Shown one piece after another: positions 1-64,000 of a stretch of 64,000 nt of DNA. Each line of letters starts with the position of its first letter. Position 1 is the stretch's first letter. A program made the position numbers and the translations under genes. The stretch lies in assembly GCA_902799345.1 (NCBI GenBank), contig CADBZW010000010.1:42397-106396 (forward strand), given 5' to 3'. The DNA is from an uncultured Bacteroidia bacterium. Its GTDB lineage: Bacteria > Bacteroidota > Bacteroidia > Bacteroidales > F082. The notes under the pieces were generated by a model. It did no database searches. It had not been told where the DNA came from and worked only from the letters and a program-made list of their open reading frames with translations.

Positions 1-201
1 GGAGGCAGAAATAAAAAAGCTCTGACCGTCGCCGAGATCGGAGAGGGGAAAGGACAAGGCTTTCGGAAAAGCGACGCACAACTGCGATACTATTTCCACA
101 TAGCAAACCCTGAAGATCTCAGCGACGAAGAGTGGGCCATGCGTGTGCGTGAGCTTGAATGGGTGAGAAAACAGGAATCCAAATCATTAAAAGGTAAGTA
201 A
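1..201 (+). CDS. Phage tail-region protein, C-terminal part
   Basis: An open frame enters from the left edge and stops at 201, directly against the start of the tape measure gene at 202. The 66 visible residues are charged and mostly helical in character, with a Tyr-Tyr-Phe-His stretch near residue 30, and show no recognisable domain. In contractile-tail phages the gene just before the tape measure usually encodes a tail assembly chaperone or a small tail protein, so that is the likely role by position only. The start lies outside the window. Confidence 0.6.
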   Translation, partial: GGRNKKALTVAEIGEGKGQGFRKSDAQLRYYFHIANPEDLSDEEWAMRVRELEWVRKQESKSLKGK

Positions 202-1824
202 ATGGCACAAGTCGTAAAATTCACAATCAATCTCGACGGCAATGCGGTGGATGGCGTTGCCCATCTTGAGGAGGGAATGGATCAACTTGTGACCTCCGCG
301 AACAAGGTCGGTTCAGTGTTTGACAGCCTTGGCAACGCCGCGTTTAAGTTGAACAATATAATTGGCCTCGTTTCCAATGTGATAGGCCGTGTGACATCAT
401 CGATGCAGGCTTGCGAGCAAGCCAACCAAGCCCAACAGGAGGCGGAAACCAAGCTGGCGCAGGTGATGCGGAACACGATGAACGCAGGTGCGGATGAGAT
501 GGCCGCCATAAAGGAACTCACAGCAGCCCAACAGCAGCTTGGCGTGATTGGTGACGAGGTGCAACTGGCAGGTGCCCAGGAACTGGGTACATATCTTGAG
601 AAAACGGATAGCCTGAAGCAACTCATCCCCGTGATGAACGACATGCTGGCACAACAATACGGACTGAACGCCACACAGGAGCAAGCCGTGACCATCGGAA
701 GCATGATGGGCAAGGTTATGGAAGGTCAGGTCGGAGCATTGAGCCGTTACGGATACAAGTTCGATGAAGCGCAGGAGAAGATTCTGAAATACGGCACCGA
801 GGAGGAAAAGGTGGCTACCCTTGCGGAAGTCATCACCCAAAGTGTCGGAGGCATGAACGAGGCACTCGCGGCAACGCCTGAAGGCCGACAAAAACAGGTG
901 GCCAACGAAATCGGCGACATACAGGAACGCATCGGGGCACTTTGGATCCAAATTCAGGAGGTGTTGCTACCTATCCGGGAAAAGGTTCTGAGTGTGATAA
1001 CCACCGTCATCGAAAAAGTCGAGGCATCAATGGACACCATCAAAGCCGTTATTCCTATTGTGCTTGATGTGGTTGGCGTTATAGGCGCAGTCATTGCAGT
1101 GGTCAAACTGTGGTCAGCAGCGCAAGCCGTCCTCAATGTTATCATGACGGCCAATCCTATCGGGGTAATCATCATGGCCATTGCCGCGTTGATAGGCATA
1201 ATTGTCGCCGTGGTAAGGCACATGGAGGGTTGGGGCGAGACCTGGAACAACACGATGGAATACCTAAAGCTGACCTTTCAACAGTGTGGTGCCTGGCTTC
1301 ACAAGAAGTGGCTTGAAATTGAGGACTTCTTCATGTCGGGATTTGAAACCATCATGGAAGGATGGTACAAAGTCCAATCCCTGTGGGACGGGGAAGGTGC
1401 CGCCGAGGGCCTTAACAAACTCAGAGACCAACGCGACGAGAGGGCCAAGGCCATCGCCGAGGCCCAGGGCAAGATAGACGAACTTGCGGAAGCCCGCCGA
1501 AACATCGACATTTGGCAAGTAAAGCTGAAGAAGGACGGAAAAGAGGAAAGCAATGGCACATCAACGATGGGGGCTTTGCTTTCGTCCGTGAATGGGGGCC
1601 TGAATGCCATCTCGACAGGCGATGCCTCAACTGCGGCTTCGAAGAGCGCACAAGCCACCGCCACTGGCGGAACCCGCAACACCACGGTGAACATCAACCT
1701 CGGCAAGATGGTGGAAAGCATCGTCTTCAACGGAGGGTACGAAGAAAACGAACAGGATATGGAACAAAGGCTGGCCGCGATGCTCTCACGCATCCTCGGC
1801 ATGGCCGAAGCAACAGCCGGATAA
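202..1824 (+). CDS. Phage tail tape measure protein
   Basis: The 540-residue product fits a tail tape measure protein, which fills the tail tube during assembly and sets its length. The N-terminal half is Ala/Gln/Glu-rich and coiled-coil-like. A long hydrophobic block of small residues follows at about residues 283-340, and a charged helical region with Glu-Ala-Arg repeats lies near 400-440. The C-terminal part is low-complexity Ser/Ala/Thr. This pattern, together with the place just before the hub genes, is the basis for the call. It is short for the family, implying a short tail. It starts one base after the stop of the preceding gene, so translation is probably coupled. Confidence 0.85.
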   Translation: MAQVVKFTINLDGNAVDGVAHLEEGMDQLVTSANKVGSVFDSLGNAAFKLNNIIGLVSNVIGRVTSSMQACEQANQAQQEAETKLAQVMRNTMNAGADEMAAIKELTAAQQQLGVIGDEVQLAGAQELGTYLEKTDSLKQLIPVMNDMLAQQYGLNATQEQAVTIGSMMGKVMEGQVGALSRYGYKFDEAQEKILKYGTEEEKVATLAEVITQSVGGMNEALAATPEGRQKQVANEIGDIQERIGALWIQIQEVLLPIREKVLSVITTVIEKVEASMDTIKAVIPIVLDVVGVIGAVIAVVKLWSAAQAVLNVIMTANPIGVIIMAIAALIGIIVAVVRHMEGWGETWNNTMEYLKLTFQQCGAWLHKKWLEIEDFFMSGFETIMEGWYKVQSLWDGEGAAEGLNKLRDQRDERAKAIAEAQGKIDELAEARRNIDIWQVKLKKDGKEESNGTSTMGALLSSVNGGLNAISTGDASTAASKSAQATATGGTRNTTVNINLGKMVESIVFNGGYEENEQDMEQRLAAMLSRILGMAEATAG

Positions 1825-1827
1825 GAT

Positions 1828-2328
1828 ATGTTTGTAGCTGGACTGAATTTAGTGAGACGTGCAATAGCCGAGACCAGGCCGATGCCCAACGGCATGGGAA
1901 ACTTTGGCTTTGCCGATTACTATTCCCCAGTCACCCTGAAAGGTGACGGACTGGATGTGAATTTGGATGCCGACCCGCTCATTGCCGTGGCCCGCGCCAA
2001 CAACATTGTGTGCCGTAGTGTCGCCAAGCCGAAAAAGGATGGAACCATCAAAGAGAGCTGGGCGGTGGGCGACTGGGATATCACCATCGCCGGGGTCATT
2101 ATCGCCAAGACCAAGGAGGAACTGTGGCACTCCGTAGAGCAGTTATGCTTGATTAGTGAAAAGCGCCAGTCACTTGAAATAACCTGTCCTCCGATCAACG
2201 AGCAATACGGCATTACGCGGATAGCCGTGAAGCAGCTTCAGCTGCCCTTTACAGAAGGCGAACTCAATCAGCAGTTCACCATTACGGCCCTCAGCGACAC
2301 AAGCCACGAACTATTGGAGGAGCTTTGA
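1828..2328 (+). CDS. Phage tail/baseplate protein, DUF6046-like
   Basis: The 166-residue protein lies between the tape measure and the hub gene. It looks beta-rich, without signal peptide or membrane segments. It resembles the DUF6046-type proteins common in Bacteroidales contractile-tail prophages; this is recognition from memory rather than a defined motif. By position it probably links tail tube and baseplate, perhaps as a tube-initiator or tail-terminal ring protein. Its last four bases overlap the start of the next gene in an ATGA arrangement, indicating translational coupling inside the tail operon. Confidence 0.6.
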   Translation: MFVAGLNLVRRAIAETRPMPNGMGNFGFADYYSPVTLKGDGLDVNLDADPLIAVARANNIVCRSVAKPKKDGTIKESWAVGDWDITIAGVIIAKTKEELWHSVEQLCLISEKRQSLEITCPPINEQYGITRIAVKQLQLPFTEGELNQQFTITALSDTSHELLEEL

Positions 2329-3284
2329 TGTTCAGGATGGACTTTGACATAACTGTTGGCAATTACCGCCTGAAGATGGTGGACGCTGTGAAGGTGAAAC
2401 ACTCCGTGGAGCAGCTCTCCGACACTGCCACCATCACCTTGCCCGCCATGGTGGAGGGGAAGACCATCGAAATAGAGGACAAACTGAAAGTGGGCGACGC
2501 CGTGACCATACAACTCGGCTACGACGACCGCCTTCAAACAGAATTCAAAGGCTATTTGAAGGCCATCAATACGGACGGCGGCAACCTGACCTTGGAGTGC
2601 GAGGATGCGATTTACCTTTTCGACAAAAAAGTTTCCGATGTGGAACTCAAGAGCGTCACCATGAAGGCATTGCTGGAAAAGGTGGTGAAGCAGGTTGATC
2701 CGGCAATCACCGTGCAGACCGAGTTCGACTTCACATGGGAAAAGTTCACCTTCTACCACGCCACCGCCCGCGATGTGCTAAAGAAGGTTCAGGATGAGAC
2801 GAAGGCCAATATCTGGTTCGACGGGCAGACGCTGCATGTGCAGCCCCAATATGCCCAAGCGTCGGGTCGAACAGTGGTCTTCGACTTTGAGCGCAACATC
2901 GAGTCGTCTAACTTGAAGTACCGAAAGGCGAGTGATAAGAAGGTGGAGGTGACGGTGGAACTGACCGATGCCGAAGGCAAGAAATCCGAGGTGAAATACG
3001 GAGCCGAAGGTGGCAAGAACATCAAGCGTGTCGGTCACGGCATGACGAAAGCCGAGGCTAAGAAAATCGCCGAGAACGAGTATAACCTTTGGTGTTACGA
3101 TGGATACGAAGGCTCATTCACGGGTTGGCTGGTGCCATTTGTCGAACCGGGTGATGCGGTTCGCCTTCGTGATGCCGACTACCCGAACAAGGAAGGCGTG
3201 TATTATGTGACGGGAACGGAAATTAGTTTCTCAAAAGATGGAGGAAAAAGAACAGTAAGCCTTGGGAGGTGGCTCAGCAAATGA
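2325..3284 (+). CDS. Phage baseplate hub protein, gpD-like
   Basis: The 319-residue product has the features of late control protein D / gp27-type hubs: an early region with a Val-Glu-Gln-Leu-Ser-Asp-Thr-Ala motif near residues 27-34, a central domain with Thr-Phe-Tyr-His-Ala-Thr-Ala-Arg-Asp-Val-Leu typical of the gpD fold (about 145-155), and a C-terminal beta-rich domain. The hub forms the ring that carries the spike. A second Met directly follows the first, so the start could be one codon later. Downstream, the operon is broken by an antisense gene before the spike gene, which normally follows directly. Confidence 0.8.
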   Translation: MMFRMDFDITVGNYRLKMVDAVKVKHSVEQLSDTATITLPAMVEGKTIEIEDKLKVGDAVTIQLGYDDRLQTEFKGYLKAINTDGGNLTLECEDAIYLFDKKVSDVELKSVTMKALLEKVVKQVDPAITVQTEFDFTWEKFTFYHATARDVLKKVQDETKANIWFDGQTLHVQPQYAQASGRTVVFDFERNIESSNLKYRKASDKKVEVTVELTDAEGKKSEVKYGAEGGKNIKRVGHGMTKAEAKKIAENEYNLWCYDGYEGSFTGWLVPFVEPGDAVRLRDADYPNKEGVYYVTGTEISFSKDGGKRTVSLGRWLSK

Positions 3285-3289
3285 AAACG

Positions 3290-3697
3290 CTATTTCTTCT
3301 TTTGAACATACTTTTTGGCCTGCGGGTCATAGCCTTCAGTAACGAGCACGAACACATCGGCATCGAGCCAGTCAGTGAGACGAATGGTGTAGTCCTCTTC
3401 GCCCTTCCTGGTCACAAACTGCCACTCACCTTCCTTGGGAGCACGGTCGACCACACGGACATTGAAGTTGTGAGCCTCGCCCCAGTTGCTGAACCACACG
3501 CGCACATCGGCGTGTTCGTTAGGGCCGACGATACGAACCTTCCCATAGACACTCCGTGTGACACTCGCCGAAATGTTGGCCCCGTAGTCCGTCACGATGG
3601 TGATAGTCTCGTCATCAGAGTGATACACGGGACTCCCTTGGGCGAAGCCGAAGACTGCTGTCAAAACCAAAGACACTATAATAAACAACCTCTTCAT
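3290..3697 (-). CDS. Secreted small protein antisense within the tail operon (DUF6150-like, moron candidate)
   Basis: The 135-residue protein begins with a clear signal peptide (Met-Lys-Arg, then a hydrophobic core ending Val-Phe-Gly-Phe-Ala-Gln, cleavage around residue 20). The mature part is beta-rich, with repeated short strands of the form Ala-Asp-Val-x-Val, recalling the DUF6150 'septoil knot' proteins of Bacteroidota; this family call is tentative. It is encoded against all its neighbours, squeezed between the hub stop (3284) and spike start (3725), and has its own TATCTTTG promoter box. Such independently transcribed cargo in a late operon is usually a moron, expressed from the prophage for the host's benefit. 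Its function is unknown. Confidence 0.75.
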   Translation of the reverse strand: MKRLFIIVSLVLTAVFGFAQGSPVYHSDDETITIVTDYGANISASVTRSVYGKVRIVGPNEHADVRVWFSNWGEAHNFNVRVVDRAPKEGEWQFVTRKGEEDYTIRLTDWLDADVFVLVTEGYDPQAKKYVQKKK

Positions 3698-3701
3698 GCC
3701 G

Positions 3702-3709
3702 CAAAGATA
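3702..3709 (-). promoter_or_regulatory. Bacteroidota -7 promoter box (TATCTTTG) for the antisense moron
   Basis: On the minus strand TATCTTTG ends only five bases before the ATG at 3697. With the usual box-to-start-site distance, transcription would begin at or next to the start codon, so the message would be nearly leaderless. Confidence 0.6.
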
Positions 3710-3724
3710 GCAAAAAACTGAAAC

Positions 3725-4243
3725 ATGGATAATTACACTGAAATAAAGAACAAAATCCGTGCCATGGTCGGCCAGAAAACCCCGCTATTGCTCACCGGCA
3801 AGGTGGAGCGCGTGAACGGCGAAACCTGCACCGTATCGATAGGCGACCTCACGCTCACCGATGTGCGCCTGCGCTCGGTGATCAACGGAGAGGACTCCAA
3901 GCTGCTCATCACGCCAGCGGATAACAGCTATGTCACCATCATAGATCTGAGCGGTGAACTGCGCGAGACCGAGGTGATAGGCTACAGCCAAATCAAAGCC
4001 ATCGACATCCAAGGCACCGATGCCGACCCCGTCAAAGTCACCATCAACGGTGGCGACAACAAAGGACTGGTGAAGATTGACGAACTGACCCAAAAACTAA
4101 ACCAGCTCGTCGATAAGTTCAACGCGCACACGCATAAAGTGACAGTATCCCATCCGGGCGGAACAGTAGTTTCAACCACCCCTTCGCCTACTGCCTCTCA
4201 ATTCAACAAAAACCAATATGAAGACACTAACGTGAAACACTGA
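3725..4243 (+). CDS. Phage baseplate spike protein, gpV/gp45-like
   Basis: The 172-residue protein matches the P2 gpV / Mu gp45 type of membrane-piercing spike. An N-terminal OB-fold-like region (about 20-90) contains Thr-Gly-Lys-Val-x-Arg-Val-Asn and a Leu-Ile-Thr-Pro-x-Asp-Asn-Ser motif. A beta-helical stem follows, and near residue 135 there is an Ala-His-Thr-His stretch; HxH motifs bind a metal ion at the spike tip in characterised relatives. The gene overlaps the next one by one base (TGATG). The spike would sit on the hub encoded upstream. Confidence 0.78.
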   Translation: MDNYTEIKNKIRAMVGQKTPLLLTGKVERVNGETCTVSIGDLTLTDVRLRSVINGEDSKLLITPADNSYVTIIDLSGELRETEVIGYSQIKAIDIQGTDADPVKVTINGGDNKGLVKIDELTQKLNQLVDKFNAHTHKVTVSHPGGTVVSTTPSPTASQFNKNQYEDTNVKH

Positions 4244-4545
4244 TGAAAAACATCGACATACAAATAGACGAAGACTACGGCCTGAAGACTGACCCGGTCA
4301 AGCACGACCTCGTAGTGGGTGACGTGACCCTCCAAAACCAGGCACTCATCCTCATCGCACAGCCGGGCGAGTGGAAGGAACACCCTATGGTGGGCTGCGG
4401 TATTGAGGGCATCACCAACGACGAGGACAACGGCCAATGGAGGCGCGACATCCGTGAGCAGCTTACCCGCGACGGCATGAAGGTGCGTAGCCTTAAAATC
4501 AACCAAGACAATATTGAAATAGACGCAGAATATGAGAACGACTGA
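4243..4545 (+). CDS. Phage baseplate wedge protein, gpW/gp25-like
   Basis: The 100-residue product has the layout of gp25/gpW wedge proteins: a short acidic N-terminus, Leu-Gln-Asn-Gln-Ala-Leu-Ile-Leu-Ile-Ala-Gln-Pro-Gly-Glu (about 30-44), then a pattern in which small Gly residues precede an arginine-containing helix. The position between spike and gpJ-like gene is the canonical one. The product would be part of the wedge complex that triggers sheath contraction. The gene overlaps the next one by 14 bases. Confidence 0.75.
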   Translation: MKNIDIQIDEDYGLKTDPVKHDLVVGDVTLQNQALILIAQPGEWKEHPMVGCGIEGITNDEDNGQWRRDIREQLTRDGMKVRSLKINQDNIEIDAEYEND

Positions 4546-5386
4546 AGAAATCAAGAAACAGATGACCGACGCGGTGCTGGCAAATTCCACTCTGCGCGAC
4601 GCTTTCGGTCTCGACCAGAACCAGGAATGGGACACACAGGTGTCGTCCGTCAACATTCTCAACCTCATCATCTACATCGTCGCCATGGCCATCCGCACAC
4701 TCGAATGGCTCCACGACCAGTTCCGTGCTGAGGTGGAAGAGCGCATCGCTGCCGCCTTCCCCGGCACCATCTCATGGTATTGGAACAAGGTCATGCAGTT
4801 CAGATATGGGTACGATGTCAACCAATACGGCGTGTATGAAGGTGCGGCACTCGAACACCCCGAAGCCCTCATCATCACTCACTGCGCTGTGATGGAACAA
4901 GACAACGGCATCATCGTAAAGGTCAACAAGGGCACAGATACCTACGAACCGCTCACCGCTTCCGAACAGGAAGCTTTGGAAGCCTATGTCAACACAATCA
5001 AATTTGCAGGCACTGTGGCCACCGTCTACAGCTTCGATCCAGACGAAATACGCTTAAAACTCAACATCTGGCGCAACCCTATGGTTCTTGATGAGAACAT
5101 GTGCCTCCGCGATACTAACAGCACCCCGGTGGTTGAAAACGCGGTCGTGGCCTATCTCAACTCAATCGCCTACGGTGGCACGTTCAACAAGACCAAACTC
5201 ATCGATGCTGTGCAGCAGGTGGAGGGCGTGATTGACGTTACCATTCGTTCAGGTAGCATCTACTGCCACCAAGACCAAAGCAGCCACAACTTCAATTCGT
5301 TTGTGCAGAATTTTACCAGCTATGCTGGACATTTTACCTTAGGTGGCACCCATGGCGGTCTCACCTGCTACGACCAAAACTCTTAA
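4532..5386 (+). CDS. Phage baseplate protein, gpJ-like
   Basis: The 284-residue protein occupies the gpJ slot, between the gp25-like and gpI-like genes. It has a long helical N-terminus (Ile-Leu-Asn-Leu-Ile-Ile-Tyr-Ile-Val-Ala-Met-Ala near 50) and an alpha/beta core. The C-terminal region contains Leu-Ile-Asp-Ala-Val-Gln-Gln-Val-Glu-Gly-Val, the sort of segment seen near the end of baseplate J proteins before the last beta domain. The gpJ family polymerises around the hub as the wedge ring. The sequence is divergent, so the family call rests on order plus these weak features. Confidence 0.7.
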   Translation: MRTTEEIKKQMTDAVLANSTLRDAFGLDQNQEWDTQVSSVNILNLIIYIVAMAIRTLEWLHDQFRAEVEERIAAAFPGTISWYWNKVMQFRYGYDVNQYGVYEGAALEHPEALIITHCAVMEQDNGIIVKVNKGTDTYEPLTASEQEALEAYVNTIKFAGTVATVYSFDPDEIRLKLNIWRNPMVLDENMCLRDTNSTPVVENAVVAYLNSIAYGGTFNKTKLIDAVQQVEGVIDVTIRSGSIYCHQDQSSHNFNSFVQNFTSYAGHFTLGGTHGGLTCYDQNS

Positions 5387-5390
5387 AGCC

Positions 5391-5990
5391 ATGACTTATC
5401 CAAATTATTCGGCGGCTATGCACCACCTCAGTGACCAGCTTACGCCTATGGTTCTTCGTAAGACCGTGTGGCGTGCACTGGTGCAGGTCATCCTCGGGCC
5501 TGTCGAGGCTCTCAGTACCGACTATAGCACTTTTCGTGCCGCCAAGCGGCAGCGCATGGAGCACAATGGGCAGGTTCGTCTGCTCGAGCGTATCTGCAAT
5601 ATCCTCATGGTGAGTAGTTATAGTCCGAATTCCCCGCTTATCTACTTGGACGAGCCTGAACCCATCTACGATTTCATTATTTCGCCCGACGGACAATGGG
5701 AACTGCAAAGCAGCATCCACTACGACCAGTACGGAAAGATCGATTGGAACACGCAAAACCATGACCCAGAAGAGGAACCCGAGCAATATAGCATACTGCA
5801 CGACCGCAGCGGCCACTCAGCAGGTCTTGGCTTCATAGTACACATCTCGACGGCCCTCGGCCCTGATGCGCCCAACTCATATTGGAAAACCCGCTTCTAC
5901 ACACGAGGTGGCGAAACCGCCCTACGCAGCATCGTTGACACCTACAAACTCGCTGGCAAGCAATACACCATCGTGTGGGATGAAGAATAA
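5391..5990 (+). CDS. Phage tail protein in the gpI position
   Basis: I place the start at the ATG at 5391, four bases after the preceding stop, giving 199 residues; an in-frame ATG at 5343 would force a 44-base overlap. The N-terminal half is helical and Arg-rich and the C-terminal half is beta-rich with many Trp and Tyr. By order (after gpJ, before the fibre-like gene) it corresponds to gpI, which connects baseplate to fibres. No conserved motif was recognised, so the name is positional. Confidence 0.65.
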   Translation: MTYPNYSAAMHHLSDQLTPMVLRKTVWRALVQVILGPVEALSTDYSTFRAAKRQRMEHNGQVRLLERICNILMVSSYSPNSPLIYLDEPEPIYDFIISPDGQWELQSSIHYDQYGKIDWNTQNHDPEEEPEQYSILHDRSGHSAGLGFIVHISTALGPDAPNSYWKTRFYTRGGETALRSIVDTYKLAGKQYTIVWDEE

Positions 5991-6014
5991 AACAACAAAT
6001 AAATACCATAAGCA

Positions 6015-6899
6015 ATGAAAAAACTCAACACCAACAACGCGGGGCGCATGCCCTTCTGGCAGGCCGACCTTGACTGGATACAACAGGCCTACACCCAACC
6101 AATAGAGGATATTGTCAAGGAACTTGGAATGCTTGACGCATCCACCCCAAGACCATACTTTCCAGTCACAGGCTGTCGTGTTAGCCTTAATAATGGTAAC
6201 ATCTCCATGTCCGCTGGCTGGTTTTGGTGGGATGGCAAGTTGCTTCCTGTCCGTGCGTTGGGAACCACATCTGCATCAGCATTCAGAAACCCCGTGGTAA
6301 TCCTTTCTGAGGTTAGCCATTATGACACCAACGGATCGCGCCAATTCATTCTGCCCGATCTCAGCACCGAAACCGTAAATGACGTGTGGCAGGACGACTA
6401 TATCGAACCTTCCGTGATTGATAGTGCGGAAGAGGATCGGCCTGGTGTAATAATACTTCCTGGCGCATTGACGCTTTCCCAACTCATCAAACGCCGTTCC
6501 GAAGATTCCGAGAGAGCATGGGTTACAATATCAGGTTTGACCGCCCCAGAGCAAATGGCATTCAAACAAATAGGAAGAACTGTTGTTCTAAAGGGTGGAG
6601 TCTTCCTTAAAAATGACGACACCCCTGCCGTAACGGGTCTTCCCGCGCCTTTGGGTGGAAGGGCGCAACTCGTCGTTGGAAAAAAAGTATATGCCGTCCC
6701 CATGTTGCAGCCTCAAAATGCCAGCCTCAATACCGAGGCCGGTGAGTTATATGTCTGGGTCGATAGCGATGGGAACCTCATCGTCCAGCAGACTGACGGC
6801 GATACAGATGAATACGTCACCCTCACCGGCATGACTTATATTGCCGAAGAGCCATACGAAGCTGTTTTTATTGATACGAAGGTCATCGTGAATTTATAG
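6015..6899 (+). CDS. Phage tail fibre/receptor-binding-region protein
   Basis: The 294-residue protein lies where contractile-tail phages encode fibres. It starts with a short polar segment (Asn-Thr-Asn-Asn-Ala-Gly-Arg-Met-Pro-Phe-Trp-Gln-Ala-Asp-Leu-Asp-Trp) that probably anchors it to the baseplate. Beta-rich stretches follow, and then a C-terminal part with many short strands (about 190-294). There is no signal peptide and no chaperone gene behind it. A role in host attachment is inferred from position and composition only. Confidence 0.6.
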   Translation: MKKLNTNNAGRMPFWQADLDWIQQAYTQPIEDIVKELGMLDASTPRPYFPVTGCRVSLNNGNISMSAGWFWWDGKLLPVRALGTTSASAFRNPVVILSEVSHYDTNGSRQFILPDLSTETVNDVWQDDYIEPSVIDSAEEDRPGVIILPGALTLSQLIKRRSEDSERAWVTISGLTAPEQMAFKQIGRTVVLKGGVFLKNDDTPAVTGLPAPLGGRAQLVVGKKVYAVPMLQPQNASLNTEAGELYVWVDSDGNLIVQQTDGDTDEYVTLTGMTYIAEEPYEAVFIDTKVIVNL

Positions 6900-6909
6900 A
6901 CCTACCGCA

Positions 6910-7140
6910 ATGAAAAAATCCATAGTACAACGGAGACAAAGCCTGTGGGATATGGCCATTGAGCACTGCGGATCGGCAGACGCTGCTTTCGCCATGGCCG
7001 AGCTCAACAAAATATCGCCTACCGAAAGCCGCCTCACCGCCGGGCAGGAACTCCTAACCCCTGAGCCTATCAACAAAAGTGTGGCCAAGCACTACGCCCA
7101 ACGGCAACTCGTGCCAGCCACACAAACCGACCTAAAGTAA
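6910..7140 (+). CDS. Small LysM-like phage protein
   Basis: The 76-residue protein is essentially one LysM-type module: a Gln-Ser-Leu-Trp-Asp-Met-Ala start, a central Ala-Glu-Leu-Asn-Lys-Ile-Ser, then Leu-Thr-Ala-Gly-Gln-Glu-Leu-Leu-Thr-Pro. This is the standard LysM layout. Small LysM proteins (gpX-like) help form the tail or hub in P2/Mu relatives, although here the gene closes the operon instead of following the tape measure. It starts 10 bases after the fibre gene and is followed by a strong terminator region. Confidence 0.75.
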   Translation: MKKSIVQRRQSLWDMAIEHCGSADAAFAMAELNKISPTESRLTAGQELLTPEPINKSVAKHYAQRQLVPATQTDLK

Positions 7141-7150
7141 TCACTTCAGT

Positions 7151-7261
7151 GGGGCCACAGAAAAGGCCCCCGCCTCCAAAGTCAGGCCCTTACCCCTGAC
7201 AATGATAAAGGTGCCACAACACCACGGCAGAGGCCGTAAGCCTCTCGGTGTTGTGGCACCT
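7151..7261 (+). terminator. Three consecutive hairpins ending the tail operon
   Basis: Three perfect or near-perfect stems lie in a row. At 7151-7170 GGGGCC pairs with GGCCCC. At 7181-7200 GTCAGG pairs with CCTGAC. At 7209-7261 a 15-bp outer stem beginning AGGTGCCACAACACC encloses an inner AGAGGC/GCCTCT stem with loop CGTAA, and a T-rich stretch follows. The last is the likely terminator. The whole block separates tail genes from the modification-like cassette and could also act in its leader. Confidence 0.7.
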
Positions 7262-7326
7262 ATTTGTTTATACAATGTAAGGGACTGCAAAAATAGATAA
7301 AAAACGACAACCTAAAACATACAAAG

Positions 7327-7470
7327 ATGGAAAACAAGAAGAAAAGCTACACCTACCACCCGCAATACGGCATCGTGGTAATGTGCACAGACGAGCAGAA
7401 CCAAATCGACACGTTCAATCGTCTGAAGGAATTGAACCTTGGTCTAAAACTTAAAGTTGTAACGGTATGA
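7327..7470 (+). CDS. Small protein translationally coupled to the ABC-GNAT gene
   Basis: A 47-residue open frame starts at ATG 7327 and stops at 7470, its stop overlapping the next start as ATGA. The product is basic at the N-terminus (Glu-Asn-Lys-Lys-Lys-Lys-Ser) and has a single Cys, so it is not a zinc finger like Mu Com. A C-terminal Leu/Lys-rich segment ends in Val-Val-Thr-Val. The exact overlap and the clean start suggest it is translated. The position before a GNAT gene recalls com-mom in Mu. No family was recognised. Confidence 0.6.
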   Translation: MENKKKSYTYHPQYGIVVMCTDEQNQIDTFNRLKELNLGLKLKVVTV

Positions 7471-8606
7471 GAATCGAAATCAACCACACCTGCGAGGACT
7501 TCACCAGCTACAGGGCAGAGCGCGTGAAATCCCTATTCAACGCCGAAACGGGCTACCAATGGAAGCACACGGCAGAACTGCCCATCGAGAACATGGACTG
7601 GCAAATCGGCCTCATCGTCGGAAGGTCGGGAAGCGGGAAAAGCAGCATTGGAAAAGCGATGTTCCCCGGTGTTCCGCTCTATGACCTTTATGCCGGATGG
7701 CATGAAGACCGTCCCATCATCGACGACATTTGTCCCGATGGTGACTTTGACGCGGTGACGGGCGCACTGTCAGCCGTCGGCCTTGGCGATGTACCGGCAT
7801 GGCTGCGACCGTTCAAGGTGCTTTCAAACGGCGAACAATTCAGGGCCGGTCTCGCCCGTCTCGTTTGCGACAAGCCTGAAATCGCCGTCGTGGACGAGTT
7901 TACCAGCGTAATTGACCGCCAGATTGCCAAGATAGGCGCGGCGGCCTTTGCGAAGAGTTGGCGGCGTGGAAAAGGCAAAATCGTCCTTCTTACTCCGCAC
8001 TTCGATGTGATTGAATGGTTGCAGCCCGATTGGGTGTACAACACAAACGAGGCGCGGTTCTACACCCGCGACTGCCTTCGGCAAAGGCCACAAATCGAAC
8101 TCTCAATTTACAGAGTTCCGGGAACGAAATGGGGTTATTTTAAGCCACATTACTATTTAGATCTGCCCATGCCCATCGCGGCCCAGTATTTCATCTGCTT
8201 TGCCGGTGACGAGCCTGTGGCACACCTTGCCGTTTGCCCGATGTTTCAGGGTGGACACTACCGGGCCACGCGCCTCGTGGTCATGCCGGAGTGGCAGGGC
8301 ATTGGCGTTGGCACGGCCTTCCTGAATGAGGTTTGCAGGCTTCATCTTGATGGCCAGGGACGGTGTGGGCGAAAGTACACCACATTGTTCCACACCTCGC
8401 ATCCGCAACTCTGCCGTGCGCTCAGGAAGTCGCCCAAATGGGTGCAGGTCAGTGGTGCGCTGAAGTTCGCCGACAAAAGCAAGTCCATCAAGACACTCAG
8501 CCGGTCGGCTATCAATGGCGGCATGAAACACGGAAGCGGTGGCTTTGGCGGCCATTTCAGGGCGGTACAAGGATTTGAATATATAGGAGACCAGGAACTA
8601 TGTTAG
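7467..8606 (+). CDS. ABC-type ATPase fused to GNAT acetyltransferase domain
   Basis: The 379-residue protein joins two enzymes. Residues 45-205 form an ABC ATPase: Walker A GRSGSGKSS (52-60), signature LSNGEQFRAGLAR (119-131), Walker B ending VVDEF (141-145) and H-loop His178. Residues 215-379 form a GNAT domain with motif A around RLVVMPEWQGIGVG (269-282), whose Gln-Gly-Ile-Gly-Val-Gly binds acyl-CoA in the family. There are no membrane segments, so it is not a transporter. The architecture matches proteins grouped as ABC-type ATPase fused to an acetyltransferase domain (COG2401, from memory). It overlaps genes on both sides, marking one operon. At this prophage position Mu carries mom, itself a GNAT-fold DNA modifier; a base-modification role is therefore inferred, not shown. 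Confidence 0.85.
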   Translation: MRIEINHTCEDFTSYRAERVKSLFNAETGYQWKHTAELPIENMDWQIGLIVGRSGSGKSSIGKAMFPGVPLYDLYAGWHEDRPIIDDICPDGDFDAVTGALSAVGLGDVPAWLRPFKVLSNGEQFRAGLARLVCDKPEIAVVDEFTSVIDRQIAKIGAAAFAKSWRRGKGKIVLLTPHFDVIEWLQPDWVYNTNEARFYTRDCLRQRPQIELSIYRVPGTKWGYFKPHYYLDLPMPIAAQYFICFAGDEPVAHLAVCPMFQGGHYRATRLVVMPEWQGIGVGTAFLNEVCRLHLDGQGRCGRKYTTLFHTSHPQLCRALRKSPKWVQVSGALKFADKSKSIKTLSRSAINGGMKHGSGGFGGHFRAVQGFEYIGDQELC

Positions 8607-9109
8607 TGAGGATATTAGGACAGACAACAACGCAGGCATATATCGCCGCAAAAGAGGTCGTAGAAAGATGCGGCTGCACGGTGTTCCATGATTCGATGGA
8701 GTATCTGCCGGACATGGAGATAGACCTGAACATCGCGCCGTTGCTGACGGAGAAGATCCCGACCGATGTAATCAAGGAGCCTCGCTTAGGCACGCTCATC
8801 TTTCATCCGTCACCGCTGCCGTATGGACGCGGTGCGGCATCCATCAAATGGGCCTACAAAAGGAATGAAGCCGTGACCGCCGCGACATGGTTCTGGGCTG
8901 ATGATGGCCTTGACACGGGCAATATCTGTGAGCAGGAAATCGTCAAAATAGACCACACCGTCAAGCCGCGACAATTCTACGAGCGCGACATAATTCCAGC
9001 CCTTTGTCGAACGCTTGAACGCTGTTTAAGCAGCCTTCGAATAGGTCTTAAACGCGAGATAAAGCAGCAGGGCAAATACGCCACATTCGACAGGAAAGAG
9101 GGCTTATAA
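8600..9109 (+). CDS. Formyltransferase-family protein (10-formyl-THF hydrolase-domain-like)
   Basis: The 169-residue protein carries the formyltransferase core: FHPSPLPYGRG (68-78) and FWADDGLDTGNI (98-109), the usual His and Asp elements. It resembles the hydrolase domain of 10-formyltetrahydrofolate dehydrogenase more than Fmt or PurN. The Asn two residues before the catalytic His is replaced by Ile67, with His69 and Asp105 kept; as I recall, the dehydrogenase hydrolase domain also has Ile there. It is shorter than the usual 190-310 residues. It overlaps the ABC-GNAT gene by seven bases and ends at a strong terminator. It may supply or transfer a one-carbon group for the same modification. 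Confidence 0.8.
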   Translation: MLVRILGQTTTQAYIAAKEVVERCGCTVFHDSMEYLPDMEIDLNIAPLLTEKIPTDVIKEPRLGTLIFHPSPLPYGRGAASIKWAYKRNEAVTAATWFWADDGLDTGNICEQEIVKIDHTVKPRQFYERDIIPALCRTLERCLSSLRIGLKREIKQQGKYATFDRKEGL

Positions 9110-9112
9110 GCG

Positions 9113-9151
9113 AAGTGGGCGCACCGGGGAAAATCCGACGCGCCCACTTTT
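9113..9151 (+). terminator. Rho-independent-type terminator of the ABC-GNAT cassette
   Basis: AAGTGGGCGC at 9113-9122 pairs perfectly with GCGCCCACTT at 9140-9149, with a 17-base loop followed by TT. It lies four bases after the formyltransferase stop and closes the cassette. Confidence 0.8.
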
Positions 9152-9160
9152 GGAAAAAAT

Positions 9161-9197
9161 TGTACGATTCATTTTAGAAATGTGTACAATTCGTTTT
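9161..9197 (+). repeat. Two direct repeats 22 bp apart, candidate transposase sites at prophage right end
   Basis: TGTACGATTCATTTT (9161-9175) and TGTACAATTCGTTTT (9183-9197) agree at 13 of 15 positions, and their starts are exactly 22 bp apart, two helical turns. They sit beyond the last prophage gene and before the host-like toxin-antitoxin pair. Mu carries adjacent directly repeated 22-bp transposase sites at its right end, so these may be the equivalent here. The exact end cannot be fixed without the left end. Confidence 0.5.
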
Positions 9198-9202
9198 TGC
9201 GA

Positions 9203-9475
9203 TTATATACGCTCTTCAATACTTGCTGAATCAATGTCAAATTGCGTTTGCAAGTTCATCCAAACCTCTGCAGGAATACCCATAGCTTTTTCTAATGCCA
9301 TGGCTACGGAAAGCGAAACTGAGCGTTTCCCATTGATGGTTTCGCTAAGGACAGAAGGTTTGATGCCAGTCAATTCCGACAATTGTTTCTGCGTCATGTT
9401 TCGCTCTTTCAGTTCATCCTTAATCATTTCTCCAGGATGAGTCGCAATAAAAGGGGTTATTCTATTATTATTCAT
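9203..9475 (-). CDS. higA: HigA-type antitoxin, XRE helix-turn-helix
   Basis: The 90-residue protein opens with the HigA signature Phe-Ile-Ala-Thr-His-Pro-Gly-Glu (9-16). It continues with a helix-turn-helix of the form TQKQLSELTGIKPSVLSE and a region Ala-Met-Gly-Ile-Pro-Ala-Glu-Val-Trp-Met-Asn-Leu-Gln typical of this antitoxin. It neutralises HigB and represses the operon. It is the second gene, overlapping the toxin gene by eight bases, the usual toxin-first higBA order. Its 3' end lies a few bases from the suspected prophage end, so the last residues may have been altered by the insertion. Confidence 0.88.
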   Translation of the reverse strand: MNNNRITPFIATHPGEMIKDELKERNMTQKQLSELTGIKPSVLSETINGKRSVSLSVAMALEKAMGIPAEVWMNLQTQFDIDSASIEERI

Positions 9476-9785
9476 AATGCTTTGATATTTCGATTATTAA
9501 TGCGTTAACAACGATTCCATTTCCATCAGGCGAACTCCCAAAATGCAATCTGTACTGGGTATTAATCCACACCACTTCCACACCTTTCAGGTCTCCTTTC
9601 TTTTTCTCATAATGCAGCGACTTAATCAAATACAAATCCTCAACACGTGTCGCGGCTTTAATATAATTTACCGTTTTGACGTATTGCTTCACTACATCTA
9701 AAGGCAACTTCTTGTATTTTCGTTCTTTAGTTGAACCTGTCGTGTATAGTTCTTCTAATGCATTATCGTCAAATGATATGTTCAT
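9468..9785 (-). CDS. higB: HigB-type toxin, RelE superfamily
   Basis: The 105-residue protein is basic and has the RelE/HigB layout: an N-terminal helical part, then paired strands with Leu-Tyr-Leu-Ile-Lys-Ser-Leu-His-Tyr-Glu (about 52-61), Val-Val-Trp-Ile-Asn and Tyr-Arg-Leu-His-Phe (about 71-82), and a final helix with Ile-Glu-Ile-Ser-Lys-His-Tyr. HigB toxins are ribosome-dependent mRNA interferases. It is the promoter-proximal gene of the higBA operon. Short length and strong partner context make the call good even though catalytic residues vary in the family. Confidence 0.85.
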   Translation of the reverse strand: MNISFDDNALEELYTTGSTKERKYKKLPLDVVKQYVKTVNYIKAATRVEDLYLIKSLHYEKKKGDLKGVEVVWINTQYRLHFGSSPDGNGIVVNALIIEISKHYE

Positions 9786-9872
9786 TTATTCCAATATTAC
9801 ACGGCAAAAATAAAACTATTTTGCGAATAATTATCAAATTTGCGAATTTTTTCTTCGTATAAAGTATTATTG

Positions 9873-9880
9873 TACTTTTG
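9873..9880 (+). promoter_or_regulatory. -7 promoter box (TACTTTTG) for the MATE gene
   Basis: TACTTTTG fits TAnnTTTG and lies 24 bases before the ATG at 9904, the usual spacing in this window. The upstream -33 TTTG element is weak. Confidence 0.6.
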
Positions 9881-9903
9881 CATCCGCAAAAACAAAAACT
9901 CAA

Positions 9904-11223
9904 ATGCCCCAAAACTCGCTCAACCGCTCCATCCTGAAGCTCGCCATCCCCAACATCGTCAGCAACATCACCGTGCCGCTGCTGGGCTTCGTCGACATGA
10001 TGCTGATGGGGCACCAGGACAGCATCGCCTACATCGGGGCCATCGGCTTAGGTGGCACCATCTTCAGCGTAATGTATTCCATCTTCAGCTTCATGCGGGC
10101 GGGCACGACGGGCTTCACGGCACAGGCCTTCGGCGCCAACGACCGCACTGAAATCGCCTACTCGCTCTACCGCGCACTCTGCATTGCGCTGATTGCCACC
10201 GCTTTGGTACTTTCGTTGCAAAAAGCAGTGGAATGGCTCAGCATGAAGTTGCTCAACGGCAGCGAAGAGGTGCTGGCCTACACCGCCACCTATTTCCACG
10301 TCCGCATCTGGGCCGCGCCAGCGGTGCTTTGCCTCTATGCCTTCAACGGATGGTTCATCGGAATGCAAAATACCACCATCCCCATGGTCATCGCCATCCT
10401 GATCAACGTGGTGAACATCGTGTTGAGCATCGTTTTCGTCAACGCCATGGGCATGGGCGTGAGTGGCGTGGCCTTGGGCACCGTCATCGCGCAGTACTGC
10501 GGCTTGATTACTGCCATCGTCTTCCTGTTCGCCAAGTTCCGCTATCATCTCATCCCCATTCGACGGGTCATCCTTTTGCAGACAGACAAACTGAAGCGTT
10601 TCTTCAAGGTCAACGCCGACTTCATGATTCGCAGCATCCTCTTGGTGCTGAGCATCGCCTATTTCAACAACCAATCGGCCAAGCTCGGCGACGACATGCT
10701 AGCCGTCAACATGATATTGATGCAGTTCTTCTACATCTTCTCCTACTTCACCGACGGCTTTGCCTACGCAGGTGAGGCTTTGGTGGGGCGTTTCACGGGT
10801 GCACACGACAACAAGCAACTCCACCAAACCGTGAAACTATTATTCATTTGGGGCTTCTTGATTGCCTTGCCTTTCACGGTGCTCTATGCCCTCTTCCCCG
10901 ACTGGTTCATCGGCCTCGTCAGCGACCAACCTGACATCATCCCTATGGCAAAACCCTACCATATCTATCTGGCACTCATTCCTTTAATCACCTTTGCGGC
11001 TTTCCTTTGGGACGGCGTCTACATCGGCGCCACCGCATCGCGAGCCATCCGCAACACGATGCTTATTTCTGCTGTCGGCGTGTTTTTGCCCGCCTCCTTG
11101 TTATTAATGCCCCACTTCGGCAACCACGGCCTTTGGATTGCTTTTTTGATGTTTATGGTGGCACGTGGCCTTTCCATGACCTTGATGGCGAAAAAGGCGG
11201 TGTTTTTTGGAAACAAATCTTAA
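9904..11223 (+). CDS. MATE family efflux transporter
   Basis: The 439-residue protein has about 12 hydrophobic segments in two similar halves. The MATE start pattern is clear: Leu-Lys-Leu-Ala-Ile-Pro-Asn-Ile-Val-Ser-Asn (10-20), then Leu-Leu-Gly-Phe-Val-Asp-Met-Met-Leu-Met-Gly (27-37). It falls in the DinF-like branch by length and by the Val-Asp-x-x-Leu-x-Gly motif. Such pumps use a Na+ or H+ gradient to export cationic drugs or metabolites; the substrate cannot be told from sequence. It is a single transcription unit with its own promoter and a hairpin terminator at 11308. Confidence 0.9.
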   Translation: MPQNSLNRSILKLAIPNIVSNITVPLLGFVDMMLMGHQDSIAYIGAIGLGGTIFSVMYSIFSFMRAGTTGFTAQAFGANDRTEIAYSLYRALCIALIATALVLSLQKAVEWLSMKLLNGSEEVLAYTATYFHVRIWAAPAVLCLYAFNGWFIGMQNTTIPMVIAILINVVNIVLSIVFVNAMGMGVSGVALGTVIAQYCGLITAIVFLFAKFRYHLIPIRRVILLQTDKLKRFFKVNADFMIRSILLVLSIAYFNNQSAKLGDDMLAVNMILMQFFYIFSYFTDGFAYAGEALVGRFTGAHDNKQLHQTVKLLFIWGFLIALPFTVLYALFPDWFIGLVSDQPDIIPMAKPYHIYLALIPLITFAAFLWDGVYIGATASRAIRNTMLISAVGVFLPASLLLMPHFGNHGLWIAFLMFMVARGLSMTLMAKKAVFFGNKS

Positions 11224-11307
11224 ACAAATCTAATATAAATCTTTTTCTCTGCTTTGCACTAGCCCTTGTGGGGTTTCTGACAGATCGCAATCCGTCGCAA
11301 TGAACCT

Positions 11308-11332
11308 GCGGATTTGTAATCCGCGTTTTTTT
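11308..11332 (+). terminator. Terminator after the MATE gene
   Basis: GCGGATT-TGT-AATCCGC forms a perfect 7-bp stem followed by a run of seven T. It lies about 85 bases after the MATE stop and directly before the next promoter. Confidence 0.7.
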
Positions 11333-11334
11333 CC

Positions 11335-11342
11335 TATCTTTG
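11335..11342 (+). promoter_or_regulatory. -7 promoter box (TATCTTTG) for the DUF2461 gene
   Basis: A perfect TATCTTTG box ends 20 bases before the ATG at 11362. It probably also serves the DUF2130 gene downstream. Confidence 0.7.
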
Positions 11343-11361
11343 CACCAAATCTGAAACTCCT

Positions 11362-12027
11362 ATGGAAGAAATCCTCACTTTTCTCGACGACGTCCTACAT
11401 AACAACAACCGCCCGTGGTTCCAAGAGCATAAAAACGAATATATCAAGGCTCAGGCCAACTTCAACGCCTTGGCCGAGCAGATCATTGCTGGCGTGCAGA
11501 AATTTGACGACAACTGCAAAGGCCTGACTTTGAAAGACTGCACCTACCGTTTCTACCGCGACACCCGTTTCTCGCCCGACAAACGGCCTTACAAGACCCA
11601 TTTCGGTGTGTTCGTCTGTCCCGAAGGCAAGAAGTCGATGCTGAGCGGCTATTATTTCCACATCCAGGCCAAGGAGTCGGAATACCTGTCGGGCAACATG
11701 CTCTGCACGGGGATGTACATGCCCGACACGACCATGCTGAAGACCATCCGCGACGAGATCCTCTTCAACGGCGAGCCGTTGGTGGAAGCCATCGCCAAAG
11801 CCAAAGGATTTGACTTGGACACCAGCCACGCCATGAAGCGCGTGCCCAACGGCTATCCCAAAGACCATCCGCAAGCCGAGCTTTTCAAACAGCGCGACTG
11901 GCTAGTGGTGCAAGACCTCCCCGAGAAGCGCCTCTTCGACCCACATCTGGTCGACTGGGCGCTAAGTGAGTTCGAGAAGACCAAGGACTTCTGCCAGTGG
12001 CTGAATCGGACGGTGAGAGGGGAATAA
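11362..12027 (+). CDS. DUF2461 family protein
   Basis: The 221-residue soluble protein fits the DUF2461 family (TIGR02453-type). It has an N-terminal Phe-Leu-x-x-Leu-x-x-Asn-Asn-x-Arg-Pro-Trp-Phe motif, a [19 protein letters not shown] block (about 64-82) that is the family hallmark, and a Gly-Tyr-Tyr-Phe-His-Ile segment. The function of the family is not known. The next gene begins 20 bases downstream on the same strand, so the two probably share a transcript. Confidence 0.85.
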
Positions 12028-12047
12028 AAACAAAAAAACATAAAGCT

Positions 12048-13376
12048 ATGAGAGAACTGAAATGCCCAAAATGCGGAAGCGTCTTTTCGGTTGACGAAGC
12101 CGATTATGCATCCATTGTCAATCAAGTGAAGAACGCCGAGTTTGCTATAGAGGTGAATCGTCGATTACAAGAGTTACACCAACAACATCTAGCCGAACAG
12201 CAAACAGCAGAAGCCAAGTTGGAGAAAAACTATCTGATGGAACTTGGCAAAAAAGATCAGGACTTGAACCGTAAGGAGTTGGAAATCGCCCAACTCAAAA
12301 AAGACTTGCAAAACATCGGGCAGCAAAAGAAATCGGAGCTGGATTTGGCCCTGGCCGAAAAAGACAAGACCATCAACGAGTTGCGGTCACAGATAGCACA
12401 AAACTCCAATCAGCAGCAGCTGGCAGTCATGGAGGTGCGACAAAAAGCACAAAACTACCTGACCCAAAAAGAGGTAGAAATCACCCAACTGAAGTCGGAG
12501 GTGCAGGCACAAAAGATGGAAACGGAGTCAAAAATGGCTGTGCTGAAAGAGCAGTATGAAGGAAAGCTGAAAAACGCACAAGACCAGTTGGATTACTACA
12601 AGGACCTGAAAACCAAGATGTCGACAAAAATGGTGGGCGAGACCCTAGAGATACACTGCAGCACCGAATTCAACCGCGTGCGCCCGCTCTTCCCCAACGC
12701 CTATTTTGAGAAAGACAACGATGCATCAAGTGGAAGCAAGGGCGACTTCATCTTCCGCGACTACGAAGACGGCATCGAATACGTCTCTATCATGTTTGAG
12801 ATGAAAAACGAGATGGACGAAACCTCCACCAAACACAAAAACGAGGATTTCCTTAAGAAACTTGATGCCGACCGTAACACCAAGAAATGCGAGTTCGCCG
12901 TGCTCGTCAGCCTACTCGAACCAGAGAGCGAACTCTACAACACTGGTATCGTTGACATGTCGCACCGTTATCCAAAGATGTATGTCATTCGTCCACAGTT
13001 CTTTATACCGCTCATCACCTTATTGGTACAGACCTCGAAAAAGAGCCTCGACTACAAACGTCAATTGGCTATAGCCCAAAGCCAATCGCTCGACGTGACT
13101 AAATTTGAACAACAGCTACTGGATTTCAAAGACAAATTTGGCAGAAACTACCGCCTTGCCAGTGAGAAATTCCAAAAAGCTATTGAAGAAATCGACAAAT
13201 CCATCGACCATCTCCAAAAAATCAAGGAGGCTTTGATTGGGTCGGAGAACAACCTGCGTTTGGCCAACGACAAGGCCGAAGACCTCACCATCAAGAAACT
13301 GACTTACAACAACCCGACCATGAAGGCCAAATTCGAAGAAGCCCGTCAACGGAACCGCGACGAGCTTCTTGATTGA
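12048..13376 (+). CDS. DUF2130 family protein, coiled-coil with nuclease-like domain
   Basis: I choose ATG 12048, which gives [10 protein letters not shown] and avoids overlap with the preceding gene; the product has 442 residues. A small N-terminal Cys-Pro-x-Cys-Gly knuckle is followed by a long charged coiled coil (about 20-195). The globular domain typical of DUF2130 comes next, including Gly-Asp-Phe-Ile-Phe-Arg and Phe-Glu-Met-Lys-Asn-Glu (about 235-262). The Asp plus Glu-x-Lys arrangement is reminiscent of PD-(D/E)xK nucleases; that link is my inference. A second coiled coil follows. The role is unknown. Confidence 0.82.
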
Positions 13377-13393
13377 CCAATAAAGTCTGAATC

Positions 13394-14425
13394 TCACGCC
13401 AGCTCAAACTGCTCGAGGAACTTCATGTCGTTCTCGAAGAACAGGCGCAGGTCGTTGATGCCGTATTTCAGCATGGCGATGCGTTCCACGCCCATGCCGA
13501 AGGCGAAGCCCGTGTATTTCTCCGGGTCGATGCCACTGGCGATGAGGATGTTGGGGTCGCACATGCCGCAGCCCAAAATCTCAACCCAACCTGTGTGCTT
13601 GCAGATATTGCAACCCTTGCCACCGCAGATGTTGCATGAGATGTCCATCTCTGCCGAGGTCTCGGTGAAGGGGAAATAGGACGGACGGAAACGCACCTTG
13701 GTGCCCTCGCCAAAGAACTCCTGCACGAAGTGATACAAGGTCTGCTTCAAGTCGGCGAAAGAGACGCCTTCATCGATATACAAGCCCTCAATCTGATGGA
13801 AGATGCAGTGGGCACGGGCCGAGATGGCTTCGTTGCGGAACACGCGACCAGGGGCGATGATGCGGATGGGCGGCTGGTGGGTCTCCATCACGCGGACCTG
13901 CACGCTCGAGGTGTGGGTGCGCAGCAGCACATCCGATGCCTTGTTGACGTTGGGTTCCTTGCTGATGAAGAAGGTGTCCTGCATGTCGCGGGCGGGATGG
14001 TCGAGCGGGAAGTTCAAGGCCGAGAACACATGGTAGTCGTCCTCAATCTCGGGACCTTCGGCGATGGTGAAGCCGAGGTGCGAGAAGATCTCGTTGATGT
14101 CGCGGCGCACGATGGACAGCGGGTGACGGGCACCCTTCATGTCGGCGGCGGGCATGCTCATGTCGAAGCCGGCATCGTTGCTATGCTGGCTCTCGAACTT
14201 TTGCAATTGCTCTTCCACTTTGTCCTGCACGGTGTTTTTCAACTCGTTGAGCTTCATGCCCATCTCTTTGCGAAGTTCAGGGGCCACGGTTTTGAAGTCG
14301 GCGAACAAAGCAGGGATGACGCCTTTCTTGCTCAGATAGGTGATGCGGAAATTCTCCAAAGCCTCTTTGCTGTCGGCCTGGAAGTCACGCACCTGGGATA
14401 ATATCTCTTCTACTTTTTCTTTCAT
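13394..14425 (-). CDS. pheS: Phenylalanine--tRNA ligase alpha subunit
   Basis: The 343-residue protein is PheS, catalytic subunit of the heterotetrameric phenylalanyl-tRNA synthetase that charges tRNA-Phe in the cytoplasm. Class II motif 2 lies around Phe-Arg-Asn-Glu-Ala (196-201), and motif 3 is GMGVERIAMLKYGINDLR near the C-terminus. The substrate-binding His-Gln-Ile-Glu-Gly sequence and a zinc-type Cys-x2-Cys cluster are also seen. Length is normal for a bacterial PheS. The beta subunit gene is not adjacent, as in many Bacteroidota. It converges with the DUF2130 gene, 17 bases apart. Confidence 0.96.
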   Translation of the reverse strand: MKEKVEEILSQVRDFQADSKEALENFRITYLSKKGVIPALFADFKTVAPELRKEMGMKLNELKNTVQDKVEEQLQKFESQHSNDAGFDMSMPAADMKGARHPLSIVRRDINEIFSHLGFTIAEGPEIEDDYHVFSALNFPLDHPARDMQDTFFISKEPNVNKASDVLLRTHTSSVQVRVMETHQPPIRIIAPGRVFRNEAISARAHCIFHQIEGLYIDEGVSFADLKQTLYHFVQEFFGEGTKVRFRPSYFPFTETSAEMDISCNICGGKGCNICKHTGWVEILGCGMCDPNILIASGIDPEKYTGFAFGMGVERIAMLKYGINDLRLFFENDMKFLEQFELA

Positions 14426-14444
14426 TGGAGTATTTTTTTGCTTT

Positions 14445-14514
14445 CAGCTATTAGCCATCAGCTATCAGCTTCGGTTTGACTAAGCTGAATGCTGATGGCT
14501 GACGGCTGACAGCT
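14445..14514. repeat. Imperfect palindromic repeat between the cyclophilin gene and pheS
   Basis: An arm containing TTAGCCATCAGC (14450-14462) faces an arm containing GCTGATGGCTGA about 20 bases later. Around 21 of 27 bases pair, with a short loop CGGTTTGACT. It resembles the dispersed palindromes common in Bacteroidota intergenic regions and may also terminate or process transcripts here. Confidence 0.55.
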
Positions 14515-14516
14515 CT

Positions 14517-15152
14517 TTATTTTTCAATCGTAACGGAAATGATAGTCACGGGCTCTACGGGCACATCCATGTAACCGGTCTTCACAGCGGCGATCTTGTC
14601 GACGATGTCCAAGCCCTCGGTCACTTCGCCGAACACGGTGTAGTCGCCATCGAGATGGGGCGTGCCACCCACGGTCTTATAGGCCTGACGCTGACGGGCG
14701 TTGAACACCTTGCCCATGCGGCTCTCAAACATGTCCAAGGTACGGTCGTCGTACACCTTGCCTTGCACGATGTAGAACTGCGATCCGCTGGAGGCCTTCT
14801 GGGGGTTCACCTGGTCGCCTTGGCGAGCTGCACAAAGCGCACCTTTTTTGTGGAAGTGGTTGTCCTTGATTTCAGCGGGGACTCTATAGCCCGGGTCGAG
14901 GCGACCGTCTTTGTTTTGTCCGCCTTGAATCATAAAGTCCTTGATGACACGATGGAACGGCGAGCCGTTGTACCAGCCTTGGTTCACCAGTTTGACGAAG
15001 TTGTCGCGGTGCTGCGGCGTGTCGTTGTACAATTTAGCTTTTATGGTTCCCATGCTGGTCTTGATGACCACTACGGTTTCCTTCTCGGTGGCTTTCTGTG
15101 CCTGGCAGGTCAGACCGACCAAAACCAAAGCAGCGATAATCAGTTTTTTCAT
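14517..15152 (-). CDS. Peptidylprolyl isomerase, cyclophilin type, exported
   Basis: The preferred start is ATG 15152, giving 211 residues with a signal peptide (Met-Lys-Lys-Leu-Ile-Ile-Ala-Ala-Leu ... Cys-Gln-Ala-Gln). A start at 15179 would overlap the upstream gene by eight bases. The cyclophilin core includes Phe-His-Arg-Val-Ile-Lys-Asp-Phe-Met-Ile-Gln-Gly-Gly, with the catalytic Arg, and the Ser-Gly-Ser-Gln-Phe-Tyr-Ile sequence. It catalyses cis-trans isomerisation of prolyl bonds, here in the periplasm. It is likely cotranscribed with the DUF4270 gene upstream. Confidence 0.93.
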   Translation of the reverse strand: MKKLIIAALVLVGLTCQAQKATEKETVVVIKTSMGTIKAKLYNDTPQHRDNFVKLVNQGWYNGSPFHRVIKDFMIQGGQNKDGRLDPGYRVPAEIKDNHFHKKGALCAARQGDQVNPQKASSGSQFYIVQGKVYDDRTLDMFESRMGKVFNARQRQAYKTVGGTPHLDGDYTVFGEVTEGLDIVDKIAAVKTGYMDVPVEPVTIISVTIEK

Positions 15153-15171
15153 TCTATTTATGTTTTGTTGT

Positions 15172-16521
15172 TTATTCATTTACAAGAGAATACGTAACCT
15201 CAAGACGCATCTTGTTTTCTTTGTTCGACTCTGGTCCGTTGAGGATCATACGATGGGCGTTATAGCCGGCTCCATTGATGCCAAAACTCAAGCCACAGTT
15301 TTCTTTCTTTCCAGAAACCACGCTCTGCATATATTCAGAGATACGGAAGATAACGGCTTGTTGGTTAGCGTTATAAGTGCCTCCAAAATAATTGACGCCT
15401 TCAAAATAGTCAGGCAAGAGGTAAGTGGTGCTGTCGGCATTGAAACCAAGCAAAATAAAGTTGGAAGGCAGGCGGAACAGTGAATCTACCATGTTTTCAT
15501 CCACGGGAAGCACCAGTTTTGCTTCGTTGATGACGATATGACTACCCTCAAGCGAGTCGGCCCAATGTTCCAAATTGGGCATACAAACGCGCGTTCTGAC
15601 GCCACCCATGCATTGCGCATAAACCGTTTGCTGACCTGCCGCCGTGTTGCCGTTCACCAGTTGGTCGACAAACTCGGGGCTACCTTGAGTGTAGTCATGG
15701 TCGATATGATTGAAATAGGTATCCGACGAAGTCACATAGAAGTCGTAACGCATGGCTTTGTCAGGTGTCTCTGCGTTGTGGTAATAGAGCTGCAACAAGG
15801 TGTAGGAGTTGTCGGTCAGTGTCACCGAGGTGATGGCACCAGGTTGGCTGACAGGGTCGCAAATCACAAAAAGGCCTTTGAAGTTCTCCTTGAAATAATC
15901 AGGTTGTGTGTAAGCAACTGTATCGAGGTTCATCAGATACTCTCCCAACGTCGCACTCAGCGGGATGCGGAGGATGGAATGACGGATAGTGTCGGTGCCC
16001 ACAATGTTCATCGCCGTTCTGGGACGGGGACGGAACTGATAGCCATTGGCAAGGTCGATGGGGTCATAGTCAACACTTGAATGATTGTAATAGCTTGAAG
16101 TCGATGACAAGGTATCCGTCAACTCATAGACGTGGACGGTCTGCAGCACGTTGGTGTCGCCATAATAGTTTGCGACACTCAACTGTAGCACCAACGAATC
16201 CAAGACGGGGTTGTCGCCAAAGTTTTGTCCGGCCAGCGACAGGCGAAACTGGGAATAGAATCCCGCTTCGGAGTTGCCGAAGACAGGGTCTTTCATGCTA
16301 CCCAGCAACACATTGTTGGTGTTTTTCGTGCTCACTGAATCGATATAGGAGTAACACACGATTTCCACAGTGTCGGTATAATAAGGGACGATGTACTCGC
16401 TATCCGAAATAAGGTCGTTGCCGATAGTTCCGGGAGTCTTCTTGCAAGCGGCAAAGGCCAACAGCAACGTGCCAATCATTAACGCCAAGCAGGCTCGAGC
16501 GGTTGAATGATAGTTTTTCAT
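15172..16521 (-). CDS. DUF4270 family lipoprotein
   Basis: The 449-residue protein has a lipoprotein signal peptide ending Leu-Ala-Phe-Ala-Ala-Cys (Cys26) and then Gly-Thr-Ile-Gly-Asn-Asp-Leu-Ile, the start typical of DUF4270 proteins. The rest is beta-rich, with aromatic-ending strands. The function is unknown. The gene lies 60 bases downstream of the glycogen synthase gene, a pairing common in Bacteroidales, which suggests a shared transcript but not necessarily a shared role. The protein is probably attached to the outer membrane. Confidence 0.85.
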   Translation of the reverse strand: MKNYHSTARACLALMIGTLLLAFAACKKTPGTIGNDLISDSEYIVPYYTDTVEIVCYSYIDSVSTKNTNNVLLGSMKDPVFGNSEAGFYSQFRLSLAGQNFGDNPVLDSLVLQLSVANYYGDTNVLQTVHVYELTDTLSSTSSYYNHSSVDYDPIDLANGYQFRPRPRTAMNIVGTDTIRHSILRIPLSATLGEYLMNLDTVAYTQPDYFKENFKGLFVICDPVSQPGAITSVTLTDNSYTLLQLYYHNAETPDKAMRYDFYVTSSDTYFNHIDHDYTQGSPEFVDQLVNGNTAAGQQTVYAQCMGGVRTRVCMPNLEHWADSLEGSHIVINEAKLVLPVDENMVDSLFRLPSNFILLGFNADSTTYLLPDYFEGVNYFGGTYNANQQAVIFRISEYMQSVVSGKKENCGLSFGINGAGYNAHRMILNGPESNKENKMRLEVTYSLVNE

Positions 16522-16581
16522 TATGGTCAGAAATTATCGTTTGAGGTTATTCGCGGTGAGATAACTCAAAAAAGGTCGTTC

Positions 16582-17406
16582 TTATTGTTTTTCAAGGATG
16601 GTATCGTAGAAATCGTTGCAGGCCTGAGCGTAGTGTACCTGTTCCTTATACGAGAGGACCGGCTTCTTGACCGTCTGCAGATACGCTTCAAGCTCGGGGT
16701 GGAGGTGCTCGGTGCTGACCACGATGCCGTCGGAATAGTCGATGGCAGCCTTGGTGAGGTTCACATAGTTGGCCTCCTTGAAATACTTGAGGTCCTTGGC
16801 CGTCATGCCCGGCAGCTTCATCTTCTTGTCGAAGCCCGGCCTAAAGTCCTCGGTGAAAGCATCGTCATAGATGGAATAGACAATCTTCGACTCGTTGAAG
16901 AGCGGGTTGTCACGGACGTTCATGGCGCGCTTGATGTAGACGGGCATCAAGGCCGAAATCCAGCCATGACAATGGATGATATCAGGCGACCAATTGAGTT
17001 TCTTCACCGTCTCGATGACGCCACGGGTGAAGAAGACGCAACGGCTGTCGTTGTCCTCGCAGAAAGTACCGTTTTCGTCATACATCAGGTATTTCTTCTT
17101 GGTGAAGAAGTCGTCGTTGTCGATGAAATAAATCTGCATCCTGGCCTTTTGGATGGAGGCCACCTTGATGATCAAGGGGTGGTCCGTGTCGTTGATGATG
17201 AGGTTCATGCCCGAGAGGCGAATCACCTCGTGGAGCTGGTTGCGGCGCTCGTTGATGACGCCATAGCGTGGCATAAATATCCTGATTTCCTTACCGCTTT
17301 CTTGAGTGGCCTGTGGCAGGTAACGACCGACGAGGCTCATCGGCGTTTCCGGCAGATAGGGTGCGATTTCCTGGTGGACGAATAGTACTCTTGTCTTGCT
17401 AGTCAT
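16582..17406 (-). CDS. Glycogen/starch synthase, GT5 domain only
   Basis: The 274-residue protein matches the GT5 N-terminal half of starch/glycogen synthases. It has Leu-Phe-Val-His-Gln-Glu-Ile-Ala-Pro-Tyr at the start, then Ile-Phe-Met-Pro-Arg-Tyr-Gly (42-48), Asp-Ile-Ile-His-Cys-His-Gly-Trp (143-150) and Ser-Ile-Tyr-Asp-Asp-Ala-Phe. The C-terminal GT1 half present in GlgA is absent. This short form is normal for Bacteroidota, so it is not a truncation, but whether it polymerises glucose alone is unproven. The promoter box lies at 17432-17439. Confidence 0.85.
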   Translation of the reverse strand: MTSKTRVLFVHQEIAPYLPETPMSLVGRYLPQATQESGKEIRIFMPRYGVINERRNQLHEVIRLSGMNLIINDTDHPLIIKVASIQKARMQIYFIDNDDFFTKKKYLMYDENGTFCEDNDSRCVFFTRGVIETVKKLNWSPDIIHCHGWISALMPVYIKRAMNVRDNPLFNESKIVYSIYDDAFTEDFRPGFDKKMKLPGMTAKDLKYFKEANYVNLTKAAIDYSDGIVVSTEHLHPELEAYLQTVKKPVLSYKEQVHYAQACNDFYDTILEKQ

Positions 17407-17431
17407 GGGCTGTAGTGTTGCTTAGAAACTA

Positions 17432-17439
17432 CAAAATTA
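17432..17439 (-). promoter_or_regulatory. -7 promoter box (TAATTTTG) for glycogen synthase and downstream genes
   Basis: On the minus strand TAATTTTG lies 25 bases before the ATG at 17406. It probably drives the glycogen synthase, DUF4270 and cyclophilin genes. Confidence 0.65.
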
Positions 17440-17480
17440 CGCATTTTTTTTGGAATAACGCAAATAAAAATAAAAAACCC

Positions 17481-17488
17481 TACCTTTG
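17481..17488 (+). promoter_or_regulatory. -7 promoter box (TACCTTTG) for meaB
   Basis: TACCTTTG ends 22 bases before ATG 17511. It falls inside the longest possible open frame and therefore argues for the later start of meaB. Confidence 0.7.
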
Positions 17489-17510
17489 CGGAATAAAACC
17501 GCAGCCCGCC

Positions 17511-18629
17511 ATGGAATACGAACACTTTGAAAATCAGGAACATGAATGGGAGTCAAACCTTCGAGTGACCGAAGGAGTCGACGGTCCCATCCAAGTCAAC
17601 CCGAACGCCTTGGAGCGCATGAAACGCAACCAGCAGCAGCTGATGCCGCTGGAGTGGTACGTCGACGGCATCCTCCGTGGCGACCGCGTGGCGCTCAGCA
17701 AGGCCATCACCTTGGTGGAGAGTGCCCTGCCCAAGCACCAAGAGCTGGCACAACAAATCATCGCGGCCTGTCTGCCCCATGCGGGCAAGGCCTTGCGATT
17801 GGGTATCACGGGCGTGCCGGGCGCGGGAAAGAGCACCTTTATCGAGGCTTTGGGCGTGCATCTCTGCAACAAAGGCCAGAAACTGGCAGTTCTGGCCATC
17901 GACCCGTCGAGCCAACGCTCCAAAGGCAGCATCTTGGGCGACAAGACCCGCATGGAGAGCCTTTCCGTGCATCCCAATGCCTACATCCGTCCCTCAGCTT
18001 CAGCAGGAACTTTGGGCGGTGTGGCAAGAAAGACAAGGGAAACGATCATCCTTTGCGAAGCAGCGGGCTACGATACCATCTTCGTGGAGACGGTGGGCGT
18101 AGGCCAGTCCGAGACGGCGGTGCACTCCATGGTCGATTTCTTCTTATTAATACTCATCAGTGGCGCCGGCGACGAGCTGCAAGGCATCAAGCGCGGCATC
18201 ATGGAGATGGCTGACGGCATCGCGGTGAACAAGGCCGACGGCGACAATGTGATGCGTGCCAACCGTGCCGCCGCCGAATGTCGCAATGCGCTGCACCTCT
18301 TCCCTCTTCCCGAGTCGGGACAAGAGACCAAGGTGCTGACCTGTTCCGCCCTGACGGGCTTCCAAATCGACGAGGTGTGGCAAATGGTGGCCGACCACGT
18401 GCAGGCCATCCGCGACAACGGCTACCTCTATAAGAAACGTGCCCAACAGGACGTACAGATGATGTACGACTCGATGGACAGCGCCTTGAAAAACGATTTC
18501 TACCAGAACCAGTTGGTGGCCGACCTGCTTCCTTTAGTCGAAGCTGATGTCCGCGGCCAGCGCATGAGCGCGTATATCGGGGCGCAGAAGTTGCTGGATG
18601 CTTATTTTAATATGCTGAAACGGGAATAG
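17511..18629 (+). CDS. meaB: Methylmalonyl-CoA mutase-associated GTPase MeaB
   Basis: I start at ATG 17511 because the promoter box at 17481 lies between it and the upstream in-frame start at 17415; this gives 372 residues. The G3E-type GTPase carries GVPGAGKST (P-loop, about 103-111), Ala-Ile-Asp-Pro-Ser-Ser-Gln-Arg-Ser-Lys-Gly-Ser, Glu-Thr-Val-Gly-Val-Gly-Gln-Ser-Glu and Val-Asn-Lys-Ala-Asp (base recognition). MeaB guards methylmalonyl-CoA mutase and gates its B12 cofactor, in the succinate-propionate pathway used by many gut Bacteroidales. The mutase genes are not in the window. Confidence 0.93.
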   Translation: MEYEHFENQEHEWESNLRVTEGVDGPIQVNPNALERMKRNQQQLMPLEWYVDGILRGDRVALSKAITLVESALPKHQELAQQIIAACLPHAGKALRLGITGVPGAGKSTFIEALGVHLCNKGQKLAVLAIDPSSQRSKGSILGDKTRMESLSVHPNAYIRPSASAGTLGGVARKTRETIILCEAAGYDTIFVETVGVGQSETAVHSMVDFFLLILISGAGDELQGIKRGIMEMADGIAVNKADGDNVMRANRAAAECRNALHLFPLPESGQETKVLTCSALTGFQIDEVWQMVADHVQAIRDNGYLYKKRAQQDVQMMYDSMDSALKNDFYQNQLVADLLPLVEADVRGQRMSAYIGAQKLLDAYFNMLKRE

Positions 18630-18866
18630 TTATTCCGCCTGTTGTTGATATTCCTTAGCTTTCGTCTCGTCCCCGTTGAGGGCATACAATTCGTATAGGT
18701 TTCGACAAACCTCCTTGCGAACGTTTTCTTGTGCCTCGGTGAGTGGCCCTTCGCCCAATTTGGACAACACACGTTCGTATTCCGCTATCAGTTCAGGTCC
18801 TTCCTCGCCGTTGGCTTCCATGGTCTTGGCGTTGTTGAATGAAATCATCCAGTCTCTTAGTGCCAT
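18630..18866 (-). CDS. Small hypothetical protein, acidic and helical
   Basis: The start at ATG 18866 fits the promoter box 18887-18894, which sits 20 bases upstream; an earlier in-frame start at 18929 would lie before the promoter. The 78-residue product is acidic and predicted mostly helical (Met-Ala-Leu-Arg-Asp-Trp ... Glu-Tyr-Gln-Gln-Gln-Ala-Glu), with no Cys cluster, signal or membrane segment. No family was recognised. It converges with meaB, whose stop is adjacent. Confidence 0.7.
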   Translation of the reverse strand: MALRDWMISFNNAKTMEANGEEGPELIAEYERVLSKLGEGPLTEAQENVRKEVCRNLYELYALNGDETKAKEYQQQAE

Positions 18867-18886
18867 AATTCTTGTTTTTGTTACCG

Positions 18887-18894
18887 CAAAGATA
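18887..18894 (-). promoter_or_regulatory. -7 promoter box (TATCTTTG) for the small helical protein
   Basis: On the minus strand a perfect TATCTTTG box lies 20 bases before the ATG at 18866. Confidence 0.65.
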
Positions 18895-18966
18895 GGAAAA
18901 AACCATGGATTCAAAGGAAAAAACAGCATTTATTCTTCTTTTGGATAAGCATGACGGAATAATTAC

Positions 18967-18974
18967 TATCTTTG
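18967..18974 (+). promoter_or_regulatory. -7 promoter box (TATCTTTG) with a long leader before glnA
   Basis: A perfect TATCTTTG box lies 221 bases before the glnA start, far more than the roughly 20 bases usual here. The leader between them holds the palindromic repeat at 19025-19112 and otherwise AT-rich sequence with no open frame I would support. The whole gene-free stretch 18867-19195 contains only this and the opposite promoter. Confidence 0.55.
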
Positions 18975-19024
18975 CGCAAAATCTCGGGTTGGATACTGGG
19001 TAACCACAACCCTAACGCCCTTAA

Positions 19025-19112
19025 CGTCATGGCGGAGGCACATCCGCCATCTCCCGTGAGCGAAGACGACAACCTCTCGCTCGGGAGATTGCGGGTCAAG
19101 CCCGCAATGACG
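19025..19112. repeat. Composite palindromic element in the glnA leader
   Basis: The 88-bp element begins CGTCATGGCGGA and ends CCCGCAATGACG. It holds three nested hairpins: TGGCGGA/TCCGCCA, TCTCCCG/CGGGAGA and TTGCGGG/CCCGCAA. A second copy with the same end hairpins, in opposite order, lies at 32771-32856 inside a lipoprotein gene. The ends are inverted relative to each other, as in non-autonomous REP-like or MITE-like elements. Confidence 0.7.
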
Positions 19113-19195
19113 ATTCGGCGGTCGGTTTTGGTGCCGAGTCAAACTATTGAATCTTTGAATTTTGAATTTTTAAATCTTTAAATAAACAAATCGTA

Positions 19196-20716
19196 ATGGA
19201 CCAAAGAATTGCCATGAACCCCAATCGTCTGGTGCAGTACCTTCAGAAGCCTGCAGCAGAGTTCACTCGCGCCGACATCATCCGTTATTGCGAGGAAAAC
19301 CAAATCGAATTCGTCAACTTCCACTATTGTGGCTGGGACGGCAAACTGAAGACCTTGAACTTCGTGATTCATAGCCTCGAACACCTCGAGAACATCCTCA
19401 CCGCCGGTGAGCGTGTCGATGGCTCCAGCCTCTTCCCCTTCATCGAAGCCGGAAAGAGCGACCTCTATGTGGTGCCGAAGTACAAGACCGCCTTCCGCAA
19501 CCCCTTCACCGAGACGCCCACCTTGGACATCCTCTGCTCGTTCTACAACCGCGACGGCGAGCCTTTCGAGAGCTCACCAGAGCACATCCTCCACAAGGCT
19601 CACGAAGTCTTTAAGAAGACCACAGGCTTGCAGATGGAGACCATGGGCGAGTTGGAATACTATATCATCGCCGACGACGAAGAAATCTACGAAGTGCCCG
19701 ACCAAAAAGGTTATCACGAGAGCGCCCCGTTCAACAAGTTCACCGAGTACCGCGTCGAGGCCATGCGCCTCATCGCCCAGGCTGGCGGCTTGATTAAGTA
19801 CGGTCACTCCGAAGTGGGTAACTTCACCCTCGACGGCAAGATCTACGAGCAGAACGAAATCGAGTTCCTGCCCACCAACATCGAAGACGCCGCCGACCAA
19901 CTCGTGGTCGCCAAGTGGATCATGCGCCAGCTGGCCTACGAATACGGCGTCACCCTGACCTTCGCCCCGAAGATCACTGTGGGCAAGGCTGGAAGCGGCA
20001 TGCACGTCCACTGCAAGTTCACGAAGGACGGCAAGAGCGTCATGGTCAACAAGGGCGAACTCAGCGACTACGGCAAGAAAGCCATCGCCGGCTACATGGA
20101 CGCTGGCACTTCGCTGCCTGCCTTCGGCAACCCCAACCCGCTGTCGTTCCTGCGCCTCGTGCCCCATCAAGAAGCCCCGACCTCGCTGTGCTGGTCCTAC
20201 TCGAACCGCAGCGCCTTGGTGCGCGTGCCGCTCGGCTGGATCAACAACGGCAAGGACATGGCCGCCAACGCCAACCCGCTTGAGAAGAAGTCGAACAAGG
20301 ACTTCAGCGAGAACAGCGAGAAACAGACCTTCGAATGGCGTGCCTCCGACGGCTGCGCCGACATGTACCTGCTGATGGCCGCCCTCTGCTGCGCCGCCCG
20401 CCACGGCTTCGAGATGCCCAACGCCCTCGAAGTGGCCGAAAAGACCTACGTCGGCCTCGGCGTCAACATCCACGACGACAAGAACAAGAAGCTGCAAGAG
20501 AGCCTCGAACAACTGCCCGACAGCTGCGTGGCCGCCGCCAAGGAACTGGCCAAGGACCGCAAGATCTACACCGACAAGGGCGTGTTCTCCGACAGCATCG
20601 TCGACTATATGATCAAATTCCTCACCAACTTCAACGATGCCAACCTACGCAAGGAACTGGGCAACGACACCGAGAAGATCCTGAAATTGGTGAAGGAAAA
20701 CATTCACGTGGGATAA
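19196..20716 (+). CDS. glnA: Glutamine synthetase
   Basis: The 506-residue protein is a GSI-like glutamine synthetase that makes glutamine from glutamate, ammonia and ATP. Recognisable parts are the N-terminal beta-grasp with His-Tyr-Cys-Gly-Trp-Asp-Gly-Lys, Gly-Glu-Leu-Glu-Tyr-Tyr-Ile (metal site), Gly-Ser-Gly-Met-His-Val-His, Asn-Pro-Asn-Pro-Leu-Ser-Phe-Leu-Arg-Leu-Val, and Arg-Val-Pro-Leu-Gly-Trp. The usual Lys-Pro-Leu-x-x-Gly-Asp-Asn adenylylation loop was not seen, in keeping with Bacteroidota forms. It is a single transcription unit with a long repeat-bearing leader and a large hairpin after the stop. Confidence 0.94.
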   Translation: MDQRIAMNPNRLVQYLQKPAAEFTRADIIRYCEENQIEFVNFHYCGWDGKLKTLNFVIHSLEHLENILTAGERVDGSSLFPFIEAGKSDLYVVPKYKTAFRNPFTETPTLDILCSFYNRDGEPFESSPEHILHKAHEVFKKTTGLQMETMGELEYYIIADDEEIYEVPDQKGYHESAPFNKFTEYRVEAMRLIAQAGGLIKYGHSEVGNFTLDGKIYEQNEIEFLPTNIEDAADQLVVAKWIMRQLAYEYGVTLTFAPKITVGKAGSGMHVHCKFTKDGKSVMVNKGELSDYGKKAIAGYMDAGTSLPAFGNPNPLSFLRLVPHQEAPTSLCWSYSNRSALVRVPLGWINNGKDMAANANPLEKKSNKDFSENSEKQTFEWRASDGCADMYLLMAALCCAARHGFEMPNALEVAEKTYVGLGVNIHDDKNKKLQESLEQLPDSCVAAAKELAKDRKIYTDKGVFSDSIVDYMIKFLTNFNDANLRKELGNDTEKILKLVKENIHVG

Positions 20717-20721
20717 TAAAC

Positions 20722-20794
20722 TGTAGGGCTGTCATATTATGGCAGCCGCACGGATTTGTTTCCTATGCGGCTGCCACGTTGTGACAGCCCTACA
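20722..20794. repeat. Large hairpin after glnA
   Basis: TGTAGGGCTGTCA (20722-20734) pairs perfectly with TGACAGCCCTACA (20782-20794). An inner GGCAGCCGCA/TGCGGCTGCC stem makes about 24 of 29 bases pair. It starts five bases after the glnA stop and ends just before the next gene. It could terminate glnA transcription, but its symmetry and lack of a T-run suggest a dispersed palindrome. Confidence 0.65.
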
Positions 20795-20795
20795 A

Positions 20796-22664
20796 ATGAA
20801 CAATGCCATGACTAAGGACAAGATATTCAATTGGAAATTTTGCCTTTGTTGTGGCATTTTCATTTGGTTCCTCGTCAACCTGCTGCAGGGTATCTTCACC
20901 GAAATACAGGAGGACGAGGCCTATTATGCCCTCTTTGGAGAACACCTCGCCTGGGGTTATTACGACCACCCACCCATGGTGGCACTGATGGCCTTTCTCA
21001 GCAGCATCCTATTCTCGGGAACCTTAGGCGTTAGGCTTTTCACGATTATCGCCTCGTGCTTTGCGTTGCTTGTGATATGGTTGATTGCCATAGGCCGGCC
21101 TGTCGATTCCGAAACAAACCCCAAGCTCAGCGACCTTAGCCCAAAAAGCATAGTGCTGTTCTTCATCGTCTCCTACTCCATCGTGATGTTCAACATCTAC
21201 GGCTTCGTCACCACACCTGATGTTGCGTTGATTATGTTTTCAGCCTTGTTCCTGTTTGTTTATCAACGCTACCTCAATGACAGCTCGTGGAAGAACGCTC
21301 TCGTCATGGGCACCATCATGGCCTTGATGGTTTACAGCAAGTATCATGCTTTCTTATTCTTAGGCCTAATCGTGCTATCGAACCTCAAACTGCTAAAAGA
21401 CGGCAAGTTCTGGGTAGCATGCCTCGTGGCCTTGGCCCTGCTGACGCCGCATATCGTGTGGCAAGTCAGCAATGACTTTCCGAGCTTCCGTTACCATCTT
21501 GCCGGACGCAACGAGGCGTTTCGCTGGAGTTATTTCTGGGAGTATCTGCCCAACCAACTGCTGATTTTCAATCCGTTTACTTTTGGGGCGGTAGTCTATG
21601 TATTATTCAAGCATAAGCCCTGGATTGCTTCGTCGTGCCTCCTCGCAATGACGCACAAACCCAACGCTCATGACCATCAAAAAGTGGGGAGTGACGTCAT
21701 TGAGAGCGAAGCGAAGCAATCCAAAAGAACTCCTCAAGAAGTATTTGAACGAGGCTTATGCTTCGTTATCATCGGTTTCTTTTTCTTCTTCTGGCTGATG
21801 GCGTTCCGCGGGCATGTGGAGCCACATTGGACCATCGTGTGCGTCATCCCAGCGGTGGTGTTGGTTTATCGCAGGGCCTTGATTGACGAGAAGTTAAGGA
21901 AATACATCAAGTGGTTCATTCTGCCCTCTCTCCTATTGGTGTTAGCCCTTAGGATTCTTTTGACGACTTCTCTTGCCGACCGTTTCGGCTACCATGGCAA
22001 AGAAGCCTATTACCATGCCATCGAGCAGGTGGCTGGCGACTATCCTGTGGTGTTCCAAGGCTCGTTCCAACAACCTGCCTTGTACCATTTTTTCACAGGC
22101 AAGGAGAGCACCGCGCTGAGGAGCTACTACGACCGCAAGACGCAATACGACCTTTGGCAATTCGACAAGGATTGGATTGGAAATCCGGTTTTTGTCAGCT
22201 CGCCACTCCATAGATTGTCAAAGGATTATCAGGTCGACGGGGTTGTAATTAAAGGTTTTCTGGCCGAGCATTACCAGTCGGCCAACCGCTTGGTGACTTC
22301 GTTCCGCTTCACCAATGCCGATGAAGCCCGAACACCCGTTTTCCATCATGGCGACACCATCCAAGTGGATTTCTCCATCTATAACCCTTATGGTCGCGAC
22401 ATTGATTTTCATCACCCTGAATTTGACCTATGCATCAAAGCGCAATACCTACTCGGTGATGCGTTCAGCTATTGCTTTTACGACGACATCACTTTCATCC
22501 CGGCTTACGATTCCTACCAAGGGCATTTGTTTACCGTTGTCGACGATAGTATTAAAACGGGGAAGAACCTGTTTGCATTAGGTATTGGCGACGGCATTTC
22601 CTCCTTCGTGACGGAAGGAAGTACAAAGGAAATCATCATCGAAGCCGTCAGTTCGACGCCCTGA
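20796..22664 (+). CDS. Membrane glycosyltransferase, GT39/ArnT-like
   Basis: I prefer ATG 20796, or 20808, because an in-frame ATG at 20739 lies inside the hairpin after glnA; this gives about 622 residues. The N-terminus has the PMT/ArnT-type catalytic loop Glu-Asp-Glu-Ala-Tyr-Tyr-Ala-Leu-Phe and Tyr-Asp-His-Pro-Pro-Met-Val. About ten membrane segments and a beta-rich C-terminal periplasmic domain follow. Such enzymes move a sugar from a polyprenyl-phosphate donor to lipid or protein outside the inner membrane. A 103-bp palindromic repeat interrupts the coding sequence in frame between membrane segments (21621-21723). The 3' end overlaps the convergent gene by 17 bases. Confidence 0.82.
   Translation: MNNAMTKDKIFNWKFCLCCGIFIWFLVNLLQGIFTEIQEDEAYYALFGEHLAWGYYDHPPMVALMAFLSSILFSGTLGVRLFTIIASCFALLVIWLIAIGRPVDSETNPKLSDLSPKSIVLFFIVSYSIVMFNIYGFVTTPDVALIMFSALFLFVYQRYLNDSSWKNALVMGTIMALMVYSKYHAFLFLGLIVLSNLKLLKDGKFWVACLVALALLTPHIVWQVSNDFPSFRYHLAGRNEAFRWSYFWEYLPNQLLIFNPFTFGAVVYVLFKHKPWIASSCLLAMTHKPNAHDHQKVGSDVIESEAKQSKRTPQEVFERGLCFVIIGFFFFFWLMAFRGHVEPHWTIVCVIPAVVLVYRRALIDEKLRKYIKWFILPSLLLVLALRILLTTSLADRFGYHGKEAYYHAIEQVAGDYPVVFQGSFQQPALYHFFTGKESTALRSYYDRKTQYDLWQFDKDWIGNPVFVSSPLHRLSKDYQVDGVVIKGFLAEHYQSANRLVTSFRFTNADEARTPVFHHGDTIQVDFSIYNPYGRDIDFHHPEFDLCIKAQYLLGDAFSYCFYDDITFIPAYDSYQGHLFTVVDDSIKTGKNLFALGIGDGISSFVTEGSTKEIIIEAVSSTP
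21621..21723. repeat. Palindromic repeat inserted in the glycosyltransferase gene
   Basis: The 103-bp segment begins TGGATTGCTTCG and ends CGAAGCAATCCA, an inverted repeat that also carries CAATGACG and GTCATTG inside each arm. It is read in frame as a 34-residue polar stretch between hydrophobic segments. The same CATTGCGAGG...GAAGCAATCCA core appears in polA. Confidence 0.72.
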
Positions 22665-23169
22665 GTTGAGCGAGAAAGGCTTCCTGTTCGCGCATCTCCT
22701 TGCGCACCTCGTTGATATTATTGAGTTTCTTCTTCTTGTCGATCATCCTCTGCTCGCAGTCGCCGATGGTCTCGAGCACCTGACGCATGGTCTTGTCCTT
22801 TTCAAGAAGAAAAGCATGGACGACGCCTTCCGTTGCGCGGATGGACTGGATGAGGTGGAGGCGTCGCTCAGCGGTCAGGCTGTTTTGGATGAGGAAGAGA
22901 TAGTCGAGGCGGGGGTTGAAGGAATAAAGCACCCTGTCCTTGCGCACCAGCGAGACCAAATTGTAGACGTTGTAGTTCTCGCCCGCCGTGTAATAGAAAA
23001 AGGAGAACTCGGCGCCTTCGAATTCAAGGTCATCGTAACGCACCAGGTCGATGGACAGCTGCTTGTTGATGCTCCAAGCCAGCTTGTAGTCGGGCAAGCT
23101 CGTATTGATGCCGATGACGGTAGTGTCGTCAAACGACGCGATTTGTATTCTCTTGTCTTTGGGATTCAT
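22648..23169 (-). CDS. IPExxxVDY family protein
   Basis: The 173-residue protein is placed in the IPExxxVDY family. It carries the equivalent Pro-Arg-Leu-Asp-Tyr-Leu-Phe-Leu-Ile motif near residue 87, and Bacteroidota commonly keep the order acpP-fabF-rnc-IPExxxVDY, which is the order here. The N-terminal part is beta-rich and the last 40 residues are charged and coiled-coil-like. The function is unknown. Its promoter box ends only five bases before the ATG. The gene overlaps the convergent glycosyltransferase gene at its 3' end. Confidence 0.75.
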   Translation of the reverse strand: MNPKDKRIQIASFDDTTVIGINTSLPDYKLAWSINKQLSIDLVRYDDLEFEGAEFSFFYYTAGENYNVYNLVSLVRKDRVLYSFNPRLDYLFLIQNSLTAERRLHLIQSIRATEGVVHAFLLEKDKTMRQVLETIGDCEQRMIDKKKKLNNINEVRKEMREQEAFLAQLRASN

Positions 23170-23173
23170 GCCG

Positions 23174-23181
23174 CAAAGATA
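23174..23181 (-). promoter_or_regulatory. -7 promoter box (TATCTTTG) directly before the IPExxxVDY gene
   Basis: On the minus strand the sequence reads TATCTTTGCGGCATG, so the box ends five bases before the start codon. The same arrangement occurs at 3695-3709. A leaderless or near-leaderless transcript is expected if this box is active. Confidence 0.5.
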
Positions 23182-23184
23182 ACA

Positions 23185-23913
23185 TTAATCTTTGAATAAA
23201 ACCTGGCTAGTTTTTTCTGCGGCGAGTTGCTCGGCACCACGTATGGAGCGATCCAAGGCGTCAGCATAGGCCTTGTCGTCGATGACAATTTGGACGTGAT
23301 ACATCTTTTTATTGCCCGTGCCAATCTCCTCCAGCATCTTAAACTCAAGCTTTTTCTTGTTCTTTTGCGACCATTCCAACAGTTTGCTTTTGTAGTTGAC
23401 GTCGGTCTGCTGCAACTCGTCCAAGTCGATATGCACCTTGATGATGCGGTTGACAATGACGCTTTTCGCAAACTCGTAACCACGGTCGAGATAGATGGCA
23501 CCCATCAGAGCCTCGAAGGCATTGCCGCCAATGGATTTGAATCCTTGGCCCGAACTCTTGTCGGGGGCGTGGCGAATGTAATCCTCGAAGCCGAGTTTTT
23601 GCGACAGTTTGTTGAGCGACGCACGGCTCACGATGCGCGAGCGCATCTCGGTAAGGAAACCCTCTGGCTGTGTGGGATAGGTATGAAACAGGAAGTCGGC
23701 CACGGCAGTACCCAAGACGGCATCGCCGAGGTATTCCATGCGTTCGTTGCTGACATGGTAGCTGCCCACCTTTTCGGCTGACATGGACTTATGCGTGAAC
23801 GCCACGCGATACAATGCGATGTTTTTGGGATAGAAGCCAAAAATGTTATGGATATACTCGTAAAGGTCCTTGTCTTGTGGGTCTTTGGGACCAAAAAGCG
23901 AGAAAAAGGCCAT
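23185..23913 (-). CDS. rnc: Ribonuclease III
   Basis: The 242-residue protein has the RNase III signature ERMEYLGDAVLGT (57-69) with catalytic Asp64, a second acidic site around Ala-Phe-Glu-Ala-Leu-Met-Gly-Ala-Ile-Tyr-Leu-Asp (about 131-142), and a C-terminal dsRNA-binding domain with Gly-Thr-Gly-Asn-Lys-Lys-Met-Tyr-His-Val. It cleaves double-stranded RNA in rRNA maturation and antisense regulation. It starts one base after the fabF stop on the same strand, inside the acpP-fabF-rnc operon. Confidence 0.95.
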   Translation of the reverse strand: MAFFSLFGPKDPQDKDLYEYIHNIFGFYPKNIALYRVAFTHKSMSAEKVGSYHVSNERMEYLGDAVLGTAVADFLFHTYPTQPEGFLTEMRSRIVSRASLNKLSQKLGFEDYIRHAPDKSSGQGFKSIGGNAFEALMGAIYLDRGYEFAKSVIVNRIIKVHIDLDELQQTDVNYKSKLLEWSQKNKKKLEFKMLEEIGTGNKKMYHVQIVIDDKAYADALDRSIRGAEQLAAEKTSQVLFKD

Positions 23914-23914
23914 C

Positions 23915-25168
23915 TTAGGATTCGTATTTTTTGAAAATCAAGGTGGCGTTTTGTCCGCCAAAGCCGAAGGAGTTGCTCAGCGCATAGTGGATATCGCGCT
24001 TGCGGGCTTTGTTGAAGGTGAAGTCGAAGCGGCTGTCGATGTTCGGGTCGTCGTCAAAGTGGTTGATGGTAGGCGGAATGATGCCGTTCTTCAAGGCGAG
24101 CACGCTGGCGATAGCCTCCACGGCACCGGCGCCACCCAGCAGGTGGCCCGTCATCGACTTGGTGGAGTTGATGCTGATGTCGTAGGCATGGTCGCCAAAC
24201 ACCTTTTGGATGGCCAGGACTTCGGCCAAATCGCCCATAGGCGTCGAAGTGCCGTGAGCGTTGATGTGGTCGATGGCATCGGGGCTTATTTCCGCATCTT
24301 TCAGGGCGCGTTGCATGCTGAGAAGGCCGCCTTCGCCTTCGGGATGGGGAGCGGTGATGTGGTAGGCATCGGCCGACTCGCCGCCTCCCACCACTTCCGC
24401 ATAGATCTTGGCGCCACGTGCGATGGCGTGTTCGTATTCCTCAAGGACGAGGCTGCCAGCGCCTTCGCCCATGACGAAGCCGTCGCGGTTGAGGTCAAAG
24501 GGACGCGAAGCCGTCATCGGGTCATCGTTGCGCGTAGAGAGGGCTTTCATGGAGTTGAAGCCACCGATGCCGAGTTGGCCGATGGCGGCTCCGGCACCGC
24601 CTGCAACAACGGCCTGGCACTTGCCGAAACGGATGTAATTGAAGGCTTCGATGATGGCGTGCGTCGAAGAAGCACAAGCCGACACGGTGGCGAAGTTGGG
24701 GCCACGGAAGCCATATTTGATGGAGATGACGCCACCAGGAATATTGACAATCATCTTGGTGATGAGGAATGGGCTAAAACGCGGCGTAAGGTCGGTTTGG
24801 GCATAATCCATCACCTCATTAAACAGATGGTTGACGCCGCCGATGCCCGAAGTCATCATCACGCCAACCTCATTCAAGTCGCAGTTCTCGGCCGAGATGC
24901 CCGCGTCGGCAACAGCTTCGTCGGCTGCAATGAGGGCAAACTGTGCGAAGTAGTCGTATTTGCGAACTTCCTTCTTCTCGAAATAATTCTCGGGGTCGTA
25001 GCCCTTCACTTCGCAGGCGAAGTGGGTCTTGTACAAAGCAGAATCGAAACGGGTAATCTCACCAGCACCGTTTTTTCCATTCACCAATCCCTCCCAGAAA
25101 TCCTTGACGGTGTTTCCTATAGGTGTGATGGCACCGAGGCCAGTAACGACTACGCGTTTCGATTCCAT
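23915..25168 (-). CDS. fabF: Beta-ketoacyl-ACP synthase II
   Basis: The 417-residue protein is KAS II, which extends fatty acids by condensing acyl-enzyme with malonyl-ACP. The Cys-His-His triad is visible: Val-Ser-Ala-Cys-Ala-Ser-Ser-Thr-His, Asn-Ala-His-Gly-Thr-Ser-Thr-Pro and Ser-Met-Thr-Gly-His-Leu-Leu-Gly-Gly-Ala-Gly. Length is the family norm. It lies 31 bases downstream of acpP, the classic pairing. Confidence 0.97.
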   Translation of the reverse strand: MESKRVVVTGLGAITPIGNTVKDFWEGLVNGKNGAGEITRFDSALYKTHFACEVKGYDPENYFEKKEVRKYDYFAQFALIAADEAVADAGISAENCDLNEVGVMMTSGIGGVNHLFNEVMDYAQTDLTPRFSPFLITKMIVNIPGGVISIKYGFRGPNFATVSACASSTHAIIEAFNYIRFGKCQAVVAGGAGAAIGQLGIGGFNSMKALSTRNDDPMTASRPFDLNRDGFVMGEGAGSLVLEEYEHAIARGAKIYAEVVGGGESADAYHITAPHPEGEGGLLSMQRALKDAEISPDAIDHINAHGTSTPMGDLAEVLAIQKVFGDHAYDISINSTKSMTGHLLGGAGAVEAIASVLALKNGIIPPTINHFDDDPNIDSRFDFTFNKARKRDIHYALSNSFGFGGQNATLIFKKYES

Positions 25169-25199
25169 GTTGTGTTTATTTGGTTAAAAATACTGAAAA

Positions 25200-25445
25200 T
25201 CAGTTGTTCTCAGCGCGCATCTTCTCGATGAGGCGAACCACGTCGCCCACGGTGACGATGCTTTCCTGTTGGTCGTCCGGGATGGAGAGGTTGAAGTTCT
25301 TTTCAAATTCCATCATCAGCTCGACGGTGTCGAGAGAATCGGCGCCCAGGTCGTTGGTGAAACTGGCTTCCATAGTGACTTCTGACGGATCAACGCCAAG
25401 CTTTTCGGCAATGATCGGAACGATTTCATTCAAAATTTCTTGCAT
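25200..25445 (-). CDS. acpP: Acyl carrier protein
   Basis: The ATG at 25445 gives an 81-residue acidic protein; a TTG nine bases upstream would add three residues but is less likely. The phosphopantetheine site is [10 protein letters not shown], with Ser37. It carries the growing acyl chain to FabF, encoded next. The promoter box lies 34 bases upstream (25479-25486). Confidence 0.96.
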
Positions 25446-25478
25446 AGTTTTCAATTTTTAGGTGTTCGTAAAACGCCG

Positions 25479-25486
25479 CAAAGATA
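25479..25486 (-). promoter_or_regulatory. -7 promoter box (TATCTTTG) for acpP-fabF-rnc
   Basis: On the minus strand a perfect TATCTTTG box precedes acpP. A second minus-strand box, TACCTTTG, lies at 25595-25602 and could be a tandem promoter, since no other gene is found behind it. Confidence 0.65.
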
Positions 25487-25763
25487 CACTTTATTTTATT
25501 TCAAAAAGCAAATATTTCTCAAAACATTGAGAATCAAGTGCTTAGTTTCCGTAAAAAGTGGGTCTTGCGACCAAATAATACTCGTTTTCGGAAGCAAAGG
25601 TACGACTTTTTTTTATTACGACGTTTTTTTTCGGTTTTTTAGTCATTTTTGGATAATAGCTCTTTGGATTTGGAGCCCTTCCGAAACAGAAAAAAACAAC
25701 TTCAATTTTTCTAAAATTATTACTTATATATTTGGTTATCAATCTTCTATAATTAACACATCT

Positions 25764-25783
25764 TTGTGTAACACAAACTTGTG
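25764..25783. promoter_or_regulatory. Overlapping palindromes upstream of polA, operator candidate
   Basis: TTGTGT-A-ACACAA (25764-25776) and CACAA-AC-TTGTG (25772-25783) overlap. They lie just upstream of the TATCTTTG box at 25803, covering the expected -33 region. The surrounding gene-free stretch 25446-25922 otherwise holds promoters on both strands, several T-runs and no convincing gene. Confidence 0.5.
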
Positions 25784-25802
25784 TAATAGTGAAAAAATTG
25801 TG

Positions 25803-25810
25803 TATCTTTG
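25803..25810 (+). promoter_or_regulatory. -7 promoter box (TATCTTTG), distal polA promoter
   Basis: A perfect TATCTTTG box lies 113 bases before the polA start and right behind the palindromes at 25764-25783. It is probably an upstream, regulated polA promoter. Confidence 0.55.
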
Positions 25811-25894
25811 CCCATAACACTTTTCGTTTTGAGGCTTTGACTAAAACGTATATTGAAAGCATGTAAAAATCGTTCAAATTATCCCGAAACTTCG

Positions 25895-25902
25895 TATTTT
25901 TG
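25895..25902 (+). promoter_or_regulatory. -7 promoter box (TATTTTTG), proximal polA promoter
   Basis: TATTTTTG fits TAnnTTTG and ends 20 bases before ATG 25923, the usual distance in this window. Confidence 0.6.
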
Positions 25903-25922
25903 ACCCCATCAAACCGAACCCT

Positions 25923-28880
25923 ATGGAAAACACCGAAAAAAAACTCTTCCTTTTGGATGCCTACGCCTTGATTTACAGGGCTTTCTTTGCGATGAGCAAA
26001 AACCCGCGCCTCAATTCGAAAGGTGTCAACACCTCGGCGGTGATGGGCTTCCTCAACTCATTATATGAAATCCTACAGAAAGAAAGACCCACTCACATCG
26101 GCGTGGCCTTCGACGTGGCCGGCACCGCACAACGACAAGCCGAATACAGCGAATACAAGGCCAACCGCGAGAAAATGCCCGACGACCTCCGCGACGCCAT
26201 ACCTTATATAATAAGGCTCATCGAGGCTTTCAACATCCCCGTCTACGGCGTGGAAGGCTACGAGGCCGACGACGTCATCGGCACCTTGTCGAAAAAGGCG
26301 GAACAACAAGGCTTCACCACCTATATGATGACCCCCGACAAGGACTTCGGACAGTTGGTGACCGACAAAGTCTTGCTCTACAAGCCCGCTAAGTTCGGTG
26401 AACCGGCTCAGGTGTGGGGGCCTAAAGAGGTGTGCGAACGCTACGGCATACAAGAGCCCAAACAACTCATCGACATCCTCGGCCTCTGGGGCGATGCCGC
26501 CGACAACATCCCGGGCATTCCAGGCATCGGCGAGAAGACGGCAGCGATACTGGTGGGCAAATACGGTAGTGTGGAAAACCTCATCGCACATGCCGACGAG
26601 CTGAAGGGCAAACAGAAGGAAAACGTCATCGAATTTGCAGAACAAGGACTGATGTCGAAAGCACTGGCTACCATCAACCTGGAGGTGCCCGTCGAGTTCA
26701 ACGAAGAAGAACTGAAAGCCAAAGAGCCTAACGTACCAGCCTTGATGGCACTCTTTGAGGAACTGGAGTTCAGGACCTTCGCCAAACGGTTTTTGGAGGA
26801 TTATAAGACGAAACAATCCACTTTGGACGGCCCTTCGACCCTTCGAGGGGCCTCAGGGACCGCAGGCTCAGGGACCTTAGCTTCACCGTCATTGCGAGGA
26901 ACGAAGCAATCCAGGGAAGCGATGGAAAAACAAAGCCCCGATTTGTTTTCCAACCCTACTCCATCTGGCACCTTCGACCTCTTCCATCAAGGTGGCGAGA
27001 GCGAAACGGGTTTACTGGAGTTTTCCGACAAGGACTCAGCCAAGACGGTGAAGCATGACTACAAGCTTGTTGAAACCGAAGAAGAAATCAAGGCGTTGGT
27101 AGAACAGCTCAGTGCGCATGTCATACCGACCGACGAAGGAGGGAGTGTATCTATGCGCAAGCAATTCGTCTTCGACACCGAGACAACCAATATCGACGTG
27201 TACTCCGCCGAACTGGTGGGCGTTTCGTTTGCCATCAAAACCCATGAGGCGTGGTATCTGCCCATGCCCGCCGACCGCGAAGAATGTCAGAAAAAACTGG
27301 AGCTGCTACGACCTTTATTTGAAGACGAAAGCATTCTTAAGATTGGGCAAAACCTGAAATACGACATCTCTATGTTGGCGCAATACAGCATTGGCGTGAG
27401 AGGAAAGCTCTTTGACACCATGCTGGCGCATTACCTCATCGAACCTGAGCAACGCCACAACATGGACTACCTCGCCGAGGTCTACCTTAACTACATCACC
27501 ATTCCCATCGAGGAATTGATTGGCAAAGGCCGTCAGCAAAAGACGATGCGCGAGGTGCCTGTGGAATTGGTCAAGGAATATGCCGCCGAGGATGCCGACA
27601 TCACATTGCAACTCTATGAGAAGCTGCTGCCCTTGCTGAAAGAGAACGGCGTGGAGAAGCTGTTCTATGAAATCGAAATGCCGCTTGTGCCCGTGCTCAG
27701 TCGCATGGAAGCCAACGGCGTGCGTATCGACACGGAGAACCTGCAGCAAATCAGCGAGGAGTTTGGCAGAGAGATTCACAAAATCGAGGAAGACATCTAT
27801 GAGTTGGCTGGCGCTCCTTTTAATATCGCCTCGCCGAAACAATTAGGAGAAGTTCTCTTCGAGAGACTGAAAATCGACGAGAAAGCCAAGAAGACCAAGA
27901 CAGGGCAATACGCCACAGGCGAAGACGTGTTGCAAAAGCTGTCGCACAAGCACCCTATCATCCAAAAGATTTTGGACTATCGCTCATTCACCAAGCTGAA
28001 ATCGACCTACCTCGATGCGCTGCCGGCACTGGTCAACCCGAAGGATGGGCTTATACATACCTCCTACAACCAAGCCGTTACCGCCACGGGGCGCTTAAGT
28101 TCCAACAACCCCAACCTGCAGAACATCCCCGTGCGCACTGAGAAAGGCCGAGAGGTACGTCGCGCCTTCGTTCCCCGCAGCGAGGCCTATACCCTCTTGG
28201 CCGCAGATTACTCTCAAATCGAGTTGCGCATCATCGCCCATCTGAGCCAAGACCCCGCCATGGTCGCCGACTTCAACCTGGGCCACGACATCCATGCCGC
28301 TACGGCTGCCAAGGTGTTCCACGTGCCGATGGAACAAGTCACCAAAGAACAACGCAGCCGTGCCAAGGCGGTCAACTTCGGCATCATCTATGGCATGTCG
28401 GCCTTCGGCTTGGCCGAACGCATGGAGCTCTCGCGCAGCGAGGCCGCCGATATCATCAAGAAATACTTCGAGGAGTATGCGGGCATCAAGGAATACATGA
28501 ACCGCAGCATCGCCCTGGCAAGAGAGCACGGCTATGCCGAGACCATACTGGGTCGCCGCCGTTACCTGCGCGACATCAACAGCGCCAACAGCGTGGTGCG
28601 TGGCTTTGCCGAACGCAACGCCATCAACGCGCCCATCCAAGGCAGCTCTGCCGACATGATCAAGATTGCCATGATTGGTATCCATCAAGAGATGGAACGG
28701 CTGAAGATGCAGTCAAAGATGATATTGCAGGTGCACGACGAACTGGTCTTTGACGCCCATCTCGATGAGTTGGACACCTTGAAAGCCATCGTCAACGACA
28801 AGATGGTGAATGCTTTGCCGCTATCGGTGCCGGTTATCGTGGAGATGAATACGGGCTCTAATTGGTTGGAGGCGCACTGA
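25923..28880 (+). CDS. polA: DNA polymerase I
   Basis: The 985-residue protein has all three domains: 5'-3' exonuclease (about 1-295, with Glu-Gly-Tyr-Glu-Ala-Asp-Asp-Val-Ile-Gly-Thr), 3'-5' exonuclease (about 380-570, with Phe-Asp-Thr-Glu-Thr-Thr) and polymerase (about 590-985, with Asp-Tyr-Ser-Gln-Ile-Glu-Leu-Arg and Gln-Val-His-Asp-Glu-Leu-Val). It removes primers and fills gaps in replication and repair. The linker between the first two domains is enlarged and carries two different dispersed repeats read in frame (residues about 302-331). The gene has two promoter boxes upstream. Confidence 0.97.
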   Translation: MENTEKKLFLLDAYALIYRAFFAMSKNPRLNSKGVNTSAVMGFLNSLYEILQKERPTHIGVAFDVAGTAQRQAEYSEYKANREKMPDDLRDAIPYIIRLIEAFNIPVYGVEGYEADDVIGTLSKKAEQQGFTTYMMTPDKDFGQLVTDKVLLYKPAKFGEPAQVWGPKEVCERYGIQEPKQLIDILGLWGDAADNIPGIPGIGEKTAAILVGKYGSVENLIAHADELKGKQKENVIEFAEQGLMSKALATINLEVPVEFNEEELKAKEPNVPALMALFEELEFRTFAKRFLEDYKTKQSTLDGPSTLRGASGTAGSGTLASPSLRGTKQSREAMEKQSPDLFSNPTPSGTFDLFHQGGESETGLLEFSDKDSAKTVKHDYKLVETEEEIKALVEQLSAHVIPTDEGGSVSMRKQFVFDTETTNIDVYSAELVGVSFAIKTHEAWYLPMPADREECQKKLELLRPLFEDESILKIGQNLKYDISMLAQYSIGVRGKLFDTMLAHYLIEPEQRHNMDYLAEVYLNYITIPIEELIGKGRQQKTMREVPVELVKEYAAEDADITLQLYEKLLPLLKENGVEKLFYEIEMPLVPVLSRMEANGVRIDTENLQQISEEFGREIHKIEEDIYELAGAPFNIASPKQLGEVLFERLKIDEKAKKTKTGQYATGEDVLQKLSHKHPIIQKILDYRSFTKLKSTYLDALPALVNPKDGLIHTSYNQAVTATGRLSSNNPNLQNIPVRTEKGREVRRAFVPRSEAYTLLAADYSQIELRIIAHLSQDPAMVADFNLGHDIHAATAAKVFHVPMEQVTKEQRSRAKAVNFGIIYGMSAFGLAERMELSRSEAADIIKKYFEEYAGIKEYMNRSIALAREHGYAETILGRRRYLRDINSANSVVRGFAERNAINAPIQGSSADMIKIAMIGIHQEMERLKMQSKMILQVHDELVFDAHLDELDTLKAIVNDKMVNALPLSVPVIVEMNTGSNWLEAH
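26828..26913. repeat. Two dispersed repeats in the polA linker
   Basis: The first part (26828-26880) repeats CCCTTCGA and CTCAGGGACC units. The second (26887-26913) is the 27-bp CATTGCGAGG...GAAGCAATCCA core, read as Ser-Leu-Arg-Gly-Thr-Lys-Gln-Ser. The second is related to the arms of the repeat at 21621-21723. Both keep the frame and lie in a flexible linker. Confidence 0.7.
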
Positions 28881-28882
28881 TT

Positions 28883-28917
28883 CAATTGACAATTGATAAT
28901 TGACAATTGACAATTAA
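28883..28917. repeat. Short tandem AT-rich repeat after polA
   Basis: The CAATTGA unit recurs about every ten bases (CAATTGACAATTGATAATTG and on) directly after the polA stop. Its self-complementary units can pair in several registers. Confidence 0.6.
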
Positions 28918-28954
28918 CTACGTTGAATCTTCGATTTGATAGTTGAAAATTGTG

Positions 28955-28962
28955 TAATTTTG
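28955..28962 (+). promoter_or_regulatory. -7 promoter box (TAATTTTG) for dnaG
   Basis: TAATTTTG ends 16 bases before the dnaG ATG at 28979. Confidence 0.65.
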
Positions 28963-28978
28963 CCGAAAATTTAGTGCG

Positions 28979-30934
28979 ATGGCCATACCAAGGGAAACAG
29001 TTGAACAGATTCTGCAAGCCGCTCATATTGAGGAGGTTGTAGGCGAGTTCGTCACCTTAAAGAAAAAAGGGTCGAACCTATGGGGAAACTGTCCCTTCCA
29101 CAACGAAAAAACGCCGTCGTTCAGCGTCAACCCGGCACGCAACATCTTCAAGTGCTTCGGCTGTGGCAAGGCCGGCGACTCGGCCAAGTTCCTCATGGAA
29201 CATGAGCACTACACCTACCCCGAGGCGTTGCGTTACCTGGCCAAGAAATACAACATCAAAATCGAGGAGAAGGAGCAGACTGCCGAGGAAATCATGCAGC
29301 AGAGCATCCGCGAGAAGATGTTCAACATCAACGAGTTCGCTGACAAGTATTTTGTCGACACGCTATGGAACACCGACGAAGGCAAGACCATCGGTCTCGA
29401 GTATTTCCGTGAGCGCGGCTACTTCGACCCCATCATACAGAAGTTCCACCTCGGCTACAACCCCGCCAAATGGGATGCCTTTACCGAACACGCCAAGAAA
29501 AACGGCTATAGCGAAGAGCTTTTGGAGCAGATAGGCCTGTCCATCAAGGGCAACAATGGCCTCTATGACCGCTACCACGGCCGCGTGATGTTCCCCATAC
29601 ACAGCCTGACGGGACGCGTCATCGGCTTCGGCGGCCGCATCCTCACCAACGACAAGAAAAGCCCGAAATACCAGAACTCGCCCGAGTCGGAGATCTACGA
29701 CAAGAAACAGACGCTCTACGGCATCTACTTCGCCAAAAACGCCATCGCCCGCCAAGACGAGTGCATCCTCGTGGAAGGCTACTTCGACGTGCTGCGTATG
29801 CACCAAATCGGCATCGAGAATGTGGTGGCCAGCAGCGGCACTTCGCTGACTATGGAGCAAATCCGTCTCGTGAAGCGTTACACGAAGAACATCACCATGC
29901 TCTACGACGGCGATGCAGCCGGCATCCATGCGGCCTTGCGCGGCACCGACATGATCCTCTCCGAGGGCATGAACGTACGCGTGGTGGTGCTGCCTCCCGA
30001 ACACGACCCCGACACCTTCGGCAAGGAGTTTTCGACGGAATATGTCAGCAACTATCTGAAGGAGAACGCCAAAGACTTCATCCGTTTCAAGACCGAGCTG
30101 CTGCTGAAAGACGCCGAGAACGACCCCATCAAGCGAGGGCAGGTGATTCGCGACATCGTGGAGACCATCTCCGTCATCCCCGACAGCATCTTCCGCATCA
30201 CCTATGTCAAAGAGTGTAGCCGATTGCTCGACATGCCTGAGCAGACACTCACCAACGAGTTGAACAAGATCCTGCGGGCAAAACTCAAGAAGACCCTAGG
30301 CATTGAAGAAAATGTAGTTCCCGAGACGGACACCACGACAGTGACGCCCAAGCAAGATGAAAATGTTGAAGAACAACTGCCGGCGGGATATTATCAGGAA
30401 CGCGAATTGGTGAAACTTCTCCTGATGTATGGCAAGGAGGTGATAGTTGACGAACGCGAAGACGAAAACGGGGAGAAAGTTTATGAGCAAGTCACTGTGG
30501 CACAAATGATTGTCGACGACCTAAAGATGGATGGATTCACTTTTACCAATGTCGTCAACCGAAAGATTTTCGACCTCTTCGACCAAGCCCTTGACGAAGG
30601 CCGCATCCCAAACGACCAGTTTTTCATCTCCCACGAGGACGAAACCATCGCCCAACTGGCCGCCGACCTGCTCTCAACGCCTTACAAACTCGACCAATGG
30701 GATAAATACGGCATTTTCGTCAAACGAGAGGAAAACATGCTGAGAACCACGGTCCTGTCATCACTTTACCGCTACAAGGACCTCATCATCGGGGAACGAC
30801 GCAAGGCCATTGAAGAAGCATTGAAAACCGAGGAGGACCTTGATAATCAACTCATCCTATTGAAGCAAAAGAAAGACCTCGACGACATCCGCAAGCAAAT
30901 CAACCAACATTTAGGCATCGTCATCGCCAAATAG
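28979..30934 (+). CDS. dnaG: DNA primase
   Basis: The 651-residue protein is DnaG, which makes RNA primers at the replication fork. The CHC2 zinc finger is complete (Cys38, His41, Cys59, Cys62). The catalytic TOPRIM core follows, with Val-Glu-Gly-Tyr-Phe-Asp (about 264-269) and Tyr-Asp-Gly-Asp-Ala-Ala-Gly. The C-terminal third is a helical helicase-interaction region. It lies downstream of polA but has its own promoter box, and it converges with the DUF4476 gene three bases away. Confidence 0.96.
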   Translation: MAIPRETVEQILQAAHIEEVVGEFVTLKKKGSNLWGNCPFHNEKTPSFSVNPARNIFKCFGCGKAGDSAKFLMEHEHYTYPEALRYLAKKYNIKIEEKEQTAEEIMQQSIREKMFNINEFADKYFVDTLWNTDEGKTIGLEYFRERGYFDPIIQKFHLGYNPAKWDAFTEHAKKNGYSEELLEQIGLSIKGNNGLYDRYHGRVMFPIHSLTGRVIGFGGRILTNDKKSPKYQNSPESEIYDKKQTLYGIYFAKNAIARQDECILVEGYFDVLRMHQIGIENVVASSGTSLTMEQIRLVKRYTKNITMLYDGDAAGIHAALRGTDMILSEGMNVRVVVLPPEHDPDTFGKEFSTEYVSNYLKENAKDFIRFKTELLLKDAENDPIKRGQVIRDIVETISVIPDSIFRITYVKECSRLLDMPEQTLTNELNKILRAKLKKTLGIEENVVPETDTTTVTPKQDENVEEQLPAGYYQERELVKLLLMYGKEVIVDEREDENGEKVYEQVTVAQMIVDDLKMDGFTFTNVVNRKIFDLFDQALDEGRIPNDQFFISHEDETIAQLAADLLSTPYKLDQWDKYGIFVKREENMLRTTVLSSLYRYKDLIIGERRKAIEEALKTEEDLDNQLILLKQKKDLDDIRKQINQHLGIVIAK

Positions 30935-30937
30935 CCC

Positions 30938-31690
30938 TTACCATTCTTTCCCTTGCAGGTATTCGTTCAGCTCTTGTTTTGAACTATCGTAAGTGAACAC
31001 CTCGTTCAACATATAATATTTATGCTTCTCAACGCAGAAAGGATAAGCAAACTTGGCTAACTCGAGCCTGTTGTTCTCAAAGCTGAATTGGCGGCAGATT
31101 TGAGCAATCTGACTTACCGTCATAGGGTTGTTTGTCACAATCTGTTTGGCCAAGGTCAAACGGGTGTCGTCGAATTTTTCATTCGAAAGCATAGCCATAG
31201 CTGCGTCAAAATCATTGGGGCTCATGCCTGGTAAAGGCTGTGGGACAGGTGGTTGCACAACTCCGACTTGAGGCGTTGGAGGCATGGGCGGCAAAGGCGT
31301 TTCGGTCAGCAGGTCCATGATAAGTTCAGGACGGATATTGCCTTGGGTGGGTTCAAGACCGAAAAGGTTGCCATGCTGCACGATGCTGAAGCCCTGCGGA
31401 TGCCTCATGTCGACAAAACGACCCACGCAATCTTGGTTTCCGTTGTCAAGTTCAACACGAATATAAAACTCGTCAGGCCAAAGGTTATTGACACGAATGG
31501 AATGTACAGCAGTTTCATTTTGCAGCACATCATCGACAAAAAGCCAAAAAGCTTGGTGTCTCGGTCCAACGATAGTCAGCGAAGAACCCGTTTCGTGGCC
31601 ACCTCCATGTCCATGGCCGCCGTGACCACGGTATTGTGCCATCGCAGGCAGCGATAACAAAAGAAATAAGTAAAGAATAGTCTTTTTCAT
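30938..31690 (-). CDS. DUF4476 family secreted protein
   Basis: The 250-residue protein has a signal peptide ending Pro-Ala-Met-Ala-Gln, a His/Gly-rich stretch (Gly-His-Gly-Gly-His-Gly-His-Gly, about 22-32) and a beta-rich middle. A Pro-rich linker (about 134-155) follows, and then the DUF4476 domain with Ala-Lys-Gln-Ile-Val-Thr-Asn-Asn and Phe-Ser-Phe-Glu-Asn-Asn-Arg-Leu. The His/Gly stretch might bind metal. It is last in a minus-strand group of surface genes, 27 bases after the DUF4249 gene. The function is unknown. Confidence 0.82.
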   Translation of the reverse strand: MKKTILYLFLLLSLPAMAQYRGHGGHGHGGGHETGSSLTIVGPRHQAFWLFVDDVLQNETAVHSIRVNNLWPDEFYIRVELDNGNQDCVGRFVDMRHPQGFSIVQHGNLFGLEPTQGNIRPELIMDLLTETPLPPMPPTPQVGVVQPPVPQPLPGMSPNDFDAAMAMLSNEKFDDTRLTLAKQIVTNNPMTVSQIAQICRQFSFENNRLELAKFAYPFCVEKHKYYMLNEVFTYDSSKQELNEYLQGKEW

Positions 31691-31717
31691 GGTTGGATTG
31701 TTTTGATGATTGTTGTA

Positions 31718-32902
31718 TTACTTTTTTTGCAAAAAACATGCCAATCTAGATTCCTCAATAGGCAGGGCAAGCCATATAGTGTCGACCGTCGTCCCTGCAA
31801 CAATGCCGAAGCCGTTCGTTACATTGGAATAGGTCTGGACAGGTTCGGCAAAAAACCCCATGACTTCATCGCCTTGGTTGCAGGTGTTTAAGTAGTTGTA
31901 GTATTCCTTCGAGAGATGCTCTAACAAGAAGGGAACACGGAAGAAATCAGGGTCGAATTCTTCGTCAACATTACAAACAAATCGAATCTTTAACTTCAAA
32001 CGATAGGAACTTCCGTCAAAAAGCATGTCGGTGAACACGCCCTCGGGACGCGTGTCAAGGTCGCTGGCATCAACAAAATCGTTTTCGGTCATGCTGGCAC
32101 CAAAAACCGGGTCGTCATAATCGAAAATGACATACCAACTGTTTTCACCATCTTGGGTTCGGATTCTCTGGTCCTCGACGAGTCTGAAATAATTGGTTTT
32201 TCCAGGGTTAGGGTCGGTAATGTTGATGCTCAGCTCCAAAGTGCCACCAACGCGTAAAACACTATCCCCTTCCGGTACTCCTGGTTCGGAAAAATACGGG
32301 TAATAGTATTCGGCATGCCAATTCAACACCTCTATATCATACTGAAAATCAATGTCGACTGGCAAGGCTGTGGTTTCACCTTCTGCGTCTTCAAAGCCAT
32401 TGGCCGATGCCTTAATCTTGACCACATCACCCGTTTGTGGACGAAAGTCGTGGTAAAAGCCTGGAACGAGGTGATAACTGACATTGTCATGATACTCCCA
32501 AACGGTATCGTAGAACCGCGTCATCTCGCCGATGTGGTTATCGTTCACATAGAGCGAAACCACTACGTCCTCTGGGGTCGACGTGTCGGGGGTATCCAAT
32601 AAGAAATAACTCTTGCTGATAAAGGCCTCCACACGATGTCCCGGCTCCACCAGGCTGTTGATGACCAACTTAGGGTCGGAATGTTCGCCGTTGAATTCGA
32701 TTTCCTTCTCGCAGGAGCTGAGGAATAGAGCGATTGTCATCGCGAGGAAGGTAATGCTCCAACCGTTAACCGTCATTGCGGGCTTGACCCGCAATCTCAT
32801 TAGCAAAAAGGACTCCTTTGCGTGCATGAGATGGCGGATCCTTGTCCGCCATGACGGTAATATGCGTAAAGGTGTTGAACCCATGTTGATTTTCTTTTTC
32901 AT
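31718..32902 (-). CDS. DUF4249 family lipoprotein, signal peptide interrupted by a repeat
   Basis: The body of the protein (residues 64-394) is a DUF4249 lipoprotein, the usual partner of the TonB receptor encoded just upstream, and begins at the lipobox Leu-Phe-Leu-Ser-Ser-Cys. The N-terminus is abnormal: Met-Lys-Lys-Lys-Ile starts four bases after the receptor stop, but an 86-bp palindromic element (32771-32856) then adds about 30 unrelated residues before the hydrophobic core. An internal ATG at 32800 inside the element would restore a usable signal peptide (Met-Arg-Leu-Arg-Val-Lys). Either the gene now uses that start or export is impaired. Confidence 0.8.
   Translation of the reverse strand: MKKKINMGSTPLRILPSWRTRIRHLMHAKESFLLMRLRVKPAMTVNGWSITFLAMTIALFLSSCEKEIEFNGEHSDPKLVINSLVEPGHRVEAFISKSYFLLDTPDTSTPEDVVVSLYVNDNHIGEMTRFYDTVWEYHDNVSYHLVPGFYHDFRPQTGDVVKIKASANGFEDAEGETTALPVDIDFQYDIEVLNWHAEYYYPYFSEPGVPEGDSVLRVGGTLELSINITDPNPGKTNYFRLVEDQRIRTQDGENSWYVIFDYDDPVFGASMTENDFVDASDLDTRPEGVFTDMLFDGSSYRLKLKIRFVCNVDEEFDPDFFRVPFLLEHLSKEYYNYLNTCNQGDEVMGFFAEPVQTYSNVTNGFGIVAGTTVDTIWLALPIEESRLACFLQKK
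32771..32856. repeat. Composite palindromic element inside a signal peptide
   Basis: The 86-bp element begins CGTCATTGCGGG and ends TCCGCCATGACG. It has the hairpins TTGCGGG/CCCGCAA and TGGCGGA/TCCGCCA and an ATCTCAT/ATGAGAT inner pair. It is the second copy of the glnA-leader element (19025-19112), in opposite orientation. Confidence 0.75.
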
Positions 32903-32906
32903 GACT

Positions 32907-35321
32907 TTAGAACTTATAACTATAACTGACAGAAGGTATTATCGGGAAGAGGCTTGCCTGCATCAGTTTTTTCTTCTCCGTTTGGGTGGCTTCATCCCAA
33001 CCGTAATCGGTGTAGACAATGAATGGGTTTTTGTGGTTGTACACATTGTAGACGCTGATATTCCAAGTGCGAATACCGTGTTTCTTCTGCTTATGGAAGT
33101 TCACGCTCAAGTCGAGGCGGTGGTAGTTACCCATGCGGAAGTTGTTGCGTTCCAAGGCGTTGATGGAGGGGATGTAGCCCCATTCGTCCATCAAGCCTTC
33201 GTAGACCTGTGTGCCTAAAGTGCCGCAGTTACCGCTGCTGAAGACCCAAGTGCCGCTAAGGTCGAAACGGTCGCTGAACTTGTGCTGCACGGTAATGCTG
33301 ATGTCGTGGCGACGGTCGTATTTGGCGGGGAACACCTTGCCGTTGTTGATTTCCATGCCATCGCGGTCGAACTGACGCTTAGAATGTGCCCAGGTGTAGC
33401 CCACCCAGCCTGTCGTCTTGCCGAAACTGCGCTGCACGAGGAACTCCACACCATAGGCCCAGCCTCTGCCCATACAGACCTTGTTTTCCCAGGTGTCGGA
33501 CGAGCCGAAGAACGAGGCGCCGTCCTTATATTCAATCAGGTTGTCCATGGTTTTGTAGTAGCCTTCCAAGGAAATGTCGAACAGTTTAGGCAACTCATAG
33601 AAGGCACCCAACGACACCTGATGTGCGTTCATCGGGACGATGTTTTTGGTGACAGGCACCCAGAGGTCGGTGGGCAGGCTGAGGCTGCTGTTCGAGAGCA
33701 GGTGAACGTATTGCGTCATATAGGCGTAGCCCGCCTTGAGCGAAAGGTTGGAGGCGAGCATCACGCTGGCGCTGAGGCGCGGCTGCACCGATTGGTACGT
33801 CTTGCCATCGACGGTGAAGGTCGAGTAATGCACACCTGCGTTGACGCGGAAAATGTCGCCAAAGGTCATGTTGTCCTCGATATAAAGAGCGGTTTCGTGG
33901 GCGTAGACGTTGGACGCGCTCATCGTGGTATCGATGGCGGTTTGGTTGCCTTCCACCATTTTTGCCGACTGCACCTCGGGGCGGAACATGTGGTAGGTGT
34001 AGTTGCCGCCAAAGCGAATCTCATGGTTCGGCAAAGGCGTGTAGTCGAAGTCGACTTTGGCGGTGATGTCGTTGATGCCCGACTTATAGGCCATGTTGAA
34101 CTCGTCCTTGACGGTTTGGTTGTATTGCTCGTAAAAGCGTTCGTCGCTCATGTCCATGGTGAGGCGATGGCGGTATTGCGTGTAGTTGACCGAGGCATCC
34201 ATGAAAAGCTTTTGCGACATCACGTGGTTCCAGCGCAGCGAGGCCACTTTGTTGCCCCAACGCCAGCCAAGGCCCATATTGTTGGTGTATTGAACGCCAT
34301 CGTTTTCATAATCCTTGTAGCGGACACCAAAACTGATGGCATCGTCGCCGGTGTAGAAACTCAGATAGAGGCGGTCCTTGTCGGAGATTTTCCAGTTGAG
34401 TTTGGCGTTGAGGTCATAGAAGTTATAGCCTGCGCGCAACTTGCTCATATCTGGGGAGATGGCTGAAGCAATCCACAAGGTCGGCTTGATGAGCAAGTCG
34501 CCATAGGTGCGTCGGAACGAAAGGTTGAACGACAACTTGTCCTTTACGATGGGACCTTCGACATTGAGTTTCGACGAAATCAAGCCGACGCTCACGTTGC
34601 CATGGTATTTCTGCATGTCGCCTTCCTTCATGCGGATGTCGACCACCGATGAAAGGCGCCCACCAAAATGCGCTGGGAAACTACCTTTGTATAAGGTGAC
34701 GTTTTTCAAGGCGTCAGGGTTGAAGACGGAAAAGAAGCCCAGCGCGTGGTTGACGTTATAGACTGGCACGCCGTCCAAGAGCAACAGGTTCTCGTCGGGA
34801 CCACCACCGCGTACATACATGCCCGCCGAGCCTTCCGAGCCATTCTGCACGCCAGGCAGCAGCTGTATGGCTTTCAGCACATCGGCTTCGCCAAACAACG
34901 TCGGGATGCTCTTGATCTGCTGCACGGGCAGCTCCACCACGCTCATCTGCGGGCTGCGGGCACTCACCGTGGCACGAGTGGCTTCCACCACCACTTCATC
35001 CAAGGTCGTGTTGGTCTCCAACAAAAAGTTGATACTTAGGTTTTCCTTTAGGTCTATGGCCTTGTTTTGTTGGGTGTAGCCTACATACGACACTTGCAGG
35101 TCCACACCTCCTTGGTCGAGGGTAAGGGTATAAAAGCCATAATTGTTTGTTGCGCACCCCTTCCCCGAGTTTCTGTCAAAGACGGTCGCTCCGATGAGGG
35201 TCTCCTTGCTGGCAGCATCCATCACATAGCCGCTGATGGTTCGCTTTTGTGCAAATCCAGGCAAACAAGCTAGCGCCAAACCGATGAAAATCATCCATCG
35301 GCTGAAAAAAACACTTTTCAT
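32907..35321 (-). CDS. TonB-dependent outer-membrane receptor with CarboxypepD_reg domain
   Basis: The 804-residue protein has a signal peptide (cleavage after Gly-Phe-Ala-Gln), an N-terminal carboxypeptidase-regulatory-like domain (about 28-105), a plug with Tyr-Val-Arg-Gly-Gly-Gly-Pro-Asp-Glu-Asn-Leu-Leu-Leu-Leu-Asp-Gly-Val-Pro (about 168-185) and a beta-barrel ending in Phe. It imports an unknown ligand with TonB energy. The DUF4249 lipoprotein gene follows after four bases, the standard pair. Upstream genes for an S41 protease and a barrel protein read the same way and probably share the promoter at 37264. Confidence 0.92.
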   Translation of the reverse strand: MKSVFFSRWMIFIGLALACLPGFAQKRTISGYVMDAASKETLIGATVFDRNSGKGCATNNYGFYTLTLDQGGVDLQVSYVGYTQQNKAIDLKENLSINFLLETNTTLDEVVVEATRATVSARSPQMSVVELPVQQIKSIPTLFGEADVLKAIQLLPGVQNGSEGSAGMYVRGGGPDENLLLLDGVPVYNVNHALGFFSVFNPDALKNVTLYKGSFPAHFGGRLSSVVDIRMKEGDMQKYHGNVSVGLISSKLNVEGPIVKDKLSFNLSFRRTYGDLLIKPTLWIASAISPDMSKLRAGYNFYDLNAKLNWKISDKDRLYLSFYTGDDAISFGVRYKDYENDGVQYTNNMGLGWRWGNKVASLRWNHVMSQKLFMDASVNYTQYRHRLTMDMSDERFYEQYNQTVKDEFNMAYKSGINDITAKVDFDYTPLPNHEIRFGGNYTYHMFRPEVQSAKMVEGNQTAIDTTMSASNVYAHETALYIEDNMTFGDIFRVNAGVHYSTFTVDGKTYQSVQPRLSASVMLASNLSLKAGYAYMTQYVHLLSNSSLSLPTDLWVPVTKNIVPMNAHQVSLGAFYELPKLFDISLEGYYKTMDNLIEYKDGASFFGSSDTWENKVCMGRGWAYGVEFLVQRSFGKTTGWVGYTWAHSKRQFDRDGMEINNGKVFPAKYDRRHDISITVQHKFSDRFDLSGTWVFSSGNCGTLGTQVYEGLMDEWGYIPSINALERNNFRMGNYHRLDLSVNFHKQKKHGIRTWNISVYNVYNHKNPFIVYTDYGWDEATQTEKKKLMQASLFPIIPSVSYSYKF

Positions 35322-35363
35322 CTCGATTTGATTTATCGACGTTTTAACGATGCAATTTCCGTT

Positions 35364-36404
35364 TTATTGCATAATCCAATCTGCCGCGGCTTCAATCACG
35401 TTGTCGATGCCTTGGGCGGTGCAGGCGGGGTCAAGGATGACGCGCTCCGCAGGCGGTACGCCGTTCTCGTAGTTACCGCCATCGAGGGCGATGGTGCGGG
35501 TGATGCTGAAGCGATAGGTCCAGCCATTGGGCAGGGCACCGCCGTTGGGCAGGCCGAGTCCGCCGCCGCTGTAGTCGCCAAACAGCTTGATGTTGTCGTA
35601 GGCCATCGTGCAAATCGCGAAGAACGATGTTGCACTGTAAGAACCACGGTCGATCAGCACGGCAAAAGGCTTGGTGTAGGGTTCATCGGTGAAAGAATCA
35701 TTGTAGTCGATGCTGTCAGCGTAGACGGTGGTCAGCTCGGTGAAAGCATCGTGTGCGGGACCCGACTTGATCTGGGTTCGATAGAGCGGCTGGCCGTGGT
35801 TGTCGAAAATGCTTAGCAACGTCCTGATGTTGAGGATGTTGCCGCCTCCATTTTGACGTAGATCAAGAATCATGCCATCGCAGTTTTCGTAGATATGGCG
35901 GAGATAGTCTAGGTTGTCCGTTGTAATGTCATCCATAAATGATGAATAACGGAGATAAGCCACTTTGCCGTCGCGAATGGCGTTGTGGGCGATGCTGCCC
36001 GTAGTGTGGTAGTTGACCGTCAGGTAGTTAAGTACTACAACCTCGGTATTGATGTTTCTTTCGGCATACATCCTATAGTACACCGAATCGTTATGCGACA
36101 CATCAAATTTGGAAATCAAGTTGGTATGACCATCCTGCAAGGTGTTAAGCATGGCGGCACACACTTGGAAGAGGCTGTCTAAATGCATGTCACCATCGCT
36201 CACCTTCGGACGGTAGACTTCGTAAACCGAGTCCCAGTCGACGCCCTTCACGTCGAAGAAGGCATACTGCTGGTCGACCTTGTTCCAAAGGTAATCGAAC
36301 ACGTTGACGGGGTTGGAGGGTTCATCGGTGGGCATGAAGGCGCGCTCACACGAGGCAAAGCTCAACATAAAGAGACAAAGCAGGAAAAACTGTATTTTTT
36401 TCAT
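35364..36404 (-). CDS. S41 family peptidase lipoprotein
   Basis: The ATG at 36404 gives 346 residues starting Met-Lys-Lys-Ile-Gln, with a lipobox Ser-Phe-Ala-Ser-Cys; an ATG at 36416 would overlap the upstream stop. The S41 protease core is seen in Leu-Gln-Asp-Gly-His-Thr, Leu-Arg-Gln-Asn-Gly-Gly-Gly-Asn and the catalytic Ser region Arg-Gly-Ser-Tyr-Ser-Ala-Thr-Ser. No PDZ domain was found. It probably processes cell-envelope proteins or peptides. It sits 42 bases before the TonB receptor in the same operon. Confidence 0.88.
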   Translation of the reverse strand: MKKIQFFLLCLFMLSFASCERAFMPTDEPSNPVNVFDYLWNKVDQQYAFFDVKGVDWDSVYEVYRPKVSDGDMHLDSLFQVCAAMLNTLQDGHTNLISKFDVSHNDSVYYRMYAERNINTEVVVLNYLTVNYHTTGSIAHNAIRDGKVAYLRYSSFMDDITTDNLDYLRHIYENCDGMILDLRQNGGGNILNIRTLLSIFDNHGQPLYRTQIKSGPAHDAFTELTTVYADSIDYNDSFTDEPYTKPFAVLIDRGSYSATSFFAICTMAYDNIKLFGDYSGGGLGLPNGGALPNGWTYRFSITRTIALDGGNYENGVPPAERVILDPACTAQGIDNVIEAAADWIMQ

Positions 36405-36412
36405 GGCGATAA

Positions 36413-37234
36413 TCAATTGAGTTTAAACATAAAGTCGACGGAAATGGTATGGAAGGCGTTGTCGAAACGGTAGTAGCCCCTCTTTCGCGTGGTCAGGTAA
36501 TCCCAACGATAGGAAAGACCTATCTTGTTGCCGTTGAGCAGGTTGAACTGAAGTCTGAGGTCGGTGCTCACACCCGGGAACGCCATGCCTTGGATTTCGT
36601 AGCTGCTGAGGATGGTATTAAGCAAGTTGATGTCGGAGGTGTAGTTGTCCATGAAGGCGTATGGCGGGCGCTCGATGATGCCGCCGAGGGGCAACGTCAA
36701 CTTGCCGTAGAGGGTCAGCAGGTTATGCGTGTGGTTTTTGATGAAGGCGAAGTCATACTGCACCATGGCTTCGGCGTTGAGGTTGACGAACACAGCAGTG
36801 CTTGTGGAGGCGTTGCCCAACGAAGGGATGATCCTGAAGAACGCGTCTTCTTGCAGGCCGCCGCCGGCCCAGAGATGCAGACGGTCGCGTTTGCCGTCGT
36901 GGAAGCGATAGAGAAACTCCACCCGATTCTGGACGTCGATGTCAAAACCGCTGATGGGCTTCAACAAAAAGCCGCACAAGGCGCGCGACTCCTCCTGCAC
37001 ATGGAAGCGATGCCAGTCGACGGTGACACCCAGCTGTCCACCTACACCAAGGCCCCACATCGACATGGGGGCGACGCCCTTGTCGTAGGCATCGGCGATG
37101 CCGACACCCACGCCGCCGTTCAACCAGACCGAAACCGGGGTCTTACGCACTGGCTGTTGTTCTTCGTTTTCTTGAGAGAAGGCTTGCGTTGCCAACAACA
37201 TGGCTACCGCAAGGAATAAGGGTTTTAACTTCAT
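36413..37234 (-). CDS. Outer-membrane beta-barrel protein
   Basis: The 273-residue protein has a signal peptide ending Thr-Gln-Ala-Phe-Ser-Gln. Alternating hydrophobic strands follow, with frequent Gly and Tyr, and the protein ends Val-Asp-Phe-Met-Phe-Lys-Leu-Asn, the barrel-type C-terminus. No specific family was recognised. It is the first gene of the minus-strand group that continues with the S41 protease, TonB receptor, DUF4249 and DUF4476 genes, with the promoter box at 37264-37271. Confidence 0.75.
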
Positions 37235-37263
37235 TAGTTTCTTTTATTGTTGATTTCGAGTTG

Positions 37264-37271
37264 CAAAGATA
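37264..37271 (-). promoter_or_regulatory. -7 promoter box (TATCTTTG) for the surface operon
   Basis: On the minus strand a perfect TATCTTTG box lies 29 bases before the ATG at 37234. Confidence 0.65.
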
Positions 37272-37292
37272 CGGCATTTCAACAAATATCCG

Positions 37293-37300
37293 TATTTTTG
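37293..37300 (+). promoter_or_regulatory. -7 promoter box (TATTTTTG) for metG
   Basis: TATTTTTG lies 56 bases before ATG 37357 and back to back with the opposite promoter at 37264. It rules out the longer in-frame start at 37189. Confidence 0.6.
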
Positions 37301-37356
37301 CACCCGTTTTTAAAGAACTGACAACTGAACAACTTCAAACTAACAACTTAATAAAG

Positions 37357-39417
37357 ATGGAATCAACGAACAAACCCTTCAAGCGTTACACCGTAACCAC
37401 GGCCTTGCCTTATGCCAACGGCCCCGTCCACATCGGTCACCTTGCCGGCGTCTACATCCCCGCCGACACCTACGTCCGCTACCTGCGAATGCGTGGCGAA
37501 GAAGTCCTGTTTGTCGGTGGTTCCGACGAGCATGGCGTGCCGATTACCATCAAGGCCGAGAAGGAAGGCGTTACCCCACAGGATATCGTCGACCGCTACC
37601 ATGCCATCATCAAGAAGTCCTTTGAGGAGCTGGGCATCAGCTACGACATCTACTCGCGTACCTCTTCGAAGATGCACCGCGCCACGGCACAGGAGTTCTT
37701 CAAGAAACTCTATGACGAAGGCAAGTTCATCGAGAAGGAGACCGAGCAATACTTCGACCCTGAACGCCAGAAGTTCCTCTCCGACAGATATATCGTCGGC
37801 ACTTGCCCGAAATGTGGTGCCGAAGGCGCCTACGGCGACCAATGCGAGAAATGCGGCTCATCCTTGAGCCCTGACGAGCTCATCAACCCGCACTCACAAC
37901 TCAGCGGCGCGGCCCTGGTAAAGAAGCCGACCAAGCACTGGTATCTTCCCCTCGACCAATACGAACAATGGCTCCGCGAGTGGATCCTCGAAGGCCACAA
38001 AGAATGGAAGTCCAACGTCTACGGTCAGGTGAAGAGCTGGCTCGACGGTGGCTTGCAGCCTCGCGCCGTCACCCGCGACCTCGACTGGGGCGTGCCCGTC
38101 CCGCTCGAAGGCGCCGACGGCAAGGTGCTCTATGTGTGGTTCGATGCGCCCATCGGCTACATCTCCAACACCAAGGAGATCTGCGAACAACGCGGCGAAG
38201 ACTGGGAGAAGTGGTGGAAAGACCCCGAGACCAAGCTGGTGCATTTCATCGGCAAGGACAACATCGTGTTCCACTGCATCATCTTCCCCTGCATGATGAA
38301 GGCCTATGGCGACTACATCATGCCCGACAACGTGCCCGCCAACGAGTTCCTCAACCTCGAAAACGACAAAATCTCGACCTCACGCAACTGGGCCGTGTGG
38401 CTACACGAATACCTCGAGGAGTTCCCGGGCAAGCAGGACGTGCTGCGTTATGTGCTCACCGCCAACGCGCCCGAGACCAAGGACAACAACTTCACCTGGA
38501 AGGACTACCAAGACCGTAACAACAACGAGCTGCTGGCCATCTTCGGCAACTTCGTCAACCGCACCTTGGTGTTAACACATAAATACTACGAAGGCGCTGT
38601 GCCTGCTTTGAGTGGTTTGAACGAAACCGACCAAGCCGTCATCACCGAGATGAACGGCTATGCGGAAAAGATTGGTCATTTGATTGAGACCTACAAATTC
38701 CGCGAGGCTCTTTCCGAGCTGATGAACCTCGCCCGCCTCGGCAATAAATACCTCACCGACAACGAGCCTTGGAAGCAAATCAAGACCGACCCTGAGCGCG
38801 TGAAGACCGTGATGGCCGTCAGCTTGCAAATTGTGGCACATCTCGCCATCTTGAGCGAACCTTTCCTGCCCTTCAGCGCAAAGAAACTGCAAAAAATGAT
38901 AGGCCTCGAAGTGAAGGGCTGGAACGACGCCGAGAACACCGTATTGCTAGCTGAAGGCCATGTCATCGGTCAGCCTGAGCTGTTGTTCGAAAAGGTGGAA
39001 GACAGCGTGGTGGAGGCCCAACTGAAGAAGCTGGAAGACACCAAGAAAGCTAACCAACTCAACGCCTGGAAGCCTGCCGACGTGAAGCCTGTGGTGAGCT
39101 TCGACGACTATATGAAGGTGGACGTCCGCGTGGGTACCATCCTCGAGTGCCAGAAGGTGCCGAAGGCCGACAAACTCTTGCAGTTCCTCATCGACGACGG
39201 CATGCAGAAACGCACCATCGTGAGCGGCATCGCCAAGTATTACACCGAGCCTGAGAAACTCGTTGGCAAGCAGGTGTGCTTCGTCGCCAACTTCGAGCCG
39301 CGTAAGCTCAAGGGCGTGGTGAGCGAAGGCATGATCCTCTCCGCCGAGGACAAGGACGGCCGCCTCGTGTTGCTTACGCCGAGCGACCTGGTGGCGCCGG
39401 GATGTAGCGTCGGTTAA
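37357..39417 (+). CDS. metG: Methionine--tRNA ligase
   Basis: The start at ATG 37357 follows the promoter box and gives 686 residues. Class I features are [11 protein letters not shown] (HIGH), a zinc knuckle Cys-Pro-Lys-Cys-Gly...Cys-Glu-Lys-Cys-Gly, and Asp-Lys-Ile-Ser-Thr-Ser-Arg (KMSKS equivalent). A C-terminal tRNA-binding OB domain has Val-Asp-Val-Arg-Val-Gly-Thr-Ile. It charges tRNA-Met. mnmA follows 11 bases downstream, so both probably share a transcript. Confidence 0.97.
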
Positions 39418-39428
39418 AAACCATAACG

Positions 39429-40502
39429 ATGAACATTGCCGCACTGGTATCGGGGGGCGTCGACAGCTCCGTGGTGGTGCCGCTGCTCAAGGAGCAGGGC
39501 TACGACCCGCATATCTTCTATATCAAAATCGGTATGGAAGGCAAGGAAGACCTGTCGAGTTGCCCATCGGAAGAAGACATCGAAATCACAACCTATATCG
39601 CCAAGAAATACGGCTGTAAGTTCGACATCGTCGACCTGCAGCACGAGTACTTCGAGACCGTGGGGAAATACACCATGGAGATGGTGCGCAAGGGCCTCAC
39701 GCCCAACCCCGACGTGATGTGCAACCGCTGGATTAAGCTTGGTGCCTTCGAAGAAAAAGAAGGCCACAACTTCGATAAAATCGCCACGGGACATTACGCC
39801 CGCTCGTGGGAAGACGAGAATGGCATCTTCTGGCTTGGCACCGCTGCCGACACCTTCAAAGACCAGACCTACTTCTTGGGGCGCATCACCTACGCCCAAC
39901 TGAGCAAGGTCATCTTCCCCATCGGCGACATCCCGAAGCCCGAGGTGCGTCGTCTGGCCGCCCAATACAAGCTGCCGAGCGCCGAACGCCACGACAGCCA
40001 AGGCATCTGCTTCTTGGGTAAGATCAACTACAACGACTACATTCGTGAATATCTCGGCGAGATGCCTGGCGACATCGTGGAGTTGGAGACAGGCAAGAAA
40101 CTGGGCCGTCACAAGGGCTTCTGGTTCCATACCATCGGTCAGCGCAAGGGTCTCGGACTCAGCGGCGGGCCGTGGTTTGTGGTGAAGAAAGACATCCCGA
40201 ACAACATCGTCTACGTGTCGCAGGGCTACGACCCCGTGGCGCAATACACCAACATCGTCCCCTTGGGCGACTTGCAGCCGATGAACCCCGCCTTGCAGTT
40301 CGTCGACGGACAACGCATCCGCTTCAAGATTCGTCATCAGCCGGAGTTTACCTACGGCACGATTCGCCTCACGAAGCGTGGCGCCGACATCGTCTCGGAG
40401 GAGGCCATCTCAGGCGTGGCGCCTGGGCAGTTTGGGGTTATGTACCACGAAACTGAACCTTTTGTGTTGGGTAGTGGGGTTATAGTGGAGTCTGAGGTTT
40501 AG
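39429..40502 (+). CDS. mnmA: tRNA-specific 2-thiouridylase MnmA
   Basis: The 357-residue enzyme thiolates U34 of tRNAs for Lys, Glu and Gln. The ATP pyrophosphatase loop is Ser-Gly-Gly-Val-Asp-Ser-Ser (8-14), and the catalytic cysteines are Cys98 (in Asn-Pro-Asp-Val-Met-Cys-Asn) and Cys194 (in Ser-Gln-Gly-Ile-Cys-Phe). Gly-Gln-Arg-Lys-Gly-Leu is in its usual place. The length is normal. It sits 11 bases behind metG. The stop is followed immediately by the repeat array around the transposase gene. Confidence 0.94.
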   Translation: MNIAALVSGGVDSSVVVPLLKEQGYDPHIFYIKIGMEGKEDLSSCPSEEDIEITTYIAKKYGCKFDIVDLQHEYFETVGKYTMEMVRKGLTPNPDVMCNRWIKLGAFEEKEGHNFDKIATGHYARSWEDENGIFWLGTAADTFKDQTYFLGRITYAQLSKVIFPIGDIPKPEVRRLAAQYKLPSAERHDSQGICFLGKINYNDYIREYLGEMPGDIVELETGKKLGRHKGFWFHTIGQRKGLGLSGGPWFVVKKDIPNNIVYVSQGYDPVAQYTNIVPLGDLQPMNPALQFVDGQRIRFKIRHQPEFTYGTIRLTKRGADIVSEEAISGVAPGQFGVMYHETEPFVLGSGVIVESEV

Positions 40503-40510
40503 ACCTGAAA

Positions 40511-40668
40511 GCAGGGACTTGCGTCGCCTGCACTGGAAACAGGGACTTACGTCGCCTGCATAATGATATGCCGTCCCTACGGGACTGGGCGGAACCCCGT
40601 AGGGGTGATAGACCGATAAGCAGGCGACGTGAGTCACTGCTCCTAGACAAAAGGCGACACAAGTCCCT
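40511..40668. repeat. Left array of REP-like hairpins next to the Y1 transposase
   Basis: Units at 40511-40531 and 40539-40559 have the form GCAGG-GAC-loop-GTC-G-CCTGC. Units at 40619-40641 and 40651-40668 are in the opposite orientation (GCAGGCGACGTGAGTC...). Between them CCCTACGGG (40575-40583) pairs perfectly with CCCGTAGGG (40596-40604). Together with the right array they frame the transposase gene. Confidence 0.8.
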
Positions 40669-40712
40669 ACCAGGCATGCCTGAACAATGAACATAATAAA
40701 AACCTAAAGACC

Positions 40713-41162
40713 ATGGCTAACACCTACACAAAACTCAACATCCACATCGTCTTCCACGTCAAAAGCACCGGAATTACCATCCGCCAGAAAGACCTCGAAC
40801 AGGTCTTTGCGTACATCGGAGGCATAATACAGAATGTAGGCGGATACCCTATCACCGTTGGCGGCATCACAAACCATATCCATATCTTAGCTACCATGCC
40901 TAAGACTATGAGCGTGTCCGAATTTGTGCAAAAAATCAAGGCCAACAGTAGCAAATGGATAAAAACTATTGACGAGTATTACGAAGACTTTGCATGGCAA
41001 GAAGGCTATGGTGCGTTTTGTGTCAGCCCCTCTCTACTAAAAAAGACCATCCGCTATATAGAAACCCAAGAGCAACATCATCATGAAGTATCAGTTCGTG
41101 ACGAGTTCATACAGTTTTTGAAAGAAAACGGCATTGAATTCGACGAACGCTATCTCATCTAA
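40713..41162 (+). CDS. IS200/IS605-type Y1 transposase, REP-associated
   Basis: The 149-residue protein is a Y1 HUH transposase. The HUH motif is Asn-His-Ile-His-Ile-Leu (His55 and His57), and the catalytic Tyr is probably Tyr115 in Ile-Arg-Tyr-Ile-Glu-Thr-Gln. The length fits IS200-like TnpA, and no TnpB gene accompanies it. Such enzymes cut and rejoin single strands at hairpins. Here hairpin repeats of one family lie on both sides, the pattern of REP-associated transposases that mobilise their own repeats. The frame is intact. Confidence 0.9.
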   Translation: MANTYTKLNIHIVFHVKSTGITIRQKDLEQVFAYIGGIIQNVGGYPITVGGITNHIHILATMPKTMSVSEFVQKIKANSSKWIKTIDEYYEDFAWQEGYGAFCVSPSLLKKTIRYIETQEQHHHEVSVRDEFIQFLKENGIEFDERYLI

Positions 41163-41166
41163 CCAA

Positions 41167-41260
41167 GTCCCGTAGGGACGACAGACCCGTAAGCAGGCGA
41201 CGTAAGTCCCTGCTCCTAAACAGAAGCTGACAACCCAAAGCAGGCGACATGAGTCCCTGC
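41167..41260. repeat. Right array of REP-like hairpins next to the Y1 transposase
   Basis: GTCCC-GTA-GGGAC (41167-41179) is followed by two units of the form GCAGG-C-GAC-loop-GTC-CCTGC at 41193-41213 (loop GTAA) and 41240-41260 (loop ATGA). They match the left-array units in sequence, and the unpaired C in one arm is conserved. Confidence 0.8.
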
Positions 41261-41275
41261 TCTAACAACAAGACC

Positions 41276-41971
41276 ATGAATAATATAGAAGATAGAATCC
41301 TCTACGAAGACAACCACCTCATCGTGGTGAACAAGCTCCCCTCTGAAATCGTACAGGGCGACAAGACGGGCGACGTCTGCCTGCTCGACGACGTGAAGGA
41401 ATACATCAAAGTGAAGTACGACAAACCGGGGAACGTGTTTGCCGGACTCGTCCACCGCATCGACCGCCCTGTGAGCGGTGCTGTGGTGTTCGCCAAGACA
41501 AGCAAAGCCCTCTCGCGCATGACGGTGAAGGTGAAAGACCGCGACTTCCGCAAGACCTATCTGGCACTCGTAAAGAACCATCCACCTAAGCAAGCCGATG
41601 TGCTCGAAGACTACCTCGTCAAAAACGAGAAGATGAACAAGTCGTTCGTGGTGCCCGAAGGGACAAAAGACGCTAAGTTAGCAAGGTTGAGCTATCGTGT
41701 GGTCGGAAAGTCGGACACTTTCTATCTACTTGAGGTAGAGTTGTTTACAGGAAGACACCATCAGATTCGTTGTCAGCTGGCACACATCGGATGCCCTATC
41801 CGTGGTGACTTAAAATACGGTTATCCGCGCAGCAACCCCGACGCCTCCATCAGCCTGCATGCCTGGCGCATCGCCTTTGAACATCCTGTGACGAAAGAAC
41901 AACTTGAAATCACGGCACCTTTGCCGCAGAGTGCACCGTGGACAGCCTTTGATTTAGCAAGTAACAGTTAA
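41276..41971 (+). CDS. RluA family pseudouridine synthase
   Basis: I use ATG 41276 (231 residues); an in-frame ATG at 41249 lies inside a REP-like hairpin. The catalytic motif His-Arg-Ile-Asp-Arg-Pro-Val-Ser-Gly is present, with the active Asp, and Thr-Gly-Arg-His-His-Gln-Ile-Arg (the family's second motif) follows. It isomerises uridine to pseudouridine in rRNA or tRNA. It lacks an S4 domain, so it is a short RluA/RluC-like enzyme whose target cannot be told. Its promoter may lie within or be affected by the adjacent repeats. Confidence 0.9.
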   Translation: MNNIEDRILYEDNHLIVVNKLPSEIVQGDKTGDVCLLDDVKEYIKVKYDKPGNVFAGLVHRIDRPVSGAVVFAKTSKALSRMTVKVKDRDFRKTYLALVKNHPPKQADVLEDYLVKNEKMNKSFVVPEGTKDAKLARLSYRVVGKSDTFYLLEVELFTGRHHQIRCQLAHIGCPIRGDLKYGYPRSNPDASISLHAWRIAFEHPVTKEQLEITAPLPQSAPWTAFDLASNS

Positions 41972-41997
41972 TAATTGCGTGACGCCTCAGGATACAC

Positions 41998-42726
41998 TCA
42001 CAATAAATTAATGACTCCTTTAAAGATGATGAAGTAAGCACCGCAGAGCATCAAGAGAACGCCAGCAATGCGGTTCATTATCGTAGTGCGTTCGGCATCG
42101 AGGAACTTCTTCAACTTGGCGGCACCCCAGGCTTTCAGCAATTCCAAAAACCATGTGGTGCCCAAAATGATGGCGAAAAACACGATAGTGCTCACTTTGT
42201 TGCCACCCATATTGCCCGCCACCATAGCCACGGCAGAGAACCAGAAAATCCACACAAAAGGATTCAAGATATTGATTACGAAACCTTTGGCAAGAAACAC
42301 AAACCAAGCAGGTTTCTTGTCCTGTTTCTTTATCGCTTCATTGGCACGTTGTTCAATGTATTCGTCACGCGCCTTCTGATCTTGGACTTTCTTTCGGAAC
42401 GTGAAGATGCCGAATAACAACAAGATAAGGCCTGCCCCAATGCAAGCAAAAGCCGCCTCTCGCGACGAATTCATCACGATTTGCACCGAAGCCAAGATGC
42501 AAATGGCTATCACCATGGCATCGTTAAGAATCACGCCGGTGACAAACCAGGCCGCCGAGCGGAAACCACGATGAAGGCTGGTCTGCACCAAAGTGATGAA
42601 CGATGGCCCCATGTTGACGACCGCCGAAAGGAAGATTCCTATCAGGATGGCCCAAAACAAGAAGCTGAACGAGCCGATACGGCTGAATTCAGGCATTCTA
42701 TCAAAAATGACGGGAGAGTTTTCCAT
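41998..42726 (-). CDS. LysE family exporter
   Basis: The 242-residue protein has six hydrophobic segments and the LysE/RhtB pattern: Asn-Met-Gly-Pro-Ser-Phe at the first segment, a charged cytoplasmic loop near 110-140, then Phe-Val-Ile-Asn-Ile-Leu-Asn-Pro. Members export amino acids or related small molecules. It begins four bases after the stop of the GH3 gene upstream, so the two are cotranscribed. The substrate is unknown, but the GH3 pairing suggests an amino-acid-related compound. Confidence 0.85.
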   Translation of the reverse strand: MENSPVIFDRMPEFSRIGSFSFLFWAILIGIFLSAVVNMGPSFITLVQTSLHRGFRSAAWFVTGVILNDAMVIAICILASVQIVMNSSREAAFACIGAGLILLLFGIFTFRKKVQDQKARDEYIEQRANEAIKKQDKKPAWFVFLAKGFVINILNPFVWIFWFSAVAMVAGNMGGNKVSTIVFFAIILGTTWFLELLKAWGAAKLKKFLDAERTTIMNRIAGVLLMLCGAYFIIFKGVINLL

Positions 42727-42730
42727 GGCT

Positions 42731-44314
42731 TTATGATTTCAATCCTTTAACATATTCTTCCCACATCTCCAAACGCTTACCTTTGAGCACACGCGGAAAC
42801 TTGGTGGCACCGCCCCACTTGCCCATCTTCTGCTCCATGAACTCATAGAAATACTTAGTGGGCAGCACGTCGACAAATAACTCCTTGATGGCCTGTGTGC
42901 GTTCCACGGCATAGTCATCGTTGAGTTTACAAAGATTCTCATCTATCTTTCTGATAGCCTGTTCTTTGTCGATAGGTTCATCGCAACCGAGATACCAATG
43001 GTGTGCATACATCGTGTCGTGACGGATGCCTGCCACGGTGAACTCCGTGATGGTGACGCCCAGTTCGTCGGCCATCATGTCGACGGCACGGGTCATGTTG
43101 TCCTGCGAGAGGTGCTCACCCGTGATGCTCAAAAACTGCTTGGTGCGTCCCGTAATCACGATTTCGCAGTTCTTGGTATTGAGGAACTTGATGGTGTCGC
43201 CGATAAGGTAACGCCAAGTCCCTGCACAGGTGGAGAGCAGCAAGGCATATTCCACACCTTCCTGCACTTCGGAAAGCAGCAAGGTCTTGGGATGGGCGAC
43301 GATGGTGCCGTCTTCGTCAAAGTTCTCCTCGTTGAACGGCACAAACTCGAAATAGATGCCGTTGTCGACCAACAGCTGCATCACACGCTTCTTCAAGTCG
43401 ACTTGATAAGCGATATAACCCTCTGAGGCCAAGTAACTTTCCACGTAAAGCACCTCCTTGCCGAAGATACGCTCGAAGCTCTTTTCGTAAGGTGCAAAAG
43501 CCACGCCGCTATGTACATACACCATCAGGTTGGGCCAGATGTCGTGAATGGTCTTCAGGTTGTATTCCTTGATGATACGCTCCAGCAAGATCTGCACCCA
43601 TGCCGGCACACCCACGATAACGCCAATATCCCACTTGGGGGCTTCTTTTACCATAAGGTCCATCTTCTTGGCCCAATCTTTCTCCTTCGAAATCTTCTGA
43701 CCGGGTTTGTAGAACTTCTCAAACCACGACGGGATCTTGCCCGCAGAGATGCCCGAAAGGTCGCCCGCATAGTAGCCAAACTCCTCGTTGTACTGCAAGT
43801 CGGTGCTGCCACCGATCATCAGGACACCGCGGTTGTAGAAGTCCACAGGGAAGTCGTAACGCGTGGCCGACACCAGCTGACGGATACCTGCACGTGTGAT
43901 TTTGTTGTTAAGGCCTTTGGTGATGGGTATGTACTTGCTGGCAGCCTCTGAAGTACCTGAGCTGAGTGCAAAATATTTGATTTTGCCTGGCCAGGCAATG
44001 TTGCGCTTGCCTTGCAGGTTGAGGTACCACCACTCGTCGTGCATCTTGTTGTAGTCGAACACAGGCACACGTTTGCGGTATTCTTCAAGGATATCTTTCG
44101 ACAGCAAAATCTCGTCAAAATGATAGAACTTGCCAAATTCCGTAAACTGCGCCTTGACTAACAACTTTCGCAGTTCGCGTCGCTGAGCGCGAATAGGGTC
44201 GGTGTGGTTTTGACGTATTTCAACGGGGATATTCTTAATCTCCGCAGCAGCTTTCACAATAGCACCTACAATGGGTATCGGGAATTTTAATCTTTTTATT
44301 ATGGGGCGTTTCAT
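42731..44314 (-). CDS. GH3 family acyl-adenylate/amido synthetase-like protein
   Basis: The 527-residue protein matches the GH3 family, known in plants for joining auxin or jasmonate to amino acids. It shows Phe-Ala-Leu-Ser-Ser-Gly-Thr-Ser-Glu (motif 1, about 115-123), Tyr-Val-Glu-Ser-Tyr-Leu-Ala-Ser-Glu-Gly, and Tyr-Leu-Ile-Gly-Asp-Thr-Ile-Lys-Phe with Ile-Thr-Gly-Arg-Thr-Lys (motif 3). These are ANL-superfamily adenylation motifs. The bacterial role is unknown. Its promoter box is at 44336-44343, and the LysE gene follows directly. Confidence 0.9.
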   Translation of the reverse strand: MKRPIIKRLKFPIPIVGAIVKAAAEIKNIPVEIRQNHTDPIRAQRRELRKLLVKAQFTEFGKFYHFDEILLSKDILEEYRKRVPVFDYNKMHDEWWYLNLQGKRNIAWPGKIKYFALSSGTSEAASKYIPITKGLNNKITRAGIRQLVSATRYDFPVDFYNRGVLMIGGSTDLQYNEEFGYYAGDLSGISAGKIPSWFEKFYKPGQKISKEKDWAKKMDLMVKEAPKWDIGVIVGVPAWVQILLERIIKEYNLKTIHDIWPNLMVYVHSGVAFAPYEKSFERIFGKEVLYVESYLASEGYIAYQVDLKKRVMQLLVDNGIYFEFVPFNEENFDEDGTIVAHPKTLLLSEVQEGVEYALLLSTCAGTWRYLIGDTIKFLNTKNCEIVITGRTKQFLSITGEHLSQDNMTRAVDMMADELGVTITEFTVAGIRHDTMYAHHWYLGCDEPIDKEQAIRKIDENLCKLNDDYAVERTQAIKELFVDVLPTKYFYEFMEQKMGKWGGATKFPRVLKGKRLEMWEEYVKGLKS

Positions 44315-44335
44315 ATCTTTCGCTTAAAACGGTTG

Positions 44336-44343
44336 CAAAATTA
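44336..44343 (-). promoter_or_regulatory. -7 promoter box (TAATTTTG) for GH3-LysE
   Basis: On the minus strand TAATTTTG lies 21 bases before the ATG at 44314. Confidence 0.6.
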
Positions 44344-44396
44344 CAGAAATTCGTTTGAATTATAGCCTATAATATGCCATTAACGCAAAAAACGAT

Positions 44397-44404
44397 TACT
44401 TTTG
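44397..44404 (+). promoter_or_regulatory. -7 promoter box (TACTTTTG) for the beta-helix protein
   Basis: TACTTTTG ends 24 bases before ATG 44429 and probably also drives the M16 protease gene. Confidence 0.6.
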
Positions 44405-44428
44405 CCGCGAATTTAAGACTATTGTAAT

Positions 44429-46012
44429 ATGAAAACGAAGTTGTTAATATTCCTGCTGCTATGTGGCCTCGTTTCAAAAGCTCAAACCATCGAAGTATCA
44501 GGCTTACAATCAGGGACTTGGAATGCCGACACGGTGCTTATCAAGGACAATGTCTACATTCAAGACTCACTTCGCATCCTTGCTGGCACCACTGTGCTCT
44601 TTGAGGGTTTCTACCAAATCTCTGTTGAAGAAGGTGCCTCTCTGACCGCATTGGGAACAGTAACCGACACCATCCTTTTCACCGTGGCCGACACGACAGG
44701 ATTCCATTTTTTCAACTTTGGTCGAGGCGGATGGAATGGCATAAGAATGGATAAAGCGGGCGACTGTCGGTTCGACTACTGCCGTTTCCAAAATGGCAAG
44801 GCCGCTCTGGACGATGATCAAGACGGCGGTGCGCTGCGCATCTTCGGTTGCGATAATGTGGAAATCGGTCACAGCAAGCTGTTTTGCAACTTCTCACGCG
44901 AACACGGTGGTGCGCTCAATGCCGAGAACTCCAACGTGGTGATGCACGATTGCGATGTCAGCAACAACTTGTTACGCAGCGAAATAGACACCATTTATTT
45001 CATGTATGGAGCCGGATTGCGTTTCCTGAAGTGCGAAGTGGACATCGCTACAACAAAACTCCAGCATAACTACGGTGAGACCTCCATCGGCGGGGCCATG
45101 AGTATCGACAGCTGCTCAGTCCGCATCGACCGTTGCCGATTCGAGCATAACGTGGGCATCAATGGCGGTGGGCTTTATATGATTCGTTGCTACGACAACC
45201 CATGCAGCATTACCAACTCGCTCTTTGCCAATAACACTTCGGTGCATTTCGCTGGCGGAATGGCCATCAGTGACTCGTCGCCATTGGTCTGCAATCTTAC
45301 AGTCGTGAACAACCACTCCATTGGTGTCAACTGCGGAGGTATCTTCTTCTACCAACACAGCTCTCCAATCCTATGGAACTGCATCATCTACGGCAACACC
45401 AACGAAGCTCCTTTGGAAGAACCTGTGCAGATGTGGTCGTGGACCTACGAAGACTTTGCGCCAGAGTTTCACAACTGTCTGGTTCAATTCGGCTTTGACA
45501 ACATTTCCAACAATGAAGTCATCACCATTTACGACAATTGCAACGACGAAGACCCGCTCTTCGTTGACCCCGAAAACGAAGACTTCCATGTCGGGGCAGA
45601 AAGCCCTTGCATCAATGCCGGTTCATCCGATATTCCTGCATCAATTCTTAATGGTTTAGACTTAGATGGCTTAGGACGAGTCAACGATGGCTTGATTGAC
45701 CTAGGTGCCTACGAATACGACCTCGACGGCATCCACGAAACCACTCAAAGCCAGAGCACCCTACACATCGTCGGCAACCCAATTACAGCTATGAGCTATA
45801 CGGAAATCAACCTCGAAAAAGAGGGGCCTTTGTATGCGAGCATCTATGCTATTGATGGAAAAATGATGAGCAACAAAGTCATAGGTTTCTGTCCAAAAGG
45901 TCTCAACCGCATCGAGCTCGGTGAGCTGTTCCAGCAGCTGCCCAGTGGAACCTATCTTTTCGTCGTCAAGACCGCAGAAAAAGCGATGGTCACAAAGGCT
46001 ATCAAACCCTAA
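44429..46012 (+). CDS. Right-handed beta-helix protein with T9SS sorting domain
   Basis: The 527-residue protein has a signal peptide (ending Ser-Lys-Ala-Gln), a right-handed beta-helix (about 40-430, with repeated Asn/Asp-Gly-Gly-Ala-x-Ile or Leu-Arg turns), and the choice-of-anchor sequence Asp-Leu-Gly-Ala-Tyr-Glu-Tyr. A T9SS type A sorting domain closes it (about 445-527, Gly-Thr-Tyr-Leu-Phe-Val-Val and a final basic stretch). Proteins of this kind are exported by the type IX system to the cell surface. The substrate is not evident. The M16 protease gene follows after 40 bases. Confidence 0.85.
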   Translation: MKTKLLIFLLLCGLVSKAQTIEVSGLQSGTWNADTVLIKDNVYIQDSLRILAGTTVLFEGFYQISVEEGASLTALGTVTDTILFTVADTTGFHFFNFGRGGWNGIRMDKAGDCRFDYCRFQNGKAALDDDQDGGALRIFGCDNVEIGHSKLFCNFSREHGGALNAENSNVVMHDCDVSNNLLRSEIDTIYFMYGAGLRFLKCEVDIATTKLQHNYGETSIGGAMSIDSCSVRIDRCRFEHNVGINGGGLYMIRCYDNPCSITNSLFANNTSVHFAGGMAISDSSPLVCNLTVVNNHSIGVNCGGIFFYQHSSPILWNCIIYGNTNEAPLEEPVQMWSWTYEDFAPEFHNCLVQFGFDNISNNEVITIYDNCNDEDPLFVDPENEDFHVGAESPCINAGSSDIPASILNGLDLDGLGRVNDGLIDLGAYEYDLDGIHETTQSQSTLHIVGNPITAMSYTEINLEKEGPLYASIYAIDGKMMSNKVIGFCPKGLNRIELGELFQQLPSGTYLFVVKTAEKAMVTKAIKP

Positions 46013-46051
46013 TCAACAGAAACACATAATTCAATACCAATCTATTATAAA

Positions 46052-48988
46052 ATGAAAAAAGCAAACAGTATTTCCTTAAAGCACATGCTACTGCTTGGAG
46101 CAGCCGTGTTGATGCTTTTTGCTTCGTGCAACAAAAAGCAGGAAAGCAAGTACAAGTACGAAACCGTGAAGGGCGACCTCACCGAAGCCCGCATCTACAC
46201 TTTGGACAACGGCCTGACCGTTTATCTGAGTGTCAACAACGAGGAGCCGCGCATCCAGACCTACATCGCCGTGCGCACTGGATCGAAGAACGACCCCGCC
46301 GAGACCACCGGCTTGGCCCACTACCTTGAGCACCTGATGTTTAAGGGCACCGACAAGTTCGGCACCACCGACCCTGCCGCCGAAAAGCCTTTCCTGGACG
46401 ACATCGAGGCGCGTTATGAGAAGTACCGCACCCTCACCGACCCCGAGGAACGTCGCGTGGCCTACCACGAAATCGACTCGGTGAGCCAGCTGGCAGCCCA
46501 GTATTTCATCCCCAATGAGTACGATAAGCTCATGTCGGCCATCGGTGCAGAAGGCACCAACGCCTACACCTCCAACGACGTGACCTGCTACACCGAGGAC
46601 ATCCCGTCGAACGAGGTTGAGAATTGGGCCAAAATCCAGGCCGACCGTTTCCAGAACATGGTCATCCGTGGATTCCACACAGAGTTGGAAGCCGTGTATG
46701 AGGAGTATAACATTGGCATCGCCCAAGACAACCGCAAGGTGTGGGAAGCCCTGAGCGCCATGCTCTTCCCAACGCACCCTTACGGCACACAGACCACCAT
46801 CGGCACGCAGGAACACCTGAAGAACCCATCGATTGTCAACATCAAGAACTACTTCAACAAGTGGTATCGTCCGAACAACGTGGCCATCTGCATGGCCGGC
46901 GACTTCAACCCTGACGAGGTCATCGCCATCATCGACAAATATTTTGGCGGCTGGCAGCCTGGTGACGACGTGAAACAACCCGAATTTCCTGCTTTGGCTC
47001 CCATCAACGCACCCAAGGACACCACCGTCTACGGCCTCGAAGCCGAAAACCTGATGATGGGCTGGCGCTTCGACCGTGGCAACTCGCTGCAAGTGGACAC
47101 CTTGGACGTCATCGGTGAGATGCTGAGCAACGGCACCGCCGGTCTTGTCGACTTGGACATCAACCAGCAGATGCAGATGCTCTATGCCTTCGCTGGCAGC
47201 CAAACCTTGCGCGACTACACCAGCTTCATAATGGGCGGCTCACCGCGTCCCGGCCAGAGCCTCGAAGAGGCGAAAGACCTGTTGCTTGCCGAAATCGCCA
47301 AACTGAAGAGCGGCGACTTCTCCGACGACCTGCTGCCCTCGGTGATCAACAACGCCAAGCTCAATTATTACAACTCGCTGGAAAGCAACGCCGCCCGTGC
47401 CAACATGTTCGTCGACACCTATATTAATGAGGTGCCGTGGGAGCAAAGCGTTGACCGCCTCGACCGCATCTCGAAGCTGACGAAACAAGACATCATCAAC
47501 TTCGCCAACAAACACTTCAACGACAACTATGTAGTGGTCTACAAGCGTCAAGGCGTTGACGAGAACCAAAAGAAAATCGAAAAACCAGCCATCACCCCCA
47601 TCCCGACCAACCGCGACCTCGTGAGCGACTTTGTGAAGGAAGTGCAAAACAGCGAAGTGAAACCCATCGAGCCTCGTTTTGTCGACTTCAAGAAGGATTT
47701 GACCCTCGGCAACACCGAGGCTGGCCTGCCCTACATTTATGTGCAAAACAAGGAGAACGGTCGTTTTATTCTTGCTTTCCGCTACGACTTTGGCGAAGAG
47801 TCAGACCTGCGTTATGGCCTGGCTTCACAATACCTTGAATACCTCGGCACCGACCAACTCACCAATGAACAAATCAAGCAGCAGTTCTACAAGCTCGCCT
47901 GCGACTATTACATCAATGTGGGCGCACGCAACATCACCGTCACCTTGCGCGGCTTGGGTGAGAACATGCCACAAGCTTTGGCCTTGATGGAAAACGTGAT
48001 GCAAAATGCCCAACCCGACCCGATGGTGGCCGAAATGTGCATCCAACAGTTAGAGAAATCGCGCATGGACGCCAAGTTGAACCAACGCAGCAACTTCAGT
48101 GCCTTGGTGAACTACGGCATCTATGGCCCTTACAACCCGAGCCGCAACCAACTCTCCATCGCTGAGATGCGTAAGCTTGACCCTCAAGTGCTTCTTGACC
48201 TTTTGAAGAACCTCAAGAACTACAAGCATACCGTGTTATATTACGGCCCGATGCCCGCTGAGGAGATGGCCAAAGCCGTCACCGAAAACCACCAGACCGT
48301 GGCCGAGCTGCAAGCCGTGCCCGAAGGCAAGCACTACGAGATGCAGCCTACGCCTGAGAACGAAATCGTCATTGCTCCTTATGATGCCAAGAACATTTAC
48401 ATGCGCATGATCCATAACGAGCAACGCGAGTGGAACCCTGAAGAGGCCGCTGTGAAGGCCCTATTCAACGAGTACTATGGCGGTGGCATGAACACCATCG
48501 TCTTCCAGGAGATGCGTGAAGCCCGTGGCTTGGCCTACAACGCCTTTGCCGCCTACATGGAGCCGAGCTACAAGGACCAGAAGGAGTATTTCTTCACCCA
48601 CATCATCACCCAAAACGACAAGATGATCGACTGCGTCACCCACTTCCTCGAAATCCTCGACGATATGCCCGAGAGCGAGCAAGCCTTCGGCATCGCCAAG
48701 GACGCCCTCACCAAGCGTCTAGCCAGCCAACGCACCACGAAGTTCGGGCTCATCAACGCATGGCTGAGTGCCCAAATGCGCGGCATCGACTACGACATCA
48801 ACGAGCGCATCTACAATGCCCTGCCGAACATCACCCTGCAAGACATCGTGAAGTTTGAGAAGGAGCAGATGGCCAACAAACCTTACCGTTACGTCATCCT
48901 CGGCAACGAGAAGGAACTTAACATGGAGGCCATCCAAGCCATCGGTCCCGTCAAGCGCGTAAGTACCGAAGAGATCTTTGGGTATTGA
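46052..48988 (+). CDS. M16 family zinc metallopeptidase lipoprotein
   Basis: The 978-residue protein has a lipobox Leu-Phe-Ala-Ser-Cys (Cys26) and the inverted zinc motif HYLEH (90-94), with His90, Glu93 and His94. The third zinc ligand probably comes from the Glu in Glu-Leu-Glu-Ala-Val-Tyr-Glu-Glu-Tyr. Four repeated M16 domains make up a pitrilysin-size enzyme; the second half lacks the motif, as usual. It degrades peptides in the periplasm or at the surface. It is likely cotranscribed with the beta-helix gene, and a shared terminator follows. Confidence 0.93.
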   Translation: MKKANSISLKHMLLLGAAVLMLFASCNKKQESKYKYETVKGDLTEARIYTLDNGLTVYLSVNNEEPRIQTYIAVRTGSKNDPAETTGLAHYLEHLMFKGTDKFGTTDPAAEKPFLDDIEARYEKYRTLTDPEERRVAYHEIDSVSQLAAQYFIPNEYDKLMSAIGAEGTNAYTSNDVTCYTEDIPSNEVENWAKIQADRFQNMVIRGFHTELEAVYEEYNIGIAQDNRKVWEALSAMLFPTHPYGTQTTIGTQEHLKNPSIVNIKNYFNKWYRPNNVAICMAGDFNPDEVIAIIDKYFGGWQPGDDVKQPEFPALAPINAPKDTTVYGLEAENLMMGWRFDRGNSLQVDTLDVIGEMLSNGTAGLVDLDINQQMQMLYAFAGSQTLRDYTSFIMGGSPRPGQSLEEAKDLLLAEIAKLKSGDFSDDLLPSVINNAKLNYYNSLESNAARANMFVDTYINEVPWEQSVDRLDRISKLTKQDIINFANKHFNDNYVVVYKRQGVDENQKKIEKPAITPIPTNRDLVSDFVKEVQNSEVKPIEPRFVDFKKDLTLGNTEAGLPYIYVQNKENGRFILAFRYDFGEESDLRYGLASQYLEYLGTDQLTNEQIKQQFYKLACDYYINVGARNITVTLRGLGENMPQALALMENVMQNAQPDPMVAEMCIQQLEKSRMDAKLNQRSNFSALVNYGIYGPYNPSRNQLSIAEMRKLDPQVLLDLLKNLKNYKHTVLYYGPMPAEEMAKAVTENHQTVAELQAVPEGKHYEMQPTPENEIVIAPYDAKNIYMRMIHNEQREWNPEEAAVKALFNEYYGGGMNTIVFQEMREARGLAYNAFAAYMEPSYKDQKEYFFTHIITQNDKMIDCVTHFLEILDDMPESEQAFGIAKDALTKRLASQRTTKFGLINAWLSAQMRGIDYDINERIYNALPNITLQDIVKFEKEQMANKPYRYVILGNEKELNMEAIQAIGPVKRVSTEEIFGY

Positions 48989-48996
48989 TTTCTTGA

Positions 48997-49039
48997 TGAA
49001 TAAAAAAGAGGCTGAGCTAGCTCAGCCTCTTTTTTTATT
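48997..49039. terminator. Bidirectional terminator
   Basis: A near-perfect palindrome around AGGCTGAGCTAGCTCAGCCT has an A-run on the left and a T-run on the right. It serves the M16 gene on the plus strand and the TonB receptor gene on the minus strand, whose stop lies at 49035. Confidence 0.9.
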
Positions 49040-51674
49040 CTAACGAATCACCAGTTTCGCTGTCGCCTTCCTTGACTTGCTTTTCGAGTTCCATCTTACC
49101 GAAACGCAAGGTGAAGCCTGCCGAGATGTAACGGCTGTTCAGCGTCTTGCGTGTGCTGTCGCTGAGATAGTACGGGTTGGTGTTGCTTGACCCTGAGCCA
49201 TATCTTGCGCCCCAGTTGAAGATGTCCTGCACGTTGACATACACCGACAAACGACGCTTGAAGAAGTCGCTGCGCAAGCCCAAGTTGAGGAAATAACGCG
49301 CCTTGCTCTCGCTCATCAGGCCAATGGTGGGCGAACGGTAGTTGGCCGAGGCCGTCACCTGCAGCTGGTCCCAGAGCTTGGCCCAGGCGTTGACACGCAC
49401 CTGCCACGACACTTTGTGATCCCCGTACTCAACATGTTCAGGTTCGCCAGAACCATTAATACGGTCGTACTCCATACGATAGCCATAGTCATAAACGTTG
49501 GCGTACAACCTGACATTGAAGAAGCCCGTCGGACGGTAGGTCATATTGAGCGAGGTGCCATAGCGCCACGAGGTTCCCATATTATAAGGCATTGAATAAC
49601 TGACGATTCTGTCGAGATAATCGTCATATTCGGAATCGGTCAGCGAGCTGACTTCGTTGGTGCTCAGGCGTCCGTAAGCCTCGATGCCGATGTTGCCGAA
49701 ACGCTCGAAGAACTTCTGCCATCCGGCTTCCATGTTGTGGGTAAAGCTGTTTTTGAGACTTGGGTTACCAGTAGAATAGCTGTCCTCTCCATACCTACGG
49801 AAGGTGCTGATTTCTTCCTCCTCGGGGTGCGACATACGCATCGTGTAGTTGAGCTTGAAATTATGCATGCTCTCCGTGCGGTAGGTCAGGTGGATGGAAG
49901 GACGCACGTTCCAGAAAAACAGCGTGTTCTCGTCGACAAAAGGCATCTTGCTATCATAATTATAATAGACAAAGTCGCCGCCGACGCCCACGCCCGTGCT
50001 GAGGGTGAATCCGCCCCAGTGGTGTGTCCAGTTGACGTCGCCGTTCACGCCTGTCTCCCCTCCATTGAAATGATAGGTGCGCAACAAGTCGAGGCTGTCG
50101 TAAGTAACGCCACCATCGTTAGAATAATAACGTTTGTAGTCGTTGTTCCAATACTGATGGTCGGCACGCAAGCCATAGCTCATTTCGCCATCCTCGCTGT
50201 AGGGACGGTTGTAACGCGCATCCAGGTCGAAGCCGAAGCCAGACATGTTGGTCAGCAGATGACGGTTCTCGTCAAGGTCATAATACACGTCATAGAAACG
50301 GTTGTAGTACTGGTCCGTGGCATTCCTATTGAGTCTTGAGTTCAAGCCAATGCGAAGGTTGTGACCCTTCTCGTCGAATTTCTTGGTGTAGTCGATGCCG
50401 AAGTGTCCGAAACCCGACCGAGAGATGGAGGTGTCGCCAATTTGATAGTCCAACACGCTATCCGCCACATAGAAGGTCTGGCCGTCGATGCGGTGGATGA
50501 AGCTGTTGTTTTTGTTGTAGAAACCGCCAGCATCAAACGAGATGTCGCTTGTGGAGTCGATCTCATAGTCGATGTTCGCAAAGAAATTGCCACTGAGACG
50601 GCGGTTGTGTTCATCGGTGGTGTCGGTCTTGTACCACACCGTGTCGAACGGGCTGTCTTCCGAGACCTTCTCGCGCTTCATCTCCCAGCTTTCGGTATGG
50701 TTGTCGCGGAAGTTGTAGCGTCCCGAAACAAACAGATTGACACTCAATTTATCCTTTTTCCACATATAGCTCACCCACGGCGAAACGAAAGGCTGGCTGG
50801 AACCATTCACGCCGAAGCTGATGAACTGGTTGCTCTTGATATGCGCCGAAGTCACGATGTTGATGACCGCTTCCGCGTCGGTGGCGTATTTGGCCGAGGG
50901 GTTGGTGATGGTCTCGATACGCGCGATGGCGTTGGCAGGCAAGGTCTGAAGGTAGGTCTTCAGGTTCTCCTCCGTGAGTTTCGATGGCTTGTCGTTGACC
51001 CAAATCTCCACGCTCGACACGCCGCGCAGGGTGATGTTGCCTTCCACGTCGACTTCCACGCCCGGCGCATTCTGCAAGGCGTCTTCGGTGGTACCCGTCT
51101 GGATGGAGGGGTCTTCGCTCACGTTATAGATGACTTTCTCGCCCTCCATGGCATAAATCGGCCTCTCTCCGGCCACCGTGACCTCATTGAGCGACGTCAC
51201 GCCAGGGTTGATGCGTAAGGTACCCAAGTTGGTGTTGTTGGTCACACGGAAGGGATGCAGGTAGTTTTCATAGCCGATGGCCGACACGCGCAGCACGAAG
51301 CTGCCCTGCGGCACACCCGTGATTTCGAAGGCACCGTCCAGATTGCTGATGCCGCCCTTGACGAACTCATTGTCGACAGAGTCGAGCACCGCCAGGTTGA
51401 CATAAGGCAAAAACTCGCCCGTCTTGGCGTCGCGCAACACACCCACGACCGTGAAAGTGTCGCCTTCGCGCACTTTCTTTTTGGGCTTCACGGTAGGCAT
51501 GTTGCCCTCGGGCTGACCCCACTGACGGTCGCCGCCAAAAGGAGGCCTTCCCCCGGGAGGGCGACCACCGCCGCCGCCAGGATATCTGCCACCTGGTGGT
51601 TGCGCCATACACAATAGGGTAGATAAGACCAAAAGTAGAGAGAAAAAGGCTCTCAAGGAAATCGATTTCTTCAT
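49035..51674 (-). CDS. TonB-dependent-receptor-like barrel protein (OMP_b-brl_3 type)
   Basis: The 879-residue protein has a signal peptide ending Leu-Cys-Met-Ala-Gln, a Gly/Pro-rich stretch (about 26-60) and a CarboxypepD-like domain (about 75-155). A plug-like region follows with Ala-Pro-Gly-Val-Glu-Val-Asp and Asn-Pro-Ser-Ala-Lys-Tyr-Ala-Thr-Asp-Ala-Glu-Ala-Val-Ile-Asn-Ile-Val, and then a long barrel. This is the PF14905-type receptor family. No lipoprotein partner is encoded next to it. It may carry peptides or other large ligands; the ligand is unknown. Confidence 0.9.
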   Translation of the reverse strand: MKKSISLRAFFSLLLVLSTLLCMAQPPGGRYPGGGGGRPPGGRPPFGGDRQWGQPEGNMPTVKPKKKVREGDTFTVVGVLRDAKTGEFLPYVNLAVLDSVDNEFVKGGISNLDGAFEITGVPQGSFVLRVSAIGYENYLHPFRVTNNTNLGTLRINPGVTSLNEVTVAGERPIYAMEGEKVIYNVSEDPSIQTGTTEDALQNAPGVEVDVEGNITLRGVSSVEIWVNDKPSKLTEENLKTYLQTLPANAIARIETITNPSAKYATDAEAVINIVTSAHIKSNQFISFGVNGSSQPFVSPWVSYMWKKDKLSVNLFVSGRYNFRDNHTESWEMKREKVSEDSPFDTVWYKTDTTDEHNRRLSGNFFANIDYEIDSTSDISFDAGGFYNKNNSFIHRIDGQTFYVADSVLDYQIGDTSISRSGFGHFGIDYTKKFDEKGHNLRIGLNSRLNRNATDQYYNRFYDVYYDLDENRHLLTNMSGFGFDLDARYNRPYSEDGEMSYGLRADHQYWNNDYKRYYSNDGGVTYDSLDLLRTYHFNGGETGVNGDVNWTHHWGGFTLSTGVGVGGDFVYYNYDSKMPFVDENTLFFWNVRPSIHLTYRTESMHNFKLNYTMRMSHPEEEEISTFRRYGEDSYSTGNPSLKNSFTHNMEAGWQKFFERFGNIGIEAYGRLSTNEVSSLTDSEYDDYLDRIVSYSMPYNMGTSWRYGTSLNMTYRPTGFFNVRLYANVYDYGYRMEYDRINGSGEPEHVEYGDHKVSWQVRVNAWAKLWDQLQVTASANYRSPTIGLMSESKARYFLNLGLRSDFFKRRLSVYVNVQDIFNWGARYGSGSSNTNPYYLSDSTRKTLNSRYISAGFTLRFGKMELEKQVKEGDSETGDSLE

Positions 51675-51817
51675 TTTTGTAGTAGTGTTAAGCCATAATA
51701 GCCTCTATTGTTCAAACAATTAGTGATTTATAGAGAAATATAGTCATTAGTCCATTTTTTATGCCAAACTTTTTGGCAGCCTAAAAACTTTTCTGAAAAG
51801 TCGTGAGAGCTGTCAAA

Positions 51818-53386
51818 TTACTCCTTCACCACCTTTTTCACGCTGACCGCACCGTCATTCATCACCACGCGAAGCACATAAATGCCCGTGGGCAAGTCGG
51901 CAAGGGTGATTTCGGCAAACGCACTATTCTCGGCCATCTGCGTCAACACACGTTGGCCCAAGGTGTTGAAGAGTTCCACGAATTGCATGTCCTGACCCTC
52001 GACAAACAAGATGCCATTGGTCGGGTTGGGATGCACTGCTATGCGATTGTCCGTTTGCGCGATCTCAGTCTGATGGTCGTCGACGGAAGTCCCGAAGAAA
52101 TGAACATGGAAGCTCAACTCGGCGCCATTTTCCTGGATGTTGGTAATCTCAAAGCTCTCTTCGGGCGTGCCATCGGTGAGATAGGGATGCGGATTGGTGG
52201 TGGGACCAAAACTGGTGCGACCTGAGGCTTGGCTGAAATGCGCATTGTTGAGGTTGCCATTCTGTATGTCGCTGCTACTGTTGGGACGGAAGATCCAATA
52301 TTGGTGCGCGGTGTTGACGTTGTCGAAGAAGCCGTTGGCAAACATGCCGGAATAGTCGAGCGGGACGGTGTCGTTCCAACGGGCAATGATAAGGCCGGAA
52401 CCAGGAATACCCTCTTCGAAAAGGTCTTGTTTCCTGCGGTATTCAAACACATACCACTGGGTGCTGTCAATGGCCGACTTAATGTAATAGCAGTTCTGCG
52501 ACTGACTGGAGCCAACGCTCTTCAGCGTGTAGTCGCCGTCTTCAGTGATTTGTATCGGTTCGTCCGCCACATGAAGGATCTTGTTCTTATAGATAGCAGC
52601 CGTATGATTTGGCCCATAGTTGTAGCACATCATATCCCACGAGCCAGCGGGCGACACCTCCGTATAGTTATAGTAATGATACAAGTCGGGCAGGTTCAAC
52701 GAATGGCCCATTTCATGCCTGAACACATGGGCAGAGAAATAGACGGGGTTGGCACCTTCAAACTCCAGGTTGAAGGTGTTGGGCTTGATGCCGTTGACCA
52801 CCACGGGATGGTCGATGGAGTCGTGCGGGAAATACTCCATGTGAGGCCACAAAATGGAAGCCCATGCTCCCGTGCCGCCTTTGACGACAAAGCTCACATT
52901 GTCGATGTAGCCGTCGCCATCGCCGTCAAGGACCACGTCGTCGTCAACCAGATTCAACGAGTCCACATAACGGAAGGCGCGGGCCAGCAACTCAGCCTCT
53001 CTCCTGCTAATGCCGACCATCACCTGCTCATCCTCATGATAACCGATGGGATTTGTCGGGCTATAAGGTTCAAAATAAGCACGAGGCTTCGGATCCTGAT
53101 ACGAGACAATCTGCCCGTTTTGAACGTTGTTGGTATAGACCGTGTTGTAATGGAGATGGTCGTATGTCATCGTCTTATAGAAATTATAGACGCTGAGATA
53201 ACCCGGGGCCTTGGCGTTGAACATCGTGTCGATGTCGTCAAATGAATGTGTGATTTCCTCGTCGTCGGCAAAACGCATGAAAATGACGAGATTGGTCAGG
53301 TCCCTGTCTACGATTTGGGCCTTCATCGTCATAGGCGCAATGCCAAAGAGCATGGCTAACAATACAATGATAAAGTTGCGTTTCAT
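51818..53386 (-). CDS. M6 family metalloprotease with T9SS sorting domain
   Basis: The start at ATG 53386 gives a signal peptide (Met-Lys-Arg-Asn-Phe ... Met-Lys-Ala-Gln) and 522 residues; the promoter box at 53406 excludes the ATG at 53431. The zinc site is His-Glu-Met-Gly-His-Ser-Leu-Asn-Leu-Pro-Asp, followed by the Met-turn region Ser-Trp-Asp-Met-Met-Cys. This is the M6 (immune-inhibitor-A-like) pattern. The last 80 residues form a type A T9SS sorting domain with Pro-Asn-Pro-Thr-Asn-Gly and a basic end, so the enzyme is released or anchored outside. Confidence 0.9.
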   Translation of the reverse strand: MKRNFIIVLLAMLFGIAPMTMKAQIVDRDLTNLVIFMRFADDEEITHSFDDIDTMFNAKAPGYLSVYNFYKTMTYDHLHYNTVYTNNVQNGQIVSYQDPKPRAYFEPYSPTNPIGYHEDEQVMVGISRREAELLARAFRYVDSLNLVDDDVVLDGDGDGYIDNVSFVVKGGTGAWASILWPHMEYFPHDSIDHPVVVNGIKPNTFNLEFEGANPVYFSAHVFRHEMGHSLNLPDLYHYYNYTEVSPAGSWDMMCYNYGPNHTAAIYKNKILHVADEPIQITEDGDYTLKSVGSSQSQNCYYIKSAIDSTQWYVFEYRRKQDLFEEGIPGSGLIIARWNDTVPLDYSGMFANGFFDNVNTAHQYWIFRPNSSSDIQNGNLNNAHFSQASGRTSFGPTTNPHPYLTDGTPEESFEITNIQENGAELSFHVHFFGTSVDDHQTEIAQTDNRIAVHPNPTNGILFVEGQDMQFVELFNTLGQRVLTQMAENSAFAEITLADLPTGIYVLRVVMNDGAVSVKKVVKE

Positions 53387-53405
53387 AGTGAGTAAAATTT
53401 GGCTG

Positions 53406-53413
53406 CAAAAATA
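53406..53413 (-). promoter_or_regulatory. -7 promoter box (TATTTTTG) for the M6 protease
   Basis: On the minus strand TATTTTTG lies 19 bases before ATG 53386. Confidence 0.6.
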
Positions 53414-53441
53414 CAAAAAACCGAGAAACAAGCTCCAACGA

Positions 53442-54032
53442 TTACGGAATCAATTCGTTCTCGTCAATCAAATTGTTCAGCAAGGCATAAACGGTGAGTC
53501 CTGAGACCGACTTGATACCCGTTTTGCGCGTAATGTTCTTACGGTGCGAAATAACCGTGTGGATGGAAATGTTCATCTGGTCGGCAATCTCCTTGTTCAT
53601 CATGCCTTTGGCGACAGCCACCAGCACATCGGTCTCACGTTTCGACAGCTCTACGTCATCAGTGTTCTTCGTATTTTCGCTCTGTGTGTATTCAGTCATC
53701 TTGCTGATGATTTTCGATCGCGTTTCGTAAAGTTCGATGACCCCGTTGTAAGATGCCAGCATAGCATGGTCGAAATATGAGGTTGCCAAGGCTATGATGG
53801 TGAGCTGCGGGTGCTCTTTGCCCAACTGTGCAAGGAAATCCTTGTTGCTTACGCCTATCAGCATCGGATCGATAATCAGAAGATTGACATCAGTGGCAGT
53901 GATCTTCTCGGAGAGATGTTCGGGGCTGTCGAGGCGTGCCACCACGTCGAACTGAGCCATGCCATCGATGATTTCGGCCAAACCAATGGCGATGATTTCG
54001 GAGGCTTCACAAATGATGACCCGGTTACTCAT
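53442..54032 (-). CDS. LuxR/NarL-type response regulator, atypical receiver
   Basis: The 196-residue protein has an N-terminal receiver-like domain and a C-terminal LuxR helix-turn-helix (Leu-Ser-Lys-Arg-Glu-Thr-Asp-Val-Leu ... Ile-Ser-Ile-His-Thr-Val, about 127-165). Asp55 is in the phospho-acceptor place. The acidic pair near residue 8 is Cys-Glu rather than Asp-Asp, and the conserved Lys near residue 100 is not apparent, so it may not be a normal phospho-switch. Its start overlaps the RIC gene stop by four bases (ATGA), marking one operon. No kinase gene is nearby. Confidence 0.88.
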   Translation of the reverse strand: MSNRVIICEASEIIAIGLAEIIDGMAQFDVVARLDSPEHLSEKITATDVNLLIIDPMLIGVSNKDFLAQLGKEHPQLTIIALATSYFDHAMLASYNGVIELYETRSKIISKMTEYTQSENTKNTDDVELSKRETDVLVAVAKGMMNKEIADQMNISIHTVISHRKNITRKTGIKSVSGLTVYALLNNLIDENELIP

Positions 54033-54730
54033 GGCAGGGCGTTTTCAAGGGATTCGACACAAGGGATGAGGATGCGTTCCTCGATGAGGGAATGGCGGTT
54101 GAGGTCGTCGCTCAGCTCAATGATGTCGTACGAAATCTCGATGCGTTCCTTGGGCAGGATGTCGCCGGGCAGGTATTTGAGCAGGATGTTCATCATGTCG
54201 TCGAGCACGTCCTGTATGTTGGTGTGGTTATGCTCAAATTCATCGATTTTATAGGAATCGGTGCGCTGCCCTTTGAACAAGGCCTCGATATAGGGGAACA
54301 CTACCTCTTCCTCGTAGTACTGGATGTGTCGCTTCACCTCTTGTTTGTACTCGTCGTAGAAATGGCGGAGCATGGGGCCGTATTTCTTCCCACAGGCCTC
54401 GATGATGCGTTGCAGATGCTCTTCAATATGCGGGAAACGCTCATTGAGATAATACTGATGCGAGGCTTTCAGATAGGAGAGCAGGTCGCTCATGTCGATT
54501 TGCCCCAACTCCGTTTGTCCTGGCGTGAAACTGCTGTCGGAGTAAATCTCGCATATCATGAGGAACAAGTCGGTGTTGACCTGGTTCATTTGGCATACTT
54601 GGGCCACGTTGCGGTCGCCAAAGCCCAGTCCGATGCCGAAACGCGACAGCAGCTGCAACAGCCGGCGGTCGGCAGTCAGCAGCTCGGCAAATTTAGTGTC
54701 TTTAGAGAAAGGAGTTTTCTTTTTGGGCAT
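54029..54730 (-). CDS. Hemerythrin-domain protein, RIC/YtfE-like
   Basis: I choose ATG 54730 (233 residues) because the promoter box at 54751 lies upstream of it; an in-frame ATG at 54790 would precede the promoter. An N-terminal ScdA-like region lacks its usual Cys. The hemerythrin domain has spaced ligands: Ala-Ser-His, Phe-Pro-His, Arg-His-Ile-Gln-Tyr-Tyr-Glu-Glu-Glu, Glu-His-Asn-His, and Asn-Arg-His-Ser-Leu-Ile-Glu-Glu-Arg. RIC proteins repair iron-sulfur or di-iron centres after nitric oxide or oxidative damage. Coupling to the LuxR gene suggests stress control. Confidence 0.82.
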   Translation of the reverse strand: MPKKKTPFSKDTKFAELLTADRRLLQLLSRFGIGLGFGDRNVAQVCQMNQVNTDLFLMICEIYSDSSFTPGQTELGQIDMSDLLSYLKASHQYYLNERFPHIEEHLQRIIEACGKKYGPMLRHFYDEYKQEVKRHIQYYEEEVVFPYIEALFKGQRTDSYKIDEFEHNHTNIQDVLDDMMNILLKYLPGDILPKERIEISYDIIELSDDLNRHSLIEERILIPCVESLENALP

Positions 54731-54750
54731 GATGGTTGTTTTTGATGGGG

Positions 54751-54758
54751 CAAAGATA
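54751..54758 (-). promoter_or_regulatory. -7 promoter box (TATCTTTG) for the RIC-LuxR operon
   Basis: On the minus strand a perfect TATCTTTG box lies 20 bases before ATG 54730. Confidence 0.65.
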
Positions 54759-54823
54759 CTAAAAAAAAAGACATGCAATCTTCGTAACAAATGGCTAATA
54801 CCAACCTTTTTAATTCCCTATTA

Positions 54824-54862
54824 TTTGGGATTGCCCATATTGCGAAAAAAGCGTCATCTTTG
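54824..54862 (+). promoter_or_regulatory. Promoter with TTGGGAT element before the CDF gene
   Basis: TTTGGGATT (54824-54832) lies 34 bases before the TTTG of a -7-like box (CATCTTTG, ending 54862), followed by CAGC. The element also forms an imperfect inverted repeat with TTCCC just upstream. It matches the elements at 55812, 55844, 57563 and 57595. Confidence 0.5.
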
Positions 54863-54880
54863 CAGCAAAATTAGAAACGT

Positions 54881-55783
54881 ATGGGTCACGAACATCATCA
54901 TCACCATCATCATGTGGCTGCCGACAATGGGCAGATGCGTAAAATCCTTTGGGCGGCCATCATACTTAACCTCCTTTTTGTCGGCGTGGAAGCCGGTGTA
55001 GGCCTATGGCAAAACAGCCTCTCGCTGCTGAGCGACGCAGGGCATAACCTGAGCGACGTGTTCTCGTTGGTGCTGGTCGTCGTTGGGCTGCATCTGGTCA
55101 AGGTACACAGCAACGAACGCTACACCTACGGCTACAAGAAAAGCACCATCCTCATCTCGCTGGCCAACGCCATCCTGCTGCTCGTGGCGGTGGGCGTCAT
55201 CGTGGCGGAGAGTGTCCACAAACTGCGCGAGCCAGCCGCCATCGACGGCGCTGCCATCTCATGGACCGCAGGCGTGGGTATCCTCATCAACGGCTTGACG
55301 ACCGTGTTGCTCATGCGCGGCCAGAAAGGCGACCTCAACATCCGCGGGGCGTTTCTGCACATGGCTGCCGACACGCTAGTGAGTATCGGCGTCGTGATTA
55401 GCGGCATCATAATCATGTACACGGACTGGTATATCATCGACCCGATCATTGGTATCGTCATCGCCATTGTCATCCTTGTCAGCACATGGGAACTGCTGCG
55501 CGATAGCATGAGGCTGGCGTTGGACGGCGTGCCCGAAGGAATCGAAGTGGACGAGGTTGTACAACTGATGCGCGGCACCGATCACGTCACCGATGTCCAC
55601 CATCTTCATATCTGGGCGATGAGCACCACCGAAAACGCCTTGACAGCGCATGTGGTCGTCGACGACGAACACGAGGCGGCGTCAGTGCGCAAGGCATTGA
55701 AGGAGGCCCTGTGTGAAAAAGGCATCACCCATGCCACCATCGAGATTGAAAGCGGTGACGGCTGCTGCGACAAGGAGTGCTGA
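54881..55783 (+). CDS. Cation diffusion facilitator (metal exporter)
   Basis: The 300-residue protein is a CzcD-like CDF transporter exporting Zn2+ or similar divalent ions. It begins with a seven-His run that may bind metal. Six membrane segments follow, with the metal-site motifs Ser-Asp-Ala-Gly-His-Asn-Leu-Ser-Asp (about 51-59) and His-Met-Ala-Ala-Asp-Thr. The C-terminal cytoplasmic domain has His-His-Leu-His-Ile-Trp-Ala, and the last residues hold a Cys-Cys-x3-Cys cluster. The promoter region carries a TTGGGAT element. Confidence 0.93.
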   Translation: MGHEHHHHHHHVAADNGQMRKILWAAIILNLLFVGVEAGVGLWQNSLSLLSDAGHNLSDVFSLVLVVVGLHLVKVHSNERYTYGYKKSTILISLANAILLLVAVGVIVAESVHKLREPAAIDGAAISWTAGVGILINGLTTVLLMRGQKGDLNIRGAFLHMAADTLVSIGVVISGIIIMYTDWYIIDPIIGIVIAIVILVSTWELLRDSMRLALDGVPEGIEVDEVVQLMRGTDHVTDVHHLHIWAMSTTENALTAHVVVDDEHEAASVRKALKEALCEKGITHATIEIESGDGCCDKEC

Positions 55784-55811
55784 CGAGGCGATTTCCAAAA
55801 ACTACCATCAT

Positions 55812-55880
55812 TTGGGATTGGGACGGTTAAAAATACCCATCACTTGGGATTTCACAGTTTTTGGAATGGCCGTTACTTTG
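55812..55880 (+). promoter_or_regulatory. Paired TTGGGAT promoter, no gene directly behind it
   Basis: TTGGGAT at 55812-55818 and 55844-55850 are 32 bp apart, and TTACTTTG (55873-55880) follows at a fixed distance. The stretch from 55832 to 55884 is nearly identical to 57583-57635. The next start codon is at 55992, behind another promoter box, so this copy is either a distal promoter for the phosphatase or a duplicate left without its gene. Confidence 0.55.
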
Positions 55881-55966
55881 CAGCAGATTTTTGTCATAAT
55901 CTTTTAGAATGAGTTTTGAGTTAGTTTTACAGTGCGGGGCACGTCAATTGCTCCGCACATTTTTTG

Positions 55967-55974
55967 TACTTTTG
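55967..55974 (+). promoter_or_regulatory. -7 promoter box (TACTTTTG) for the acid phosphatase
   Basis: TACTTTTG ends 17 bases before ATG 55992. Confidence 0.6.
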
Positions 55975-55991
55975 CAGCAAAACTTGAGCCT

Positions 55992-57260
55992 ATGTCCAAA
56001 GCATCCAAAACCTTATTAATTTCCCTTTTGCTCGGCCTGTCGTTCCCGACTTTTGCCCAATTCCTCCGTCCCGATGATTTCGGTGAGCGATACACGCTGA
56101 AACAAGTCGTGGTGCTGAGCCGCCACAACATCCGTTCGCCCCTTTCGGGACGACAATCGGCGTTGCAGCGCATCACGCCTCACGAATGGTACCACTGGTC
56201 GTCGGCACCCAGCGAGCTGTCGTTGCGCGGCGGCACGTTGGAGACCATGATGGGCCAGTATTTCCGCAAATGGCTCGTCAGTGAAGGCTTGTTGCGGGAA
56301 AACGAGCTTCCTGCCGAGGGCACCATGCGCTTCTATGCCAACTCCTTGCAGCGCACCATCGCAACGGCACAATACTTTTCTTCGGGGATGCTGCCAGTGG
56401 CCAACATCCGCATCGAGCACCATTGCCAGGTGGGCAAGATGGACTCCGTGTTTGCCCCACAGATTACTGACGACAGCGACGCGTTCAAAGCCCTTGCCCA
56501 ACAACAAATCACTGCCATGGGCGGCGAAAAAGGCATGGCTGGCATCGGAGAGAAATTGGCCGACAACTACATGGCGCTGGAACGGGTGCTCGACTTGGAG
56601 CAAAGCCAAGCCTGCCTCGAAGGCGACACCTGCCATTTCCGTACCGACGACGCACATGTGTATCTCGTCAAATACCGAGAGCCGGGCATGGGTGGCTCGC
56701 TGCGCCTCGCCTGTCAGGCCGCCGACGCACTCGTCTTGCAATACTACGAAGAACCCGATGCAGTAAAGGCCGCCTTCGGCGATACCTTGCGTTGGGAGGA
56801 CTGGGAAAGCATCTCGGCCATCAAAGATTGGTATGGCGATGTGCTGTTCACTGCACCCGTGGTGGCCCGTCAGGTAGCCCGACCGCTCGTGCGGACCATG
56901 CTCGAAGAAATGCAGACCAAAGGCCGAAAATTCACCTTCCTTTGCGGTCACGACTCCAATATATGCAGCGTGTTGGCGGCCTTAGAGGCCGAGGATTACA
57001 GCTTGCCGAATACCATCGAGAAGAAGACACCCATCGGCAGCAAGTTAGTCGTTGAGAAATGGGAAGACAGCAAGGGACAAGTCTTTGCGGCACTCAAACT
57101 TGTTTATCAAAGCACCCAACAATTGCGCAGCATGTCCCTGCTCGATTTGGAGAACCCGCCAATGGTGTATCCTATTCGTCTCAAAGGCATGAACGCCAAT
57201 GCTGACGGGCTCTATCTCTTCGACGACTTGGTACAACGGTTTACTTCGGCAGCCCATTAA
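55992..57260 (+). CDS. Histidine acid phosphatase family protein
   Basis: The ATG at 55992, behind the promoter box, gives 422 residues with a signal peptide ending Phe-Ala-Gln. The catalytic Arg44-His45-Asn-Ile-Arg48-Ser-Pro matches RHGxRxP, with Asn for Gly. The proton donor pair His320-Asp321 lies in Cys-Gly-His-Asp-Ser-Asn. Family members hydrolyse phosphomonoesters such as phytate or glucose-1-phosphate in the periplasm. The last 20 bases overlap the antisense T9SS fragment. Confidence 0.85.
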   Translation: MSKASKTLLISLLLGLSFPTFAQFLRPDDFGERYTLKQVVVLSRHNIRSPLSGRQSALQRITPHEWYHWSSAPSELSLRGGTLETMMGQYFRKWLVSEGLLRENELPAEGTMRFYANSLQRTIATAQYFSSGMLPVANIRIEHHCQVGKMDSVFAPQITDDSDAFKALAQQQITAMGGEKGMAGIGEKLADNYMALERVLDLEQSQACLEGDTCHFRTDDAHVYLVKYREPGMGGSLRLACQAADALVLQYYEEPDAVKAAFGDTLRWEDWESISAIKDWYGDVLFTAPVVARQVARPLVRTMLEEMQTKGRKFTFLCGHDSNICSVLAALEAEDYSLPNTIEKKTPIGSKLVVEKWEDSKGQVFAALKLVYQSTQQLRSMSLLDLENPPMVYPIRLKGMNANADGLYLFDDLVQRFTSAAH

Positions 57261-57549
57261 GGGAGCCGCTCTTCACGAATCTTGCCGAACAGCCCTCGGC
57301 TTTGATGGCGTAGAGGCCAGGAGCCAGGCCGCTCACGTCAAGCTGGCCTTCGTAACGTTCCCGCATCACCATGCGACCTGTCATGCCGAAAACGCCAACG
57401 AAAGCTCCGTCCATGACATCCAAGTGAAGTATGCCGTTGGTGGGATTCGGCCAAGCAGATAAGCTTTCATGTGACAGCTCCGCTACGCCCAAGGGATCTG
57501 TGACATAAAAATCAATGGAAAAAGCCAAGTAATCATCGCCAAATTTCAA
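57241..57549 (-). pseudogene. Orphan T9SS type A sorting domain (gene remnant)
   Basis: About 75 residues match the T9SS type A domain: Trp-Pro-Asn-Pro-Thr-Asn-Gly-Ile-Leu-His, Val-Phe-Gly-Met-Thr-Gly-Arg and Gly-Leu-Ala-Pro-Gly-Leu-Tyr-Ala-Ile-Lys. No signal peptide or cargo domain precedes them, and the upstream part is a short unrelated leader. It is probably the tail end of a deleted exported protein. It overlaps the 3' end of the phosphatase gene by 20 bases. Confidence 0.7.
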
Positions 57550-57562
57550 ACATCATCGAAAC

Positions 57563-57631
57563 TTGGGATAAGACCCCTTGACATTACCCATCAATTGGGA
57601 TTTCGCGGTTTTTGAAATGACCATTACTTTG
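57563..57631 (+). promoter_or_regulatory. Paired TTGGGAT promoter before the methyltransferase gene
   Basis: TTGGGAT at 57563-57569 and 57595-57601 are 32 bp apart. The second is followed after the same interval as at 55844 by TTACTTTG (57624-57631), then CAGC. The ATG lies at 57659. Confidence 0.55.
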
Positions 57632-57658
57632 CAGCGTCAAACAACTAAAAGTAAGCCT

Positions 57659-59059
57659 ATGAAAACAGCAGTAAAGAGAATGAAACCCAACTACAAAAAC
57701 TGGATGCCTAAAGGCATGATCCTTGGGACTATGGGCGGCGCTTTGGCCTGCTTGTTGTTGTTTTTGGTCTTTGGCGTGAGTGGGCTGCTTGCCGCCGGAA
57801 CGCTGAAGACTGTCCTGAAAACCGTTTTCCTTGTGCTCGCCATCGTGCTGGCTTTGGTGACCCTATGGATGTGGCTGTTGCATCGTGCCTTCTCCTACAA
57901 TGGCAAGCGTCAGATGTCGAAACAGATCATTGACGGCGTCGTCGCTTATGTCACCCTTCCCGAAGGCGGCAAAGGTCTCGATGTGGGCTGCGGTAGTGGT
58001 GCGCTGGCCATCGCTTGCGCCAAACGCAATCCTAAATCCGAGATGGTCGGCATCGACCGCTGGGGCAAAGAATATGCTTCCTATAGCCTTGACTTATGCG
58101 AACAAAACGCACAAGCCGAAGGTGTGAGTAATACCCATTTCAGCCAAGGCAACGCTTTGAAACTCGACTTTGCAGACGAGACTTTCGATGCGGTGACAAG
58201 CAATTATGTCTATCACAACATCCCGAGCCGCGACCGACAAGCCATTTTGTTGGAAACCCTGCGTGTGCTGAAGAAAGGCGGCACCTTCGCCATTCATGAC
58301 ATTTTCTCCCGATTCAAATATGGCGACATGCAGGCTTTTGTCAAGATACTGAAAGGCATGGGCTATGAAGAGGTCGAACTCATTGACATTACCAACGGCA
58401 TGTTCATGACCCCATGGGAAGCCAAATGGATGGGGCTGAGCGGGGTCGGCGATTTTGAAAGGAAAGAAATGAAAAGACCGCTGATATATATTGTTCTATC
58501 CTTTCTGTTGATCATCATCCCGTTCACACAAAACCAAGCCCAAAACCGTCAGCGTTTCGACGGTGGTATGATGGTACACACGGGTTACCTGCATGGCGAC
58601 CTGTCCGCCTTAAACCATAAAGCGGAAGGAATGACCTTCGGCCTCGGCGGAGTGCTCCGTTATCATCTTGGCAATCATTTCCGTTTGGGTGGCGAGGGCT
58701 ATGTCAGTACCTTGAAACAAATGCACAACGGCAGTTATATCCGAACCAGCTGGGGCGGACTGCTGGCCGATGCCTATTGGCAATTCGGGCGATGGCAGCC
58801 TTTCGCGGGTGTCACTATCGGTGGAGGGGAAGCCTCTTCGCTGCTGATGTTTGAAGGCTCGGCTGACGACTGGGAAGCAGAACCAAATGCCTTCCTTCAC
58901 AATGAGTCGTTTTTCTTTGTGAATCCCAACATCGGCGTGGAGTATGCCCTTACTGAAGCCGTCCACCTGACTTTGAAGGTTGACAGGCTTATCCCTGTTT
59001 CAAACATCGAAATGCCTAAGGGTGTGAGATGCTATTTGGGGTTTGTTTTTGCGCATTGA
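57659..59059 (+). CDS. Membrane methyltransferase joined in frame to an outer-membrane barrel protein
   Basis: From ATG 57659 one frame runs 466 residues. Residues 1-265 form a SAM-dependent methyltransferase with two N-terminal membrane segments (about 24-46 and 53-75) and motif I Asp-Val-Gly-Cys-Gly-Ser-Gly (108-114). At residue 271 a new Met begins a complete signal peptide (Lys-Arg-Pro-Leu-Ile-Tyr-Ile-Val-Leu ... Asn-Gln-Ala-Gln) and a barrel-like protein ending Phe-Val-Phe-Ala-His. The internal ATG at 58469 has an AGGAAAG sequence before it. So this is either two genes that lost the stop between them or one fused gene. Confidence 0.75.
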   Translation: MKTAVKRMKPNYKNWMPKGMILGTMGGALACLLLFLVFGVSGLLAAGTLKTVLKTVFLVLAIVLALVTLWMWLLHRAFSYNGKRQMSKQIIDGVVAYVTLPEGGKGLDVGCGSGALAIACAKRNPKSEMVGIDRWGKEYASYSLDLCEQNAQAEGVSNTHFSQGNALKLDFADETFDAVTSNYVYHNIPSRDRQAILLETLRVLKKGGTFAIHDIFSRFKYGDMQAFVKILKGMGYEEVELIDITNGMFMTPWEAKWMGLSGVGDFERKEMKRPLIYIVLSFLLIIIPFTQNQAQNRQRFDGGMMVHTGYLHGDLSALNHKAEGMTFGLGGVLRYHLGNHFRLGGEGYVSTLKQMHNGSYIRTSWGGLLADAYWQFGRWQPFAGVTIGGGEASSLLMFEGSADDWEAEPNAFLHNESFFFVNPNIGVEYALTEAVHLTLKVDRLIPVSNIEMPKGVRCYLGFVFAH

Positions 59060-59060
59060 G

Positions 59061-59195
59061 ACTTCAAGGGCATGGCCCGTCATCGACAACCTCCCCATGC
59101 TGATTGTCGTTATGGCATTGACCATCCCCATCGCCATCCTCGCCATGCGACTGTCCGAGCGTGTGATGAAAAAGGCTGCCGAAGCATTGAATTAA
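59061..59195 (+). pseudogene. C-terminal fragment of a membrane protein
   Basis: In this frame the sequence reads Thr-Ser-Arg-Ala-Trp-Pro-Val-Ile-Asp-Asn-Leu-Pro-Met-Leu, then a membrane segment (Ile-Val-Val-Met-Ala-Leu-Thr-Ile-Pro-Ile-Ala-Ile-Leu), and ends Lys-Lys-Ala-Ala-Glu-Ala-Leu-Asn. There is no start codon behind a promoter. It resembles the end of a transporter permease, but the family is unclear. It directly follows the methyltransferase-barrel stop. Confidence 0.5.
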
Positions 59196-59204
59196 TCATT
59201 TTCG

Positions 59205-59212
59205 TACCTTTG
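59205..59212 (+). promoter_or_regulatory. Orphan -7 promoter box (TACCTTTG)
   Basis: TACCTTTG stands just before the point where the old-yellow-enzyme fragment begins, so the original downstream gene has been lost or replaced. Confidence 0.45.
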
Positions 59213-59220
59213 CATCCAGT

Positions 59221-59451
59221 TTAATAAACATTGCCACCGTTCCTGTGGTGCTTGTGGGAGGTTTGCGCAGCATGGAGAAAATCAACAAGATACTGAACGA
59301 GACAAACATTGCCTACATCAGCCTCTCGCGCCCGCTCATCCGCGAGCCTAACCTCATCAACCGCTGGCAACAAGGCGACACGACGCCTTCAAAGTGCGTT
59401 TCGTGCAGTTCGTGTTACCGGACACTTGGACACCGATGCGTGTTCAATTGA
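59221..59451 (+). pseudogene. C-terminal remnant of an old-yellow-enzyme NADH:flavin oxidoreductase
   Basis: About 75 residues match the end of the OYE barrel. The FMN-phosphate region is Val-Pro-Val-Val-Leu-Val-Gly-Gly-Leu-Arg-Ser, then Ile-Ser-Leu-Ser-Arg-Pro-Leu-Ile-Arg-Glu-Pro, then the Cys motif Ser-Lys-Cys-Val-Ser-Cys-Ser-Ser-Cys. The N-terminal 250-300 residues are missing, so it cannot be active. Confidence 0.75.
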
Positions 59452-59510
59452 TTTCTCTGCCTAATTCCATGTCTTTTGCTGACTATTGTTCTGTTTCGCC
59501 TGCAAAACCG

Positions 59511-59518
59511 TATCTTTG
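59511..59518 (+). promoter_or_regulatory. -7 promoter box (TATCTTTG) before the ClbS/DfsB remnant
   Basis: A perfect TATCTTTG box ends 19 bases before ATG 59538. Confidence 0.5.
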
Positions 59519-59537
59519 CGCCCTAAACTTGCATACC

Positions 59538-59624
59538 ATGCCTAATCCAACCAACAAACAAGAACTGCTCTCCGCCATGGCCGACGGCTATGCGAAAGAT
59601 GGAAACGTATCAGAAAAACCTTAA
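59538..59624 (+). pseudogene. N-terminal remnant of a ClbS/DfsB-type protein
   Basis: Only 28 residues remain, beginning Met-Pro-Asn-Pro-Thr-Asn-Lys-Gln-Glu-Leu-Leu, which resembles the start of ClbS/DfsB four-helix bundle proteins (normally about 170 residues). The promoter and start are intact, but the rest is deleted. The remainder of 59060-59736 contains only these fragments and AT-rich spacers. Confidence 0.5.
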
Positions 59625-59736
59625 AACGGCGAATTGAAACCATGAAGAAATAAGTGAAACACTATCCGTAAAATGTGAAACCTACATCTCGCGGATTTCT
59701 CGTTTCTTTGCAGCAACAATCCTAAAACGCATACCC

Positions 59737-60582
59737 ATGGAATACATCAAACTGTCAAACGGAGTGGAAATGCCGCTCCTCGGCTACGGGGTGTTTCTCG
59801 TCAGCCCTCAAGAATGTGAACGCTGCGTCAGCGACGCGCTGAGCGTCGGCTACCGCCTCATCGACACGGCACAGGCCTACTTCAACGAAGAAGGCGTTGG
59901 CAACGCCTGGCGCAAAAGCGGACTGAAACGCGAAGACCTCTTCCTCGTCACCAAGGTGTGGATCTCGAACGCCGGCGAAGAGAAAGCCGCCAAGAGCATC
60001 GATGAGAGCTTACGCAAGCTGCAAACCGAATACATCGACCTGCTGCTCATCCACCAGGCCTACGGCGACGTGTTCGGCTCGTGGCGGGCGATGGAGAAGG
60101 CCTACAAAGACGGCAAGGTGCGTGCCATCGGCGTGAGCAACTTCCAAGAAGCCCGTTTCTTCGACTTCGCGCATTATGTCGACACCAAGCCGATGGTCAA
60201 CCAGCTGCAATGCAACGCAATGATCCAACAGCGCGGTATCGAGCCAACGCTCAACGAGTATGGCACCAAGATGATGGCTTGGGGTCCACTCGGCGGACAG
60301 GGCGTCGACGGCATCATCAAGAGCGAACTTTTGGGCGGCATCGGCGCCAAGTATGGCAAGACCGCCTCGCAAGTGGCCCTGCGTTGGCTCACGCAACGGG
60401 GCATCGTGGCCATCCCGAAGTCGAGCCACAAGGAACGCATGGCGCAGAACTTAGACATCTTCGACTTCAGCCTCACCGACGACGAAATGGCCCAAATCGA
60501 CACGATGAACCAACACGACACGGGTGTCATCAACTTCAATGACATGCAGTTCGTGAAGCACTTGATTGAGACTTACGGATAA
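59737..60582 (+). CDS. Aldo/keto reductase
   Basis: The 281-residue protein is a complete AKR with the catalytic tetrad Asp43, Tyr48, Lys73 and His106. The family signatures Gly-Tyr-Arg-Leu-Ile-Asp-Thr-Ala-Gln-Ala-Tyr and Ile-Pro-Lys-Ser-Ser-His-Lys-Glu-Arg (NADPH site) are seen. It reduces carbonyl compounds with NAD(P)H; the substrate is not determined. A TTTCTTTG sequence at about 59704-59711 may be its weak -7 box. It borders the run of gene fragments but is itself intact. Confidence 0.93.
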   Translation: MEYIKLSNGVEMPLLGYGVFLVSPQECERCVSDALSVGYRLIDTAQAYFNEEGVGNAWRKSGLKREDLFLVTKVWISNAGEEKAAKSIDESLRKLQTEYIDLLLIHQAYGDVFGSWRAMEKAYKDGKVRAIGVSNFQEARFFDFAHYVDTKPMVNQLQCNAMIQQRGIEPTLNEYGTKMMAWGPLGGQGVDGIIKSELLGGIGAKYGKTASQVALRWLTQRGIVAIPKSSHKERMAQNLDIFDFSLTDDEMAQIDTMNQHDTGVINFNDMQFVKHLIETYG

Positions 60583-60585
60583 AGT

Positions 60586-60766
60586 TTAGACCGCTTCGGG
60601 AGGGTCGGTGGTGATGTAGGTCTCCATCGCGAAATAGCGTCGGCGGACCACAAAAAGGCGGATGATCCATAGAAGGAAGAAACCGTCGGAAACGACATGA
60701 TAGACGATATTCCAAGTAATGGCATCTTCTCTTTTTTTTGCCTCCTTTGCTCAAACGATATGCCAT
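60586..60766 (-). pseudogene. Small membrane protein gene with a frameshift in an A-run
   Basis: From ATG 60766 the frame reads Met-Ala-Tyr-Arg-Leu-Ser-Lys-Gly-Gly-Lys, then meets eight A. Dropping one A joins it to a frame reading Arg-Glu-Asp-Ala-Ile-Thr-Trp, a membrane segment (Val-Ser-Asp-Gly-Phe-Phe-Leu-Leu-Trp-Ile-Ile) and Pro-Pro-Glu-Ala-Val with stop at 60586. The joined product has about 59 residues. The slip could be a real mutation, a phase switch or a sequencing error. The family is not recognised. Confidence 0.5.
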
Positions 60767-60816
60767 TTGGAAGGTTTGTCAGTGTTCCATATTTCTCCAA
60801 TGATTTTCCAAAACGC

Positions 60817-60850
60817 CAAATTTAATTGCTTTTTGGGAACAAATTGTTCC
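60817..60850 (-). promoter_or_regulatory. Promoter box with a perfect palindromic operator candidate
   Basis: On the minus strand TAAATTTG (60817-60824) fits the -7 box. The perfect 15-bp palindrome GGAACAA-A-TTGTTCC (60836-60850) lies at its -33 region. It would control the frameshifted small gene or an adjacent plus-strand transcript. The rest of the gap to 61025 holds only a 23-codon frame at 60896-60967 that I do not support as a gene. Confidence 0.45.
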
Positions 60851-61025
60851 ATTTGCGAAATAATCCGTAATTTTACCCGATGAAAACGGAAGACAATGGC
60901 GGAAGAAAGCACTATTTTGTTCACCGATGACCTCGACGGTTTCAGGCTATCGGCGAACACAGCGTAACAATGTATTTGCGAAACGATCAAATTAAATAAT
61001 TCATTAATCTAAAATTCAAACAGTT

Positions 61026-61601
61026 ATGAAGAAAAACTCAAAGATTTGGCTCGTCATTACGGGCGTGTTATTCATCGTGCTTGGCGTGGTGTGCATCTGC
61101 AATCCCGCCGAAACCCTCTTCTCGATGGCTTGGCTCATCGGCTGCTTCACCCTGTTTGCTGGCATCAGCAAGTTGGTGTTCGGCCTTCGGACGCAAAACT
61201 TCCTACCCAACAATGGCACGCGGGTGCTGATGGGTGTCATCGACATCATCTTCGGCCTCTTCTTTTTGGCCAACAGTATCTTCGTGGCGGCTTCGTTGCC
61301 CTACATGTTCGCTTTCTGGATTGTCTTTGAAGGCATCAGCCAATTCATCTCTGCTTTCGACTACAAGAAGATGGGTTTCCCGGGCTGGTGGGGTGTTATG
61401 CTCTTTGGCATTGCCGGTGCCGTGTTGGGCTTCTTCGCCCTCAAGAACCCCGAGGCATCGGGCATGACGCTCTCGACGTTGTTTGGCTGCGGCCTCGTGC
61501 TTATGGGCATCACCCATCTCATCGGTTTCTTCGGCATCAGGAAGGTGGAGAAACGTGTGGGCGATGTGGAAACCGCCGTGCGCGAAGCTATTGAAAGCTA
61601 A
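61026..61601 (+). CDS. HdeD/DUF308 family membrane protein
   Basis: The 191-residue protein has six hydrophobic segments in three similar pairs and the HdeD/DUF308 pattern (Gly-Val-Leu-Phe-Ile-Val-Leu-Gly-Val, Leu-Ile-Gly-Cys-Phe-Thr-Leu-Phe-Ala-Gly, Trp-Gly-Val-Met-Leu-Phe-Gly-Ile-Ala-Gly). HdeD is linked to acid resistance in Escherichia coli; the function in Bacteroidota is unknown. It ends in a charged tail (Val-Glu-Lys-Arg-Val-Gly-Asp). It is followed by a clear terminator. Confidence 0.88.
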   Translation: MKKNSKIWLVITGVLFIVLGVVCICNPAETLFSMAWLIGCFTLFAGISKLVFGLRTQNFLPNNGTRVLMGVIDIIFGLFFLANSIFVAASLPYMFAFWIVFEGISQFISAFDYKKMGFPGWWGVMLFGIAGAVLGFFALKNPEASGMTLSTLFGCGLVLMGITHLIGFFGIRKVEKRVGDVETAVREAIES

Positions 61602-61625
61602 TCCCTTTATTGGCTTGAAAATGCA

Positions 61626-61660
61626 AATCCCCGCCAGGCCTTGCCCGACGGGGATTATTT
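61626..61660 (+). terminator. Terminator after the HdeD-like gene
   Basis: AATCCCCG (61626-61633) pairs perfectly with CGGGGATT (61649-61656), followed by ATTT. Confidence 0.7.
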
Positions 61661-61707
61661 CCGTTCTCAACGAGGAAGAGGCGTAGTTGATAGTAGATAT
61701 GCTGTGA

Positions 61708-62649
61708 TTACTTACTCTGCTTGAACAGCCAGTCCCTGACGGCGTCAATCTTGTAGCCGTAGTCGAACGAGGCCATGTGCTCCATGGCACGACCCGTTTC
61801 AGGCAGAACACTGCCAGTCTCCCATTTGATGAAGTTGATGTTGCCGCCACGGGCGATGAGTTCCTCCGCCAACTTCTCCTGTTCTGATGAAGGCAGTTTT
61901 GCACTCCAACTTGCGGAGTCAACTCTTGCCTCGTTTTCCTGCAGTACTGCTGCCAGGTCTCTCATGCCTCCCGAAGCCTTCTGGTCGCCGCCGGCCACGA
62001 TGTAGAAGAACTTTTTCTTGCCGAAGTCCTGCATCTTCGAGGTGTCCCACTGGCTGCTGACGAAGAGCGAAGCGGCAAAGAGGTCGGGATGGGTGATGTT
62101 GAAGTAGAACGACATCATGCCGCCCATCGACTGGCCTGTGGTATAGAGGCAGTTGGTATCCACATTGTATTCCTTGCAGACGGATTCAAGCAGGCGGATG
62201 GTCATCTCCACCTCGTCGGTGGTGCTCCAGTCGTCCTGCACTGCCCAGTCGGTGTATTGCGGCACCAGCACAAACGAAGGATGGAGCTGCTGGTCACGGT
62301 CGGAGGCGAACTCCAAGGCGCCGTAGCCCTGCGTGAGAGGAGCCGTCACCTCCTTGCCTACGGTGCTGGCATCGGCCATGAAGAGTACTAACGGATAGCT
62401 TGCCGTCCCGTCATAGCCTTCGGGAACCAGCAGGTTGTACTCCATCGTCTTTCCCGTCTGTTCATCGTTGAAAGTCAATTGTTTGAACTTCTTCAACGTC
62501 TCATTCTTCAGCGAAACAAATGTGCTGTCAGAATCCTTGTTGATCTCCATGTGGCCACCTTGACGGGGGGCACGCTCATCGCCTTTCTTGTGGGCGCAGG
62601 CAGCAAGGCACATAAGCGCCACCGCCATCAATATCGTTGCTTTTTTCAT
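61708..62649 (-). CDS. Alpha/beta-hydrolase lipoprotein, esterase-like
   Basis: The 313-residue protein has a lipobox Cys-Leu-Ala-Ala-Cys (Cys18) and an alpha/beta-hydrolase domain. The nucleophile elbow is Thr-Gly-Gln-Ser-Met-Gly-Gly (GxSxG) near residue 170, and Leu-Val-Leu-Phe-Met-Ala-Asp forms the oxyanion region, where a His-Gly is more usual. This resembles CE1/feruloyl-esterase-like or PHB-depolymerase-like enzymes. It probably acts at the cell surface on an ester or peptide; the substrate is unknown. Confidence 0.83.
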   Translation of the reverse strand: MKKATILMAVALMCLAACAHKKGDERAPRQGGHMEINKDSDSTFVSLKNETLKKFKQLTFNDEQTGKTMEYNLLVPEGYDGTASYPLVLFMADASTVGKEVTAPLTQGYGALEFASDRDQQLHPSFVLVPQYTDWAVQDDWSTTDEVEMTIRLLESVCKEYNVDTNCLYTTGQSMGGMMSFYFNITHPDLFAASLFVSSQWDTSKMQDFGKKKFFYIVAGGDQKASGGMRDLAAVLQENEARVDSASWSAKLPSSEQEKLAEELIARGGNINFIKWETGSVLPETGRAMEHMASFDYGYKIDAVRDWLFKQSK

Positions 62650-62754
62650 ATTGTTTATGGAGTGTTTCGAGTCGCGGCTCTGGTCTCTACCAAGACCTTT
62701 TAAGTGAATGATAATTATACTTTTGTTACCTAAATTGGAGTTTACTTGTCTCTT

Positions 62755-62853
62755 TTATTTATCCTCTACAACGTATGCATCTACTATTTCTCCAAAGTAG
62801 ATGATATGATTGTCCTTGTCGGTATCCATACACTTTTGGAGTTCCGTATTCAT
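62755..62853 (-). pseudogene. C-terminal remnant of a flavin reductase-like protein
   Basis: The 32-residue frame contains His-Ile-Ile-Tyr-Phe-Gly-Glu-Ile-Val-Asp-Ala-Tyr-Val, the conserved end of the flavin reductase split barrel (usual form His-x-x-Phe-x-Gly-x-Val). The rest of the protein is missing. It lies 12 bases downstream of the TRAP-type binding protein gene. Confidence 0.55.
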
Positions 62854-62865
62854 AACTGTAGTTTT

Positions 62866-63897
62866 CTATTGTTTCCTCTTTGCACTATGTTGTACCAAGG
62901 AACGGAGCTTCTCGAATACGCGGCGGACGTCTGCCGTGCCTTCGGATTCTTTTTTCTTCACCCATCGTTCCTGCACTTCGCTCTGACGGACGTTGGTGAC
63001 GAAATCGGACACTTCCTCGTGCGTGAGGCGGCGTACGGTGCAGCCTTCATTGCTCAGTTGCTGAAGCATCTGCTCGTAACTCTCATCCATCGTCTTGCCC
63101 ATCGCCTTGTAGGTCTTGCTTGCCGCACGCTCGATGGCTCGCTTGTCCTTCGGGGGCAGGGCATTCCATCGGTCGAGGTTCATCGCCACTAAATAGATGT
63201 GCCCTAACCAAAGTTCCTGCGACACCAACAGGTGAGGGGCGGCACGGTGGGCACCGATGTCCCATCCGCTGTCGATGTTCACCATGATGCCGTCGATGGC
63301 TCCGGAGCGCAGCGAATCGGAAACCTGCTCTCCCCAGGGAATGCGTTTGTTCGTTGCTCCTGCATTCTCCAGATAACTGATGTGCCAGAAACTGGCAGTT
63401 CGCCACGTCTGTTCTTTCAGCGCACTGAGGTCTGCCATCGGCTCTCGGCTATAGAAGCCCACGGGATAGCCCGTAGCTACCAGCACGGGGTGGATGCCCG
63501 CGTGGTGCAGCTCCTCTGTCAGTTCGGGAATCGTCTTGTAGGCTTTGCGGATAAGTGCGACCTGTGCCTCGCCCGAGGGTCCTGCCAGGAAACTCTTGAA
63601 CAACTGGTGGAGTGGCATCCGCTGGCTATCGTATTCGGGTACTACCGTAGCCATGTCGGCTTTAGTGCCTTCGCGCACCGTCTCGTAGGCATCATAGCTC
63701 GATGAAAGTTCGCCGTTCCAATGGTGGTCAATGCGGATGCGCCCCTTGCTTTCCTGCTCTACAAGGCGGAAGAACTGCCGAGTTACCTGCGTCCGCATGT
63801 TGCCCATCGGCTCGTGGTCTGTGAAAGTCAGCGTCTGCGCTCCCACGAACATCGGGACGCAAAGCATCATCAGAAATATAATTTTATTCAAATCCAT
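62866..63897 (-). CDS. TRAP transporter substrate-binding protein, DctP-like
   Basis: The ATG at 63897 gives 343 residues with a signal peptide ending Phe-Val-Gly-Ala-Gln; an upstream ATG at 63924 would overlap the preceding VOC stop. The DctP fold is recognised by Leu-Ser-Ser-Ser-Tyr-Asp-Ala-Tyr-Glu-Thr-Val-Arg-Glu-Gly, Trp-Arg-Thr-Ala (the carboxylate-binding Arg) and Ser-Gly-Ala-Ile-Asp-Gly. It would bind an organic acid in the periplasm. No membrane subunits are seen on this side; they may lie beyond the window or be missing. Confidence 0.85.
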   Translation of the reverse strand: MDLNKIIFLMMLCVPMFVGAQTLTFTDHEPMGNMRTQVTRQFFRLVEQESKGRIRIDHHWNGELSSSYDAYETVREGTKADMATVVPEYDSQRMPLHQLFKSFLAGPSGEAQVALIRKAYKTIPELTEELHHAGIHPVLVATGYPVGFYSREPMADLSALKEQTWRTASFWHISYLENAGATNKRIPWGEQVSDSLRSGAIDGIMVNIDSGWDIGAHRAAPHLLVSQELWLGHIYLVAMNLDRWNALPPKDKRAIERAASKTYKAMGKTMDESYEQMLQQLSNEGCTVRRLTHEEVSDFVTNVRQSEVQERWVKKKESEGTADVRRVFEKLRSLVQHSAKRKQ

Positions 63898-63913
63898 TTT
63901 TATAAATTGGAAT

Positions 63914-64000
63914 TTACCTTTCATACAATTCTATCGGCAAACCGTCAGGATCTTGAAAGAAGAGGAACCTTTTGCCAGTATACTCGTCTGTTCTCACCTC
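63914..64000 (-). CDS. VOC family (glyoxalase-like) protein, C-terminal part
   Basis: The frame enters from the right edge and ends at 63914. The visible 28 residues include Phe-Phe-Gln-Asp-Pro-Asp-Gly-Leu-Pro-Ile-Glu-Leu-Tyr-Glu-Arg, the conserved end of VOC domains with the metal-ligand Glu. The gene lies 16 bases before the DctP-like gene on the same strand, so they are probably cotranscribed. The start lies outside the window. Confidence 0.75.
   Translation of the reverse strand, partial: EVRTDEYTGKRFLFFQDPDGLPIELYER

Follow-up and report, generated by a model that had tools for sequence, protein, structure and literature searches.

The question raised by this locus is what occupies the place of com and mom at the right end of a Mu-like prophage from an uncultured Bacteroidia bacterium. 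In the window (the whole stretch of 64,000 nucleotides analysed), three plus-strand open reading frames that overlap by 4 and 7 nucleotides occupy a late position behind the tail genes and encode a 47-aa protein, an ABC-ATPase/GNAT fusion (ABC-GNAT) and a formyltransferase-fold protein (FT) (Table 1). The initial annotation had described three overlapping genes closed by a terminator at the right end of a prophage, and the open reading frames, the predicted fold (-28.2 kcal/mol, z -4.55, for the terminator) and the divergence point of relatives agree with this layout: the prophage can be taken to end at about 9207-9209 because five relatives, located at other sites, diverge directly after CGATTATA. 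The feature as delimited at that stage started at 7141 and takes in a structured leader. The prophage is Mu-like, with a match to Portal_Mu (7.1e-70) and weaker matches to Phage_Mu_F, the MuB C-terminal domain and the Mu-like protease that are below their cut-offs; 4 of the 10 prophage proteins scanned, the putative transposase included, gave no match, and a search for the left end by the end motifs yielded nothing usable. PADLOC returned no match for FT or the 47-aa protein and weak partial matches only for ABC-GNAT (mad3, 3.2e-8; mad8; AbiLi).

Table 1. Features of the cassette and the adjoining prophage end, in window coordinates
Feature	Position	Strand	Evidence
Structured leader	about 7150-7326	+	Fold, covariation, pseudoknot complement, covariance model
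47-aa protein, stand-alone ParB-like C-terminal tail (phrog_28816)	7327..7470	+	Tail profile
ABC-ATPase/GNAT fusion (phrog_11143), 379 aa	7467..8606	+	Pfam, motifs, alignment
FDH/ALDH1L1-type formyltransferase-fold protein (FT), 169 aa	8600..9109	+	Profile, residues, Foldseek
Intrinsic-terminator-like hairpin closing the cassette	9112..9150	+	Fold energy
Mu-like prophage right end, with TTGTAC and GTACAA motifs	9151..9209	+	Divergence point of relatives

The 379-aa protein indeed combines the two domains with both motif sets, as had been read from the sequence at the outset. Its Pfam matches exceed the respective cut-offs (ABC_tran, 31 bits against 25; Acetyltransf_1, 24.5 against 20.7), and the ATPase motifs (Walker A, G52-K58; signature LSNGE, 119-123; Walker B, D143/E144; H178) and the CoA motif of the GNAT domain (Q277-x-x-G280-x-G282) are mostly invariant among 49 aligned sequences. 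The Foldseek and VIA lists for this protein consist of ABC domains throughout (model range 1-204) and are therefore uninformative on the GNAT part. For such a two-domain core, whose motifs are intact in the window protein, acylation of DNA bases has been predicted (Iyer 2013, as restated in PMC7824862), the acyl group being left unnamed in the part of that account used here. A jumbo phage named there, Tenacibaculum pT24, contains a relative by tblastn (5e-37, 38.6 % identity over 76 %). Compared with the systems as described in that part of PMC7824862, which names neither a formyltransferase nor a CoA-transferase partner, the window cassette adds FT and the ParB-like tail, and Com or a leader RNA occurs within the family. 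We predict that ABC-GNAT is an ATP-dependent acyl-CoA:nucleobase acyltransferase, and the gene features fit the initial proposal of an ATP-dependent modification using acyl-CoA; the partner genes suggest candidate acyl groups for a core that had been predicted before.

The cassette shares with Mu com-mom its place at the right end after the tail genes and the GNAT fold of one enzyme, and differs from it in having an ABC-ATPase and FT and in showing no detectable sequence relation to Mom. Homology of ABC-GNAT to Mom, which the initial annotation had already doubted, received no support: hhalign against the one Mom sequence of Mu gave a probability of 0.2 %, and phmmer with Mu Mom as the query recovered only Mu's own protein from the fetched stretches. 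The proposed com/mom position itself is supported by the relatives, since most of the proteobacterial ones encode, directly upstream of the cassette, Com, which regulates mom at the level of translation (PMC6483171; also the Mu record). Altogether, Com was detected upstream in 25 of 219 loci, namely 6 from IMG/VR and, in the GTDB set, 18 of 23 Pseudomonadota and 1 Thermodesulfobacteriota, plus Komp_PAO1_1; none was found in the window cassette.

FT matches Formyl_trans_N (5.5e-15, profile positions 73-168 of 181) and scores best against FDH (2.5e-39), followed by Fmt (1.4e-22) and HypX (3.9e-16); the top five Foldseek matches are all FDH, so that the N-terminal domain of FDH/ALDH1L1 is its nearest neighbor in both sequence and fold. 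Residues H69, P70, S71 and D105 are invariant in alignments of 22 and 29 FTs. Amine formyltransferases such as PurN, Fmt and ArnA use a catalytic Asn-His-Asp. The Asn two residues before the His is present in 0 of 152 distinct FTs from ABC-GNAT-anchored loci with the motif (153 FT pieces, less L171, where FT is in two pieces and lacks the motif), the position being G in 95, I in 48, V in 8 and A in 1. A larger count, over 191 FTs including one with a wrong anchor, suffers from some circularity because the scan motif itself excludes Asn before His. A canonical formyltransferase is rejected on the ground of the missing Asn, FT having only part of the canonical catalytic set. One Gordonia record annotates FT as a tRNA-methyltransferase. 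In the part of PMC6802093 used here, FDH is described as transferring formyl from 10-formyl-tetrahydrofolate to the phosphopantetheine of a carrier domain via His106/Ser108/Asp142, and CoA is the acceptor proposed for HypX. His-Ser-Asp is common to FDH and FT, and Ile replaces the Asn in FDH and in the window protein alike, whereas FDH and HypX possess extra domains holding the carrier or CoA and FT, at 169 aa, consists of this one domain alone, which is moreover shortened at its N-terminal side. Since FT lacks the Asn and is closest to the thiol-loading domain of FDH/ALDH1L1, formyl-CoA is suggested as its product; these residues suggest a donor-charging enzyme with a pantetheine thiol as the predicted acceptor. 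On this view, FT is probably not a second base-acting enzyme.

Failure of ABC-GNAT and FT to co-occur had been set beforehand as the observation that would count against the proposal; instead, 159 of the 219 distinct loci (the best 80 or fewer per scan) have FT behind ABC-GNAT, and the pair travels as a unit in Bacteroidota prophages as anticipated, although it is not restricted to them and is found in phages of many bacterial groups. The remaining loci contain another module (14), no recognised module (29) or a contig end (17). Because the loci were fetched by similarity to a query, these counts are not a random sample: they comprise the best 80 of 281 and the best 80 of 479 loci, together with smaller scans of 39, 38, 4 and 1 loci taken whole (the ABC-GNATs of Arthrobacter and Leptospira giving the last two), and 23 of 242 loci were dropped for repeated ABC-GNAT DNA to leave the distinct set. 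Two loci were assigned by hand: L103, where ABC-GNAT and FT are fused as a single open reading frame, and L185, where aspartate decarboxylase and CoA-transferase precede a second ABC-GNAT copy. In a separate scan with the FT motif as the query (the best 80 of 330 loci), ABC-GNAT lay upstream of 75 out of 76 distinct FTs, a figure that holds only for FTs without Asn before His, as the scan motif excludes it. FT is present in 75 of the 80 GTDB loci, repeats included; five of the 29 module-less loci belong to this GTDB set of FT-clade relatives, and L153, L154, L156, L164 and L177 are FT-clade ABC-GNATs without FT. Within the FT clade, the gene neighborhoods indicate near-obligate linkage.

In phage Jace, isolated on Rhodococcus, ABC-GNAT is followed by an aspartate decarboxylase (2e-33) and a type III CoA-transferase (2.2e-8), and relatives also carry this pair in place of FT. 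It is apparently another acyl-CoA supply; against this, the CoA-transferases of these phages are only about 220-240 aa long, and their match covers no more than positions 4-107 of a profile with 366 positions. The two modules occur together in 0 of 219 loci, and a tree of ABC-GNATs (108 of 212 sequences after thinning, built by a quick method, with L338 flagged as a long row) separates FT rows (67 with FT, 5 with no module) from the rest (11 with CoA-transferase, 25 with none) with an SH-aLRT of 100. L209, considered as a donor swap within the Jace clade, was dropped because the tree places it among the FT rows.

The 47-aa protein of the window has no Pfam match and at its length comprises no ParB N-terminal domain, nor does the window cassette include a ParB. 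Among 13 annotated phage loci, six from unrelated phages encode, immediately before ABC-GNAT, a ParB-like protein whose C-terminus is matched by the tail profile (E-values from 2.5e-18 to 1.4e-3), and ParB_N domains occur in tail-bearing proteins; in the same set, the Pasteurella (0.43) and Leptospira (4.5) loci gave no significant match, and no tail was found in the Vibrio, Aeromonas, Nonlabens, Tenacibaculum and Thomasclavelia phages. Judging by this profile, the 47-aa protein is a ParB C-terminal tail. A Porphyromonas phage record tags its small gene as an anti-CRISPR ('acr candidate'), for which homology to the ParB tail would be the simpler reading.

In the leader, the loop CCCTTAC of hairpin P1 can pair with a downstream GTAAGGG, forming a pseudoknot that encloses a long hairpin, P2 (about 7210-7262); the region 7200-7300 folds with -41.9 kcal/mol (z -5.73). 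The covariation score of P2 is 0.333 versus 0.096 for shuffled alignments (reached by 0 of 500), but doubly changed pairs and pair types do not exceed the shuffles (159 and 108 of 500, respectively). A pseudoknot complement of 5-11 nucleotides is present in 16 of 16 leader sequences and is reached by at most 9 of 500 shuffles in 14 of them, those of L101 (166/500) and L006 (28/500) being unremarkable. Of 100 sources searched with a covariance model, 30 have the leader on the plus strand at E<1e-6; 16 of these 30 had gone into building the model. With no Rfam match at the gathering threshold and three weak ones below it, this covarying RNA, carried by some Bacteroidota relatives, is absent from Rfam.

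We give about an even chance to the reading that this cassette, in the place of com and mom, modifies phage DNA against restriction and draws on exchangeable donor modules, of which the present one supplies formyl. FT would move formyl from 10-formyl-tetrahydrofolate to the CoA thiol, the ABC-ATPase domain, as a dimer with ATP, would engage phage DNA and present a base, and the GNAT domain would transfer formyl from formyl-CoA to an exocyclic amine of that base. The 47-aa tail would be a docking partner of ABC-GNAT; where other phages have it as part of a ParB-like protein, it might bring the ParB DNA-recognition domain along. We infer DNA as the substrate, formyl-CoA as the donor and the position modified. 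N6-formyladenine is chemically labile, which argues against it as the lasting mark. The reading is also weakened by the single-domain build of FT, the short CoA-transferases, the loci with no recognised module, the lack of ParB in the window cassette and of the tail in several distant phages, and the absence of a detectable relation between ABC-GNAT and Mom. Action on DNA is favored by the upstream Com, the ParB-like tail-bearing proteins and the published prediction of base acylation by ABC-GNAT, as restated in the part of PMC7824862 used here. It is unlikely, and slightly more so than the reversed reaction order considered below, that the target is instead tRNA, a ribosomal or RNA polymerase protein, or a surface sugar: GNATs acylate many substrates, the action on DNA is itself a prediction and the Gordonia annotation points to tRNA, but the regulator of mom upstream in relatives, the ParB_N domains in tail-carrying proteins and the late position behind tail genes speak against it.

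The order of reactions could also be reversed, the GNAT domain placing an acyl or aminoacyl group on DNA and FT then formylating that group from 10-formyl-tetrahydrofolate. This would suit an FT gene that adjoins ABC-GNAT and is once fused to it, and the ABC-GNATs without FT imply that the GNAT step may work alone; we nonetheless consider it rather unlikely, given that amine-formylating members such as Fmt use Asn-His-Asp whereas the Asn occurs in 0 of 152 FTs, that the nearest relatives of FT act on a pantetheine thiol, and that the CoA-transferase-like protein of the alternative module is not expected to tailor DNA. Highly improbable, in our view, is a third possibility, in which FT is a 10-formyl-tetrahydrofolate hydrolase feeding folate or nucleotide pools and ABC-GNAT acts independently with acetyl-CoA. 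The N-terminal domain of FDH is also named a hydrolase domain, and some FT-clade ABC-GNATs (the five listed above) lack FT; yet the adjacency in 75 of 76 cases, the overlapping genes, the fused open reading frame and the tracking of a single ABC-GNAT clade by FT are hard to square with a general folate enzyme.

More tentatively, and with some doubt, the DNA-modification reading might extend to an acyl-CoA DNA-acylation platform in phages of many phyla, in which a ParB-guided, ATP-driven GNAT core is combined with makers of either formyl-CoA (FT) or beta-alanyl-CoA (decarboxylase and CoA-transferase) to give N-formylated or beta-alanylated bases, under the control of Com in Proteobacteria and of a pseudoknotted RNA in some Bacteroidota. 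To our knowledge, neither kind of base has been described as an enzymatic DNA modification. Phage pathways of thymidine hypermodification likewise pair one core transferase with tailoring or donor genes that can be swapped; the present cassette differs in that its donor seems to be an acyl-CoA and in that neither a base kinase nor a radical-SAM or PLP enzyme was noticed adjacent to it. If our reading is true, the actinophages Axumite (a Gordonia phage), with FT, and Jace, with the other module, would be expected to differ in the mass added to a base, and the leader would be a new RNA linked to the modification genes of phages. DNA chemistry would then gain one-carbon units from folate and acyl-CoAs made by phages, and it would be explained what many Mu-like phages carry in the place of mom.

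The initial annotation described a cassette of three overlapping genes closed by a terminator at the right end of the Mu-like prophage, and this description holds: the gene for the 47-residue protein overlaps the ABC-GNAT gene (an ABC ATPase/GNAT fusion) by 4 nt, the latter overlaps the formyltransferase-fold gene (hereinafter FT) by 7 nt, and a terminator-like hairpin follows. The ABC ATPase and GNAT domains of the 379-residue protein both exceed the Pfam cut-offs, and the 169-residue protein contains a Pfam formyltransferase domain. The suspected prophage end behind the cassette is equally apparent because the window and related prophages at other sites part directly past CGATTATA, which ends at position 9207. 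Ten proteins encoded upstream on the same contig were scanned; these include a Mu portal protein (7.1e-70), whereas the matches to MuF, MuB and the Mu protease are weaker and under their cut-offs, and four proteins had no match. A single cassette copy was found in the genome, which is approximately 91% complete. Three additional features in or beside this prophage are a HigA-like HTH antitoxin and HigB-like toxin pair at its right end, with the antitoxin stop codon falling in the final few nucleotides of the prophage; an ORF inside the tail operon but on the other strand, whose start resembles a signal peptide; and, upstream of the window, a reverse transcriptase whose N-terminal part shares an N-rich template-like repeat with the preceding ORF, an arrangement that looks like a diversity-generating retroelement.

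Features of the cassette, the prophage and related loci (L-numbers denote fetched loci)
Feature	Location	Strand	Evidence
47-residue protein	window 7327-7470	+	ORF; PHROGs phrog_28816 (3.3e-11), unknown function
ABC-GNAT, 379 aa	window 7467-8606	+	ORF; PHROGs phrog_11143 (2.5e-141), unknown function
FT, 169 aa	window 8600-9109	+	ORF; PHROGs phrog_9240 (4.7e-20)
HigA-like/HigB-like pair	window 9203-9785	-	
135-aa ORF	window 3290-3697	-	signal-peptide-like start
Reverse transcriptase	L087 6029-7438 (G000 C10, the window's contig, 28429-29838)	+	RVT_1 (1.7e-15)
Axumite gene 3	L085 1805-2449		FT profile (1.6e-51)
Komp_PAO1_1 Com gene	L082 19695-19928		
Second ParB-like protein	L190 6197-6772		by eye
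Second ParB-like protein	L199 6092-6871		by eye

A 2021 article (PMC7824862) credits Iyer et al. (2013) with the prediction of an ABC ATPase-coupled GNAT that transfers an uncharacterised acyl group to a DNA base, and it names phage pT24, in which a relative was found. DNA acylation, the central idea here, is thus not new. In the accessible parts of the literature searched, no mention was found of FT as a partner gene, of the small protein as a ParB tail, of the link to Com, of the CoA-transferase module or of the leader RNA, all described below; some of these may be covered by the 2013 paper.

ABC-GNAT scans of IMG/VR (best 80 of 281 relatives) and GTDB genomes (best 80 of 479) were supplemented with scans from Jace, Gordonia, Arthrobacter and Leptospira queries, altogether yielding 219 distinct loci (repeated ABC-GNAT DNA dropped), sampled by similarity to the chosen queries. 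The 77 distinct loci of the GTDB set come from ten named phyla, to which Bacteroidota (31), Pseudomonadota (23) and Bacillota (10) contribute most. Downstream of ABC-GNAT, 159 of the 219 loci encode FT, 14 a CoA-transferase module and 29 no recognised module, and in 17 the contig ends within 250 nt. Conversely, a scan from the FT motif found ABC-GNAT upstream of 75 of 76 distinct FTs, the exception (L288) being a short piece amid terminase ORFs. Thus, the two genes, whose co-occurrence was to be checked across Bacteroidota prophages, travel as a pair, and do so well outside that phylum. On one short MAG contig (L103), they form a single open frame, which may be an assembly artefact. The ABC and GNAT domains occupy separate frames in 35 of the 75 distinct loci of the first (IMG/VR) scan. 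Most of these encode an ABC ORF of about 230 aa with GNAT behind it, a genuine gene arrangement, while a few (L034, L074, L080 and L081) look like broken copies. Split forms also occur in some Streptococcus and Oenococcus phages.

When a profile of the relatives of the 47-residue protein was run on 13 annotated phage loci, the best matches were the C-terminal parts of ParB-like ORFs immediately upstream of ABC-GNAT (Gordonia, 2.5e-18; Pseudoalteromonas, 3.1e-9; Arthrobacter, 2.1e-7; Oenococcus, 8.5e-7; Jace, 6.6e-6; Streptococcus, 1.4e-3); among these loci, the Pasteurella and Leptospira matches were not significant and five distant phages had none. Pfam detected ParB_N in three of the four tail-bearing upstream proteins scanned, in two of them under the cut-off, but not in that of phage Axumite. 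The tail stop and the ABC-GNAT start overlap by 4 nt in 123 of 186 measurable loci. Judging from sequence similarity, the 47-residue protein is a ParB tail, a homology that is better supported than the label 'Acr candidate' given to the small protein in a Porphyromonas phage record. Two loci encode a second ParB-like protein behind ABC-GNAT, with no donor module.

In phage Mu, Com, the translational regulator of mom, is encoded ahead of mom, whereas the window cassette is preceded by a structured leader, with no Com found. Com is nevertheless encoded immediately upstream in 25 of the 219 distinct loci, including 18 of the 23 distinct Pseudomonadota loci of the GTDB set, as well as in Pseudomonas phage Komp_PAO1_1, where the public record missed the gene and annotates a different frame. 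Three tested upstream proteins matched PF10122 with E-values of 7.9e-21, 5.4e-14 and 5e-6, compared with 2.7e-9 for Mu Com itself. The proposed lack of detailed homology to Mom is borne out by profile comparison, which shows no relation between ABC-GNAT and Mom, and no Mom homologs besides Mu's own were present in the fetched stretches.

The long helix of the leader comprises 15 pairs, 4 of them changing on both sides, with every cell paired. Its covariation score is 0.333 against 0.096 in shuffled data (reached in 0 of 500), whereas the numbers of doubly changed pairs (6 vs 5.1) and pair types (16 vs 14.2) are nothing unusual. The loop of a second hairpin has a downstream complement of 5-11 nt in all 16 sequences. 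For 14 sequences, no more than 9 of 500 shuffles equal it; those of L101 and L006 do not notably exceed shuffles. At E<1e-6, the threshold for all counts here (sixty weaker rows, including minus-strand echoes of the palindrome, were left out), a covariance model hit 30 of 100 sources, on the plus strand and always upstream of the cassette; 14 of the 30 were outside model building. Among GTDB sources, 12 of 29 from Bacteroidota and 0 of 15 others were hit. None of the nine Com-carrying sources reached E 0.1, and no Rfam gathering score was reached by the leader. We infer a control role for this RNA.

The FT profile is by far closest to the N-terminal domain of 10-formyl-THF dehydrogenase (FDH; 2.5e-39), ahead of Fmt (1.4e-22) and HypX (3.9e-16), with sugar formyltransferases and PurN also far weaker. 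Likewise, the top five PDB matches of the AlphaFold2 model (pLDDT 93.6) are FDH domains (E 1.7e-15 to 4.1e-13, rmsd about 6 A), followed by Fmt, ArnA and HypX. His69, Ser71 and Asp105 are unchanged across 22 and 29 aligned FTs. Amine formyltransferases carry Asn two residues before the His; at this position, the 152 distinct FTs from ABC-GNAT-anchored loci contain G (95), I (48), V (8) or A (1), and FDH has Ile in the profile alignment. The assignment to the formyltransferase family stands for domain and fold, but the canonical type is ruled out because the catalytic Asn is missing in 152 of 152 FTs. According to PMC6802093, FDH transfers the formyl group of 10-formyl-THF to a phosphopantetheine thiol via His106, Ser108 and Asp142, and CoA is the proposed acceptor of HypX. 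Given the FDH-like character of FT, the simplest inference from sequence, model and analogy is that its product would be formyl-CoA. Points against DNA formylation by the cassette are that HypX has CoA-holding parts that FT lacks and that N-formyl adenine is labile. Gene 3 of the Gordonia phage Axumite, recorded as a tRNA-methyltransferase, is yet a member of the FT family; its sequence is itself part of the alignment behind the profile that it matches, and it shares 23% identity with the window FT (4.5e-4).

Behind ABC-GNAT, phage Jace encodes an aspartate decarboxylase (2e-33) and a protein matching CoA-transferase III (2.2e-8), the match being limited to the N-terminal part of the profile. 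Among the 33 distinct loci of the Jace scan, 10 have both genes, 4 the CoA-transferase alone, 1 FT and 16 none, and 2 reach the contig end. The catalytic Gly-Ser pair is unchanged in 7 aligned copies of the decarboxylase, as is a catalytic Asp in 8 aligned copies of the CoA-transferase. Four loci (L181, L182, L185 and L186) have an ABC-GNAT copy on either side of the gene pair. FT and the CoA-transferase module co-occur in none of the 219 distinct loci. A quick midpoint-rooted tree of 108 ABC-GNATs separates 67 FT and 5 module-less rows from 11 CoA-transferase and 25 module-less rows (SH-aLRT 100; 2.49 + 0.45 changes per column across the root), and the three module labels require 9 changes compared with 36.3 when shuffled. 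Hence the donor gene tracks the acyltransferase, and the existence of a second donor module supports the formyl-CoA reading of FT. The module-less loci could draw on a host acyl-CoA; their existence means that a donor gene of phage origin is not required in every case.
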